A DNA stretch of 64,000 nt from contig NC_133665.1 in NCBI RefSeq assembly GCF_037893015.1, forward strand, positions 23,322,869-23,386,868. Direction: 5' to 3'. Position numbers and translations under genes: made by a program. Shown one piece after another: positions 1-64,000 of this stretch. Position 1 is the stretch's first letter, and the number at the start of each line of letters is the position of its first letter. The DNA is from Macrotis lagotis (lineage: Eukaryota > Chordata > Mammalia > Peramelemorphia > Peramelidae). Below the pieces are notes generated by a model. That model was not told the DNA's origin. It worked only from the letters and a program-made list of their open reading frames with translations, and did not search any database.

Positions 1-156
1 CACCAGGTGTTCACATGGACTATTTGTGCCCTACCTATGGTAGAGCAGTTCAAGCTTGTATTATTGAACAGCCAGTTGGACGCACTGCAATTTGTCCCAA
101 ATATAGTGATATCATTTTAGTCTTCTCCTATGACAAAGGACAAAGAACCAACCATA
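1..156. repeat. Unclassified repeat-like fragment at the window edge
   Basis: The segment ends in AAAGGACAAAGAACCAACC, close to tails of interspersed repeats I associate with marsupial genomes, and joins an L1 3' sequence at about 157. A 74-codon open frame starts at 15, but its second half runs into L1 3' UTR, so it is not a gene. I cannot name the family. Confidence 0.3.
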
Positions 157-384
157 TGAATGTTATGGAGAACTACTGTTCTGTAAGAAATCAGAACAAC
201 CCATCTTCCAAAAAGCATGGAAAGATTTCCTGGAATTAATGCTGAGTGAAGTGAGTGGAACCAGGAGCATATTGTACACATTATCAGCAACACTGTGAGA
301 TGATCAATAATGATGGAATCAACTTACCTCAGCAGTTCAGTGACAGAGGACAATCCTGTGAGACCTGTTAAGGAAAATGCTATC
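157..384 (+). mobile_element. L1 3'-end fragment
   Basis: The order ATGGAGAACTACTGTTCTGT, then GATTTCCTGGAATTAATGCT, then GTACACATTATCAGCAACAC and GTGAGATGATCAA is the end of ORF2 and the proximal 3' UTR of marsupial L1, repeated at 2020-2230, 9880-10110 and 36830-37000. It has no A-tail and joins a second L1 piece near 380, so it is a broken fragment. Confidence 0.75.
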
Positions 385-2868
385 CAGCTCTAACAATGAG
401 AAGAAAATAAAAGAAATTGAAGGAATTAGAATTGGCATTGAGGAAGCAAAGTTTTCACTATTTGCAGATGATATGATGGTATACAAAGAGAACCTTAGTA
501 AATCATCTAAAAAGCTCCTTGAAACAAACTCCTTGAAAGAAACAAACAAATTCATCAAAGTAGCAGGATATAAAATAAACCCACATAAATATCAGCATTT
601 CTAAATATATGAAAAACAAAGCCCAAGAGGATGAGATAAAGAAATTACATTTAAAGTAACTATAGACAACATTAAATACTTGGGAATCTACCTCCCAAGA
701 CAAACCCAGAAACTGTATGAACAAAATTATAAAGCATTTCTCACTCAAAGACAGATATAAATAATCGGAAAATGTCAATTGCACATAGTTAGGTTGAGCT
801 AACATAATAAAAATGACAATTCTATCCAAATTAAATTACTTATTCAGTGTCATACCAATCGAACTACCAAATAATTATATTATTGAACTAGGGGGGAAAA
901 GATAACAAAATTCATCTGCAGCAACAAAAGGTCAAGAATAGCAAGGGAACTGATGAAAAAAATGAAGGGATGGTGGTCTAGCTCTACCAAAACTAAAACT
1001 ATACTATAAAGCAGGAGTCATCAAAATTGCCTTATACTAGTTAAGAAATAGATTAATGAATCAGTGAATTAGGATAGGTTGTAAAGAAATGGCAGTGAAT
1101 GACTACAGTAATCTACTGTTTGACAAACCCAAAGACATTAACTTCTGGGAAAAGAACTTACTATTTGTCAAAAATTGTTGAGAAAATTGGAAAACAGTAT
1201 GACAAAAATTAGGCATAGACTCACATCTCACACCATATACTAAAATAAGGTCAAAATGAGTACAGAATTTAATCATAAAGGGTGATACCATAGATAAATT
1301 AATAGACCAAGAAATACTTTATCTGATCTATGGAAAGGGGACAATTTTTTGACCAAACAAGAAATAGAATACATTATAGACTGCAAAATGAATGATTTTG
1401 ACTATATTAAATTAAAATTTTTTGGCACTAAAAAATCAATGCTTTAGAAAAAAGAAAGCAGAAAGCTGGGAAACAATCTTCAGATAAGAGTTCTGATAAA
1501 GGTCTCATTTCTAAAATATATAGAGAACTGCATCAAATATATGAGGTTGCAAGTCATTCCCCAACTGATAAATAGTCAATAGACAGTTTTCAAATGAAGA
1601 AATTAAAGCTATATACATTTATATTAAAAAATGCTCCAAATCATTATTGATTAAAGAAATACAAATTAAAACAACTCTGAAGTATCACCTCATATCTATC
1701 AGATTGGTTAAGATGACAACAAGAGAAAATAATCAATGTTAGAGAGATTTTGGGAGGCTTGGTATAATGCATTCCTGGTGGAGTTGTGAAGTGATTCAAC
1801 CTTTCTGGAGAACAATACAGAACTGTGCCTAAAGAGCAATAAAATTGTTCATACCCTTTGACCCTGTAATTCCAATTCTAGGCATATACCTAGAAGAAAT
1901 CATAAAAAAATTGGAAAATCCCACATTTCCAAAATATTCATAGCAGCTCTTCTTGTAGGGGAAAAGAATTGGAAACTGAGGGGATGCCCATCAGCTGGGG
2001 AATGGCTAAACAAGTTATGTGGTACATGAATACTATAGAATACTATTGTTCTAGAAGAAACCTTAAATGGTTGAACTGTAGAGAAGAATGGAAGGAATTA
2101 TAGGATTTGATGCTGGGGGAGCAGAACCAAGAGAAAAATTATAACATTGACAATATTGTGAGATGATCAACCCTGATGGATGCAACTTCTCTCAGCAGTT
2201 CAGAGAACTAGGACAAATGGACAATGCTATCCCCATCCAGAGGGAAAAAAAAACAAAACAAGACAAAACAAAAATCCTTCAGAATCTGAGGACCACTACA
2301 TTCACTTAAAAAAAATCTCATGCATTTCTTTGCCTTAATCCCAATTCCTCATATCAAAAATGACAAACCTGTAAACATGCTTAACACAAATGTATAAACA
2401 CAATATTAACCTGTTTGCCACTGAGGGGAGTGTGGAAGGAAATTTTGTAACTTAGAAATATGCATCGACATATGGATGAATGTTAAAAAAAACTTTCTTA
2501 ACATGGATTTGGAAAAGTAAAACATCAATGAAAAAAAGAACCCCCCACCAAAATAGGAAAATGCCATCCACAACAAGTAAAGAAACCATGGATTCTGAAT
2601 AGAGAGCAAAGTTTGCTACATGGTCACATTCTAAAACTTTTTATTTTTTTCATGGTTTTTCCCCTCCTTAATTTTAATTCTTCCTTCATAATATGACTAA
2701 TATGGAAATACTTTAAACAAGATTGTACATGTACAACCTATATAATATGGGGAGGGAGGAGTGGGGTAGAAAAAATGTAGGATTCAATAGCTTTGCAAAA
2801 GGATGAATATTGAAAACTTTCTTTGCTTATAATCAGAAAATAAACTAATAAATAAAATATTTTTTTTA
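385..2868 (+). mobile_element. 5'-truncated L1, ORF2 reverse transcriptase to 3' end
   Basis: The segment starts inside the reverse-transcriptase domain of L1 ORF2. The polymerase motif reads FADDM at about 460-474, in the frame open from 377 to 601. It continues through the ORF2 C-terminal region (GACAATTCTATCCAAATTAA at 813, GGGGAATGGCTAAACAAG at about 1998) into the 3' UTR and ends in an A-rich tail at 2845-2870. Stops and frameshifts break the frame throughout, so it is dead. No clear target-site duplication is visible at the 5' junction, where it abuts another L1 3' fragment. The two may be pieces of one rearranged copy. Confidence 0.85.
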
Positions 2869-3364
2869 AAAAAGAAGTGAGTCACTTGGGGAGGGATTAA
2901 ATTCTCCTCTCTTCAAGGAGGAGAAAATAGAGTTCAGACTCTTCACTTGTTGAAATCCTAACTATTCTTCCAAATCCATCTTAATTGCTACCTTCTCAAG
3001 ATCATATTGTTTAAGGATTGGTTGATAGAAGTTGTGATTTTTTATTCAACAGAAGAATGGACTTGGATAGTAGGGGGAAATACGACAGCATTCCTCACAA
3101 ATTTGAAGGGTTATCCCAAGGAATATCTATCCTCAGAGTCAGGAAGACCTCAATTCACATCATTCTTCTTGTTTCTCTTAAAGTTTTAGTGCCCTAGGAA
3201 ATGCTCTAAGATCAGAAATTAAAGATGAGTTTCTATATTTCATTGATAGAGGAAATTCCATATCAATATCTTCCTATACAAAAATCTCATAGGAAAAGGA
3301 CCAAAACCAACAATTTTTTCTTCTCCTACTTGGAAAGCAAAACTAATAAAAATTGGGGGAGAGG
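2869..3364. other. Unassigned stretch
   Basis: I see no gene, RNA or known repeat here. A short piece at about 3135-3160 (CAGAGTCAGGAAGACCTCAA) resembles the middle of a tRNA-derived SINE but is too short to call. The 60-codon open frame at 3007-3189 has no recognisable features. Confidence 0.4.
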
Positions 3365-3510
3365 GGTGTCAGTCAGGTGGTATAGTGGATAGAGCACCAG
3401 CCCTAGAGTCAGAAGGACCTGAGTTCAGATTCCACCTCAGACACTTACTAGTTGTGTGATCTTGGGCAAGTAACTTAAAACTATTGCCTACAAAAAAAAA
3501 ACCTTTAAAA
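3365..3510 (+). mobile_element. tRNA-derived SINE (MAR1-like)
   Basis: The head GTGGTATAGTGGATAGAGCA and the B-box-like GAGTTCAGATTCC are those of a tRNA. They are followed by CCTCAGACACTTACTAG, TTGGGCAAGTAACTTAA and an A-tail at 3491-3510. This is the commonest SINE of the window, diverged by several substitutions. Confidence 0.85.
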
Positions 3511-3574
3511 AAGGAAAGAAAAAGGTTGTTATAAAAGGGCAGACTTGGATTTTTTGGTAGGGGAGAAATAGACA

Positions 3575-3875
3575 TTTACAATATGTCAAGCACTATACCA
3601 AATGATGAGGATACAAAGAAAAGTGAAAAGCGTTCTTGGAAAAAAGGGTATGAGTATAAATTGATTATAATTTGATGATGCTTATGAATGAGGATTATAT
3701 TTCCATTGGGATAATTGAAGGAAAGATACTTAAGACAAAGACGTAACTATGAAGTGATTATGATGTGATGAAGCTCATCAATCAATCAGTCAATCAATCT
3801 ATACAAGTACAACTTGTACAGATGCAAAAATATTGTAAATTCATATACATAAATAGATGGTAATTTCTGAGGGAA
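3575..3875 (+). repeat. Old interspersed repeat, family not named
   Basis: ATGTCAAGCACTATACCAAA, GAGGATACAAAGAAAAG and ATACAAGTACAACTTGTACA followed by TTTCTGAGGG match, in order, an old repeat also visible at 18276-18960 and 20215-20300. It is a much decayed transposon remnant. I do not recognise the family well enough to name it. Confidence 0.45.
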
Positions 3876-3879
3876 AACA

Positions 3880-3992
3880 TTAGATTGTAAGGTTCTTGAG
3901 GGTAGGAACTGTCTTTTGTCTCCTTTTATATCACCAGAACTTCACTCCATGTCTGTACATAGCAGTCACTTAGTAAATGTTCATATTATTAT
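3880..3992 (+). repeat. L2 LINE 3'-end fragment
   Basis: GATTGTAAGGTTCTTGAGGG, then GGAACTGTCTTTTGTCTCC, then TAGCAGTCACTTAGTAAATG follows the well-known L2 3' terminus (AGCTCCTTGAGGGCAGGGAC, ending TAGTAAGTGCTCAATAAATG). About 110 bases of this ancient mammalian LINE survive. Confidence 0.7.
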
Positions 3993-4002
3993 ATTCCATT
4001 CT

Positions 4003-4208
4003 AAGTAGCACAGTGGTTAGAGTGCCAGACCTGGAGTCAGGAAGACTCCTCTTCTTGAGTTCAAATATGACCACAGGCTCTTACTGAGAGAACTTGGGCA
4101 AGTGACTTGATCCTGTTTGCTTCAGTCCTCATTTGATAAATAAACTGGAGAAGGAAATGGCAAATCACTCCAGTATCTTTGCCAAGGTAAAAAAAAACAA
4201 AACAAAAC
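4003..4208 (+). mobile_element. tRNA-derived SINE with GGAAATGGCAAATCACTCCA tail
   Basis: The tRNA head GCACAGTGGTTAGAGTGCCA is followed by TGGAGTCAGGAAGACTCC, TTGGGCAAGTGACTTGA and the tail GGAAATGGCAAATCACTCCA GTATCTTTGCC, then an A-rich end. The tail is the first part of the RTE-type 3' end seen in full in the minus-strand SINE at 8213-8441. HAL1 copy a begins right at the end of its A-tail. Confidence 0.75.
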
Positions 4209-4849
4209 AGGGGCAGAGCCAAGATTTTGGCATGAAGGCAGGAATTTACAAAAACTGGTTCCCCCCAAACTCCAAAGGTTGACTAATTATGAATCTAGCC
4301 AAAATTTAGAGTGGCAGAACCCAGAGAAAGACTGAGTGATATAATTTCTCAGTCTGAGACAACTTAGAAGTTCCACAGGAAAGGTTGGTTTCACTGGGAC
4401 TGGAGGTTGGAAAAAGCTGTTGCGAGCACAGCCACAGTGCAGTTCAGGGCAACCAGGCAGGGTGCCTAGATCCTTGGGTGCACCTGGGTCCCTGGCAGAG
4501 GAGGGGGTGGTTTCCAGACTTCCTGCCCCTGGGATCACCGGGAACAGCTTGAAATGGTGGTGAGAGAACTCTGCCGCACCAGAGTGAGTGTGGAGTGAGC
4601 ACCGGCCTCAGAGCAGCCTTGTGGGAAGAAGCTGCAGCAGGAATCAGTGAAGCTACCCTGTACCTCCAGAGAACAGCCCACAGACTGTAAGGGGGTCAGG
4701 GGAGACTGCTAAGATCTCTCTGCTCTCCCTGGGGCAGGACTAAACTGTTTGTCCAAATTCAAATCCAGGTTGAAGTTTGGGCTTAGAGCCTCTCATAAGA
4801 CCTTGGAGGAATTAAGGTACCTATGAGTTGTTCCAAAAGACTCCCAAAG

Positions 4850-5656
4850 GGTGCTTCCCCCAGCACAGCTATCGCTGCATTGCTTTGGGCCCCAGCAGTG
4901 TTAAAGCCACAGCACCGCTTCCCTCCTGCCACTGCCATAATCATCTACAGGAACCTCATCAGCCATGATGTCGGAGAAACCTGACATTTACAAGATCCAG
5001 GAGATCACTAACGGGCTGTGCCTGGAGGGTGGGGGGAAGGTGATAAGTAGGACAGAGGGTACCATTGATGATACACTCATCAGTGGAAATGCCTCTGCTA
5101 AAGAAACAGATGCCATTGTAATCACAGGAGTTGATATAGTAATAAACCATCATCTGCAAGAAACTAGTTTCACAAAAGAGTCCTGCAAAAAGTACATCAA
5201 AGCCTACATGAAATCAATCAAAGACGGACTTGAAGGAAACAAGCCAAATAGAGTAAAACCTTTTATGACAGGAGCTTCAGAATAAATCAAACATATCCTT
5301 GTTAATTTTAAAAACTATCAGGTCGTCATAGGTAAAAACATGAATCCAGATTGCATGGTGGCTCTCCTGGACTTCTGTGAGGATGGTGTGACCCCATATA
5401 TGATTTTCTTTAAGAATAGTTTAGAAATGAAGAAATGTTAACAAATTCAGCTGATTACTTTGAATCACCTGTCATCATAACTGGCTGCTGTTTTTTGTCA
5501 TCTACATAACCACCAGGATTTAGACAAACTGAACTGATGTCATCTTGATCTTTATTCCTTTATTTTTGACCTTGATTTATTTGGAGTGGAGGTATTTTTT
5601 TTAAAAAAACATGTCATGTGGGTTGTCTAAAATAAAGCATTTAAACAACCCCCCAC
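4850..5656 (+). pseudogene. TPT1: Processed pseudogene of TPT1 (translationally controlled tumor protein, TCTP)
   Basis: The parent gene encodes a conserved cytosolic protein of about 172 residues that binds calcium and tubulin. The decayed reading frame runs from ATA in place of the start codon (4937) to a TAA at 5439-5441. Recognisable blocks include [51 protein letters not shown] and [16 protein letters not shown] [10 protein letters not shown]. After a TAA replacing a Gln codon (5282), NFKNYQ and YMIFFK follow. An indel after the ISHD block shifts the frame. The 3' UTR ends with AATAAA (5631-5636) and a short A-rich tail. There are no introns. The unit is bracketed by a 15-bp TSD, one mismatch, at 4835-4849 and 5657-5671. 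Together these mark an L1-mediated retrocopy; it cannot make the full protein. Confidence 0.93.
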
Positions 5657-5694
5657 AAAAAACTCCCAAAGTAAATCAGTCATAGGCTGAGGAA

Positions 5695-6752
5695 ATGAGC
5701 AAACAAAATAAAAAGAAAAAATCTTACCATAGAAAATTACTTTGGTTCCATGGAAAATTCAGAAGATGACAAAATCAAAGTGTCTCTACCCCAAACCTCC
5801 AAGAGAAATAGAAAATGAATGCAATCAAAATGAATGCAATCAAAAAAGACATTGAAAAGCAATTAAGGGAGGTAGAGAAAAAATTGGGAGGAGAAATGAG
5901 AGCAATGCAGATAATCATGAAAAAACAAATCATCATCTTGGTGAAAGAAATAGAAAAAAATACTGAAGAAAATATTATGTTAAGAACCAGTTTAGGCCAA
6001 ATGGAAAAAGCAACAAAAAAGGCAAATGAGGAGAAGAATGCCTTAAAAAGCAGAACTGGGCAGCTGGAAAAGGAGATTAAAAAAGCTCTCTGAAGAAAAT
6101 AACTCCTTCAAATGCAGAATGGAACTAAAGGAAGCTGATGACTTTATGAGAAATCAGGAAGAAATAAAACTATTCCAAAAAATGAACATTAGAAAAAAAT
6201 GTGAAATATCTCATTGGAAAAACAACCAATGTTGAAAACAGATTCAGAAAAGATAATTTAAAAATTATTGGGCTACCTGAAATTCACAACCAGGAAAAGA
6301 GTCTAGACTTTATTTTTCAAGAAATAATATAGCAAAATTGCCCTGAGATCTCAGAAGCAGAGGGTAAAATAGAAATTAAGGGAATTCACCAATCATCTCC
6401 TAAAAGAGATCCCAAAAGAAAAACTTCCAGGAATATTATAGCAAAATTACAAAACTCCCAAGTCAAAGACAAAAAACTAAAAGTTGCCAGAAGCAAACAA
6501 TTGAATTACAGGATTACAGAGGAGCTGGCAGCATCTACATTGAGGGCTCATAAGGCTTGGAATATGATATCCCAGAAGGCAAAAGATCTTGGTTTATAAC
6601 CGAGAATCAACTATCCAGCAAAGCTGAACATACACTTTCAGGGCAAAAGATGGACTTTCAATGAAGAAGGGGACTTTAAAACTTTCCTGTTGAAACAACC
6701 AGAGCTGAACAGAGAGTTTGATCTCCATGTACAGGACTCAGGTGAACCATAG
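5695..6752 (+). pseudogene. Decayed ORF1 of HAL1 copy a
   Basis: In intact L1, ORF1p is a trimeric coiled-coil RNA-binding protein that coats the element's own RNA. The frame starts MSKQ at 5695, like copy c (MSKQRYKRKTIEKYF). It shifts repeatedly. A 92-codon window at 5815-6093 keeps the coiled coil, with repeated LGQMEKA and GQLEKEI heptads. After that come an RRM-like block (NRFRKDNLKIIGLPEIHN in two frames, near 6238-6300) and the C-terminal domain ending QDSGEP and TAG at 6750-6752. Several indels and stops make it non-functional. Confidence 0.75.
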
Positions 6753-7530
6753 AAAGGGATGATGAGAAGGACTAATTATAAGGAACTAAATGATGTTGAA
6801 CTGTTTGTTTTCCTGAATGGGAAGAAGATACTGATAACTCATATGAACTTTCTTATTTATAAGTGCAGTTAGAAGGAACATATTACAGACAAGGCACAGG
6901 AAGGAGCTGAATATAATGGTATGATATAGTAAAAAGATGGCATCAATGGGTGATAAAGGAAAGTACTGGGAGGAAGAAGTAGCTAAGATATTTCACATAG
7001 AGTCAAGAAAAAGCTTTTTCAATGGAGTGGAAAGAAGGAAGGCAAGGGGGAATGAGTGAGTCTTCATTCTCATCATAAATGACTCAGAGAGGAAATAACA
7101 TATACACTTAAGTAAGATAGAAATCTATCTTAACCTAGAGAAAAGTGGAAGAAAGGGATGGGATAAGGGGGAATGGGAGGAGGGAAGGGGGGAAATACGT
7201 GATAGAAGAGAGAGAAGATCAAGGGAAAGAGTACAATACACTTTTGAACAGGGACAGGGTGAAAGGATAGAGAGAATAGAATAAATGAAAATGGGAAGGA
7301 ATAGAGTAAAGGTAAATACAGCTAGTAATGGAAACTGTGGGAAAAATATTGACGCAACTTCTTTGGTAGACTTATGATAAAGAAGGCAACTCATCCCAGA
7401 GACAGTCTGAACACAGACTGAAGTATATTATTTTCTCTCTAATTATTCTTGAGGTTTCTCATTTTTTGGGGGGGAGGGGGTCTATGTTTACTCTTGCAAC
7501 AAGATTATTTTAATAATATAAAATAAACAA

Positions 7531-7927
7531 ACCAAAGAAAAATATGCACACAAAAATAGATATAAGCTGAAAAAAAGAAAAATAAAAAAATTGTATAAGC
7601 TGGAAAGAAGAAAACACCAAAACCAAAATGGACACAAATGAAACACAACTGGAACAAGAATACTTATTTATGAATCAAGAAAAACATCAACTTTGCTGAT
7701 AAATAGTTTAAAAAATATCCATGAAGTAAAAGTAAAGTAATTTCCAGGTTGGAAAGGGCACCAGCAACTGAAGGGATCAGGTCAGGACTCTTTTGAAGGT
7801 GGAAATTAGGGCAAGCACTGAAGACAAGGAAGGATTCCAAGAAACACAAGTAAAGAGAGAGAGAGAGAGACCACTCCTGATAGGAGGGGAAGCCTGTGCA
7901 AAATCAATATAGAATTGGAGTATGGCA
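7531..7927. other. A-rich stretch with a short (GA)n and an old-repeat remnant
   Basis: The A-rich sequence at 7531-7660 may be part of the HAL1 tail. A (GA)n run lies at 7854-7872. GAAAGGGCACCAGCAACTGA, TTTGAAGGTGGAAATTAGG and GGAAGGATTCCAAGAA resemble the same unnamed old repeat as at 18276-18960. No gene is visible. Confidence 0.35.
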
Positions 7928-8106
7928 AGGGAGGAGAAATGAGAGCAATGCAGATAATCATGAAAAACAAATCATCAGCTTGGTGAAAGAAATACAAAAA
8001 AATACCAAAGAAAATATTATGTTAAGAACCAGTTTAGGCCAAATGGATAAAGCAACACAAAAAGGCAAATGAGGAGAAGAATGCCTTAAAAACCAGAACT
8101 GGTCAT
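7928..8106 (+). repeat. Second, local copy of a HAL1 ORF1 segment
   Basis: About 178 bases from GGGAGGAGAAATGAGAGCAA to CTTAAAAACCAGAACTGG repeat positions 5886-6063 of HAL1 copy a with only about eight differences by eye. The same region of copy c is much more diverged. It has no flanking 5' UTR, 3' region or A-tail of its own, so it looks like a local duplication rather than a separate insertion. Confidence 0.8.
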
Positions 8107-8212
8107 CAGTTGCTTGTGAGAAACAGAAAGCAAGTCAGATTGAAGTCAGTCATAGAAGTCACAAATGGGAGTAATGTGAAGTCATGATGGGAAGTCATTA
8201 ACTGAAATGACT

Positions 8213-8441
8213 TCTTGTTGTTCAATCATATAGGCTTGTCTAACTCTTCATGACCATGTGGACCATACTGTCCATGGGATTTTCTTGGCAAAGATACTGG
8301 AGCAGTTCAGCATTTCCGTCTTCAATCATTAAGGTACATTTAAGTGACTTGCCCAAAGTCATACCGCTAGTAAGTGTCTGAGACTAAGCTTAAACTCAGG
8401 ACTTCCTGAGCCCTATCCTCTGAGCCACCTAGTTGGTTCCT
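8213..8441 (-). mobile_element. tRNA-derived SINE with an RTE-type 3' tail
   Basis: Read on the minus strand it has the tRNA head (GGATAGGGCTCAGGAAGTCC), TTGGGCAAGTCACTTAAATG and the tail AAGATACTGGAGCAGTTC in plus orientation. Its end (GTTGTTCAATCAT, plus strand) matches the end of the RTE LINE starting at 8583 (GTTGTTCAGTCTTTAGTCAT). SINEs and the LINE that mobilises them commonly share the 3' end, so RTE dependence is inferred. Confidence 0.75.
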
Positions 8442-8552
8442 AGGTAAATAGAGATAAGTGATTTACTCAAGGAAGAACAGCTATTACATGACTAAGTTCA
8501 GATTTGAACTCAAGTATTCCTGACTCCAGTCTTAGTTCCCTACCTACTTAGC
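8442..8552 (-). mobile_element. Partial tRNA-derived SINE
   Basis: GATAAGTGATTTACTCAAGG, TTCAGATTTGAACTCAAGTA and TTCCTGACTCCAGTCTTAG form the tRNA half of a SINE read antisense. The 3' tail is missing, and it directly abuts the SINE at 8213-8441. Confidence 0.6.
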
Positions 8553-8582
8553 TAAGAAATCTTTGTGGAATTGAATTTTTTG

Positions 8583-10735
8583 GTTGTTGTTCAGTCTTTA
8601 GTCATGTCTGACTCTATGTGACCATAGCAATACAAGTCCTTCTATCCTCTACTATTTCCCAAAATCTGTCCAAGTTGATGTTCATTGATCCTACAACACT
8701 ATCTCATTTTCTGTTGTTACCTTCTCTTTTTGCCTTCAATCCTTTTCTACAATAGGGTCTTTTATAGTAAATCCTTTCTTTTCATTTTATGGACAAAGTA
8801 CTGTTTAAGTTTCAGTATTTGTCCTTCCAATGAAGTCTGAATTAATTTCTTTAAGTGTTAACTGAATGATCTAACTATCCAAGGGACTCTCAAAAGTCTT
8901 CTCTAGCACAATTCAGAAGCATTGATTCTGTAGTGCTCAACTTTTTTTTACAATTCAACTTTCACAGCCATACATTACTATTGGAAAAATCATAGTCTTG
9001 ACTAAATAGACCTTTGTCAGCAAGATAATATCTCTGCCTTTTAGTATGCTGTCCAGATTTGCTTTAGCCTCCCTTCCGGGGAACTAATGTCTTAATTTCA
9101 TGGCTGCAATCACCATCAGCAGTGATCTTTCAGCTTGATAATATAAAATCTGAAATTGCTTCCATTTTTTTTCCTCCCACTATTTGCCAAGAAATGATGA
9201 GACCAGTTGCCATGATCTTAATGTTTTCTTTTGTTTTTTATGTTAAACTTCAATCTAATCTTTACTCTTTCTTCTTTTACCCACATCAAGAGGCTTTTTA
9301 ATTCTTCTTTCTGCCATCAGAGTGGTACTGGCAGAAAAACTGAGATTGTTGTTATTTCTACTGACAACCTTAATTTCAGCTTTCAATTCATCCACTCTTG
9401 CATTCCACATTATATACTCTTCATGTAAATAAATAAGGAGACAATATGCAGCCTTGCCATACTCCTTTTCCAATCTCAGTTCCATGATCAGTTCTAATAT
9501 GTTGCTTCTTGAATCATATTCAGGTTCCTTATGTAAATGATTTGGTACTTCCATTTCTTGAAGAACTTGGCACATTTTGATGTGATGCACAAAAAAGAAG
9601 CAGAAATAGATATTTTTCTGGAACTTCCTTGCTTTTTCCTTTCTTTAATCCAGTGAATGTTGACATTTTGGTTTCTAGTTCTTCTGCCTCTTCAAAAAAC
9701 AGCCTACATATCTGGTAATAATTGGTTCACATATTGCTAAAGCCTAGCTTGTAGAATCTCAAACACAATCTTAATGGGATGTGAAATGAGTTCAATATTG
9801 GATCATTTGAATATTCTTTGACTTTGTCCTTTAGGATTGAGATGTATCCATCAATTGTTCCCCAAATACATGAATACTATGGAATACTACTGTTCTATAA
9901 GAAACCATAAATGGTTGTACTCTAGAGAGGCATGATTCCATGCTTACAGGATCTGATGCTGAGCAAAGGGAGTAGAACCAAGAGAACATTGTACATAATA
10001 ACAACATTATGAGATGAACAACCTTGATGGAAGCAGCTCCTCTTAGCAGTCCAGAGAGCTAGGACAGCTGTATTTGACTGGCTATGGACTATATTATCCC
10101 CATCCAGGGGAAGAAACACAAACAAAAGAAAATACACACAGACAAAAAAAAAAAAAACCCCTTCAGAATCTGATGAACACATTATAAAAATTATCCCTTA
10201 TCTCTTTCCCTTAATCCTAATTCCTCATACTGAAAATTACTAATCTGTAAAAATGTTTATCAAAATATGTTTGTTCAATGCTAACCTGACTGTTCATTAC
10301 TGAAGGGAGGGGGATGGAAAGGATTGGTGGAAGGAAATTTTGTTTCTTAAAAAGATACATGTGCATATGGATGAAAATAAATAAATTTACAAAAAAAAAA
10401 GGATGAAGATGTAAACAGATTTTTTTTTCAATCCAGTGGCCACTGTTAAGTTTTACAAATTTTCTGGCATATGGAGTACAGCACTTTGAATTTTATTCCA
10501 GCTTAGCTGGAATTCTTTCAGTTCCACTAGCCTTATTGTTAGCAATGCTTCTTAGGACCCATTTGACATCATTCTCCAGGACATCTGACTTTAGATCAGT
10601 GATATTAAGATCTTTCTTGCATCAATCTTCACTGTACTCTTGCTACCTTTTTTTAACCTCTTTGACTTCTGTGAAGTTCTTAACATTCTTACCTTCTATT
10701 ATGCTGTGCATGAAACATTCCCTTGAAATTAAATG
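8583..10735 (-). mobile_element. RTE-clade (BovB-like) LINE, reverse-transcriptase region to 3' end, split by an L1
   Basis: Translated on the minus strand, 10735-10414 resembles the RTE stretch before the polymerase fingers (LENDVKWVLRSIANNKASG, then IPAKL). After the L1 insertion, 9832-9250 carries EILQARLQQYVN, then KEYGKAAYCLLIYLHEEYIM and TTLMAE. The usual YADD is mutated to FSAS. 9240-8583 holds the C-terminal part (TCCAGTTGCC, AAATCTGGACAGCATACTAA on minus) and a 3' tail ending in the GTCAGACATGACT motif. Frameshifts and stops are frequent. It is an old, dead copy without an endonuclease region. Confidence 0.8.
9847..10399 (+). mobile_element. 5'-truncated L1 3' end inserted in the RTE
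   Basis: CATGAATACTATGGAATACT, TGCTTACAGGATCTGATGCT, GAGATGAACAACCTTGATGG and the 3' UTR down to ATAAATAAATTTAC plus A10 are a typical L1 tail. It is bracketed by a 14-bp TSD with two mismatches, AGGATTGAGATGTA at 9833-9846 and AGGATGAAGATGTA at 10400-10413. The RTE coding sequence resumes on both sides, confirming insertion into it. Confidence 0.88.
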
Positions 10736-10739
10736 ATGT

Positions 10740-11930
10740 AAAATAAACTCATATAAATTATCAGTGTTCCTATATATTACAAATAAAATCTAATGGTAAA
10801 AGTTAAAAAGAGAAATTCCATTTAAAATAATTAGAATTTTTAAAATTTTTGAAAGTCTAATTTGTCATAATTACAAGACAGTTTTTTCATACAAAGGAAG
10901 TCATATAAAACTGGGAAATTTTTTACAGAATGCATCTCTGAATAAAGGTCTCATTTCTCAAATATATAGAGAATTGAGTCAAATCTGTAGGAATAAAAGT
11001 CATTTCTCAATTGATGGTAAAATATATAAATAGAAAATTTTCAAGTGAAGAAAGCAGAGCTATCTATCATCATATGAAAAAGTGTTCTAAATCACTATTT
11101 TTAAAGAAATACAAATTAAACAATTCTGAGGTACTACGTCATACCTCTCATATTAACTAATATGAAAGAAAACAAAAAGAGGATGTGGGAAAATTGGGAT
11201 ATTGCAACAATGTTGGTAGAGTTATGAACTAATCTACCCATTCTGGAGATCAATTTATAATTAGGCCCAAAGGGTAACCAAACTGTATGTATTCTTTGAT
11301 CCAGAAATACTACTACCAGTTCTGTATCACAAAGAAATCATAAAAAAGGGGAAACAGATCCAAATGAACAAAAATATTTATAGCAGCTCTTTTCATGGTG
11401 GTAAAGATTTGGAAACTTTACCCATCAATTGGGGAATGGCTGAATAAGTTGTGTAAGTTCCTGTAAAGGAATACTATTATATAATAAGAAATGAACAGAA
11501 AGCAGATGTTTTCAGAAAAATCTTGACTTACATGAACTGATGTACCATGAAGCAAACAGAACCAGGAGGACATTGTACTACACAGTAGTATTATGTGATA
11601 ATCCACTATGAATCCTTAACTATTCTCAGCAATACAATGTTCTAAAACAATGAAAAATGAAATACACCTACAGAAAAAAGACTATTGGAATATATAGATT
11701 GAAGCATTTTATTATTCCATTTTTTTTAGGGGGAGGGAGTTTATTTTTTCTTTTACAATGTGATCAGTATAGAACTGTGATTTTTATGATTTCACATACT
11801 GTATTGCATTTTTTGATGCCTCAGGGAAGGAAGAGAGATGAAAGGAGAGTATTTAGAGTTCAAATTTAAAAAAAAATATGCTAAAATTGTTTTAACATGT
11901 AATTGTAAAAAATTAAAAATAATTTAAAAT
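10740..11930 (+). mobile_element. Older L1, ORF2 C-terminal part to 3' end
   Basis: AAACTCATATAAATTATCAG TGTTCCTATATATTAC (the INPHKLSAFLY-type motif) begins ORF2. AAAGGTCTCATTTCTCAAAT, CCATCAATTGGGGAATGGC and GAACCAGGAGGACATTGTAC then follow, with an A/T-rich end. It is more diverged than the other sense L1s and has an internal deletion early in ORF2. No TSD is visible. Confidence 0.8.
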
Positions 11931-12002
11931 AGCAGACATTATAACTGAAACTATAATGATAATAAAGGCTAGCTTTTATACAGTCTTGTAATTGCATAAT
12001 TA

Positions 12003-12132
12003 TTTTTCAATTGTGTCTGATGCTTCATGACTCCTTTTGAGTTATTTTTGGCAAAGATAAAAAAAGTGGCGTGCCATTTCTTTTTCCAGCTTATTTTACA
12101 AATGAAGAAACTGAGTCAAGTAGTTGAAAAAG
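12003..12132 (-). mobile_element. RTE-tailed SINE fragment
   Basis: TTTTTCAATTGTGTCTGATG CTTCATGACTCC, then TTTTTGGCAAAGAT and GTGCCATTTCTTTTTCCAG is the RTE-type SINE tail read antisense, followed by AAATGAAGAAACTGAGTCAA. The tRNA head is absent. The left arm of an inverted duplication starts just after it. Confidence 0.65.
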
Positions 12133-12463
12133 TAAGTAAACATGTGTAAAAATACATATATACACTCATATACATATATACTACATATATATATATATAT
12201 ATACAGGCAATTATACATGTTTGTGTAAACATGCATTTCTGCATAAGTCTTTCTGTGTTTGTGTCTCTGTCTCTCTCTCTCATCCCTATCTATCCATTCA
12301 TCTAGTTAGCTAGCTAGGTAATTAGCTAGCTAACTATATAAATCAAGCCTTCTAACTCCAAATTTTTCACTTTTTTTAAAAATTGTGCCATGTTGTGCTT
12401 CTCTGATTCTCAGTTTTCTGACTCATAAAATGGGGGAAAACATAACACCTATTCCAAAGGGTG
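12133..12463 (+). repeat. Left arm of a long imperfect inverted duplication
   Basis: The arm contains, in order, AGTAAGTAAACATGTG, an (AT)n run (12184-12203), an exact 24-base block (12217-12240), a CT-rich run, CTATCTATCCATTCATCTAG, TTAGCTAGC repeats and a 41-base block at 12383-12423. The right arm at 12914-13220 has the same blocks in reverse order and complement. Confidence 0.8.
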
Positions 12464-12571
12464 ATTTGCCCAGAGTCACTGACAAACAGTCCAGTTTGGT
12501 TGGTGCTTGGAGGTCAGTCATGGAAAGAAGTAAAGTGAAGTCAAAAAGAGAAGACAAAGTCTGGAATGACT

Positions 12572-12757
12572 TGTTTTTCATTCCTGTCTAACTCTTCATG
12601 ACCCTATGGACCATACCACACCATTGCCATTCATTGGATTTCCCTGGAAAAGAAAGTGGAGTGGTTGAGCTAAACAGATGTTAAGTGACTTTTCTAGGGT
12701 CACACAACTAGTATGTGTATGAGGTCAGGTTTGACTTCAGGTCTTCTCATATTTTTC
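12572..12757 (-). mobile_element. RTE-tailed tRNA SINE in the spacer of the inverted duplication
   Basis: TTCCTGTCTAACTCTTCATG ACCCTATGGACCATA is the RTE-type tail. GGAAAAGAAAGTGGAGTGGT, AAGTGACTTTTCTAGGGTCA and TTTGACTTCAGGTCTTC follow on the plus strand as the antisense SINE body. The head is degraded. Confidence 0.65.
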
Positions 12758-12771
12758 TCACATCAAGTATA

Positions 12772-12957
12772 GTAGGTTGGTACTACTATTATCCATCTTT
12801 TGCAGATTATGAAATTGAGGCACAGAGAGGTTAAATAATACCCCTTGTAAGAGGCTGAATTTGAACTTGGATCTTTTACATATTACATCATTTGATCCTC
12901 ACAATAACCCTTTGGAATAAAGATTTTCTCCCATTTTATAAGTCAGAAAACTGAAAA
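12772..12957 (-). mobile_element. MIR-type SINE
   Basis: GAAATTGAGGCACAGAGAGG TTAAATAATACC and TGATCCTCACAATAACCC are MIR core motifs in antisense. The 3' portion (12914 onward) is part of the right inverted arm, so the MIR was there before or during the rearrangement. Confidence 0.65.
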
Positions 12958-13220
12958 TCAGAGAAGAACAACATGGCACAATAAAAAAATGAACAGTTTA
13001 GAGAGAAGGCCTGATTTGTACTTAGTTAGCTAACTAGATAAATGGATAGATAGAGGAGAGAGAGAGAAAGAGAGAAAGACAGAGAGATACACAGAAATGC
13101 ATGTTTACACAAACATATGTATATTGCATATGTATATGTGTATAAAACGCATCTATTTGTATATGGGTATATATGTATTTGTATATATATACATTTGTAA
13201 ATATGCATATATATTTACTT
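12914..13220 (-). repeat. Right arm of the long imperfect inverted duplication
   Basis: Read as its reverse complement it follows the left arm. A block at 12942-12981 matches 12383-12423 with two mismatches, and 13093-13116 is the exact complement of 12217-12240. TAGTTAGCTAACTAG, GATAGATAG and an AT-rich end also match. The spacer between the arms is about 450 bases. Confidence 0.8.
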
Positions 13221-13227
13221 AATTTTT

Positions 13228-13436
13228 ATGACTTGTAAAAAAACATTCATTTTTTAAAAATTGAGTTTCAAATTCTCCTCCACCCTCCTATATTTCTTTC
13301 TTTCTTGCCCCCTTTACAAGAAAATGCATTCACACCCACACAGTAATATAAAATGAAAAATGATAGGATTGTTTCAATTTGCACTCAAGTTCATCAGCTC
13401 TTTCTCTGGCGTTGAATAGTATTTTTCATCATGGGA
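13228..13436 (-). mobile_element. Old L1 3'-UTR fragment
   Basis: TTGAGTTTCAAATTCTCCTC CACCCTCC, AGAAAATGCATTC and AGCTCTTTCTCTGG, then GAATAGTATTTTTCATCATG match the antisense L1 3' UTR also present at 41500-41720 and 26290-26460. It is truncated and diverged. Confidence 0.6.
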
Positions 13437-13612
13437 CCTTTAGAATTATCTCAGAGTCTGATCTTAATCCTAACCCTGCCATTTACTGTTTGTGGGTCAA
13501 ATCACTCATCTAAGTTAAAAAGTCTAGGTTTCTCCATCTGTAAAATGAAAACATCGAACTCATTGCCTCTCAGGATCTTTCGAAAACTCACTTATATATC
13601 CTTTGATACAAG
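13437..13612 (+). repeat. MIR fragment
   Basis: CCTAACCCTGCCATTTACTG, TGTGGGTCAAATCACTCATC and TTTCTCCATCTGTAAAATGA match MIR core motifs in sense order. Confidence 0.65.
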
Positions 13613-13817
13613 GATCCTAGAAGGAGGAACAAGTCTCATGGGGAACATGATGAACTAAGTTTTAGACAGGTATTTATAAATTACAGATTTCTATCAAAGA
13701 GTTCGAAATTTATAATCATAATTCAGAAACAGATTCAGATTGATTCCTGGTATTAACTGAAATCATGGATTTGGATGAATTAGAGGGGGAAAAAAGATGA
13801 GAATTGGACAATGGGGA
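13613..13817. other. Unassigned stretch
   Basis: About 200 bases without a recognisable repeat or gene. Confidence 0.35.
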
Positions 13818-13967
13818 TTTTTTTGTTTGTTTTTGCAAGGCAATGGGGTTAAGTGATTTGCTGAAGGTCAAAAAGCTAGGTAATTATTAAGTTTCTAAGG
13901 CCAGATTTGAACTCAGGTTGTCCTGACTCCAAGATTGTTGCTGTATCCACTATGCCACCCAGCTGTT
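13818..13967 (-). mobile_element. tRNA-derived SINE (MAR1-like)
   Basis: Read antisense: TTTTTTGTTTGTTTTTGCAAG, GGCAATGGGGTTAAGTGATT, GCTAGGTAATTATTAAGT, TTTGAACTCAGG and ATGCCACCCAGCTG. Nearly full length. Confidence 0.85.
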
Positions 13968-14225
13968 GTAAAGAGATAGATAATCACACTCACGGCAGGA
14001 GGGAAATGGAAAAAAAATATCAACCAGTCAAAAAGACCAAAAAGAAATAGTAGAGGGGAATCTGGAGAGAGTAGTGCCATGGAAGTTTTGGAAAAGGAAT
14101 ATATAGGAGAAGGGAATGGCCAACATTGTCTAAAATCACAGAAAGGTCAAGGAGGATAAGGTCTAAGAGTAGATCATTGACAATGACAACTAAAAGATTG
14201 TTGGTAACCTTAGTGAGAAAAGTGT
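13968..14225 (+). repeat. Old interspersed repeat, family not named
   Basis: GTGCCATGGAAGTTTTGGAA, GGCCAACATTGTCTAAAATC ACAGAAAGGTCAAGG and AAAGATTGTTGGTAACCTTA form a block seen in many mammalian genomes as an old repeat. I cannot give its name with confidence. Confidence 0.4.
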
Positions 14226-14980
14226 TTATATAGTAATAATATTATAATGAATGAATGAAAAAAAGCATTTATTAAATAATAGAGTTCTCTTTCCAGAGAC
14301 CACATATTCCAACAGAATGTGACAATACAAATAGGAGAATTCAACAATAGATATAATGGCAAACTAAGAGTTACTAGGGTACAGTAGTATTGGTAGATGA
14401 CAACTGAGGTCATATTGCAAGAGTTTCTTTTTACCCTTTTCCTGTACTTTATCTTTTCCTTCCTCTTCTCCTTTTCCAACTCCACTTTATCCAGTACTCC
14501 AAGAGTTTTTGCCCAAATTCTTCCCATATCCCCAGTCACAATCCACATGATAGTCCAAAAGTCTCCCTCCTTTCTCTCCTTCAATCCCAATCCCCACACT
14601 GCTTTAAAAGTTTTTTTCCTGATCTTGTCCCCAAGTTTTCTCACCTTTCTTCATGTTCAAAAGACTTCTGCACCCTTGTAGATGTACACATTGTTTCCCT
14701 TTACAACCCAGATAAATGTTCCAACATTACCAGACTTTTACCCCCAGCACCTGTTTCCTCTTCTTCTTCTTATGCCCAATTTTTATAATAATTCCTTTTT
14801 ACCTTTTCCTACCCAAATTTTGTTTTTTTAAGAATCATCTCATCATACACAACTCAGACCCAATTTTTTCAAATTACTTCAGTAATGATGACAGTTTTAA
14901 GAATATTGATAATCTTTTCATATATATGAAAATATTATCTTTATATCAATATATCTGTAGCTACAATCTATATGTATAAA
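14226..14980. other. Unassigned pyrimidine-rich stretch
   Basis: Mostly C/T-rich on the plus strand (14420-14830). The 144-codon minus frame at 14210-14644 and the 94-codon plus frame at 14397-14681 overlap antisense and have low-complexity composition, so neither is called. It may be an old L1 UTR, but I cannot show this. Confidence 0.3.
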
Positions 14981-15014
14981 CATATATATATATATATGTA
15001 CATACATACATACA
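14981..15014. repeat. (AT)n/(CATA)n microsatellite
   Basis: An uninterrupted AT run leads into CATACATACATACA. Confidence 0.9.
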
Positions 15015-15044
15015 CAAAATAAAAGAAATGTAGATCCTCCCTAA

Positions 15045-15215
15045 ACTGTGTAAAAGTGGAAATAGCATGGGCTTTGGAGTCAATCTTCTCTTTGATATTT
15101 TCTACTTGGGTGACTGATAAAATCCTCAATATTCCCATCTTAAAAATAATAGGATTGAACTAGATGTTTCCTTAGGTCCTACTAAATTCTCTACCCTCAG
15201 TTTCTAAAATCTAAC
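15045..15215 (+). repeat. MIR fragment
   Basis: GCATGGGCTTTGGAGTCAAT, TTGGGTGACTGATAAAATCC, AATAGGATTGAACTAGATG and CCTTAGGTCCTACTAAATTC match the MIR head, core and 3' part in order. Confidence 0.65.
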
Positions 15216-15239
15216 TTCTTGGTTAAACAAGCAGTCACC

Positions 15240-15362
15240 ATCTCAGATCTATTAAAATGTGAGTTCCTTTAGAGCAGGACTGTTGTATAGTTTTCTTTGT
15301 ACATCTTGCATTTTGGCAGAATGCTTTTTACCTAGAAAGTTCTTAATTTTTGCTTCATTGTA
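15240..15362 (+). repeat. L2 LINE 3'-end fragment
   Basis: AAATGTGAGTTCCTTTAGAG CAGGACTGTTG, TTTGTACATCTTGCATTTTG and AGAAAGTTCTTAATTTTTGC follow the L2 3' terminus in order, heavily diverged. Confidence 0.5.
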
Positions 15363-15688
15363 TATTCATTCATTCATTTCACCTTCGTTATAGTTGCTGT
15401 GAGCTATTCTTTTTCTCATAGTTACTCCATCACACTCCCTCTCCTTTACCCTCATTTCCCTATAATCTCCCCCACTTTCTTACCCGACAATGAACCACAT
15501 ACTCTGGGGACCTCACAGGCTTAGAATTTGGAATTCTAGTCCTGTTGGTAAGCATGCATAACATGAAATAAACAAGTATAGACATTTTAAGACAGTTACA
15601 GTTATTGAAAAGAGGCAGGGTAGAAAGTAAATGCAGTAACTATGTGATTATGAGTTCCTTTGCAATGGCTAACTGAAGAAAAAGTGTA

Positions 15689-15689
<1 letters not shown>
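15363..15689. other. Unassigned stretch
   Basis: No gene or confident repeat is visible. It contains a short (CATT)n run at about 15366-15378. Confidence 0.35.
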
Positions 15690-15729
<40 letters not shown>

Positions 15730-15754
15730 CTGTGTGTCTGTGTGTCTGTGTGTT
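15690..15754. repeat. (TG)n microsatellite
   Basis: About 18 uninterrupted TG units are followed by TG units broken by ATC and TC. Confidence 0.95.
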
Positions 15755-16370
15755 TTATTAACTTGCATACCTCAAATACCTCCAGGCTCAAATTATTGTT
15801 CAGCCATAGGAAACTCCATTTGCTAGACGTCAAAGCTATGTGATTTAAGTCAGCCAACTCCCAGGAATTTGAAGTGAGGGCTATAACTTCCTAATCCTTT
15901 TCACCAGTTCTATATGTTGCAACATGTATGTATTAGTGATGATGAGCCAACCTTGTTCTAAGCAATCCTATAATACCTCAGCATAATGAGCCCAACTCAT
16001 TCTGAGTTTCAGTCTCTACATCACACTCTATTAACATTTACTTGGCTAATCTTGCTCATTGTTTATTTTTCTGTGTAGAAAAGATAAAAATTAGAATAAA
16101 TTATGAGACATTGTGTCATATAAATGCTTCAGTAGTGCCAGGCATGGGGTAATATGAGCTGGAACAGACAGATCAGTTTGGAAGAAATGAGAATCTACTT
16201 TAGCACTGTTTGAAAACATACTTTAAGGTCAAATGTTTCAGTGATTTTGTTTCATATTGGGAAGTCCCTTTAGCAACTCACCAGACTACCCATTAATTTT
16301 TATGTTTTTGTTGTGTCCTGAGAAGTGAATAATTACAGTACATGGAGTTAAAAGGCTAGATAAATAAGAT
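15755..16370. other. Unassigned stretch
   Basis: No recognisable repeat, RNA gene or coding signal. It is apparently unique sequence. Confidence 0.35.

Positions 16371-16398
<28 letters not shown>
16371..16398. repeat. (AAT)n microsatellite
   Basis: Nine perfect AAT units. Confidence 0.95.
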
Positions 16399-16401
<3 letters not shown>

Positions 16402-16510
16402 AGATCTGATAAAAGGACAATGGCTACATCCAAATAGGTGAGATTCCATCTATGCTTTATGTGAAAATCATCACTAGTTGGATTTTTATAGGGACTGAGA
16501 TTGTCCCAAT

Positions 16511-16766
16511 CCTTCCATAGATAATAATAAATATTAATATTTATACAATGTTTTAAGGCTTGCAGAACATTTACATATGCCAAATTATTTCATCCTTACA
16601 ACAATTCTGTGAAGTAGGTGCTGCTATTATCCTCATTTTGCCTATGAGGAAATTGAGGCTGAGAGTAGTTAAGTGATTTGCTTATGGTCACACAGTGTCT
16701 GAGGCAGAATTTGAACTCAGATCTTTCTGACCCAAAGTTCAGCATTCTGTACTCTATGCAACCTAG
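16511..16766 (-). mobile_element. MIR, near full length
   Basis: The plus strand shows AAGGCTTGCAGAACATTTAC, CATCCTTACAACAATTCTGT GAAGTAGGTG, TATGAGGAAATTGAGGC, AAGTGATTTGC and TTTGAACTCAGATCTTTCTG ACCC. It ends at the tRNA head complement (TGCAACCTAGCTC). This is the best-preserved MIR in the window. Confidence 0.8.
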
Positions 16767-18275
16767 CTCTTTGACTTTAATTATCACAGAGTTGAGACAT
16801 GGGTACAACTGCTGTTCAATGAGAAAGCATTGGTCACAAGATTGCCATATTCCTAGACATGGAATATATCAAATAAATGGGGTCTAGAGAAAATTTGATT
16901 TATAAGAAGAAAACAGAGAAGGCTATATGAGCTTGGAAGAGAGAAGCAATAGAAAGATAGAGAGTAGAGAGAACTAAAATTTAACATCATGGCATCATGG
17001 GAACTAATGAGTGTTGTCACTCATTAGTGAAGTCAGGAGAAGAACGGGAAATATTGCTATCAAGGAACACAGGAGGTCTGCCCAGCTCAACTTGGCCATG
17101 GCATGATAAGTCCAAAATTGAAAGAGCTCTAGCTTGCCTCTCTGAGAATGAAGGGAAAAACTCTTAAGAAGCACATAAAATTGAATCCTAGGCTTCATTA
17201 TGGGTCTGAAATAATGGTGCCCACCCCTTATAGTAAAAAAGCAGAGTTATCAAAAAAATTTTCATGTAAATCCCCTGGAAGTGTATACCATTGTACTGAT
17301 TTTGAATGAGTTCAGAGAATATTTTCACTATGATTCTTTACTTTATTATTTTCTGTGCTATTCTAACTTTTCATTTTTGATTCTTGTATCTTTGGAATGG
17401 TCTGTTGACATTGGTGAAGGCTCTGCATATATTTTGGATAGCTAGTAGATGAAAATAACACACTAGAAAATGGTAAGGGGTCTTAGGGTTGTGTGGGTAA
17501 CTCTGGGAACCAGGAATTACATTAAGGTTGATTTTGCTTTTTACCTTATAAAATTTCAAGACATGAAAAAACATCAAGCATTCAATCTGCACATATATTG
17601 ATCTGAGAAAATATGCCAATTAGTTTAGTGACTTCTTATTGGACCAAGGGTATAATATAGAATATAAAACCCAAACCACAGGTAGGACTAGAAAACCCAA
17701 TATGTTACCCAGCAGTGCTATTGTGAAGCCATGGTTTTCCCTTAAACCATCTCAGAAAAAGATGGAAAAAGCACACTATTTTAAAGACATTAATTAAATG
17801 TAAAAAATATTCAATAAATATCTTGATTTATTCTATAGGAGGAAAGTCCCTATCTTCTTCCTAGCTTTCCATTCTCATAATTAATCATTCTCATTTTCTA
17901 AAAATTATTCTTTATAACCTAACTTTAATTTGTTGCCTTTTAATACTGTTTCTGGCTTAATATCTGCTTCATAGGAGGACCTTCATAAATGCTATTGATT
18001 GATTGATTGATCAATCCCCTTCAATCATTTACTACATATTTATCACTGCCTTCTATGTTCAAGTCACCAAGAAAAAAGATAGCTACAACATGCATCTTGC
18101 CTTAAGTGGTGTATGACTGAATGGGGGAAAGGGCAAGTAAAATACCCAAATAATTGTTATATAAGGCAGAGGGAGATTAATGGAAATGAACTGTTTAAGC
18201 AAAGTTTTAAAAGTAATTTCCAGAAGAATAGATCTCTTTCTCCTGAGACGGTTGAGTAGGCATACAGGTAGGAAA
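16767..18275. other. Unassigned, apparently unique stretch
   Basis: About 1.5 kb with no confident repeat apart from a (TTGA)n run at 17996-18012 and a perfect hairpin at 17003-17028. Small open frames of 60-82 codons on the minus strand have no start context, homology or composition suggesting a gene. Confidence 0.35.
17003..17028. repeat. Perfect short inverted repeat (11-base stem, 4-base loop)
   Basis: ACTAATGAGTG, loop TTGT, then CACTCATTAGT. No T-run follows, so it is not terminator-like. Its function is unknown. Confidence 0.8.
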
Positions 18276-18960
18276 AGCAATAAACATTTATTAATAACTT
18301 GTCTCTAGGAATATAAATGTGAGCAAAAAAGAAATACAGTTCCTGCCCTCAAGGAGCTTAATTCCCAATAGGGGAAGATAAAAGTGAATTGAAAAGAGGG
18401 AGAGTGTTGCAGGGGAGAAAGGCAATTGTGGTAAAGTCCCATAATTGGTAGGGGAATGAAACATGATTACTTTATACCTGTTGTAATAATAAAGACCAAA
18501 AGGAAGAGAGGGCTATCATAGCATCTTCCAGGAGGAGAAAACTTCATGTGATGAGAGAAATTTCATGGTGAGAAGGTAGCGGAATCCAGGAGAAGTCTGG
18601 AACATTCAAAAGTACAGATGAAAGGAGAATGAAATATGACTGGACTGGAAATGTTTAGAAGGGACTTAGTAATAGAACAAGCATGGCAGAGGGAGACTCC
18701 CAGTAAATTGTGATGACAAAGTCTGGAATAGTCAGAAACACTATGAATGATCAAGGAAGGATATTTAAAAGAGAAGTATGTTTAAATTGGGGCTTAAAGA
18801 AAAAGATATTACTAGATGGAAACAGGAGTAGAGGGAGACATTGATGTTCCAGGAACTGATGACATGATACATAAGGAAATGAAAGAAGAGACAGAGAAGG
18901 GAGGATAAGAATAGGGTATAAAGGGTAGTCCCACTAAACTGAAGAGTATATAAATGGTAG
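18276..18960 (+). repeat. Old interspersed repeat, family not named
   Basis: CAATAAACATTTATTAATAA, GAAATACAGTTCCTGCCCTC AAGGAGCTTAAT, then weaker blocks such as AGAAGTATGTTTAAATTGG and TTGATGTTCCAGGAACTG follow an old mammalian repeat I know by its blocks but cannot name. Small pieces of the same family recur at 3575-3875 and 20215-20300. Confidence 0.45.
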
Positions 18961-20635
18961 AAATCATCAAGGATATGATCCAAAGCTTGTTACTCTTTTT
19001 AGTAAACAAAAAATAATTCCTTCAAATAATGGAAAACAAGTATTAAGCTGTCTGGCAATTACAAAATAGACATTCAATAAAGACTGCTATTTCAATTTAA
19101 TTATTATTCCCCATGTCAGCCTTCTCTTTCCTAGACTAAAAAAATCCCAGTTCCTTTACTTATTCTTATAATTCTCTTTTTAATCTTTTAATCATCTTTT
19201 CAAGACTCTTCAAGAATCATCTCCAACTAAAATAAATGATAGCTTTTCTTGATATAACACTTGAATAGAGATATTTTTTGCTTGTTAGTATGTGTATGTT
19301 TACTGTTTTCTATAATTTTGCTTTATGTAAACATCATAATGACTTAACCCAGAAAAATTTAAATTAGTAAGCAAAATACCTGAAATATCAGTTTGTATCA
19401 TTTTCTGATCATGCCTGTCCCTTTGACCCACAACTTTAGAGAAGGGCAGGAAAAATAGGAAGGGAAAGAATAGTGAGATGTTTTGGGATGGTCTACATTT
19501 TCATTCAAGGAGGAAAGAAAAAAAAATAAAAATCATAATCAGAAGGAAAAACTTTGAACTCATTCTTCTTGACCTTGCCTAATATGTAAGAGAGAACCAA
19601 ATGTGACTGCATATATTATTTGTCATGAATTTTGATTCTCTGCTAACTAGGTAATTCCTGAACTTCAGTATGTTGGGGCAAAGTTGTGAAAGACAAGATG
19701 GTAACTTCAAACTTTTCAAATTTATTGTGATCCACACACTGCTGAGAAATGCATAATTTCAGGATTTAACACCTGATTAGCTATTAAATGGCTGTCAGGA
19801 GAAAATTCTGCAGTAATAAGTTTAGCTTTTAGCCCCTAATTATCACTTCACACTGTAGTTGGGGTGAGAAAATTGAGAACTGCAACCCTTAAAGGACTCC
19901 AATAGGGTGATTTTTTTTTCTTTAATACAATGAAGTGAATTATTTCTCTATGAGGATTGCATTTAACAGGTATAGGTAACATGGAAGGAAATATTATAAG
20001 ACTTGGGATTTTGTAAAGTGATTTAAAGCCATTGATTTTTTCATTATGCAATTAAATGGGGCTCAGCTGTGGATAACTTATCTGGTGTCTAGGTCAAGGA
20101 ATGTCTTTCAGAACTTTCTATTCTAATTGATAGAATTCTGTCTGTAATGGTGGGGTAGAGGCAGAGGGCAAACAAGAAAAGTAATTCCCTTAAGTTCAAT
20201 TCAATTTTCAAATCCATAACCATTTATTAAGTTCCTACTGTGTGCCACATAATTGGGCTAGATGCTATGCATACAAAACTAAAATTCAATAGGTTCTAGG
20301 CTAAAAGAATAAACATTCCACAAGATTTAAAGGATGGGAAAACAAGAAATACATGATCTCTTTCACATATTGCCTTGAATATTCTGACCTTCTTAAGGTC
20401 TTTCTTATGTCTCTTACCCTTTCTTTCTGTAAAATAACAATTCTTGTGCCAAGGGACCATGGAAAGTAATGTAAAATGAGTTGTTAAGGGACCTAAAACT
20501 GTAGCACTATCTACCCTTACATTTAAATTTAATTCCCTACCATGGACATTCCATTTCTGCCAACACTGTTTATTTCTTAGCTGCTTTTCTTCCTCTTCCC
20601 TCTCAGCATACACACATCGTATTCATGTTCATTTT
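18961..20635. other. Mostly unassigned stretch with faint repeat traces
   Basis: A possible CR1/L3 LINE fragment (minus) lies at about 19125-19235 (TTTCCTAGACTAAAAAAATC CCAGTTCCTTTA, TTTTAATCATCTTTTCAAGA). A piece of the old unnamed repeat is at 20215-20300 (ATTTATTAAGTTCCTACTGT GTGCC). The rest appears unique. A 105-codon minus frame at 20296-20613 has no recognisable motif. Confidence 0.35.
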
Positions 20636-20999
20636 CAACCCTGAGGTTTTTTAGAAAGATTTTATTTATTTTGAGTTTTACAATTTTTCCCCTGATCTTG
20701 CTTCCCTCCCCCCACCCCCACAGAAAGCAGTCTGTTAGTCTTTACATGGTTTCCATGGTATACATTAATCTAAGTTGAATGTGATGAGAGAGAAATCATA
20801 TCCTTAAGAAAGAAGAATAAAGTATAAGAGATAGCAAAATTACATAATAAGTTTTTTTCTAATTAAAGGTAATAGTCTCTGGTCTTTGATCAAATCCCAT
20901 GATTCTTTTTCTTTTTAATCTTTTATATTTATTTTATTTTTGTACAAATGATGTTTTTTATATACATTATTAAAATATTCTCATGCAAGAGTAAACATA

Positions 21000-21153
21000 G
21001 GGTGGCTAGGTGGCACAATGGATAAAGCACCGGCCCTGGAGTCAGGAGTACCTGGGTTCAAATTAGGTCTCAGACACTTAATAATTATCTAGCTGTGTGG
21101 CCTTGGGCAAGCCACTTAACCCCACTGCCTTGCAAAAACCTAAAAAAAAATAA
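21000..21153 (+). mobile_element. Young-looking tRNA-derived SINE inside HAL1 copy b
   Basis: GGTGGCTAGGTGGCACAATG, GGAGTCAGGAGTACCTGGG, AGACACTTAATAATTATCTA, CAAGCCACTTAACCCCACTG and an A-tail. A 10-base TSD, AGTAAACATA, is at 20990-20999 and 21154-21163. Copy c lacks it, so it inserted after b was in place. It has no T-to-C excess. Confidence 0.92.
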
Positions 21154-21253
21154 AGTAAACATAATACCCTTCCCCCAAAAAACAAAGACCCTCATGAGCA
21201 ATAAAGTAAAGGAAAGAAGAAAAAATTAAAATTAAAAAAAAAATAATAATAAT

Positions 21254-21402
21254 TGGGGCAGCTAAGTGGCACAGTGGATGGAGCACTGACCCTGGAGTCA
21301 GGAGCACCCAAGCCCAAATGCGGCCTCAGGCACCCAACAATCACCCAAGTGTGCAACCCCGGTCAAGCCACCCAACCCCATCTGCCCTGCAAGCCCCCCA
21401 AA
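21254..21402 (+). mobile_element. Hypermutated SINE embedded in HAL1 copy b (position B)
   Basis: The SINE head is clear (GGGGCAGCTAAGTGGCACAG), but the body reads GAGCACCCAAGCCCAAATG, GCACCCAACAATCACCCAA and CCACCCAACCCCATCTGCCC. Compared by eye with the SINE at 27798, about 19 T-to-C but only about one C-to-T change. An (AAT)n run follows at 21401-21457. Copy c has related SINEs at the matching place. Confidence 0.85.
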
Positions 21403-21457
21403 TAATAATAATAAATAATAATAATATTATTAATAATAATAATAACAATAATAATAA
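21401..21457. repeat. (AAT)n microsatellite in HAL1 copy b
   Basis: AAT units with interruptions, replacing the A-tail of the adjacent SINE. A shorter counterpart is at 42724-42742 in copy c. Confidence 0.9.
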
Positions 21458-21642
21458 ATGTGCTTCAGTCTGTGTTCCAACACCACCAACTCTGTCGTGG
21501 ATGGATCACATTCTTTAAAATAAGTCAATCACAAAAGCTACTTCCATAATTTTCCACTGTTGCCATTGCTGATAGCAACTCCCTCCATCTGCACTTCCCC
21601 ACTACCATACTCCTTTCACACTATCCCTCTTCTTAAATGTTC

Positions 21643-21803
21643 TATAGGGTAGTTGGGTGGCATAGCAGACTGATCACCGGCCCTGGGGCCAAGAAGCCCC
21701 AAGCCCACATACCACCCCTAAAGCCCAGCAATAACCCGGCCCTGTGGTCCCAGATAGGCCATCCAATTCCAGCCCCTTGTAAGAAGTGAAAAAAAAAAAA
21801 ACC
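21643..21803 (+). mobile_element. Strongly diverged SINE embedded in HAL1 copy b (position A)
   Basis: GTTGGGTGGCATAGCAGACT, CACCGGCCCTGGGGCCAAGA AGCC, CCCACATACCACCCC and AGGCCATCCAATTCC, then an A-tail at 21787-21801. The changes CTGGGGCCAAGAAGCC and ATACCACCCCT are shared with the SINE at 42937-43085 in copy c, so they arose before the two copies separated. Confidence 0.8.
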
Positions 21804-22296
21804 TGTTAAATCTGACCATGCTCCCCCATGGTCCACCTTCTCCTCCATCACTCACATTCCCCCCCATTCCTGTCCCTCTTCTCTCCTTCTTATTCCAGAT
21901 GTCGATACCCCATTGAGTATATATGCTGTTTCCTCTCCTGGACACCTCTGATGAGAGCAAAGGTTCCCGCATTCCCCCTCACCTTCCCCCCTTCCATATC
22001 ATTGAAATAGCTCATTGCAATAAAAAACATCTTATTATATGAAATATCTTAGCCTATTCTATCTTGGCTTTCTCTTACTACCATTATATTTCCCTTTTAG
22101 CCATTGACTCCATTTTTACAATATATTATATCTTCAAATTCAGCTCTCTCCTGTACTTCATCTATAAAAGCTCCTTCTACTTGCTCTATTAAATGAGAAG
22201 TTTCTTATGAGTATTATCAGTATCATTTTTCTATTCTGGAATACATGTAGTTCATCATCACTAAGTCCTTCATATTTTACCCTTCTCCTCCACTCT

Positions 22297-23371
22297 CTAT
22301 GCTTCACCTGAGTCCTGTATTTGAAGATCAAACTTTCTGTTCAGCTCTGACCATTTTAACAGGAACATTTGAAATTCCCCTGGTTCATTGAAAGTCCATC
22401 TTTTTCCCTGGAAAAAGACATTTAGTTTTGCTGGGTAGTTGATTCTCGGTTGCATTCTGAGCTCTTTTGTCTTCCGGAATATTATATTCCAAGCCCTACA
22501 AGCCTTTAATGTAGTTTCTGCTAAGTCCTGTGTGATCCTGACTGCAGCTCCATGATAACTGAATTGGCTGCTTGTAATATTTTCTCTTTGACTTGGGAGT
22601 TCTGGAACTTGGCTATGATATTCCTGGGGTTGGTTTTTTTGGATCTCTTTCTCAGGGAGAACAGTGGATTCTCTCAATTTCTATTTTGCCCTCTGCTTCT
22701 AGGATATCTGGGCAATTTTCCTATAGGAATTCTTTAAAAGTGATGTCAAGGCTCTTTTCCTGATCATGACTTTTAAGTATCCCAATAATGTTTAAATTAT
22801 CTTTCCTGAATCTGTTTTCCAGATCAGTTGTTTTTTTCAATGAGATGTTTCACATTTTCTTCTAATTTTTCATTCTTTTGTTTTTGAAGTACTGTGTCCT
22901 GACTTCTCATAAAGTCTTCAGCTTCCTTCAGCTCCATTCTAGATCTGAAGGACTTGTTTTCCTCAGAGAGCTTTTTTTTCTTCTTCCATCTGGCCAATTC
23001 TGCTTTTTAAAGCATTCTTCTCCTCAATAACTTTTTGAACTCTTTTATCCATTTGGCCTAAGCTGGTTAACATGCTATTTTCTTCAGCACTTTTTTGGAT
23101 CTCCTTGACTAAGCTGCTGACTTCTTTTTTTATGTTTTTCCTGCATCACTCTCATTTCTTTTCCCAATTTTTATTCTGTCTCCATCAATTGATTTTCAAA
23201 ATCTTTTTTTTTTGAGCTCTGTCATGGCCTGAGTCTAACTTTTGTTTTCTTGGAGTCTTTAGATGCAGAAGTTTGGACTTCCTCATCTTCTGACTGAATA
23301 TTTTGATCCTTCTTGGGATGATAGATAAAGTATTTCTCAATGGTGTTCCTCTTTTTCCTCTGTTTACTCAT
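22297..23371 (-). pseudogene. Decayed ORF1 of HAL1 copy b
   Basis: The start codon complement is at 23369-23371 (MSKQR-like). The coiled-coil part (23340-22850) is frameshifted. The C-terminal domain is open for 126 codons at 22297-22677 and ends QDSGEA and a stop, with the conserved stretch AAVRITQDLAETTLKACRAW and INYPAKLNVFFQGKRWTFNE. In L1 ORF1p this domain works with the RRM in RNA binding and chaperoning. Frameshifts upstream make it non-functional. Confidence 0.75.
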
Positions 23372-24189
23372 TTCCCCAGCCTGTGGCTGGTCTTAGGGTG
23401 CTTCCTGAGCTTTTGAGTATTATTGGGACACCCCCACAAGGACCTCAATGTGTGAGGCTCTGACTACTCTCCTGGTCTGTGAATGACTACAAAAACACCC
23501 CTCTGCCACAGGGCTGAAGTGAGGGGGGGGACCCTGCTGTTCTAAGGGAGGGCCTAGACTGTGATCAGGATCTGAATGTGGTCAGAGCCTCAGAGTCCAG
23601 TTCCAGGTACAGAGGACAGACCTCGGAAGTCTCTCTCCACTCCCATACCTAGGCTGAGTACTCAAGGCTGAGCTGCCTTGGGGTTCCTGCTTACCCACTC
23701 CACCTGCTTCTGGTTCCTGGATCTGAGATGCTGTGGCCACTCTGCTGGCTGAGTGCTAAGGGCTGGGCTTGGCACACTTGCTCTCGCTGAGGACCCCTGT
23801 TGATCTTCCAAGTTGAGCTTGGTGCTCCCTGAGGTGATTGTCAGGAAACTGCCCCCACTGCCGTGAGCTGAGGCTCTCAGCACCCTGGGGGGTGCCTCCA
23901 GGAGGCTAAAGTTCCTTCACTCTGGAGGGCCAGCCCTGTGAAGTGGAGCCTTTCTGCTGTTTTCCAGGCTTCCTTGGGCTATAGAACTGCCTCACTGAAT
24001 CCCTCTGTGTGTTCTGTCTCTCAAAAATTTAGTTAGAGTCCTTAGTTTATAAGTTTTGAGAGAGAGCACCTAAGAGAGGATCTTCTCCTGTTGCTATCTT
24101 GGCTCCACCTCTCCCAACCCTGAGTTTTTGATCCATAATTCTCCCTGACTAGAAAGCTCTTCTGGAAAGAATAATAAGACAAAAAGAGT

Positions 24190-24412
24190 AATTGTATAGC
24201 ACCTACTATGTTCCAAGCACTTCATGGGCTCTCATTTGATCCTCACAACACCCCTGAGAGATAGCTGTTATTAATACTCTATTATACAGTTGAGGAAACT
24301 AAAACAGATAGAGCAAAAGTGATTTGCCCTGGGGCCACACAATTAAGTGTCTGATGCCAGATTTGAACTAAAGTCTTTCTCAATTTCAGGTTTAGTGTTC
24401 TTTATGGCTACC
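24190..24412 (-). repeat. MIR fragment
   Basis: GCACCTACTATGTTCCAAGC, TTTGATCCTCACAACACCCC, TTGAGGAAACTAAAACAG, AGTGATTTGCCCTGGGGCCA and GATTTGAACTAAAGTC are MIR motifs in antisense order. Confidence 0.75.
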
Positions 24413-25526
24413 TCTAACAACAGAATTCTATCTAAGAGTAGAATAATATGCCAGGCAATTCCATTTTACACCCTTTTAAACCTAGCTAAATTCTTCCTGC
24501 ATAGCTGAAATCACATCTATTTTTCTAAATTCCTAGTCCACAATAATCTCCCTTCAGTGAATCCCAATAGCATAAGCTATATCATAACATTTAACACTTA
24601 ATTATATGGTATCTAAGGAAGCTATGTCTAAATGGAAGGATGACCTATAAGTTTCTTTTGTGTGGGTAAATGAAGGAGTTGGCAAATTGTGTTCTTTTTT
24701 ACTCACAAATGATGATATATCTCAGTATAAACGTTCATTTCATTACCACTATTATGAAAACAGGAACTGCTCATAATAAGGAACTAGAAGGAAGATTAGA
24801 AATGTAATTCTATCTCCAATCTGACCTACTTAAACATTTTTTAAAAAACTGTTAACACCAAGAAAAGGAAATGCATAAAAGAAACAACATCAACATAGAC
24901 TATCAACATTTACAATACTGTTTTAATGAAATACATCATTTATCATAAGAAAGAGCTGAAGAAATCTAAGAGGCAATGGTCACCAGCCAACATTTTAGCT
25001 CCTAGGTAATCAGAAAGACATGGGTTCTAAGAGTAGTTTGCGATATGTCATTTTAAGAATTTATTGAAGGAAAACAATGGAAAATTATGAATGCTATCAT
25101 CTCATTAAATAGCAGATGGTTTCACAATTCACAAATAGGTAGATGGTTTCACAATTTCTGGTTAATATAGCAACATGAAAGTTAATAAAGGAATCTTATT
25201 TTTCCACATATTCTCCAGCAAAGATTTAAAAAAGAGCACCTGACTGATAATGATCAGGAAATCCCCCCCCAAAAAACAAAAGACTTTCCTGTCCAACACA
25301 ATAAGTCCATGGGTGCTAGAACTCACCAAGCAATTCTATGAAGGCTTAGCTGAATAGGCCAGAAGTCTACCAACACTCTGAATGTAACTATGCCAGAAGA
25401 AATGGAAGCAAGAACCCCAGAAATCAGAAAAAGAATATATAAATAAATAAACAAACCTCTATGTTTTGACTTTTTGTAGCACAGGGAAAATAAACTGACC
25501 TGAGTTTCTTTGAAAGATCATGACTT
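24413..25526. other. Unassigned, apparently unique stretch
   Basis: No confident repeat, RNA gene or coding signal in about 1.1 kb. Confidence 0.35.
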
Positions 25527-25680
25527 AGGAGCAGCTAGGTATCACAGTGGATAGAACACCAGCCTTGGAGTCAGGAGGACATGAGTTCAAATCAGGCCTC
25601 AGACACTTAACAATTACCTAGCTGTGTGACCTTGGGCAAGTCACTTAACCCCATTGCCTTGAAAAGCTAAACAAAAAAAA
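25527..25680 (+). mobile_element. tRNA-derived SINE (MAR1-like)
   Basis: AGGAGCAGCTAGGTATCACA, TTGGAGTCAGGAGGACATGA, CACTTAACAATTACCTAGCT, AGTCACTTAACCCCATTGCC and an A-tail. Full length, lightly diverged, with no clear TSD. Confidence 0.9.
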
Positions 25681-26040
25681 ACTTTATGAGCAGTCTGTGG
25701 ACCTATTCAAGGAGGTGGTATTTAGTAGGAATGTATCTAATAGTACTGAAAGGATGGGGCTGTCCTTTGCATAAAACACCATTCCAGGAACTGAGACTAA
25801 AGTCATTTGTAAGTAGAAGAAATACAACATACTGAAAAAATAAAATGTGTTAAGAAGTGCTTAAGATGCAAACATAGAAGAGGAAACTGAAAAATGAACA
25901 AGGATCAAATGAGAATTGATGAAGTGCTTGGAACATAGTAGGTGCTATATAATTACTTACTCTTTTTCTCTCATTATTCTTTCCAGAGGAGCTTTCCAGT
26001 CAAGGAGAATTATGGATTAAAAAATCAGGGTTGGAAATCA
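25681..26040. other. Unassigned stretch with a MIR 3' trace
   Basis: GGATCAAATGAGAATTGATG AAGTGCTTGGAACATAGTAG GTGCTATATAA at 25904-25955 is the MIR 3' part in sense orientation. The rest is unassigned. Confidence 0.5.
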
Positions 26041-26044
26041 GAAA

Positions 26045-26121
<77 letters not shown>

Positions 26122-26214
26122 GAAAGAAAGAAAGGAAGGAAGGAAGGAAGGAAGGAAGGAAGGAAGGAAGGAAGGAAGGAAGGAAGGAAGGAAGGAAGGA
26201 AGGAAGGAAGGAAA
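26041..26214. repeat. (AAAG)n/(AAGG)n compound microsatellite
   Basis: About 23 AAAG units switch at about 26133 to about 20 AAGG units. It creates the artificial low-complexity open frames of Lys/Glu/Arg on plus and Ser/Phe/Leu on minus. Confidence 0.97.
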
Positions 26215-26289
26215 GTAGGCTCATTGACTAAGGATAAAAGAGATCAAACTATCTGTAAAAAGGTGAGGAGGGGCAAAAATAAATTCAAT

Positions 26290-26925
26290 TTTTTAAGCTA
26301 AATGAGCAGTCATGCAAAACATTTCCATAATAGTCATGTTGTGAAAGAAAACAAAGATGCCCTTCGCCCTCCAAAAAAAAAATTCAAGAAAAATAATGTA
26401 TGCTTCAATATGCATTCAGATACCTTCAGCTCTTTTTCTGGGAAATGGCTAGAATTCTTGATCATCAGAGTTGTCTTGGGTCACTGAATTATTGAGAAAA
26501 TCAGTCATTCACAGTTGATCATCTTTTTGTTTTGTTTTGTTTTGTTTTTTTAGGTTTTTGTAAGGCAAATGGGGTTAAGTGTATTGCCCAAAGCCACACA
26601 GCTAGGCAATTATTAAGTGTCTGAGACCGGATTTGAACCCAGGTACTCCTGACTCCAGGGCTGGTGCTTTATCCACTACGCCACCTAGCCGCCCCTACAG
26701 TTGATCATCTTAAAACATTGCTGTTGCTTTGGACACAATACATTTCATTTTGCATTAACTCATGTAAATCTTTCCAGGTTTTTCTGAGAGTATCCTGCTC
26801 ATCATTTCTTATAGCAGAATAGCATTCCATCATAATCACATACCACAATTTGTTCAACCATTCCCCAACTGATAAACAATGACTCAATTTCCAATTTGGC
26901 ATCCCCTCAATTTACAATTCTTGAA
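26290..26925 (-). mobile_element. Old L1 3' end, split by a SINE
   Basis: AGTCATGTTGTGAAAGAAAA, TATGCTTCAATATGCATTCA, ATCCTGCTCATCATTTCTTA TAGCAGAATAGCATTCCATC and TTTGTTCAACCATTCCCCAA are antisense L1 3' UTR and ORF2 end. The sequence continues on both sides of the SINE at 26526-26696. Confidence 0.8.
26526..26696 (-). mobile_element. tRNA-derived SINE with perfect TSD
   Basis: A TTTTG-repeat A-tail complement, then GTAAGGCAAATGGGGTTAAG, GCTAGGCAATTATTAAGTGT and ACGCCACCTAGCCGCCCC. A perfect 15-base TSD, ACAGTTGATCATCTT, is at 26511-26525 and 26697-26711. It is a relatively young insertion into the old L1. Confidence 0.95.
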
Positions 26926-27797
26926 TTCGATTATAAATAAATTAGTCTTCTAGAAGAAAACATTAAAAAGTGAATAATAGAATATAAGATGCAAAATTTA
27001 TCTAAGTAGATTAAAGAAAGAATTTAGTGGCACTAGGAAAAATATTATAATAAAGTAAAAATTTGAAAAAATAGAAGAATAATAAGATGTTCACAATCAA
27101 AACCAAGTAATCATAAAATATTCATTGGGAAATCTTTTTTAAGAATCATGAAATTTCCTGAATGTCCTGACTAAGCAAAAAAACCTGAATACAATATCTC
27201 AATAAATCACATAAGAAAACTGAACAGATCTATTAGGTAAGAAAACAAAGTGACAAATAAGAATCTTTGGAACCACCATTGAAAGGGACATGAAATTAAA
27301 AATACCCAGTAACATCATGGGCATAAAATCCAGAGGTTCCAGGTGAAAGAAAAAAAATTGAATACCAAGAAATCAAAATCAGGATCACATACTGTACTAA
27401 AACTGCTTGGAAAATCTTGGAACATGGTATTCCAAATATCAAAGAAAAAAGTTCCATAAAGAAGGTATTTGAGAGGAGAGACAATGGTGTATAGAAAACA
27501 TATTATGAGGTGCCTGTAATAGTCTTGATAAATGGTAATTAGGGCCCTAACTGAATTCGTGGCAGTGGTAGAAGAGTGGAAAAAGCACTTGCAGAATATT
27601 ATAGATGCTAATACAAGTTTTCTCATAAATATAAGTACTTTTAGGATCATGTAAACAACAAGATGGAGGGCTAGATATTTTCTGTGGTCCTCACTATCTT
27701 TCAAATCTCTTAAGAATAAGATTTATGACAAAAAAGGTAAAGCCATTTTTTACTGTCACCACAGTCTAAATCATAAAAGATTAAAAGGAGTTAATAT
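26926..27797. other. Unassigned stretch
   Basis: AT-rich with no confident repeat. A 129-codon minus frame at 27315-27704 has no motif, start context or composition that would support a gene. Confidence 0.35.
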
Positions 27798-27950
27798 GGG
27801 GCAGCTAGGTGGCGTAGTGGATAAACCACCAGCCCTGGACTCAGGAGTACCTGGGTTCAAATCTGGTCTCAGACACTTAATAATTACCTAGCTGTGTGGC
27901 CTTGGGCAAGCCACTTAACCCCATTTGCCTTGCAAAAACCTAAAAATACA
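27798..27950 (+). mobile_element. tRNA-derived SINE, useful plain reference copy
   Basis: GGGGCAGCTAGGTGGCGTAG, CAGGAGTACCTGGGTTCAAA, CACTTAATAATTACCTAGCT and CAAGCCACTTAACCCCATTT, then a short A-tail. TSD GAGTTAATA at 27788-27796 and 27951-27959. I used it as the comparison for the hypermutated SINEs. Confidence 0.93.
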
Positions 27951-29512
27951 GAGTTAATAACTTGAGCTTAACAACAAAAACACTTATCTCTTTTCCTTAG
28001 TATATTAATTCATCAAGACTTCCAGAGCAGGGAAAAGATGGTGGCATGAAGCAAATATACTCCCAGAGTTTTCCCAGCCCATTAAACTAAGACATTAAAG
28101 TTACAGATTCTCACTAAAAAAATAAGACAAAAAAACAACTTTTCATCTGGAGACATTGTGGAAGATCTTCAGTGAATGTCAGTCTCTTCAAGAGAAAAGG
28201 GGAAGTAAAACCCAACTAGGCAGGAGATTCAGAAAACCAGCAGGAGGCTTCTAGCCTCAGTGCAGGCCATGTTCAGGTAGCTAAACAGCAGCCCATGTCC
28301 TATCAACTAGATAGTAGCTCAGGACCCAGAAGCTAGACAGCAAGCAGCCCAGGTCCTGACAGCTAGACATCAGCTCAAATCCCAGCAGTTAGATAACAGG
28401 TTACAAGAAGGGTTCCATTGCCAGATGAAGTCTGAATACTTGGAACACTGGGGCAACAGACAAGACTGGGTTGGGAACAAACCACTGCATAGGCAGAACT
28501 TGGACATAAAGGAGGAAATAAACCTCTGCAGAGGCAATGACTGCACTGCATAGGCAACATCTTGGCAAGTGATAGGCCAGGGTTCAGACCTCAACTGCAG
28601 CACAAAAAGCTAAGTACTATACTCCCTATACCCCAGGAGCAGAGTTCAACAATCAAACTGAGAAAAAAAAGACTGTTAGTCAAAGGGAGCTACTATTCAG
28701 ATAGAGATGATAAAAATGCCATCTCAAAAAGATGAAAGCAGTGACAAATTATCCACATGGTAAGCCTCAAATGAATTTATAAATTGAATTCAAATCCAAA
28801 AGTCTCATAGACGAGCTTAAAAAAGATTTTAAAAACCAAAGAAGGGAGGAAGAAGAAAAATGGTAAAAAGAAATAAGTGCCATGCAGGAAAATTATGACA
28901 AATTGACCAAAGAAAACATGTTCTTTAAAAGTAAAAATAACCAATTAGGAAAAAACTATAAATTATCAAAAAATAAAAGTGTTATACTGGAAAAGAAATG
29001 CAATTCACTAGCAGTAAAATCACCCAATGGGAAAAGGAATGCAATTTGCTGAAAAGTAAAATTAACCACCTGGAAAAGGAAATACAAAGGCTAACCGAAG
29101 GTAATAAAAACCTAAAAGTTAGAATTGGACAAATAGAAACTAATGAATCTATGAGACACTAAGATCCCATCAAACAAAATCAAATGGATGAAAAAATTGA
29201 AGGAAACACAAAGTTCCCTTCAGAAAAAAAAGAAATGACTTTGAGAATTGTAGAGATAACTTATAAATTACTAGTATACCAGAAAGCCTAGATCAAACAA
29301 AGAGACTGAAAAATAATTTACACTAAATTATTATGGAATATATTTGATCAAGAAGACAAAATAGTCTTTGAAAGAATAAAAAGTACACCTCCAAAAAGAG
29401 ATCCCAGGATTAAAAACTCCAAGGACTGTCATACTCAAATTCTAGAATTTTCAAAGGTGAAAATACTGCAAGCAGTCAAAAAAAGCAACTGAAATACAAA
29501 GGAAACACAGTC

Positions 29513-30070
29513 AGCTTTTTTTGAAAGATTTTATTTATTTTGAATTTTACAATTTCCCCCCCAATCTAGCTTCCCTCCCCTCAACCCCCACAGATGGCAG
29601 TCTGTTAGTCTTTACATTGTTTCCATGGTATGCATTGATCTAAATTGAATATAATGAGAGAGAAATCATATCCTTAAGGAAGAAACCTAAAGTATGAGAC
29701 ATAGCAGAATTTCATAATAAGATAATAAGATAATGTTTGTTCAAACTCCACAATTCTTTCTCAAGATACAGATGGCATTCTCCATCGCAGATATCCCAAA
29801 ATTGTACCTGATTGTTGCCCTGTTGGTATGAGCAAGTCCATTAAGGTTGATCATTACTCCCATGATGCTGTTAGGGGGTACAATGTTCTTCTGATTCTGC
29901 TCATCTCACTCAGCATCAGTCCATACAAATACATCCAGGCTTACCTGAATTCCCATCTCTCCTAGTTTCTAAGTGAACAATAGTGTTCCATCACATACAT
30001 ATACCACAATTTATTAAGCCATTCCCTGATTGATGGACATTTACTCAATTTCCAATTCTCTTTTATTAAA
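29513..30070 (-). mobile_element. Antisense L1 3' end within L1-A
   Basis: GAAAGATTTTATTTATTTTG, AGTCTGTTAGTCTTTACATT, AGAGAGAAATCATATCCTTA AGG, CTGCTCATCTCACTCAGCAT and AAGCCATTCCCTGATTGATG are the antisense 3' UTR and ORF2 end. It is 5' truncated. I see no TSD, so it may not be a simple insertion. Confidence 0.82.
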
Positions 30071-30715
30071 CATCTTAGTTAAGGAGGGTTGAAGTACAAT
30101 GGGGCAGTGAGATCATACTTAGAGGGTTGGATATGAAGAGACTAGGAAGTGATTTTACCTTAATTCGTACTTTAGTTAATGAGGGCTTTAGTATAATGCT
30201 GAAGAGGAAAGAGTGTACCTGTACTTTGGTTAGGGAAGGTTGTAGGACTATGGCTTATGGCTGGAGTACTATAGAGAAAGAGAGAAAGTGTGTACTTAGA
30301 GTAACTGGACATCCCATGAAGAGATTATGCTTTGCTTGATACTTTGGCTGCAATTGAAGGGAGTGGGCTACAGGGCTGGGATGGGGGAGGAGGGGCAGGA
30401 TATATGATTCTTGAAATAATTTGTCTTTGCATTACATTGGCTTTGATTCATGAGAATTTAATGTACATGGAGGAAACATTAAAAGGAAGTAAGGAATAAA
30501 ATGATTATAAATTGATGTGATTTATGACTCTTCTGTATTTTTAAAGAAACAGAAGAGGGGAGGGTATTTAGTGACTATGACTGTCTGCTTATCAATCAAG
30601 CAATCAATCAAATTTTAAGAATAGTTTTTCCTTATATGGATAGATAAAAAGGGGTATATTTTAACAAAAGGGTTGTAAGTACAGGACATGGTTAAAACAA
30701 TAAAACTAGACATTA
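30071..30715. other. Non-L1 island inside L1-A
   Basis: This lies between the antisense L1 tail and the return of L1-A, and matches no repeat I know. It contains similar blocks (ACTTAGAGGGTTGGATATGA AGAGAC, and ACTTAGAGTAACTGGACATC then GAAGAGATT) and (TCAA)n at 30592-30612. A 70-codon frame at 30127-30339 has no recognisable domain. Confidence 0.45.
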
Positions 30716-32627
30716 GTGGTTAAATAATACCAGATGAAGAGGCACAGAGACCTATTACAGTAGAGGGAAAGAAGGGAGGGTGTGAACACTGGAAACATCT
30801 ACTCAGTAGTTTTGACCCAAAGAAGGAATAACAGATAGTACCAACTATGTTTTAAAAAAAATCTAACCTACCCTACAGGGAAGGAGGAGGGGAAAGGGGA
30901 AAGAAAGGGGAAGAAAGGACTGATAAAAGGAAAGATAAAGGTAAAATTAAAAGCAAAATAAAGTCAAAATTCAAAATAAAAGTTTATGGGAAAAGGGAAC
31001 AAAATATTAATGAAGAACAAAATATTAGTCATCTTAAATGTAAATGCAAATGGAATGAACTCTCCCATAAAATGGAAATAGATAGCAGAATGGATTAAAA
31101 ACTAGAGTCCTGTAATATAGTATTTATAAAGAAAACATCTGAAATAGAGAGATAGAACAAAAGGTTGGAACAAAAGTTATTACACATATGAGGAAGTTAA
31201 AAAAATCAGGATAGCAATCCTGATCCAATCAAAGCAAAAGCAAAAGCAAAAATAGATCTTATTAAAGTGATAAGGAAGGAAACTACTTCTTCAAAGGCAC
31301 TGTAGATAATGAAGTAATATCATTATTGAACATACATGTACCAAATGGCATAACATCCAAATTCTTAGAGGAGAAGCTAAATGAATTACAAGAAACATAG
31401 ATAGTGAAACTTTAATAATGGGAGACTTCAGCCTCATTTCTGAGATAAATCTAACCACAAAATAAGAAAGAAGGAAGTTAAGAAGACGAATAAAATCTTA
31501 GAAAGCTTAGACATTCTAGACTTCTGGAGAAAACTGAATAGGGATAGAAAAGAATGTACTTTTCCCATTGCAGTACATGTCACCTATAACAAAATTGGCC
31601 ATGTGAGAGGACAGAAAAACCTTACAATCAAATGCAGAAAGGTAGAAATAATAAATGCATACTTTCCAGATCATGATGCAATAAAATTTACATGTAATAA
31701 AAATGTATGGAGAGAAAAACCAAAAATTAATTGGAAACTAACTCATTTAATTTTAAAGAATCAATAGATTGAAAAACAATTCAAAGAAATAATCAACCAT
31801 TTTATCCAAGAAAATGCTAACAATGAGGTATTATACCAAAATTTTGGGGATGCAGCCAAAACAGTTTTTAGGGGAAATTTAATATCTCTAAATGGTTATA
31901 TGAGTAAAAAAGAGAAGGAGGAAATCAATGAAATGGGTTTGTAACTAAAAAAGATATGGGGAAAAATAAATAAAACATTCCCAATTTGATACCAAATTAC
32001 AAATTCTGAATATCAAAGAAGAAATTAATAAAAATGAAAGCAAGAAAACCATTGATCTAATAAATAAAACTAAGAATTGGTTTTATGAAAAAAACAGTAA
32101 AATGGACAAACATTTGATTAAATTGATTTTTCAAAAAAGAAAGAATAGGAAATTATCAGTATCAAAAATGGAAAGGATGAACTCACCACCAATGAGAAAG
32201 AAATTAGAGATACTTCAGAGCTATTTTGTCCAACTGTATGAAAATATATTTGACAACCTTAGTAAAATGGATGAATATTTACAAAGCATACAAACCACTC
32301 TGATTAACAGAAGAATTAAATGCTTAAATAATCCCAGTTCAGAAAAAAGAAATTGAAAAAACCACCAATAAATTCCGTAAGAATAATTATCTAGGTTCAA
32401 ATGGATTTACAAGTGAATTCTATCAAACATTTAAGGAACAATTAATTCTAATTCTACATAAATCATTTTTTAAAATAGAAGGAACTCTGCCAAATTCTTT
32501 TTGTGATACCATTATAGTGCTGATTCCTAAATCATGAAGAATCAAAACCACCTTAGGAAAAAAATTCAGCCTCAGAAAATCAATATTCCTATAGTGTACA
32601 TTAATGCAAAAATCTTAAATGAATTTT

Positions 32628-32761
32628 TTTTAGTTTTTTTTGCTAGGCAATGGGGTTAAGTGGCTTGCCCAAGGCCAAACAGCTAGGTAATTATTAGGTG
32701 TCTGAGGCCAGATTTGAACTCAGGTACTCCTGACTCCAAGGCCGGCACCACCTAGCTGCCC
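32628..32761 (-). mobile_element. tRNA-derived SINE in L1-A ORF2
   Basis: TTTGCTAGGCAATGGGGTTA, GCTAGGTAATTATTAGGTGT, GAACTCAGGTACTCCTGACT and CACCTAGCTGCCC. The flanks CTTAAATGAATTTT (from 32614) and CTTAAATAAAATTTT (from 32761) form an imperfect TSD. About 14 bases near the tRNA head are deleted. Confidence 0.88.
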
Positions 32762-33865
32762 TTAAATAAAATTTTAACAAAGAGATTACAAAAAGTTATT
32801 ACTATATACTATAATTAGGTAGGATTTATACCAGATAAGCAGGAATGGTTCAATATTAGGAAAATAATCAATAAAATTGAACATATCAAAAAACAAAACC
32901 AATGGAAATGATATGATTTTCTCAATAGAGGCTGAATAGACCTTTGACAAAATACAACATTCATTCCTATTAAAACCACTAGAGAGTATAGGAATAAATG
33001 TAATTTTCTTTAAAATATATAACAGTATCTATCTAGAAACCATCAACAAATAATACTTGTAAAGGGAAAAGCTAAGAACATTTCCAATAAGATTGGGTGA
33101 AACAAAGTTGCCCATTATCACCATTGTTATTCAACATAATGTTAGAAATGTTAGCCTTAGAAATAAGAAAAGGAAAAGAAATTGAAGAAATTAGAATTGA
33201 CAAAAGGATGCAAAACATTCCCTCTTTGCATATGTTATGATGTATATTTAAAGAACTTGAGAAAATCAACTAAAAATTATTCAAAATAATTGACAAATTT
33301 AGCTAAGTAGAAGGACATAAAATAAACCCACAAAAATCATCAGCATTTTTATACATGAACAACAAAGACCAAAGGCAGGAGTAGAGGCATTGGTTCTGGC
33401 ACTGACAGTCTAGAGCTTACCAGGAAGACTGGAGGATGAGTTCCAGTGCAGGAGAGTTGCAAATATTGCATCCCTGGGCTCTTCTTGTCTGGAGGAACTC
33501 AGAGTCCACACCTTCAACCCAGCTGAAGTCTTATCCCAAAACAAACATGATTACAGTACACTTCCACCTCAGGCTCAGTTGTGAGCAGCAGAGCTGCCTC
33601 AGCTGTTATTATGAAGAGTAATTACGTTGCCCTAAGGCAAAACCCACCAATGTTCAAAGATAAAAGTATTCAGCAGCTTCAGCAACCAACTCCAGACCAA
33701 GAGAGAGGGCCTCAAATCAAGGTAACAGACAATCCAGAGAAAGCAACCAACACAGCCTACTGACTGGTCCACTTGGAGTTACTGAACCCAGTGAGTAAAA
33801 CCTCTAGGAATCTCAACCCGAAACCTCTGTAAACCAGCCCACCCCCAAAACAAGTTCTTAGGAAA

Positions 33866-34862
33866 ATGAAGAGAGGCCAGTGAAAAGGAGAGATCATAGA
33901 TAAATTGATAGAAGGAAAAGACCCTAATTCAGAGAGACCTAGGACCTCTGAGGAGAATATGATCTGGTCTACAGAATAGAAAGACTTCTTTGAAGAAATC
34001 GGTAAGGATTTTAAAAATAAATTGGAAAATTTAGGAGAGAAAATTAACACCTTGTAACAAGAAAACAAATCCTTATAAAATATGATTGGATGAATGCAAA
34101 AAGAAAATACTTCTCTCAAAACCTCAATTGGTCAAATGGAAAACTCATTCAAAGATAGAATTGACCAATTAGAAAAGGAGTTGCAAAAGGTAAATGAAGA
34201 AAATTCTTCTCTAAAAAAAGGAATGGAGTCTGTGGAAACTAATGACTTAATGAGACAGCAAGAGTCTGTTAAACGAAACCAAAAAATCAAAAACATACAA
34301 GAAAATGTAAAATACATTATCAGCAGAGCTCTTGAAAAGAGAGCGAGAAGGGAATGTCTGAGAATTATTGGTCTTCCTGAAAACATTGAAGAGGAAAAAA
34401 GGCCTGGACTTAATATTGCAGGATTTAGTAATGGAAAATTACCATGATATCATGGAACCAGAGGGCAAAATCTTTATTGAAAGAATGCATCAATCCCCTC
34501 CAGAAAGAGATACTAAAATGAAAACACCAAGGAATGCTGTGGCTAAATTCCAGTACTATTAGATAAAAGAGAAAATCTTGCAAGCAGTCAGAAAGAAAGA
34601 ATTTTGATACCAAGGAGCCACACTAAGGATTACATAGGACCTGGCTGCATCAACAATTAATGGATCTAAGGGCCTGGAATGAGATATTCCAAAGAGCAAG
34701 GGAGCTTGGAATTCAGCCAAGAATCTGGCTAAACTGAGTCTTCTCTTCCAGGGGAAAAGATGGAAATTTAATGAATTGTGAGACTTCCAACATTTCCTGA
34801 TGAAAAGACCAGAGCTAAATAGAAAATGTGAATATCAAACAGGAGGTTCAAGGGACACATGA
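33866..34862 (+). pseudogene. Decayed ORF1 of L1-B
   Basis: It starts MKRGQ at 33866. A frame open at 34094-34447 (118 codons) shows the coiled coil (QMENSFKDRIDQLEKELQK) and the RRM signature (RRECLRIIGLPENIEEEK). The C-terminal domain continues in another frame (ERMHQSPPERD at about 34482). It ends near 34862. A frameshift at about 34430 separates the halves. The usual role of this protein is binding L1 RNA. Confidence 0.75.
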
Positions 34863-35451
34863 AAAGGTTAAAAAAGGGCAAAGAAAAAAACAGATGTGCA
34901 ATAAGATAAAACTGGCTATATTCCCATCTGGGAGAAAGATTCTCATAACACTTGAGAATTGTAACTCTATTACAGAGAATATACTTAGCCAGAAGTGATG
35001 GACACGCATGATTTTTCTGTGACTCGGATAGAATGATTTAAAAACAATACCTCCTTAAAAAGGGGGGGAACAGTAAGGATCAGGAGGATGGAGGAGACTG
35101 AATGGGGTAAATCTCATTACATTACGAGGTACAAAAGACTTATTGTAATAGAGGGGTGGAAGGGAGGTGATGAGAACCACCTTAATCTGCCTCATATCAG
35201 ACTTGGCTTAAAGTTAACTTACACACAGACAGTTAAGTTAAGAAACTTATCCTACCTTTCAAGCATTAAAGGGAAAAAAGGGGATAGGGAGGGGAGAAAG
35301 GGGGGAGTTAACTGAAGGAAGGAAATGAATAAGGGACAAAGGGAAAGGGGAAAGAAAGGGGTGGGGGTGAATATAGGAGGGCAAACACATTGAAGGTGGG
35401 GAATATGGATAAAGTGAAAAAAAGGGGAAATACAAAGAGAAGGAAGAAAGC

Positions 35452-36250
35452 ATGGAGGGCAATAAAGAACTAGTAATTATAACTCCGATTGGGATGTACT
35501 CTCCCTTAAAAGGTAAGCAAATAACAGAGTGGATTAAAAACCAGAATCCTACAATATGCTGCTTACAAGAAACACATTTGAAGCAGAGAGATACCTATAG
35601 AGTAAAGGTGAAAGGTTGGAGCAAAATATATTTTGCTTCAGCTGAAGTGAAAAAAGCAGAGGTAGCAATCCTTATCTCAGACAAAGCAGCTACAAAAATA
35701 GATATTGTTAAAAGAGATAAGGAAGGAAATTATATCCTCTTAAAAGGTACCACAGACAATAAAATAATTTCAATGCTAAATATGTATGCACTAAATGGTA
35801 TAGCATCCAGATTCTTAGAGGAGAAGGTGAAGGAAGACAAACAGCAAATCTCTACTGGTAGGAGACCTCAACTTCCTACTCTCAGATTTAAATAAATCTA
35901 ATCATAAAATAAACAAGAAAGAAGTTAAGGATGTAAATAGAATGTTAGAAAATCTAGACATGATAATGATAAACCTGTTGAGGAAAATGAATGGAGATAG
36001 AAAGGAATATACATTTTTTTTCCTGCGGTACATTACACTTACACAAAAATTGTGCTATGGCAGAAAAACCTAATGATCAATTGCAGAAAGGCAGAAATAG
36101 TGAATACATCTTTCTCAGATCATAATGCAGTAAAAATCATATGCAATATCAGGCCAGGGAGATAAAGACCCAAAAACTAATTGGAAACTGAATAACCTCA
36201 TTTTAAAAAATGAGTGGATCAAACAACAAATTATAGAAATAATTTATAGA
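35452..36250 (+). pseudogene. Endonuclease half of L1-B ORF2
   Basis: It is open for 147 codons from 35452. The start MEGNKELVIITPIGMYSPLK and the metal-site motif CLQETHLKQRD (about residue 36) are those of the apurinic endonuclease that nicks the target in L1 retrotransposition. LNMYALNG keeps the NMYAPN motif with one change. After 35895 frameshifts appear, and the deletion removes the polymerase, so it is non-functional. Confidence 0.78.
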
Positions 36251-37980
36251 AAGAAATTATAGTATTATAGAATTTCTGACAAAGAACTCATTTCTAAAAT
36301 ATACTGAGTCAAATTTAAAAAAAAGCCATTCTCCAATTGACAGATGGTCAAAGAATATGAAAAGGTAATTTACAGATGAGGAAATCAAAGCTATCCACAA
36401 TCATATGAAAAATTGCTCTAAATCTTCACTTATTAGAGAAATGCAAATTAAAGTATCTCTGAGGTATTACCTCACATCTCTCAGACTGGTCAATATGACC
36501 AGAAAGGACAGTGATTAATGTTGGAAGGGATGTGGGAAATTTGAGACAGTAATACATTATTGGTGGAGCTGTGAACTCATCCAACCTTTCTGGAGAACAA
36601 CTTGGAATTATACCCAAAGGGCAATAAAAATGTGCATACCCTTTGATCCAGCAATACCACTACTGGGTCTATACCCTGAAGAGATGATGAAAAAAGGGTT
36701 AAAAACATCACTTGCACAAAAATATTCATAGCAGCCCTGTTTGTGGTGGCAAAGAATTGGAAATTAAGTGAATGTCCTTGAGTTGGGGAAAGGCTTAATG
36801 AACTGTGGTATATGTATGCCATGGAACACTATTACTCTATTAGAAACCAGGAGAGATGGGAAGTCAGGAAAGCATGGAAGGATTTGCATGAACTGATGCT
36901 GAGTGAGATGAGCAGAACCAGAAAAACCTTGTACACCCTAACAGCAAGGTGTGGGTGATGATGAACCTGAATTGATTTGCTCCTTCCATCAGTGCAACAA
37001 TCAGGGACAATTTTGGGCTATCTGTGATAGAAAATACCATCTATATCCAGAGAAATAATTGTTGAGTTTGAGCAAAGACCAAACACATAAGTCTGTAGTT
37101 TTGCTATCTCTTATACTTTATTTTTCATCCTTAAAGATATGATTTCTCTCATCACATTCAACTTAGATCAATGTATACCATGGAAACAATGTAAAGACTA
37201 ACAGTCTGCCTTCTATGAGGGGTAGGGAAGGGAAGCAAGATTGGGGGAAAATTGTAATACTCAAAATAAATAAAACCTTTATAAAAATAAATAAAGTAAC
37301 TGCAGACAACATAAAATACGTAGGAAATGACCTACCAAGACAAACCAAGAAACTCTATGAACACAATTACAAAACAATTTTCACACAAATAAAGTCAGAC
37401 CTAAACAATTGGAAAAACATCAGTTATTCATGGTTAGGCCAAGCTAAGTAAGACTAGGCATTAATTATTAATAATAATAATAGTAATAATGGCAACTATA
37501 CCCAAATTAAATTACTTATTCATTGCCATAACAATGAAATTACCAAATAACTATTCCCTGAGCTAGAAAAAATATTCATCTGAAGCAACAAAAAATCAAG
37601 AATGTTGAGGGAATTGATGGGAAAAAAATGCAAAGGAAGGTGACCTAACTGCATCAGATCTAAAGCTATACTATAAAGCCCCAGTCATCAAAACTGCCTG
37701 GTACTGGTTAACATGACTATAGTCATCTATTGTTTGACCAAACCAAAGATATTAGTTTCTGGGATAAGAAGTCACTATTTGACAAAAACTGGGAAAACTG
37801 AAAAATAGCATGGCAAAAACTAGACATAGACCCACATCTCACACACTATACCAAAATTAGGTCAAATTAGGTACAGGATTTAGACATAAGGGTGATACAT
37901 TATACCAATTACAGAGCAAAAAATACTCTTATCTGTCAAATTTATGGAAAGGGGAGAAATTTATGACCAAACAAAAAATA

Positions 37981-38512
37981 CCATATTTCCCCATGTATAA
38001 AGATACACCTTAAATTTGGAGTCCAAAATTTGAAAAAAAAAAGAGTATTAAATAAAGTTATTGAACTCAAGTATTATTCATCATAAAATTCATAGAACTC
38101 CTCATCACTGTCAAAACTCCCATCCATTAGCTTGTCATCATCTGTGTTTGATTATGGATGACTGTCTTAGGACCCCTGACTGCTCTCCTGCTTGTGCTCT
38201 GGTCTGTGGTTGACCACAAGAACTCCCTAGGCAACTCTGGTGCATGAACGTATGTTTAGTCCATTTTGTTTCATGAATCTGAAAGATCAATTGTATCCTC
38301 TATTGAAATCAGTAACTTCTTTTTCATTAGCATTTCTTTTGGCCCTTATGCTGAACCATCTTTGTTGACACAGGAATTTCAATGACCCTTTGCTCTTCAA
38401 ACCATCTCTTCAGTTCCCTCTCTAAATCATGCCATTTTGCTGACTTGCCTCTCATGACCTTCTTCTGCCAGGACATTTTCTGTGGTGTTTCAACAGCACA
38501 AAAAGAGTAGAG
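37981..38512 (-). mobile_element. pogo-superfamily (Tc2-like) DNA transposon remnant
   Basis: The low-coordinate end CCATATTTCCCCATGTATAA resembles a DNA transposon terminus. Minus-strand coding remnants include KWHDLERELKRWFEEQRV, then IPVSTKMVQHK (the CENP-B/Tc5-type DNA-binding domain of pogo transposases). Farther on, an acidic tail (LMDGSFDSDEEFYEFYDE) lies right before the terminus, where pogo transposases often end in acidic residues. The catalytic DDE core is missing. The dinucleotide TA flanks both ends (37979-37980, 38513-38514), and the L1-A sequence is continuous across. No second terminal inverted repeat is visible. Confidence 0.65.
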
Positions 38513-38725
38513 TACATTATAAAATACAAAGTGGATGATTTTAACAATATGAAATTTGAAAGTTTGCACACTAATAAAACCAGTGCTGCCAAGACTGGAA
38601 GGATATTTTCCTTTCTGTTTGTAAGCTGGAAAACAATTTTTATGACTAGGGGTTATGAAGAGAATTGAATCAAATTTATAAGTTTACAAGCCATTCCCCA
38701 ATTGATGAATTGCCAAAGGATATAC

Positions 38726-39494
38726 ATATATAATCACATTATACAATTTAATCACAGAATATAAGAGAAAATTCATAAAGGTAAACAATCTTGAATAGCT
38801 CAGAAGGGCTAAGTGATGATCAAACAGATTGGGAAAGGGACAGCTATTATCTTTCCTTTAAACTTTTAATTTGTCCAAGAATCATTGAAGGAAACAAAGG
38901 GAAAAAAGCAGGGTCTACGTATTAAAAAAGAAACTGTAGAGAAAAAGAGAGGTTAGGGATAGAAATAGAATGAGGTTTTTTTTTTTTAAATTGGGGTATC
39001 TCCTGAAATTCATTCAAATATAGAGATATGAAGAAGGAAAGGATTTGTGAGCCAATCTTTTAGAAGGATAAGAAAATGGAAGATAAAAAAATTATAGTAA
39101 TTGAAACAGAATAAAATGAATAAGGACCCATGTTAGGCTAGTTAAGGAACAACAGTATGTCTGAGTCCAAGTTTGTGTTGACAACTGATTGTCTTGTGCC
39201 TAACCATCAACAGGAACAGATTATAACAACAAAATCATTTCAATATTTACAACCATATGAAAAATGGACAGGGAAGAGGGGAAAGCAAAACAATGAGTTT
39301 GGGGGTTTAGAATAGAATTTGTGGGTAAGGATAACCACTATTTCTACTACTAATTAGCATCTTGTTAGAAATTCTAGCTATAATAATAATAATGAGACAA
39401 AAAAGATAATCTAACTTACTCTCCCTTTGTTTAATTATGAGAAAAATTTGTTGTCCATTTCCTGACCTGGGTTTGTCTAAGACTTTCACTTTCT
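38726..39494. other. Unassigned stretch
   Basis: No confident repeat or gene. L1-A stops near 38725 without its 3' UTR, so a rearrangement breakpoint lies here. Confidence 0.35.
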
Positions 39495-39546
39495 AGATCT
39501 CTATATCTCTGTGTCTCTCTGTCTTTCTGCCTCTCTGTCTCTCTCT

Positions 39547-39637
<91 letters not shown>
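39495..39637. repeat. (TC)n(AC)n compound microsatellite
   Basis: A CT-rich lead-in, about 22 TC units, then about 21 AC units. It explains the low-complexity open frames on both strands. Confidence 0.97.
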
Positions 39638-39639
<2 letters not shown>

Positions 39640-39740
39640 CAATTCACATATGCCAAAGAGCTCATACATTTCCATCTAACTACAAATCACAATCTGAACA
39701 ATAGACATTCTGTCTCCCTATGATTATTCTTATTGTGGTA

Positions 39741-40325
39741 TGTGGGAAATTAAATGACTAAGGAAACAAAGGTTTAATCTTCCATGCATAGCTATTTATT
39801 AAACAATGCATGTCAATAGCCCAGTGAAGAAGGATTAGTTCACCCCAGCTTAGGCCTAGAACCTAAATATAGAAGACAGATGTTTATATGCTGAAAACAG
39901 GTAATCAAATAAGACCAATTTATCAAAAGGAAATAATAGAATATTAGGCAATCTGATTTCTCATTGGATAAAAGATTAGGGACTTCCCAAGTTGGAAAAA
40001 GGAGAATGAACAGGTGTGATTTCTGGAATTCATCAAATGAGGTGACCCACTCCCCATTCCCCAAATTTCTGTAAACAATCAAAGATCATGAAAATAATAA
40101 TTTATTGATCAGTATGTAGACAGTTTTCAGAAAAGATATGGTTTAATTAAGATGTACAATGGTAAAAAACTCCTTGCATTAGTCTTTGCATATGACCAGA
40201 TTTCTCATCAGCATAACTTAGTTCCTTAGTTAAGTTAATCTAAACAGTGGGTAGAGTGGTCCAGTTTCCCAGTCATGCAGGGCTAATTTCAAATAATACA
40301 ATAAGATTTTGTCCCAGTTCCCACA
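39741..40325. repeat. Candidate solo LTR of an endogenous retrovirus
   Basis: A 585-base unit begins TGTGGGAA and ends TTCCCACA, an 8-base inverted end with the TG...CA of retroviral LTRs. A minus-strand AATAAA lies about 50 bases from the low-coordinate end. No internal viral sequence is next to it. Flanking ATTG at 39732-39735 and 40326-40329 could be a 4-base duplication only if the LTR begins five bases earlier, so this is not firm. Confidence 0.5.
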
Positions 40326-40719
40326 ATTGAATAAAGTTTTCTCATAGAAAAGAAATTGGACTAGACTACCATGATTGAATAAAAAGGGAACTGTGTTAGT
40401 TCTAGAATTAAGTCACAAGATAGAGTCAGTGTGGCTCACTCACTTCCTACAATTTACCACTTGCTGTCATAATCCCCTCAATTCTTTTACTATATTAATT
40501 ACAAAGCTAAAATCTTTTGAGTGCTCATGGATTTTATCCAAGAAGATTTACAGTGTATAAAGATTTGATGCAACCATGATTTTATAAAAAGTAATAACTA
40601 AAAAGTTCAAGGAGAAAGATTATGTAGGTGGGTAATTCATAACTGGAAACAGTATAAAAGAAATCACAGAATAGAAAATGAACAATCTCAATTACAGGAT
40701 ATTAAAAAAAGTAATTGCA
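40326..40719. other. Unassigned stretch
   Basis: No confident repeat or gene. Confidence 0.35.
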
Positions 40720-41470
40720 TTAATAAAACCAGTGAACCTTGAATCAGAAGAAAGGACACAGATCAGGAAAGAATTTTGTATTGATTACTTATAAAAGTCT
40801 GACTTTTAAAATCTATTGAGAAAGAATACAAAATCAATAGAAATAAGAACTATTTTCTGATAAAATGGCCAAAGCATTTATTTTCAAAAGATAAATGTAA
40901 CCTACCAATAACACCTAGAAAAATATTAAAAATTACTAATAGAGAAATGAAAATTGTTGCAAAGTATAGCATCACAACCATTAAACTATCAATGATGGTA
41001 TAAGATTCAAAAATTAATTTCTGAAAAAGCTGTGGAAAATCAGGCATTTTAATTTAAATCAAGGGAATGGTTTATAATTTTGGAAAACAACTTGTGATTA
41101 AGTAGGAAAAATTATAAATCATATATTCATTTTGACCCATATAGAAAACAAACAAAAAAAGACCAACATATAAAAGCTATTCAAAGCATATTATTTTGCA
41201 GTGTAAAAAAGAAATAAAATATTTACCACTATTGGGCATTGATTGCACAAATTATGTTGTCCATTAATTAATGAAAAACTATAGGAAATAATGACAGAGA
41301 GGAAGAATTGAAGGAAACCAAAGAAATTGTATATGAAGTAATGTAGGATGAAGAAAAGGAAGCCTGAAGACATAATTTCAACAGTACAAAAACATGAAGA
41401 GAAAATAAAACATGAACTAGAAATAAGGGTCAGTGATATTACATTTTGTCAAAGAGAAAAAAAACATGTT
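40720..41470 (+). mobile_element. Old, heavily diverged L1 3' region
   Basis: TTAATAAAACCAGTGAACCT, CTGACTTTTAAAATCTATTG AGAAAGAAT, TGGAAAACAACTTGTGATTA and CCACTATTGGGCATTGATTG track the ORF2 C-terminal region and 3' UTR in sense order, with many gaps. Its end is uncertain. Confidence 0.55.
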
Positions 41471-41489
41471 CTCCTAGCAATCATTAGAA

Positions 41490-42200
41490 GAATGGTTGTT
41501 TTTATTTTTTACTATTTATTTTCCAATCCAAATTCCCCCTCTCTTTAATTAATTCCTTCTACTTTTCATTGAGAAGGTAAGCAATATAATATCAAACATA
41601 AAAGTGTAGTTATGAAGAACTTTTCCCTATTAGCCATGTTAAAAAATGCTAAAAAAAATAAAGAAAATGAAAAAATGCTTCAATCTGGCAGATAGCATTT
41701 TTCATCATGAGTCCTTTGGATTTATTATGAATCATTGTATTGATCAGAGTAGCTAATTTTTTCACAATTGATTACCACTATGATACTGCTGCTACTGTGT
41801 TCAATGTTTTCCTGTACTTCTCATTTTACTTTGCATCAGTTCATATAAGTCTTAGACTTCTCTGAAACCATCCCCTTCTTTCTTTTTGTACAATAATATT
41901 TCATTACAATCATATAACACAATTTATTCATTCATCCTCCAATTGATGGATTGGCCCATAATTTATAATTCTTATCCACAACAAAAGAGCAATTATAGAT
42001 ATTTTTATACATTTACATCTTTTCCCTTTTTCTTTGATTGCTTTGGAATACAGACCTAGTAGTGGTATTGCTGGGTCAAAGGGTATGAACAATTTCTATA
42101 GCTATTTGAGCAAAGCTCCAAATTATTCTCTATAAGAGTTGGACAAGTTCACAATTTCACCAATAATGCATTAGTGACATCATTTTTTCATGTCTTGTAC
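41490..42200 (-). mobile_element. Old antisense L1, 3' part (continues after HAL1 copy c)
   Basis: GATAGCATTTTTCATCATGA GTCC, GCATCAGTTCATATAAGTC, CAGACCTAGTAGTGGTATTG CTGGGTCAAAGGGTATG and ACCAATAATGCATTAGTGAC are the antisense L1 3' UTR and ORF2 end. HAL1 copy c interrupts it, and the rest follows at 45397-45620. Confidence 0.8.
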
Positions 42201-42393
42201 AACAATTGGAATTTTCTTTTTTTAATTTTCTTTTTTTATTCTCATTTTGTATAAAGGTTTTTTTTACATTAATAAAATATTCTTGTTTAAGAGTAAACAA
42301 AATAGCCCCCCCATGAATATAGATTTTCTTGGGCAATAAAGTAAAGGGGAGAGGAAAAAAATTAAAATTAAAAAAAAATAATAGTAATAATTG

Positions 42394-42540
42394 TAGGTAT
42401 GGCCAGGTGGTGCAATGCACGAAGCACCAGCCCTGGAGCCATGAGCACCCGAGCCCACATCCAGCCCTGTAGACCCAACAATCACCCAGCCATGTGACAT
42501 GCAAGCCACCCGATCCCCACTGTCCTGCAAAAACCAAAAA
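42394..42540 (+). mobile_element. Hypermutated SINE embedded in HAL1 copy c (position B, first of two)
   Basis: AAGCACCAGCCCTGGAGCCA, GAGCACCCGAGCCCACATCC, GACCCAACAATCACCCAGCC and AGCCACCCGATCCCC. By eye it has about 17 T-to-C against one or two C-to-T relative to the SINE at 27798. The run ACCCAACAATCACCCA is shared with the copy b SINE at 21254-21402. Confidence 0.82.
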
Positions 42541-42587
42541 GAAGATAAAAAAGACACAAAATAAAATAAAATAGTAATCATAGTAGG

Positions 42588-42722
42588 GGTGGCTAGGTGG
42601 CAGACAGAGCACTGGCCCTTGAGCCAGGAGCACCTGGGCCCAAATCCGGTCTCAGACACCCAAAGATCACCCTGCTATGCCCCAGGCAGGCCACCCAGCC
42701 CCATTTGCCCTGCACCCTCCCC
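42588..42722 (+). mobile_element. Hypermutated SINE embedded in HAL1 copy c (position B, second of two)
   Basis: GGTGGCTAGGTGGCAGACAG, GAGCACCTGGGCCCAAATCC, CACCCAAAGATCACCCTG and GGCCACCCAGCCCCATTTG. It shows about ten T-to-C changes by eye. It is directly followed by an (AAT)n run like the SINE in copy b. Confidence 0.8.
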
Positions 42723-42936
42723 CAAATAATAATAATAATAAAAAATATGCTTCAGTCTTTGTTTCAACACCAACAACTCTGTCATGGGTGGATCTCATTC
42801 TTTATGGTAAGTCCATTGCAAAAGCTGCTTCCATATTTTTCCAACATTGCCATTGCTGATCGCAACTCCCTCCTTTCTTATTTCTCCACTACCATGTACT
42901 ATATTTTCTCTCTCCTTTCACTCTGACTCTGCTGTA

Positions 42937-43085
42937 GGGTCACTGAGTGGCGCAGCAGAGAGATTCCTGGTCCTGGGGCCAAGAAGCCGTGAGCCCCCAT
43001 ACCACCCCTCAGGCCCAGAATCCACCTCGCCCTATGGTCCTGGACAGGCCATCCAATCCCAGCCCCTTGAAAGAAGTAAAAAAGA
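42937..43085 (+). mobile_element. Strongly diverged SINE embedded in HAL1 copy c (position A)
   Basis: ACTGAGTGGCGCAGCAGAGA, TGGGGCCAAGAAGCCGTGAG, ATACCACCCCTCAGGCCCAG and GGCCATCCAATCCCAGCC, then an A-rich tail. It is the counterpart of 21643-21803 in copy b, with the same unusual sequence and flanks. Confidence 0.8.
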
Positions 43086-43573
43086 AAATGTGTTATATCT
43101 GACCACTCTCCCGCCATGGTCCATCCTCTCCTCCTTTATTCACCTCCCCACCCCTTCCCCATGCTCTCCCCTACTTCTTACTCCAGATGTCTATACCCCA
43201 TTGAGCATATATGCTGTTTCCTCTCCTAGTTACCTCTGATGAGATCAAAGGTTGCCTCATTCCCCCCTGCCTCCCCCTTCCATATCATTGCAATAGCTCA
43301 TTGTAATAAAAAAAACTTATTATATGAAATATCGTGGCCTATTCCCCCTCTCCTTTTTCTTTCTCCCATTACATTTCCCTTTTTTCTATTGACTCCATTT
43401 TTACACTATATTTTATCCTCAAATTCAGCTTTCTCCTTTTCTCCATCTACCTGCTCTATTAACTGAGAAGGTTCATATGAGTATTATCAGTGTCATTTTT
43501 CTATGCAGGAATACATGCAGTTCATCATTATTAAGTCCCTCATATTCTCCCTCTCTCCTCCAATCTCCATGCT

Positions 43574-44639
43574 TCACCCAAATCTTGTATCTGAAGATCA
43601 ATCCTTGTGTTCAGCCCTGGCCATTCCAAAAGGAACATTTGAAATTCCCCTGGTTCATTGAAAATCCATCTTTTTCCCTGGAAGAGGATATTCAGCCTTG
43701 CTGGGTAGTTCATTCTTGGCTACATTCTAAGCTCTTTTGTCTTCCAAGGCCTTTGTATTCCAAGCCCTACAAGCTTCCAATGTAGTTGCTGCTAAGTCCT
43801 GTGTGATCCTGACTGCAGCTCCACCATATTTGAACTGTCCTTCTGGCTGCTTGTAATGTTTTCTCTTTGACTTGGGAGTTCTGGAACTTGGCTATAATAT
43901 TCCTAGGGGTTGGTTTTTGGGGATCTCTTTCTCAGGGGGATCGGTGGATTCTCTCCATTTCTATTTTGCCATCTGCTTCTAGAATATCAGGGCAATTTTC
44001 CTGTAGTAGTTCTTTGAAAATGATGTCAAGGCTCTTTTCCTGATCATGACTTTCAGGTATTCCAATAATTTTTAAATTATCTTTCCTAAATCTGTTTTCC
44101 ATATCAGTTGTTTTTTTCAATGAGATATTTCACATTTTCTTCTAATTTTTCAATTTTTTGGTTTTGACGTATTGATGCCTGATTTCTGGTAAATTCATCA
44201 ATCTCCCTGAATTCTATTCTTTGTCTGAAGGATTTGTTCTCCTCAGAGAATTTTCTTATCTCTTTTTCCATCTGGCCAATTTTGCTTTTTAAGGCATTCT
44301 TCTCCTCAATAAATTTTTGAACTGTTTTATCCATTTGACCTAAGCTGGTTTTTAGAATGCTATTTTCTTCAGCATTTTTTTGGATTTCCTTGACTAAGCT
44401 GCTGACTTCATTTTCATGTTTTTCCTGCATCTCTCTCCCCTTTCTTTTCCCAGTTTTTCTTCCAACTCCCTCATTTGATTTTCAAAGTCTTTTTTGAGCT
44501 CTGTCATAGCCTGAGCCCAATTTCTGTTTTTCTTGGAGTCTTTAGATGCTTCCTCTTCAGACTCAGTATTTTGATTCTTCTTGGGCTCATATGCAAAATA
44601 TTTTTCAATGGTCTTCCTCTTGTATCTCTGCTTGCTCAT
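43574..44639 (-). pseudogene. Best-preserved HAL1 ORF1 (copy c), frameshifted
   Basis: It begins MSKQRYKRKTIEKYFAYEP and is open for 81 codons (44639-44394). The coiled coil is in a second frame (44430-44104: LKTSLGQMDKTVQKFIEEKN, then LKSKIGQMEKEIRKFSEENK). The RRM is in a third (44120-43932: ENRFRKDNLKIIGIPESHD, then ERIHRSP), followed by the C-terminal domain (AKLNIL-type region near 43700). The expected final stop TAG reads TGG. Heptad leucines, the RRM basic patch and the C-terminal order match L1 ORF1p, the trimeric RNA-binding protein of L1 particles. Frameshifts make it inactive. Confidence 0.8.
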
Positions 44640-45396
44640 TTTCCCAGCCTGGGCCTGGTTTGGGGGTGCTTCCTGAGCTTTTGGGACACTCCCACAAGGG
44701 TCTCAGTGTGTGAGGCTCTGTCCTCCCTCCTGGTCTGTGAATGACTATATGTGCCCCCCTCTGCCATGGGGCTGAGGTGGAGGGGGCCCTGCTGTTCTAT
44801 GGGGGGCCTAGACTGCTATCAGGATCTGAATGTGGTCAGAGCCCCAGAGTCCTGTTCCAGAGGCAGAGGACAGAGCTCTGCAGTCTCTCTTCACTCCCCT
44901 CCCTCAGCTCAATGGGCTCATGCCCTGGAGGCTCCCACTTACTGGCTCCACCTACTTCTGTTTCTGGATCTGGGCTGGAGAAACACCAAGCTGCTCTCTG
45001 TGTGCCCTGAGGGCTGGGCTCCACATGCTTTCTCTGGCAGAGGTCCCTGGCTGTTCCCCCACTTTGTGCCAGTGCTCCCTGGGGTGCAGCTCAGGAGACT
45101 CCCCCGCTGCTGTGAGCTGTGTCTCCCAGCTCCCTGGGGCTGCCTTGGGGAGACTGAAGTTCTTTCGCTCTGGTGGGCCACCCCTCTGGCAGGCCGCCCC
45201 TCCGACCCTGGGGAACAGAGCCTTTCTGCTCTTTTCCAGGTTACCTTGAGTAGGAGAACTGCCTCACTGGGTCTCTTTGTGGGTTCTGTCTCTCAAAAGT
45301 TTAGTTAGAGTCCTTAGTTTCAAGTTTTATCAGAGAGCACCTAAGACTAGATTCCTTCTTGTCACCATCTTGGATCCACCAACAATTGCCATTTTC

Positions 45397-45620
45397 ATAA
45401 CTGTCCCTTTTAACTCCCATCAGACACTATATTTCTTGCTTGGTCATAAATTCTATCCTTATTCATAGATCAGAGATGTAAAAATTTCCATGTTTGCTTA
45501 TGTCTAAATCATGTACGCATTTTAATGTTATTTTGTAATATAGTATGCTTAGTTTCTCCTAATGTATCTCCAGTTTTCTCAGCAGATTTTGTTGAATAGT
45601 GATCTCTTGCCCCATTAATT
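45397..45620 (-). mobile_element. Old antisense L1, continuation beyond HAL1 copy c
   Basis: TTCTTGCTTGGTCATAAATT CTATCC, TGTCTAAATCATGTACGCAT TTTAATGTTATTTT and TTTTCTCAGCAGATTTTG are antisense L1 ORF2. Roughly half a kilobase of ORF2 is missing between this and 42200, so the host copy already had a deletion. Confidence 0.72.
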
Positions 45621-46130
45621 GAAACTTCCAATAAAAATATATAGAGAAGAATATAAAGGTAAAAAGTATCAAGGTGTACAAAGAATTAGATTGAGTACTA
45701 TCAGATCTCAAACTACTTCATGAAATAACAATTATTTGAGCTATCTAATACTAATCTAAAAAATGTAACAGTTGATTTATGAAATAGACTAATTAAGCAT
45801 CTTTTTAAAATGTGCTTTGAAGGACTCTGTGCAATTTCTTTTCTTCTTTTTTTAAGATTATCATTTGATCCCTTAATTCTCCACCCTTCAGATTACTTCC
45901 TCCTTAAAATTAAAAAGAAAAACTCATTGTGATAAATAGGTATGTTCTTGCAAAAGAAATGTCAACATTTGACCTGTTTAAAGCAATATCTCATTTGGCA
46001 CCTTGAGTTCATCATCACTCTGTTGGGAGGTGAGTAGCATGAATTATCTTCAAAATTTTGGAGTACTAGTGGTCAGTCATTGCAATAATTAGCATTCTCA
46101 ATTCTTTCAAAAGTATTGTTCCTTGATACT
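45621..46130. other. Mostly unassigned; possible old LINE 3' UTR on minus
   Basis: ACTCATTGTGATAAATAGGT, GCACCTTGAGTTCATCATCA and GTTGGGAGGTGAGTAGCATG resemble, weakly, an antisense old LINE 3' UTR. Confidence 0.35.
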
Positions 46131-48715
46131 TTTGGCAAAGATGGTAAAGAGAAGACAAGCACTGTGCTAAGGTCTCCTGATCTTTCCTCAAATATAATAT
46201 GAAACAAACCTATTAACAGAAATTAGTTTGACAAAACAGAAAAAGAAGCTGGGAGAAGAACATCAACTGCAAGGTTTGTCTTCAGGGATTGAGGGTGAGC
46301 CAGGCACAGAGAGCAGAGAGCCTGACAGGAGGGGTGAGAACTAGACTAGCCTAGGATCAGCCACAGAGGTGACCGTGTGAGTCACAGTCCAAGAGCCAAC
46401 TGGGGCACAGAGGCTTTAGCTGTGGGACTGACAGTCTGGGGCACTCTGGCCAGGCTAGAGGGTGAATTCCATTGTGGAGAGTTGCAGATATTGATCCACT
46501 GGGCTCAGCTGGTCTGGAAGATCTCAGGCTCCATACTTTCACTTCAGCAGAGTCCTCTTCCCAGAACAAACACAGTAACTGCCCCCACCCCACCTCAGGC
46601 TCTCTCAGCTGAAAAGGGAAGAGTAATTATTTTGGCCCAGGGCATAGCCCACATTGCTCAAGGATAAAAACAGCAACACTCACCCCCTACAGGCCAAGGG
46701 AGAAGGTTTCAAATCAAGGTCACAGTCACTCCAGATAAATCAATGAGCACCCCCCATTGGCTGGCCCTCTTGGAGTTATTAAACTCATTGAATAAAGCCT
46801 CTAGGAATTTCAACACCAAATTTCTGTGAAACAGCCAAATTCCCAATATAAAATCTCAGGAGAATGAAGGAAGGCCAGCAGAAAGCGGGGTCCATAGAAA
46901 ACTATGTCAAAAACAAAGACAATAACTCAAAGAGATATAGAATCTCTGAGAAGAATATGATTTGTTCTCCAGCCCAGAAAGTCATCCTTGAAGAAATCAG
47001 GAAGGAGTTTAAAAATCAATTGGAAAATTTGGAGAAAAAAACTAACAACTTGCAGCAAGAAAATAAATCCTTGGAAAATACAATTGGACCAATACAACAA
47101 AACCTCAGTTGGTCAAATGGAAAACTCTTTCAAAAATAGAATTGAACAACTGGAAAAGGAATTGCAAAAGGTAAAGCAAGAAAATTCCTCTCTAAAAAAA
47201 AAGAATGGAGTCTGTGGAAACTAGTGACTTCATGAGACAAGAATCTGTTGAAGAAAACCAAAAAAAATGAGAAAATAGAAGAAAATGTAAAAATATTTTA
47301 TCAGTAAAACCACTGACCTTGAGAATAGAATGAGGAGAGACAACCTAAGAATCATTGGGCTTCCTAAAAATATTAAAGAGTAAAAAAATCCTGAACTTGA
47401 TGGAAAACTGTCTAGATATCATGTGCCCAGAGGGAAAAATAGTTATTGAAATAATGCATCAATTCCCTCTGAAAAGACATCATAAAATGAAAACATCAAG
47501 GAATGGTGTGTCTAAATTCCAGAACAATCAGATCTATGGAAAGGGAAGCATTTTATGACCAAAGAAGAGATGGAGAACATCATTTGAAAACACACTAGAT
47601 AATTTTGATTGCATTAAGTTAAAAAGCTTTTGCACAGGCAAAAACACTATAACCAAGATTAAAATAAATGTAAACAATTTTTACAACTAGTACTTCTGAC
47701 AAGGGACTCATTTCTAAAATATACAGAGGACTGAGTAAATTTTTTTTAAAAAAAATCCATTCCCCAATTGACAACTGGTTAAAGGCTACACAAAAGCAAG
47801 TTACAGATAAGGAAATCAAAGTGATCCATGCTTATTTGGAAAATTGCTCTAAATCACTACTTATTAGAGAAATTAGAGGTACCACCTCACAACTCTCAGA
47901 CTGGACAATATGATCAGAAAGGACAATGGAAGGGATGTGGGAAATCAGGACAAAATGCATTGTTGGTGGAGCTATGAACCCATCCAAACTTTCTGGAGAA
48001 CAACTTGGAATTATACTCAAAGGGCAGTAAACATGTGCATACCCTTTGAGTCAGCAGTACCACTACTGCATCCATACCCTGAAGAAATTATGAGAAAGGG
48101 TAAAAACATCACTTGCACAAAAATATTTATAGCAGCAGTGTTTGTGGTGGCAAAGAATTGGAAATTGAGTGAATGTCCATCAATTGGGGAATGGCTTAAT
48201 AAACTATATATATGATGGAACACTGTGGTTCTTTTAGAAACCAGGAGAGATGGGAATTCAGGGAAACCTGGATGGATTTTCATGAACTGATGCTGAGGGA
48301 AATGAGCAGACCCAGAAGAGTATTGTACAACCTAATAGCAACATGAGGGTGATGATCAGCCTTGATGCACTTACTCGTTTAATCAGTGCACAATCAGGCA
48401 CAATTTGGGGGTATCTATGATGTAGAATACAATCTGTATCCAGAGAAATAATTGTGGAGTTTGAATAAAGACCAAATACTGTTACCTTTAATTTAAAAAA
48501 AAAACAAACTAATACCTTATTATTTAATTTTGGTATCTCTTATACTTCATTTTTCCCCCTTAAGGATATGATCTCTTTCTCCTATTCAACTCAGATCAAT
48601 TTATACCATGGAAACAATGTAAAGACTAACAGACTGCTTTCTTGGGGGGGGGGAGCAGGGAAACAAGATTAGGGGAAAAATTGTAAAATTCAAAATAAAT
48701 TAATAAATTTTTAAA
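46131..48715 (+). mobile_element. L1-D: sense L1 with ORF1 fused to the ORF2 3' end by deletion
   Basis: An intact-looking 5' end (GGCAAAGATGGTAAAGAGAA GAC; L1-C has the same on minus at 56594) is followed by the 5' UTR and ORF1 from 46864. Within ORF1 at about 47528 the sequence jumps to the end of ORF2 (ATGGAAAGGGAAGCATTTTA TGACC) and continues to the 3' UTR and A-rich tail at about 48700. The deletion removes the ORF1 end and all of the endonuclease and reverse-transcriptase region. Confidence 0.83.
46864..47528 (+). pseudogene. Truncated ORF1 of L1-D
   Basis: It opens MKEGQQKAGSIENYVKNKD at 46864 and runs 91 codons. The coiled coil (LENLEKKTNNLQQENKSLE, then RIEQLEKELQKVKQENSSLK in a second frame) is followed by a frameshifted RRM region (LRIIGLPKN-like near 47350). 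The C-terminal domain is cut off by the deletion junction. Non-functional. Confidence 0.72.
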
Positions 48716-48734
48716 AATATTTTAAAAATATAGT

Positions 48735-48965
48735 TCCTTATACTGTTGTTTTTAACTGTAAAAATTTTCATAGTTCTGTTTGCTGCAAAGACATTTAATT
48801 TTATGTAATCAACATGATACATTTCATTTTCTATGATGTTCTCTATCTCTTATCTGGGCATGAACTCTTTTCATATCAATACTGAATGATATATTCTTTC
48901 TTGCTTCTCCAATTTGCTTTGGATGTAGTCTTTCCTATCTGAGTCATGTATCCATTTAAAGCACA
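48735..48965 (-). mobile_element. Old antisense L1 ORF2 fragment
   Basis: GTTCCTTATACTGTTGTTTT, CAAAGACATTTAATTTTATG TAATCAA, GTTCTCTATCTCTTATCTGG GCATGAACTC and TGAGTCATGTATCCATTTAA are antisense L1 ORF2, diverged from the younger L1s. Confidence 0.65.
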
Positions 48966-49899
48966 AACTATAGTGCTAAAACTTACTATTAAAGGGAGAG
49001 AGTTCCTCACTGCAACAAAAGTCTAGCATGGTTTGCAGAACATGGGATAGTAAGGGCAAAACAAGAGGAATGTCATCTGTGAGAAAAAGAGAGAAGAATC
49101 TAGTTCAACAAGATTACAGACATAAAAATTGGATAATTTCTAATGAGATAGAAAAGTTAAATTGGGGCAGGGTTGTGAAGGGCTTTAAAATATAAACATA
49201 ATTTTATATTTTATCCCAGCACCAATATGAAGTCAATGGAGTTGATTAATGAGTGAGTCACATAGTAGATCTGTACCTAAGGAAAATTACTTTGGCCAGA
49301 ATTTGATGGATGAACTGGAAGGATGATAGTCCTGAGTCAGGGAAACAAATAGAATACATTTAGAGATCTTAAATAAGTGAAAAGAGAAGAGATATTTTAT
49401 GAAAAATGTGATAATGGAAAAATAGAAAAATTTGGCAACTTATTACATATATGCAATAAAGACAAGAGGATCTAGTATATAATCTTATAGGGAGTGGCTA
49501 GAAGAGTAAAACCAGGAGACAATACATTATGAAAATCAGAGAAGAGAGGATTTCTAGGAGAAAGGGAAGTCAGCAGTCTAAAATACAGTTGAAAAATCTG
49601 GAAAACAAAAGGCTATGAAAAGACCACCATGACTGCCTAACCACGAGCAAATAACATCTCCACACAAAGCTATGTTTTCTGTTATTTCCATAGTGCCTTG
49701 TAGAACTTTTGAGGGTCTGTATTTACACTGTTTTTATTTTGAATGCAATTTTCCATTCTATCTTTCCATTATAGGTACACATGGAAAAGATTTTTTTTTG
49801 TGGGGAGGGGAATGTAATTGATGCATATACATATACTTTGCTGAATTATCAATTATTTCAATTAAGTTTCAGTTGACTGTAATTTATCCAGCAAAAAAA
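48966..49899. repeat. Old interspersed repeat, family not named, plus unassigned sequence
   Basis: GGCAGGGTTGTGAAGGGCTT TAAA, TTTTATATTTTATCCCAGCA, GAGTCACATAGTAGATCTGT ACCTAAGGAAAATTACTTTGG at 49164-49300 form a known old mammalian repeat block that I cannot name. A short piece recurs at 56892-56950. The rest (49640-49899) is unassigned. Confidence 0.42.
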
Positions 49900-50235
49900 A
49901 GCTATCATTTTTTTCTTTGCCTATGTTTATTTCCACAATGTTTTTTGGGGGGAGTTTATTGCTTAGCTAACACTTCTAATATTTTGAAACATAATAATGA
50001 TGATCATGAGCAATTTTAATTCGTATATAATTTTATTTGAAAGACCTTTACCTCTATCACATATTGCTGACACAAGGTTTTTATATAGACATTATTTTCC
50101 ATATTACAGAAAGAATTTTTTTATTCCTATGTTTTATTCCCATGTGGGCTTTTAAAAAAGAGAAATAGTATATTTTTGTCAAAAGCTTTTTTGGAATCTA
50201 ATGATATATTCATGTAATTTTGATTGGTTAGTTTT
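49900..50235 (-). mobile_element. Old antisense L1 ORF2, part before the L1-C insertion
   Basis: CTAACACTTCTAATATTTTG, TTTTTGTCAAAAGCTTTTTT GGAATCTA and ATATTCATGTAATTTTGATT GG track antisense ORF2 reverse-transcriptase sequence. The next part follows at 56595. Confidence 0.65.
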
Positions 50236-50629
50236 TATATAGCCTATTTTGTTTATTTTTAAAATTTATTTATTTATTATGAATTTTACAATTTTCCCCT
50301 TAGTCTTGCTTCCCTCCCTCCACTCCCCCCCAACAGAAGGTAGTCTGTTAGTTTTTACATGGAAACAATGTATCTAACATTGATCTAAGTTGAATGGAAG
50401 AGAGAGAGATCATATCCTTAAGGAAAAAAATAAAGTATAAGAGATAGCAAAATTAAATAATAAGATAACAGGATTTTTTAAAATTAAAGGTAACAGTATT
50501 TGGTGTTTAGTCAAATTCCACAATTCTTTCTCTGGATACAAATGTTATTCTCCGTCATAGATATTTCAAAATTGTGCCTGATGAAATGAGCAAGTCCATT
50601 AAATTTGATCATCACCCCCATGTTCCTAT

Positions 50630-53600
50630 TAGTGTGTACAATATTCTTCTGGGTCTGCTCATTTCACTCAGCATCAGTTCATGCAAATCCTTCCAGGTTT
50701 CCCTGAATTCCCATCCCTCCTGGTTCCTAAAAGAACCATAGTGTTTCATCACATACATAGTTTATTAAGCCATTCCCCAATTCATGGACATTCACTCAAT
50801 TTCCAATTCTTTGCCACCACAAACACAGCTGCTATGAATATTTTTGTACAAGTGATGTTTTTACCCTTTCTCATAATCTCTTCAGAGTACAGATCCAGTA
50901 GTAATATTGCTGGATCAAAGGGCAAGCACATTTTTATTACCCTTTGGGTACAATTCCAAGTTCCTCTTCAGAAAGCTTGGATGAGTTCACAACTCCACCA
51001 ACAATGCATTATTGTCCCAGATTTCCCACATCCCATCCAAAATTGATTATTGTCTTTTCTTGTCATATTGTCCAGTCTGAGAGTTGTGAGGTGGTACCTC
51101 TAATTTCTCTAATAAGTAGTGATTTAGAGCAATTTTTCATATGACTATGGATCACTTTGTCTTCCTCAACTGTAAATTGCTTTTGCATATCCTTTGACCA
51201 TTTGTCAATTGGGGATTGGATTTTATTTGTAAAAAATTGATTCAGTCCTCTGCATATTTTAGAAATGAATCCTTTGTGAGAAGTACCAGTTGTAAAAATT
51301 GTTTCCCAATTTACTACATTTCTTTTGATTTTAGTTACAGTGATTTTCTCTGTGCAAAAGCTTTTTAATTTAATTTTTAATTTAATCAAAACTATATAGT
51401 GTGTTTTTAAATGATGTTCTCCATCTCTTCCTTGGTCATAAAATGCTTCCCTTTCCATATATCTGACAGGTAAATTACTCCTTGATCTTCTAGTTTGCTT
51501 ATAATACTATTTTTTTCCAAACATGGCATCCATTTTGATCTTATCTTGGTATAGGGTATGAGGTGTTAGTCTAATATAAGTTTCTGGCATACTAGCTTCC
51601 AATTTTCTCAACAATTTTTATTGAAGAGAGAATCTTTATCCCAATGACTGGATTATTTGGGTTTATCAAGCAGTAGATTACTATAATCATTTCCTGCTAT
51701 TGCGCCTAGTCTACTTCACTGATCCACCAATCTATTTCTTAGTCAATACCAGACTATTTTGATGACTGATACTTTAAAATATAATTTTAGAAGTGGTAGG
51801 GCTAAGTCACCTTCTTTTGTACTTCTTTTCATTGAATACCTAGAAATTCTTGATGTTTTATTTCTCCATTTTTTCTAACTCAAAGTAGTTTTTTGGAATT
51901 TTGCTTGGTAGGGCACTAAATAAGTAATTTAATTTAGGTAGAATTGTCATTTTTATTATATTAGCTTGGCCTATCCCTGATAGTTGATATTTGCCCAGTT
52001 ATTTAAATCTGATTTTATTTGTGTGAGAAGTGTTTTGTAATTGTTTTCAAAAAGTTTCTGAGTCTGCATTGGCAGGTAGACTCCCAAGTATTTTATATTG
52101 TCAGAAGTTACTTTGAATGGGATTTCTCTTTCTAGTTCTTGCTGATGCATCTTTCTTGTCATATACAGAAATGTTGAGGATTTATAGGGTTTATTTTATA
52201 TCCTATGACTTTTCTAAAATTGCTAATATTTCTAATAGTTTTTAGATAATTTCTTGGGATTGTCTAGGTCTACTATCATGTCATCTGCAAAGAGTGAGAG
52301 TTTTGGCTCTTCCTTCCCAATTCTAATTCCTTCAATTTCTTTTTCTTCTCTTATTGCTGAAGATAACATTTCTAATATGCTATTGAATAGTAGGGCAGCT
52401 GAGGTGCAGTGAGCACTGGCCCTGGAATCAGGAATACCTGAGTTCAAATCCAGCCTCAGATACTTAATAATTGCCTATCTGTGTGAACTTGGGCATGTCA
52501 CTTAACCCCATTGCCTTGCAAAAAACAAACAAACAAAATATTGAATAGTAGTGGTGATAATGTGCATCCTTGTTTCACCCATGATATTATTTGGAATGCC
52601 TCTAGCTTATCCTCATTGCATATGATGCTTGTTGTTGGTTTCAGATAGATACTGCTTATTATTTTAAGGAACAATCCATTTATTCCTACACTCTCTAGTA
52701 TTTTTAGTAAGAATGGGTGCTGTATTTTGTTAAAAGCTTTTTCAGCATCTATTGATATAATAATTTGATTTCTGATAGGTTTGTAATGATATAATTAATT
52801 ATACTAACAGTTTTCCCAATATTGAACCAACCCTGCATTCCTGGAATAAATACTACTTGGTTACAGTGTATTATCCTAATGATGACTTCCAATCATTTTT
52901 GCTAAGATTTTATTTGAGATTTTTGCTTCTATATTTATCAAGGAGATAGGTCTATAATTTTCTTTCTCTGTTTTAACTCTTCCTGGTTTCGGTATCAGCA
53001 CCATATTGGTGTCACAGAGTTAGACAGAGTTCTGTCTTCCTCTATTTTTCCAAAGAGTTTATATAGAATTGGAACCAATTGTTCCTTAAATATTTGGTAA
53101 AATTCACTTGTGAATCCATCAGGACCAGGAGATTCTTTCTTAGGGAGTTCAATGATGACTTGTTGAATTTCTTTTTCTAAGATAGGGTTGCTTAGGTATT
53201 TAATCTCCTCTTTATTTAACCTGGGCAACTTATATTTTTGTAAATATTCATCCATTTCACTTAGATTATCAAATTTATTGGCTTAGAGTTTGGCAAAATA
53301 ATTCTGAATTATTACTTTAATTTCCCTGTCAATGGTGGTGAGTTCACCTCTTTCACTTATGATACTAGCAATTCGGTTTTCTTCTTTCTTTTTTTTTAAT
53401 CAAATTAACCATAAGTTTATCAATTTCATTAGTTTTTTTTAATAAAAACAATTCTTGATTTTATTTATTAGTTAATAGTTTTCTTGCTTTTGATTTTATT
53501 AATTTCTTTGTTAATTTTTAATTTCTAATTTGGTATTTAATTGGGGGGTTTTAATTTGCTCTTTCTCTAATTATTTAGGTGCATGTTTATTGCATTGATT

Positions 53601-54520
53601 TCCTCTTTCTCTAATTTATACATGTAAGCATTTAAAGATAAAATATATCCCCTGAGAGATTCCTTGGCTATATCTCATAAATTTTGGTATATTGTTTCAT
53701 TTTTGTCAACTAGGATGAAATAATCAATTCTTTCTATAATTTGTTGTTTGATTCACTCATTCTTTAAAGTGAGGTTATTTAGTTTCCAATTAGTTTTGGG
53801 TCGATATCTCCCTGGCCCAATATTTCATATGATTTTTATTGTATTATGATCTGGAAAGATGTATTCACTATTTCTGCCTTTCTGCAATTGATTATTAGGT
53901 TTTTGTGCCCTAGTATATCATTAATTTTTGTGTAAGTGACATGTACTACAGAAAAAAAAAGTACATTCCTTTATAACCCCATTTAGTTTCCTCCATAGGT
54001 CTATCATGTCTAGGTTTTCTAACATTCTAATTACTTCTAAAACTTCCTTCTTGTTTTTTTGTGGTTAGATTTATCTAAATCTGAGAGCAGGAGGTTGAAG
54101 TTTTTCACCAGTAGATTTGTGCTGTCTTTGTCTTCCTGTAACTCCTTTGACTTCTCTAAGAATCTGGATGCTATACCATTTGGTGCATACATATTTAGTA
54201 TTGAAATTATTTTAATGTCTATGGTACCCTTTAAGAGGATATAGTTTCCTTCCTTATCTCTTTTTAACAATATCTATTTTTGCAGCTTCTTTGTCTATCC
54301 ATGTTTTTTTTTCACTTCATCTGAAGCAAAATATATTTTGCTCCATCTTTTTACCTTTACTCTATAAGTATCTCTCTGCTTCAAATGAGTTTCTTGTAAT
54401 CAGCATATTGTAGGATTTTGGATTTTAATCCACTCTGCTATTCACTTACATTTTAAGAGAGAGTTCATCCCATTCACATACAAAGTTATAATTACTTACT
54501 GTTTATTGCCCCCCCCATGT
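50630..54520 (-). pseudogene. Decayed ORF2 of L1-C (endonuclease and reverse transcriptase)
   Basis: ORF2p nicks DNA and copies L1 RNA at the nick. The endonuclease remnant has LLKGTIDIKIISILNMYAPNG (54270-54037 frame, cut here in two blocks: LLKGTIDIKI, ISILNMYAPNG). The start of the reverse transcriptase has [18 protein letters not shown] (53255-52995). The polymerase site reads LFADDM at 52277-52294. The C-terminal region has QKQFTVEEDKVIHSHMKNCS (51458-51063). The SINE at 52394-52538 lies just upstream of the catalytic motif. Several stops, frameshifts and the SINE make it inactive. Start and end are approximate. Confidence 0.75.
52394..52538 (+). mobile_element. tRNA-derived SINE in L1-C, perfect TSD
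   Basis: GGCAGCTGAGGTGCAGTGAG, GGAATCAGGAATACCTGAGT, ATACTTAATAATTGCCTATC, GTCACTTAACCCCATTGCC and a CAAA-rich tail. A perfect 13-base TSD, TATTGAATAGTAG, is at 52381-52393 and 52539-52551. Confidence 0.95.
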
Positions 54521-55099
54521 TATCTTCCCTCTGTTTGTGTTTTTCTCCTTTCCCCCCTTTATCCATATTCCCTAGTATTTTGTTTCTGAATGCCACCACA
54601 TTCATTGTGTTTGCCCTCCTATATTCACCCCACCCCTTTCTTTCCCCTTTCCCTTTGCCCCTTTTCCTTCCCTTCCTTCTATTAGTTCCCCTTTTCCTCT
54701 CCAGCCCCTTTTCCCCTTTTTAATACTTGAAAGATAAGTTCCTTAACTTAATTGAATGTATGTATGTTAACTTTAAGCCAAATCTGATGAGAGCAAGATT
54801 CAGGTGGTTCTCACCTCCACCCTCCTTCTTCCTCCCTATTGCAATAGATTTACCCCATTCAGTCTCTTCCATCGTCACATCTCTTCAATGTCCCCCTTTT
54901 TAATGAGATATTGTTTTTAAATCATTCTGAGTCACAGAAAAGTCATGAGTGGTCATCACTTCTGCATAATTACATTCTCTTCAATAGAATTACAATTCTC
55001 TAGAGTTATTAGAGTCTTTCTCCCAGGTAGGGATATAGCCAGTTTCATCTTATTGGATAGCAGTTTTTTTCTTTACCCTTTTTTTTAACCTTTTCTCAT

Positions 55100-56000
55100 G
55101 TCTATTGGGTCTCCTGTTTAAGTCCAAATTTTCTATTAAGCTCTGGTCTTTTCATCAGGAAAAGTTGGAAGTCTCTTATTTCATTAAATGTCCATCTTTT
55201 TACCTTGAAGAGAAGGCTCAGTTTTGCCAGATAGTGAATCCTTGACTGCATTCCAAACTCCCTTGCTTTTTAAAATATCACATTCCAGGACCTTCAATCC
55301 CTTAATGTTGATGCAGTCAGGTCCTGTGTAATCTTTATTGTGGCTCCCTAGTTTCTAAATTGTTTACTTCTGGCTACTTGCAGGATTTTCTATTTTATCT
55401 GATAATTTTGGCATTTGGTCACAATGTTCCTTGGTGTTTTCAATTTGGGATCCCTTTCTGGAGGGGATCGATTTATTCTTTAGTAGCTATTTTGCCCTCT
55501 TGTTCCATGATGTCAGGGCAATTTTCCATCACTAAATTCTGTAATATTAAGTCGAGGCTTTTTTCCCTTTTCAATATTTTTAGGATGCCCAATAATTCTT
55601 AGGTTGTCTCTCCTCATTCTGTTCTCTATGTCCGTGGTTTTGCTGATAACATATTTCACATTTTCTTCTATTTTTAAAATTTTTTGTTTTGCTTAACAGA
55701 TTCTTGTTGTCTCATGAAGTCATTAGTTTCCACACACTCCACTCTATTTTTTAGAGAGGAATTTTCTTGATTTACCCTTTGCAATTCCTTTTCCAATTGT
55801 TCAACTCTATTTTTGAAAGTGTTTTACATTTGATCAATTGAAATTTTGAGAGAATTAGTTTCTTTTTTGCATTTGTCCAATTGTATTTTCCAAGGATTTG
55901 TCTTGTTGGGGTGGGCTGGCCAGTAGGGAATACTGATTGCTTTCTCTGGAGTATCTGTGACTTTGATTTGAGGCCTTTTCCTTTGGCCTGGATGGGGTGG
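55100..56000 (-). pseudogene. Decayed ORF1 of L1-C
   Basis: The coiled coil is visible around 55870-55760 (KSLENTIGQMQK; NNWKRNCKG in shifted frames), and the RRM around 55630-55560 (LRIIGHPKNIEK-like on minus). The C-terminal domain lies at about 55480-55150 (CAACATTAAGGGATTGAAGG, AAGAGACTTCCAACTTTTCC). Frameshifts are frequent. Boundaries are approximate because neither the start nor the stop is clean. Confidence 0.6.
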
Positions 56001-56594
56001 GTGATGTCATGGTGCTTGGTACTTTTATGTTTGAACAATGTGGGCTATGACCTGGGACAAAGTAATTACTCTCCCTATTCAACTGAGGGAATTCTGCATC
56101 AGTTGGGGTGTCAGGGGGTAGGGGTGGGGTTGGGGAGAATGTTACTATATTTGTTCTGAGAAGAGGACTCCACTGAAGTGAAAGTGTGGAGTCTGATTCC
56201 CTCCAGACCAGAGGATTCCAGCAGATAGATGTCTGCAACTTTCGGCACTGGAAGTCACCCTCCAGCCTTGCCGGAGCACCCCAGACTGTCAGTCCCCCAG
56301 CCAAAGCCTCTGCACACCAGTTGACTCTTGGTCTGGGGCTTCCATAGTCAATGCCTCCATGACTGAACTTAGGTTAGTCCCAGTCTCACCCTGTCACCCC
56401 TGAGCTAGCCCTCTGCTCACTGCCCCTGGCTCACCCATGATCCCCAAGGACAAACCCTGAGGTAGAAGTTCTTCTCCTAGCTTCGTTTTCTGGGTTTTAT
56501 TCATCAAATTTCTGTTAAGAGGTTTGTTTCACGTTATATATGAAGGAAGATCAAGAGACCTTAGCACAGTGTCTGTCTTCTCTCTACCATCTTG

Positions 56595-57840
56595 GCAGGA
56601 AGTCTTTTTTTTAATATTGAATATAGTCTTCTTAATCTTGAATGGGTTCCTTTGAGCCAATTTCCTAATATAGAATAAGAAGATACACAATCCTTCTTAT
56701 ACGTTGAGGGAGCTTCTTTGCTAATATTTTATTTACATATTTGTGTCAGTATTAATTAAGCATATTGGACTATTTTCTTCCTCTAATTTGTCTCTTCCAC
56801 ATTTAAAAAACTCTAGATGCATCATAGACAGAGTTTGATAAGATCATTTTTTCAAGACTAGTATTAAATCATTGAAGATGATTGAGTTGGGGAGTCACAT
56901 AATTATATTTGTACCTAAGGAAAATTACTTTGGGAAGAATTTGCCAAATTTTGATAATTTTTTTCTCTGCTCTCTATTTTTCTCTAATGTCTGTACAACT
57001 TTTGAATTAATTATTCTTTGAATGTTGGATAAATTCCAAGATGTATTTTTTTTCCTTTTGGAATGAATTTATAACTTGTTTGGTATCTTTTTCTGAGATT
57101 ATATTATTAAATTCTCTATTATTCTGTTAAATATTTTATATTTATGTAGAAATCTAATCATTTCATTGAAATTATCATTTATGTAATCATGTTATTGAGT
57201 AAAATAGCTTTCAATATTTTCTTCCTTTGCCTCTTCATGTGTAATTCTTCTTTTGATTTCTGATATTGGCAAAGTAGTTTTCCTCTGTCTTTTTCAAAAA
57301 TCAAAGTTATCTCTTCTAAATAAATAATCAAAATTTTAGGTTTATTTGTTAATCTCTTAGAGGATTTTTTGCTTTATTCCTTTAATCTCTTCTTTGATTT
57401 CCATTGTCAATTTTTATGTCTGTCTTTATTTTTTTGGTTTCTGCAAGGCAATGGAGTTAAGTGGCTTGCCCAAGATTACCCAGCTAGGTAATTAGTAAGT
57501 GTCTGAGGCTGGATTTGAACTCAGGTCCTCCTGACTCCAGGGGCAGTGCTCTATCCACTGCACCTCTTAGCTGCTCCTTATTTTTATGTTGATTTTTAAA
57601 ATTTCATGTTCCCTAATTTATTTTAGCTGCATGCCCAATTCATTGATCTATTTTTTTGTTGTTGTTTTTGACAAAAATATTTAAAAATAGACATGTTTCC
57701 CTCTTTGGTTGCTTTTTCTTTTGAGAAATTACCTATTGTTTCCAGAATTTATCCTTAACCCATACCTTTTTTGGATTGCTTTCAATTAATTTTGATAATT
57801 TATGCAATGATCCTTTATTGATTTTTTTAAAATTTGAACT
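56595..57840 (-). mobile_element. Old antisense L1 ORF2, part after the L1-C insertion
   Basis: TTTGCTAATATTTTATTTAC, TTTGGTATCTTTTTCTGAGA, TGATATTGGCAAAGTAGTTT, CATGCCCAATTCATTGATCT A are antisense ORF2 (reverse transcriptase and upstream). It joins colinearly with 49900-50235, so L1-C inserted between them. A SINE sits at 57431-57578. Confidence 0.7.
57431..57578 (-). mobile_element. tRNA-derived SINE in the old L1
   Basis: TTTCTGCAAGGCAATGGAGT TAAGTGG, GCTAGGTAATTAGTAAGTGT, TTTGAACTCAGGTCCTCCTG and GCACCTCTTAGCTGC. Flanks CTTTATTTTT and CTTATTTTTATG suggest a short imperfect TSD. Confidence 0.88.
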
Positions 57841-58184
57841 GCAGGTATCATATTCTTTGGAGATAGCAACAGAAGCAACTGCATTTTCTAGAACTCTCTA
57901 ATCAGAGATAATTCAATAATTTCATTCAATTATTGGACCTGGGTTGGACCTGGCAAATAGAATCTCAAGAAAAAGATTACAGTGATCCCCCTTTGCTAGT
58001 ACTGGATACAAAACAGGTCACTACTTGGCAACTCAATTGCTTATACCACTTTTGGTTTAGTTCCAGGGTAAAGAAGAGTGCATGCTGTCCCAAGGGATCA
58101 ACAATCCTGAGAAGCAGTATAGCTTCCAGTCAATGCTCTTCTGAAAATCCTAGAAATGATGGTTATTTAGATATCTAAAAAATC
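57841..58184. other. Unassigned stretch
   Basis: No confident repeat. An 81-codon plus frame at 57933-58178 has no recognisable domain or splice signals and is not called as a gene. Confidence 0.35.
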
Positions 58185-58407
58185 AACCAAAAATACCAAT
58201 CAAAACTATTAATTTGAGAAAAGCTTCCAGGTATAAAATAAACCCATGTAAATTATCAACATTTCCATAAGTTATCAATAAAATCAGAAGGACAAGCTTA
58301 AAAGGAGAAATTCCATATGCAACTACTGCAAAATCTTTAAACTTCTTGAAAGTGTATTTGTCTAGACCAACCCAGGAGTTATATGAACACAATTACAAAA
58401 CACTTTT

Positions 58408-58517
58408 TTTTAGGTTTTTGCAAGGCAAACAGAGTTAAGTGGCTTGCCCAAGGCCACACAACTAAGTAACTGACTCCAGGGCCAGTGCTCTATCCACTGT
58501 GCCACCTAGCCACCCCT
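58408..58517 (-). mobile_element. tRNA-derived SINE with central deletion
   Basis: TTTTTAGGTTTTTGCAAGGC, GTGGCTTGCCCAAGGCCACA, then directly TGACTCCAGGGCCAGTGCTC TATCC and CCACCTAGCCACCCC. About 35 central bases are missing. TSD TACAAAACA is at 58394-58402 and 58518-58526. Confidence 0.88.
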
Positions 58518-59039
58518 ACAAAACATTTTTCAAACAAAGATATAGCTAAACAGTTTAAACAATATTAATTTATCAGGGTAGATTGAACATTATAACAGAA
58601 ATTACAATTCTACCTAAATTAATTTATATATTCAGTGCTATACCAATCAAACTACCAAAGAATTATTTTATTTTACTTCAAAAATGATAATAAACTTCAT
58701 CTGGAAAAACAAAAATGTCAAGAATGACAAGGGAATCAATGAAAAAATATGATTCAAATTATATTACAAAGTAGTAATCACCCAAATGACCTGGAATCAG
58801 CTAAGAAATAGAATGATGGATCAGTGAATCAGATTAGGTACATAATACATGGTAATAAATGACCATAATAATCGAATGTTTGATAATCCAAGTTTGGGAG
58901 ACAAGGATTCATCAATTGACAAAAAATTATTGGGAAAACTAGAGAGCAGTTTGACAGAAATCAGTCAGAAAGCAACATCTCACAGATCATATAACAAAAT
59001 AGAGCCAGAATGGATTATTTTAGACAAAAATGCTAAGTT

Positions 59040-59262
59040 TTTAAAATTGTTTCAATTGTGTCTGATTCTTGGGGTTTTTTTGACAGAGATACTGAAATGG
59101 TTTGCCATTTCCTTTTCCAGATCATTTTACATAATAAGGAAACTAAAGCAATTAGTGACTTGCCCAGTCAGTTGCCCAGAGTTAGATCCAAACTTGGGAA
59201 GATGTATCTTTTCCACCCTAGATATTGTGCTCTATCCACTGAACTACCTAACTGTCTATTTA
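59040..59262 (-). mobile_element. RTE-tailed tRNA SINE, read through by an open frame
   Basis: ATTGTTTCAATTGTGTCTGA TTC, TTTGCCATTTCCTTTTCCAG, GTGACTTGCCCAGTCAGTTG and GTGCTCTATCCACTGAACTA are the RTE-type tail and SINE body in antisense. It inserted in frame in old L1 ORF2 and leaves the 210-codon open frame 58849-59481. Confidence 0.8.
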
Positions 59263-60440
59263 ATAGGTGACATAAGCAAATTAGAGGAGCACAGAAAAAT
59301 ATACTTGTCAGATCTATGGATAAGGGAAGAGTTTATGATCAAACAAGAGATAGAAAGGATCATGGGAAGTAAAATGATTAATATTTATTTCAATAAATTT
59401 AAAAGGTTTTGCATGAACAAAACCAATAAAGATAAAATTGGAAGAAAAGTAAGAAACTGGGTTGGGGGAGAATTGCAATAAGTTTCTCTGATAAAGTCCT
59501 TATTTCTCAAATACATAAGAACCATTCTCATATCAAAGGATATCAATAGGCTCTTTTCAGAAAAAGTAATTAAACAAAATCACATTAAATTAAACTTAAG
59601 TCACATTTTAAAATGTCCTAAATCACCATTGATTAGGAAAAACACAAATCAAAGAAACTCTGAGATACCACATCACACCTATCTTATTGGCTAACATAAC
59701 AGAAGATGAAAATGGCAAATGCTGAGAGGATAGAGGAAATTAAGGTTTCCTAATGATTTGTTGTGAACTGATAGAACTTTTAGGAAGAACAATTTGGAAC
59801 CATGTCCAAAGGGCTATAAAAATGCTTTGATCCTGCACTACCCCTTATAGGCCTCTATCCCAAAGTGATCAAAGAAAAGGGAAAGTATCAATATGCATAA
59901 AATATTTATATTAGTTCTTTAATAGTGAAAAAAGAATTAGAATTCTAGGGGATATCCATCAATTGGGAGATGATATAACTCTGATGGAATGTTACTGTGC
60001 CATAAGAAATGACAAGCAGCAGTATGCTTTTCTCAGAAAAACCTGGGAATGCTTATATAATTTTTTCCAAAGTGAAGTAAAGCAAGACAACATTGTAACA
60101 GTAATAGCAATATTGTAATGATGTTTGACTCTGAAAAACAACTCTGATCAAGGCAGTGATGCAATACTATTTCAGAGAATCTCTGATGAAAAATGCTATC
60201 CATCTCCATTAATAAATTCTGAATGTAAATAGAAGCATACTTTTTTTTCACTTGGTTTCTATTTTTTTTTTAATTTTTGCGACATGGTTAATATGTAAAT
60301 GTTTTGTATGACTTCCATGTATTATTGATATCCTATTTCTCGACTTCTCAATGAGTAAAGAAGAAGCAGGTAGGAGGGAGAGTATTGGAAATTATCTTTT
60401 TTAAATGAATGCTAAAATAAGTTTTAATAAAATAATATCA

Positions 60441-61740
60441 AAATGGTTTTGTTGGCTATTACTTTAGAATGTATTTTGAGAACTAAAAGTGCTATTTATT
60501 ACTTTTCATTCCTAAATATTTTCACTATTTCCTTCCATACTCTGAATCTTTTGTTTCTTCAGATGAATTTTGTTCTTTTATCAAGTTCCTTAGAGTTTAT
60601 TTGTGATAAGTCAATTGATAAAGCATTAAAATTATAAATTAATTTGTCATATTGCTATTTTGATTATACATCATATTCCAACCATGAACATGAATATTCC
60701 TCTAGATATTTAGTTTATTCTTTTCATAAGGAATTTTTTTTAATAATTTAATATAGATATGAATCTTAGAACACACACAGGTTATATCATCCTGTCACAG
60801 TGTGAAGGACTGATCTAGGAACAGGAACTACATGGTTGTCTTAGGAATTGTTGTTAGTTCATAAGGCTATTACCATATTAGGGTTCTTAGATATTGTTTT
60901 ACATTATCTGCACAATTACTATTTTGAAAAGATTTGAAAGCATATGAGGATTGGAGAAAATGTCTAGTCTTTCATTTTAGTTAAATGACATGGTGGTCCA
61001 CCAATGGAGGATAATTTCTCTTCTTTTTCTCTATTGGGTTCCTTTCTAAAAAAGAAAAGAGTATTGAAAGAGGAATGCCTTTTACATGTGATGTATTTGA
61101 TGAGATCTGCTTCTCTTTCCCTTTTCTAGTCCACCATCACAGGTTCTTTCTTTTATTTTATTCCTCTTCTCAGCATTCATGCTCTACCTCCTAGAGATGT
61201 AATTCATTTTCTTATGACTATTCTTTCTCTAAATAAAATGTCTTCACTTAATTACCCTCTCCCTATTCCTACCAAATTATTTGTGAAATATATTTCTAAA
61301 CCAAACTCTATAGGTATGAATGTGGGTGAATGTCGATGTATTAAACCTTCCTTTGACTATTTAACATGAAGCTGAGGTTCATATTTATAGTTGCCTTTGC
61401 TGGGGTGGATTGTGAATTTGAGCTAAAATAAAGTACTTAGCATAGTTTTCTTGATGTCTTGATCATTTCATAGTCTGTTGTTTTTTATTTGTTCATTTGT
61501 TGCTGTCATTGTCATTGTTGTTATTTTTTAATACTTGGCAGAATAGTTGTGAAAGAACTGGACTTCTCTGCTGCCACAAGTTCTTTCTATCTGTCTTATT
61601 TATCTGTCTCCTATTAATTTTTCCTAATTATAATTTTACATTAAAATATTATTCTATAACATTCATAAAACACAATTCTCTCAGTCAAATCACATTCACT
61701 ATTTCCAGTTTTATTGCAACTGCTTGCTCATATCCTTGAG
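60441..61740. other. Unassigned stretch
   Basis: About 1.3 kb of AT-rich sequence with no confident repeat or gene. Small open frames (64 and 80 codons) have no recognisable features. Part of 61100-61450 may be an old LINE UTR. Confidence 0.35.
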
Positions 61741-64000
61741 GTGTAGGGTGTTTTCAAAGAAGATGTGATGGCTGCCAAGCCCTTTTCAAGACTGCTTTCC
61801 ACTTTTGATGTCCACCTGAGCCACCTCTCAGCTGTGGTTCCAAGAAGCTGTAGCATGCACAGTGGCCACACCCCATAAACTGCTCTGGAAGGCAGAGGCT
61901 AAACCAGGTTGAGGGTAACCAAGGAAATCTCAGTCATATCAGTGAGTTGTGGGGGGTTTCCTATCCCAAGAATATGAAGTCTTCCACTGGTAGAATGAGC
62001 AAATGAGAACATTTTCTTTCAGTGGCCATGAAGTCAAATGAAGCAGGTATTTTGAGCACTTAGAATTTGGTTAGACATCAAAGATACTAAGGTCATCCAC
62101 TGCATCTGGAGCCATCACCAACTGCCTTGACTCAGTCTTGCCACGCTGAATCATGATGACTTTGGAAGAGTGAGGTGGATGACTTCGTGCAACTCTACCT
62201 CACTTAAATCTAATTTATATCACCCATAACTTACTAATTCTCAAAAGACATCACCCATACTTTACCATTTCTCAAAAATACTGTGGCAATAGGCAAGTGA
62301 TGAAGCAGCAGGTGCAGATACTCTGAGAGCTCTAGTCACAACTTTGCAGACTGGTGGCCCAGGTCATACATAGGGGCGTTTCCCTACTGAAAGCAGCAAT
62401 GAGATTTGGCAGCCCCTGGGTGACTGAACAATCCTTTTAAGGTGCTCTAAAAATTGTCTGTACTGATTACCAGGGCAGAAAGGGATTCCACAATCTGCTC
62501 AAGACACACATGCACATAAATAAATTCTTTAAAGAAGATTCTACTCACCATTGGTACATGGAATGTATGCACATTCATAGACAATACAAGATCCAATAGA
62601 CCTGAAAGCTGAACAGCTCTTGTTGCAAGAGAACTCAGCAAGTATGATATCCAACTAGCAGCCCCGATGAGACTGGCAAATGAAGGTCAGATTACTGAAG
62701 TTGGAGCTGGATACACGTATTTCTGTAGTTTCTATGGTGAAGGGGAGCATGTGAAACTGGGGTAGGTTTTGCAATCAAAACTAATTTAATCAACATTATT
62801 GAATGCCTAACAAAAAGAGTAAGCAACAAGTTCATAACAATGAGATTGCTACTTCCAGGAAAACCCCATGTCACTATCCTCAGTGCCTATGCTCCCACCA
62901 TGACAAACCCTGATGAAGTTAAAGAAAACTTTTATGAAGACCTGGAGACCTTTATCTATCAGTGTATCAAAAGAAGATTAATTCATAATTCCAGGTGACT
63001 TTAATGCTAGAGTAGGCTCAGATTACCAGACATGGCAGGGAGTCATTGGGAGGAGTTGAGTAGGAAATAGCAACAGCAATATTCACCTACTACTGAAGTC
63101 TTGTGCATCTCATGATTTTCTCATCACAAATAGTTTTACATTTTCCTAAATGCAATAAAACATCCTGGATATACCCTTATATCAAGTATTTGATTATTAA
63201 AATACTATGTGATGGTAAGGAGAAGAGACAGACAGGATGTGAGAGTGACAAAGACAATGTCTGGTGCAAAGTGCTGGACTGATCATAGATTTATCCTCTC
63301 TAAGCAAAATATTCACTTTCTTTTTTTATTTTTATTTTTTTTTAGATTTTGCAAGACAATAGGGTTAAGTGACTTGCCCAAGGCCATACAGCTAGGTAAT
63401 TATTAAGTGTCTGAGGCCAGATTTGAATTCAGGTACTCTTGACTCCAGGGCAGGTGCTCTATCCGCCAAGTCACCTAGCTGCCCTAAAATATTCACTTTC
63501 AATGAAATCAGTGGCCCCAAGACAAAATAACTACTAGAAGAAAAATGTCAAGAAATTAGACTATCTCTCTGAGATGGAAAATTGAGTCAACACACAGTTG
63601 GCAATAACAGAGCAGAAAAATAGTGGGCAGCTTTCAGAGCTCTGGTGTATAGCACTGCATTTGCTCATCTGGGTCAGAACACTTGCTAACATAGGCTGGT
63701 TTGATGAAAATGCAGGGGAAATACAGATCCTGATAAATGAAAAATAAGAACCATGCAGAGATTACCAGCAGGATAGTTCATTCATTTCTAAAACGGCAGC
63801 ACTTAATTCCATCAAAAGCAAAGTACAAGCAAACGTTAGAGAGATGCTGGTTTGCTCAGTAAGAAGGCAGATGAAATTCCATTTTATGTAGATTGTAACA
63901 AACCAAAATGCGTTTATGATGCCCTGAAGGCTATTTATGGAACTACTCAATGTTGATGGATCCACATTGATTAAAAGATAGGGATATGACCCTAGAGAGA
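61741..64000 (+). mobile_element. RTE-clade (BovB-like) LINE: 5' UTR and endonuclease, running off the window
   Basis: The 5' UTR-like part (61741-62530) includes TTTGGAAGAGTGAGGTGGAT and CTCACTTAAATCTAATTTA. The endonuclease follows: ATTGGTACATGGAATGT (GTWNV) at 62550, GCAAGAGAACTCAGCAAGTA, GAAGTTGGAGCTGGATACAC (EVGAGY), AGTGCCTATGCTCCCACCAT GAC (SAYAPTMT), CCAGGTGACTTTAATGCTAG AG (GDFNAR) and CTGGACTGATCATAGATTTA (the catalytic WTDHRF) at about 63271. A linker before the polymerase follows (TTTGATGAAAATGCAGGGG, AACTACTCAATGTTGATGG). Frameshifts and stops abound, and a SINE splits it. This copy has the part missing from the RTE at 8583-10735. Confidence 0.8.
63321..63485 (-). mobile_element. 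tRNA-derived SINE with perfect TSD
   Basis: A T-rich start, then TTTTGCAAGACAATAGGGTT AAGTG, GCTAGGTAATTATTAAGTGT and CAAGTCACCTAGCTGCCC. A perfect 15-base TSD, AAAATATTCACTTTC, is at 63306-63320 and 63486-63500. Confidence 0.95.

Follow-up and report, generated by a model that had tools for sequence, protein, structure and literature searches.

According to the sections considered here of a study on ultra-edited human RNAs, these transcripts are mostly Alu sequences, and they carry clusters of A-to-G changes in which a G at the 5' neighbour position is depleted (PMC3197674). Comparable clusters are described for retroviruses: three integrated BLV proviruses contain A-to-G clusters within about 70 bp that are ascribed to ADAR1 in the available portion of that report (PMC8025556), and RAV-1, avian leucosis virus, HTLV-2 and STLV-3 are named for ADAR1-type A-to-G clusters in the corresponding portion of another (PMC8586724). 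A survey of genomic traces of editing gives, in the passages considered, 247 G-to-A clusters against 129 A-to-G/T-to-C clusters in human retrotransposons (PMC2873906), and a review states, in the part considered, that ADAR1 restrains L1 and Alu through binding and not through editing (PMC5974252). Among titles and abstracts on editing, retroelements and HAL1, a set that leaves subscription papers mostly uncovered, none was found to concern a LINE or HAL1 lineage in which A-to-I edits have become fixed.

The sequence analysed here is a 64-kb stretch of the genome of Macrotis lagotis (contig NC_133665.1 of assembly GCF_037893015.1, positions 23,322,869 to 23,386,868), hereafter the window, in which SINEs embedded in HAL1-like elements carry clustered A-to-G changes on the HAL1-sense strand only, read as T-to-C on the plus strand. 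They resemble the ultra-edited Alu RNAs, as far as the sections considered describe them, in having one-strand A-to-G clusters in SINE stretches able to pair with a complementary SINE, but the Alu changes occur in RNA only, while those of the HAL1 SINEs are in DNA and inherited; moreover, the duplex partner is a neighbouring inverted Alu in the former and would have acted in trans in the latter (PMC3197674). The likeness to the retroviral clusters would lie in an edited RNA being reverse-transcribed, in BLV with integration in DNA (PMC8025556, available portion); unlike these retroviruses in infected cells (PMC8025556, PMC8586724), a non-LTR element is concerned here, and a germline sublineage would have arisen from its edited copy. 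With the editing of retrotransposons by APOBEC enzymes, in the passages considered, the pattern shares clustered, strand-biased mutation tied to reverse transcription, but APOBEC gives G-to-A on the sense strand, which is the opposite type of change (PMC2873906).

HAL1-like elements and their SINEs

Three related elements lie in the window, which we take to belong to the HAL1 family; the SINE and HAL1 content gives the window a marsupial appearance. Copy A (20906..24109, minus strand) consists of an ORF1 and a 3' UTR holding three SINEs, two of them old and antisense and the third of later date, and copy B (42213..45380, minus strand), which was aligned to it, holds three antisense SINEs; the two are 78.8% identical over 21228-24109 (2.9 kb) and 75% identical over 20906-20997. 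Copy C (5842..7529, plus strand) has a homologous ORF1, 3' UTR and 3' end but is SINE-less, and served as the comparison element; a second HAL1 ORF1 piece (7929-8105), 78% identical to copy A at 22991-23165, lies just downstream of it. The ORF1 piece of copy A at 22297-22677 matches the Tnp_22_dsRBD profile (32 bits, cut-off 22.2), and those of copy B, within 43932-44639, give one below-cut-off Transposase_22 match (18.6 against 22.4 bits). ORF1 passes straight to the 3' UTR in the alignment, which is the half-L1 layout of an L1-type ORF1 without ORF2; as judged by open frames alone, the copies contain no ORF2-sized frame and no frame above 187 aa, and all of them have frame breaks. The window also contains a GAAA/GGAA microsatellite of about 170 bases (26044-26217) and an inverted repeat pair (47672-48386 and 50578-51304), presumably pieces of L1, which are 88-89% complementary and about 2.2 kb apart.

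An HMM built from 11 free SINEs recovers those 11, five SINEs embedded in copies A and B, and six older free copies; four weak matches (31 to 60 bases long, with E from 0.0066 to 0.41) were left out. All five old embedded SINEs are on the plus strand, antisense to HAL1. A1 (21253..21402) has C at 18 of the 31 consensus T's, B1 (42394..42540) at 20/30 and B2 (42585..42722) at 16/29; B1 has the left flank of A1, and B2 sits at the HAL1 site of A1 as judged by the right flank. The older pair A3 (21646..21792; T-to-C 18/31) and B3 (42936..43082; 16/31) occupies one and the same HAL1 site and has many other changes besides, with a divergence of 41% and 44% from the free consensus; this pair had escaped the first-pass annotation. 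Because A1 matches B1 on its left and B2 on its right, copy A, which has one SINE at 21154-21444 where copy B has two (42292-42760), looks as if it had lost a segment by SINE-SINE recombination, or as if copy B had gained one. A further SINE (21000..21153, plus strand) was inserted when copy A was already in place, being bounded on both sides by the target duplication agtaaacata, and serves as an internal control.

Substitution spectra of embedded and free SINEs

Changes were counted against the majority consensus of the 11 free copies, each of which was itself scored against a leave-one-out consensus; the six older free copies did not contribute to the consensus, and SINE tails beyond the 136-base core were not counted. 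In the five embedded SINEs T-to-C affects 88/152 sites, as against 24/174 for C-to-T, 28/161 for A-to-G and 33/180 for G-to-A, while the corresponding values in the 11 free SINEs are 18/328, 42/373, 28/333 and 42/391. When related copies are treated as independent, the ratio of T-to-C to C-to-T differs between embedded and free SINEs with p = 1e-9 (Fisher), and T-to-C differs from A-to-G within the embedded SINEs with p = 7e-14; a more conservative test at the level of sites, counting those changed in any of A1, B1 and B2, gives 22/29 for T and 11/33 for A (p = 0.001). Copy by copy, T-to-C outnumbers C-to-T in 5/5 embedded SINEs and in 0/17 free ones, with two ties (p = 4e-5). Two T sites, 19 and 115, are T/C-polymorphic among the free copies, and without them T-to-C stands at 80/143 in the embedded SINEs against 5/304 in the 11 free copies; these two were dropped from the site, pattern, half, context and site-agreement counts, and kept in the 88/152 and in the G-run test described below. 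At the 96 of 136 sites that are near-invariant among free copies, T-to-C and other changes number 15:6 in A1, 17:14 in B1 and 14:9 in B2, and 17:24 in A3 and 14:27 in B3.

An alignment artefact was rejected, since T-to-C is the highest-rate transition in 5/5 embedded copies against each of five references with a neutral aligner. Great age alone was also rejected: the six older free SINEs show T-to-C at 8/125 and C-to-T at 27/142, at a local-alignment divergence of about 20-26%, which is below that of A3 and B3.

The first-pass annotation had noticed the excess by eye, and it proves stronger than was then described. Against the plain free SINE used as its reference (27798..27950, plus strand), a recount of 21254-21402 gives 19 T-to-C, 1 C-to-T, 4 A-to-G and 8 G-to-A, close to the earlier estimate of about 19, 1, 4 and 7; for 42394-42540 the recount is 21 T-to-C and 5 C-to-T (17 and one or two before), and for 42588-42722 it is 15 and 2 (about ten T-to-C before). 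The later SINE at 21000-21153, the single control of its kind, has 2 T-to-C and 3 C-to-T against the same plain SINE and thus a normal spectrum, as had been stated. The dismissal of GC-biased conversion also holds, since that process would raise A-to-G as well and the later SINE is unaffected.

The changes common to A1 and B2 have an unusually pure composition: when only those present in at most one free copy are kept, as in all pair counts of shared changes, there are 12 T-to-C and 0 others, and the full list adds one T-to-C, one C-to-T and one A-to-G, each of which 3 to 5 of the 11 free copies also have. Outside the T sites, the similarity between A1 and B2 (0.77) is below that of each to the two free copies with which they were compared (0.80 to 0.85), which leaves them hardly any other common history. 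The changes in common are older than the split of the A and B lines, and the 12:0 spectrum, together with this near lack of other shared history, indicates that the T-to-C changes of A1/B2 came as a burst before the lines parted. The burst may have struck the SINE shortly after its insertion into HAL1, or it may have preceded that insertion. A3 and B3 have 12 T-to-C and 20 other changes in common, and these 20 mark their SINE as older. Along the first 50 bases of A1 and B2 (21253-21302 and 42585-42640) common T-to-C occurs at 0/6 T sites, and along the remainder at 12/22.

Rival origins of the pattern

The first alternative is a SINE that was C-rich before its insertion into HAL1, or a duplication, within HAL1, of a single mutated SINE; the shared C's would then go back to one founder and not to repeated editing. 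Six T sites that are not polymorphic in the free copies are C in 5/5 embedded SINEs, A64C and C123T are common to B1, A3 and B3 and absent in the 11 free copies, and G23A and A113G are common to B2, A3 and B3; the flanks that A1 shares with B1 on one side and B2 on the other also fit a duplication, and in our reading the patterns of A1, B1 and B2 fit a founder with C at 17/29 sites followed by ordinary C-to-T decay. Nevertheless, the 11 free copies have C only at scattered T sites (the 5/304 outside the polymorphic sites) and the older free copies are likewise poor in it, and 0/17 free copies in the window belong to a subfamily with the same C's, whose existence would have spoken against the earlier proposal. 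GCCC replaces the GTTC of the tRNA-type B box in 5/5 embedded SINEs, a replacement that should stop Pol III transcription of a free SINE, so a founder requires a free SINE whose B box was already broken, and no free copy in the window resembles such a SINE; a search for the GCCC B-box motif gave 11 matches with at most one mismatch, where 6.6 are expected, the three exact ones being A1, B1 and B2. A1 and B2 moreover differ from B1 at variants 34/35, which vary among the free copies as well. A founder with at least 12 T-to-C changes and nothing else would itself still demand hypermutation, and A-to-G on the antisense strand by way of RNA would need an antisense carrier such as HAL1. The three insertions do not agree significantly in which sites are changed (over all sites p = 0.10 to 0.41, without TG sites 0.27 to 0.53), and neither common descent nor a common site preference is therefore claimed from it. 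On balance, a C-rich founder is an unlikely source of the pattern. The SINE patterns were also scanned in collections of viral contigs and genome contigs, with 0 matches.

G-runs and quadruplexes are a feature of L1 3' UTRs, and selection for them on the sense strand of the HAL1 3' UTR could have driven A-to-G in the SINEs. Runs of at least three G on that strand number 6 to 10 in each embedded SINE, as against 2 in the one free SINE tested, a loose quadruplex motif occurs in 4/5 of the embedded SINEs, as well as in copy C and in the UTR of copy B (it is absent from the tested UTR segment of copy A), and G-run bases exceed random placement in A1 (p = 0.013) and A3 (p = 0.011). In B1, B2 and B3, on the other hand, there is no such excess (p = 0.14, 0.14 and 0.58), changes that create no G-run are common (site 85 in 3/5 copies, site 89 in 4/5), site 66, where a change would make a G-run, is unaltered in all embedded SINEs, and 12 adaptive changes without any other in between are hard to square with stepwise selection. 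A UTR stretch of 150 bases beside the A3 SINE (21796-21945) has T-to-C at 21/53 sites, counted where A and B agree against copy C, which speaks in favour of such selection and is roughly double the rate of the UTR otherwise, the remaining non-coding segments giving 2/41, 10/58, 8/42 and 9/65; it is of low complexity, G-rich on the sense strand and weakly aligned, and it may reflect editing beyond the SINE, drift of an L1 G-rich tract, or misalignment. Such selection appears improbable as the main cause.

A strand asymmetry affecting the whole HAL1 lineage, due to errors of reverse transcription or to transcription-coupled repair and merely showing best in the SINEs, is less probable still. At sites where copies A and B agree and differ from copy C, a comparison that cannot be polarised, the 3' UTR has T-to-C at 47/217, C-to-T at 28/128, A-to-G at 12/120 and G-to-A at 12/51, so that T-to-C exceeds A-to-G in rate and C-to-T in number, as such an asymmetry could produce; the ORF1 values, equally unpolarised, are 28/385, 19/154, 19/171 and 17/117. 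However, T-to-C at the agreeing sites of A1 and B2, with polymorphic site 115 included, reaches 13/23, which exceeds both the UTR (p = 0.0007) and ORF1 (p = 9e-9), the UTR has remained T-rich on the plus strand (36-41% T and 27% C, against a T/(T+C) of 0.24-0.30 in the embedded SINEs), and changes private to A or B in the UTR amount to T-to-C 21/338 and A-to-G 7/178. The SINE-less HAL1 sequence thus has a weaker T-to-C bias than the SINEs, except in the low-complexity stretch beside A3. In the older pair, the share of T-to-C among the changes common to A3 and B3 does not exceed that in the UTR (p = 0.70), but the rate per T does.

APOBEC/AID activity, which gives C-to-T, was rejected for the wrong type of change, and deamination of DNA within an RNA:DNA hybrid, which would place A-to-G on the other strand, for the wrong strand.

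Proposed RNA editing copied into DNA

The first-pass annotation had proposed that HAL1 RNA was edited from A to I and then reverse-transcribed. This proposal is partly supported: the strand bias, the concentration in embedded SINEs, their antisense orientation, the normal later SINE and the 12:0 spectrum all fit it, and the neighbour signature is mixed. ADAR favours A's preceded by U or A and followed by G, and disfavours those preceded by G. On the HAL1-sense strand the changed A's of A1=B2 make up 5/8 of those preceded by U, 5/7 of those preceded by A, 1/9 for C and 1/4 for G (U/A against C/G, p = 0.009), and in B1 the values are 8/8, 5/7, 2/9 and 3/4 (p = 0.016). A3=B3 gives 2/8, 4/7, 3/10 and 3/4 (p = 1), and the sites changed in either A3 or B3 show no 5' preference (p = 0.45); in the UTR, where the values are U 7/47, A 20/80, C 5/24 and G 15/66, there is no U/A context. 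At the 3' side, the A's of A1=B2 are changed in 5/10 cases before G and in 5/7 before A. Depletion of 5' G, which is reported in the sections considered on ultra-edited Alu RNAs (PMC3197674) and which the earlier proposal had named as its support, is seen in A1=B2 (1/4) and absent in B1 (3/4) and A3=B3 (3/4), each on four sites. The low rate at a sense 5' C may be confounded by CpG decay of T-to-C changes made at TG: some G-to-A beside such changes is expected if the newly made CpG decays, and of the G-to-A changes 2/6 in A1, 1/6 in B1, 2/3 in B2, 3/9 in A3 and 1/9 in B3 are so placed. The 5' context appears ADAR-like in two of the three SINE sets, and as an enzyme signature it is suggestive only.

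Judged from the sequences, hyperediting of HAL1 RNA by ADAR followed by reverse transcription is the best explanation, with about an even chance of being correct, and it would cover strand, place, timing and purity together. In a marsupial-type HAL1 lineage, SINEs would have come to lie antisense within the 3' UTR, and in at least one HAL1 RNA these antisense stretches would then have formed duplexes in trans with the abundant RNA of sense SINEs. In the paired stretches about half of the adenosines would have been converted to inosine by an ADAR-type enzyme; hyperediting can reach about half of the A's, and the proportion of sites that are C in two or more of A1, B1 and B2 (17/29) is near that. 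The L1 machinery would have reverse-transcribed the edited RNA, with I read as G, and the resulting HAL1 copy would have become the founder of the sublineage that holds copies A and B. We infer that the SINE lay within HAL1 at the time of change, that the change took place in RNA, and which duplex partner and enzyme were involved. Counting against editing are the number of SINE-bearing HAL1 copies (two, within one window), the missing 5'-G depletion of B1 and A3=B3 and the indifferent 5' context of the latter, the possible CpG decay behind the low rate at a 5' C, the share of T-to-C in A3=B3, which does not surpass that of the UTR, the high T-to-C rate of the UTR beside A3, the G-run excess of A1 and A3, and the statements of the review and the survey cited at the outset.

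More tentatively, and at somewhat less than even chances, the case may be one of RNA editing written into the germline and inherited by a transposon family: a hyperedited HAL1 transcript would have returned to DNA, persisted and given rise to a sublineage, perhaps because it paired less firmly with SINE RNA once A-U pairs were lost. Edited RNA would then have re-entered the germline and multiplied there; to our knowledge, edited RNA otherwise re-enters DNA only in retroviruses of infected cells. Such events, if real, would be rare or overlooked, since the review, in the part considered, attributes the action of ADAR1 to binding and not to editing (PMC5974252), and the survey, in the passages considered, has an excess of G-to-A (PMC2873906). 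If the editing explanation is true, the effect of ADAR on L1-type elements would be testable by sequence alone, and marsupial genomes would preserve a fossil record of germ-cell A-to-I editing, legible in SINE-bearing retrotransposon copies genome-wide.
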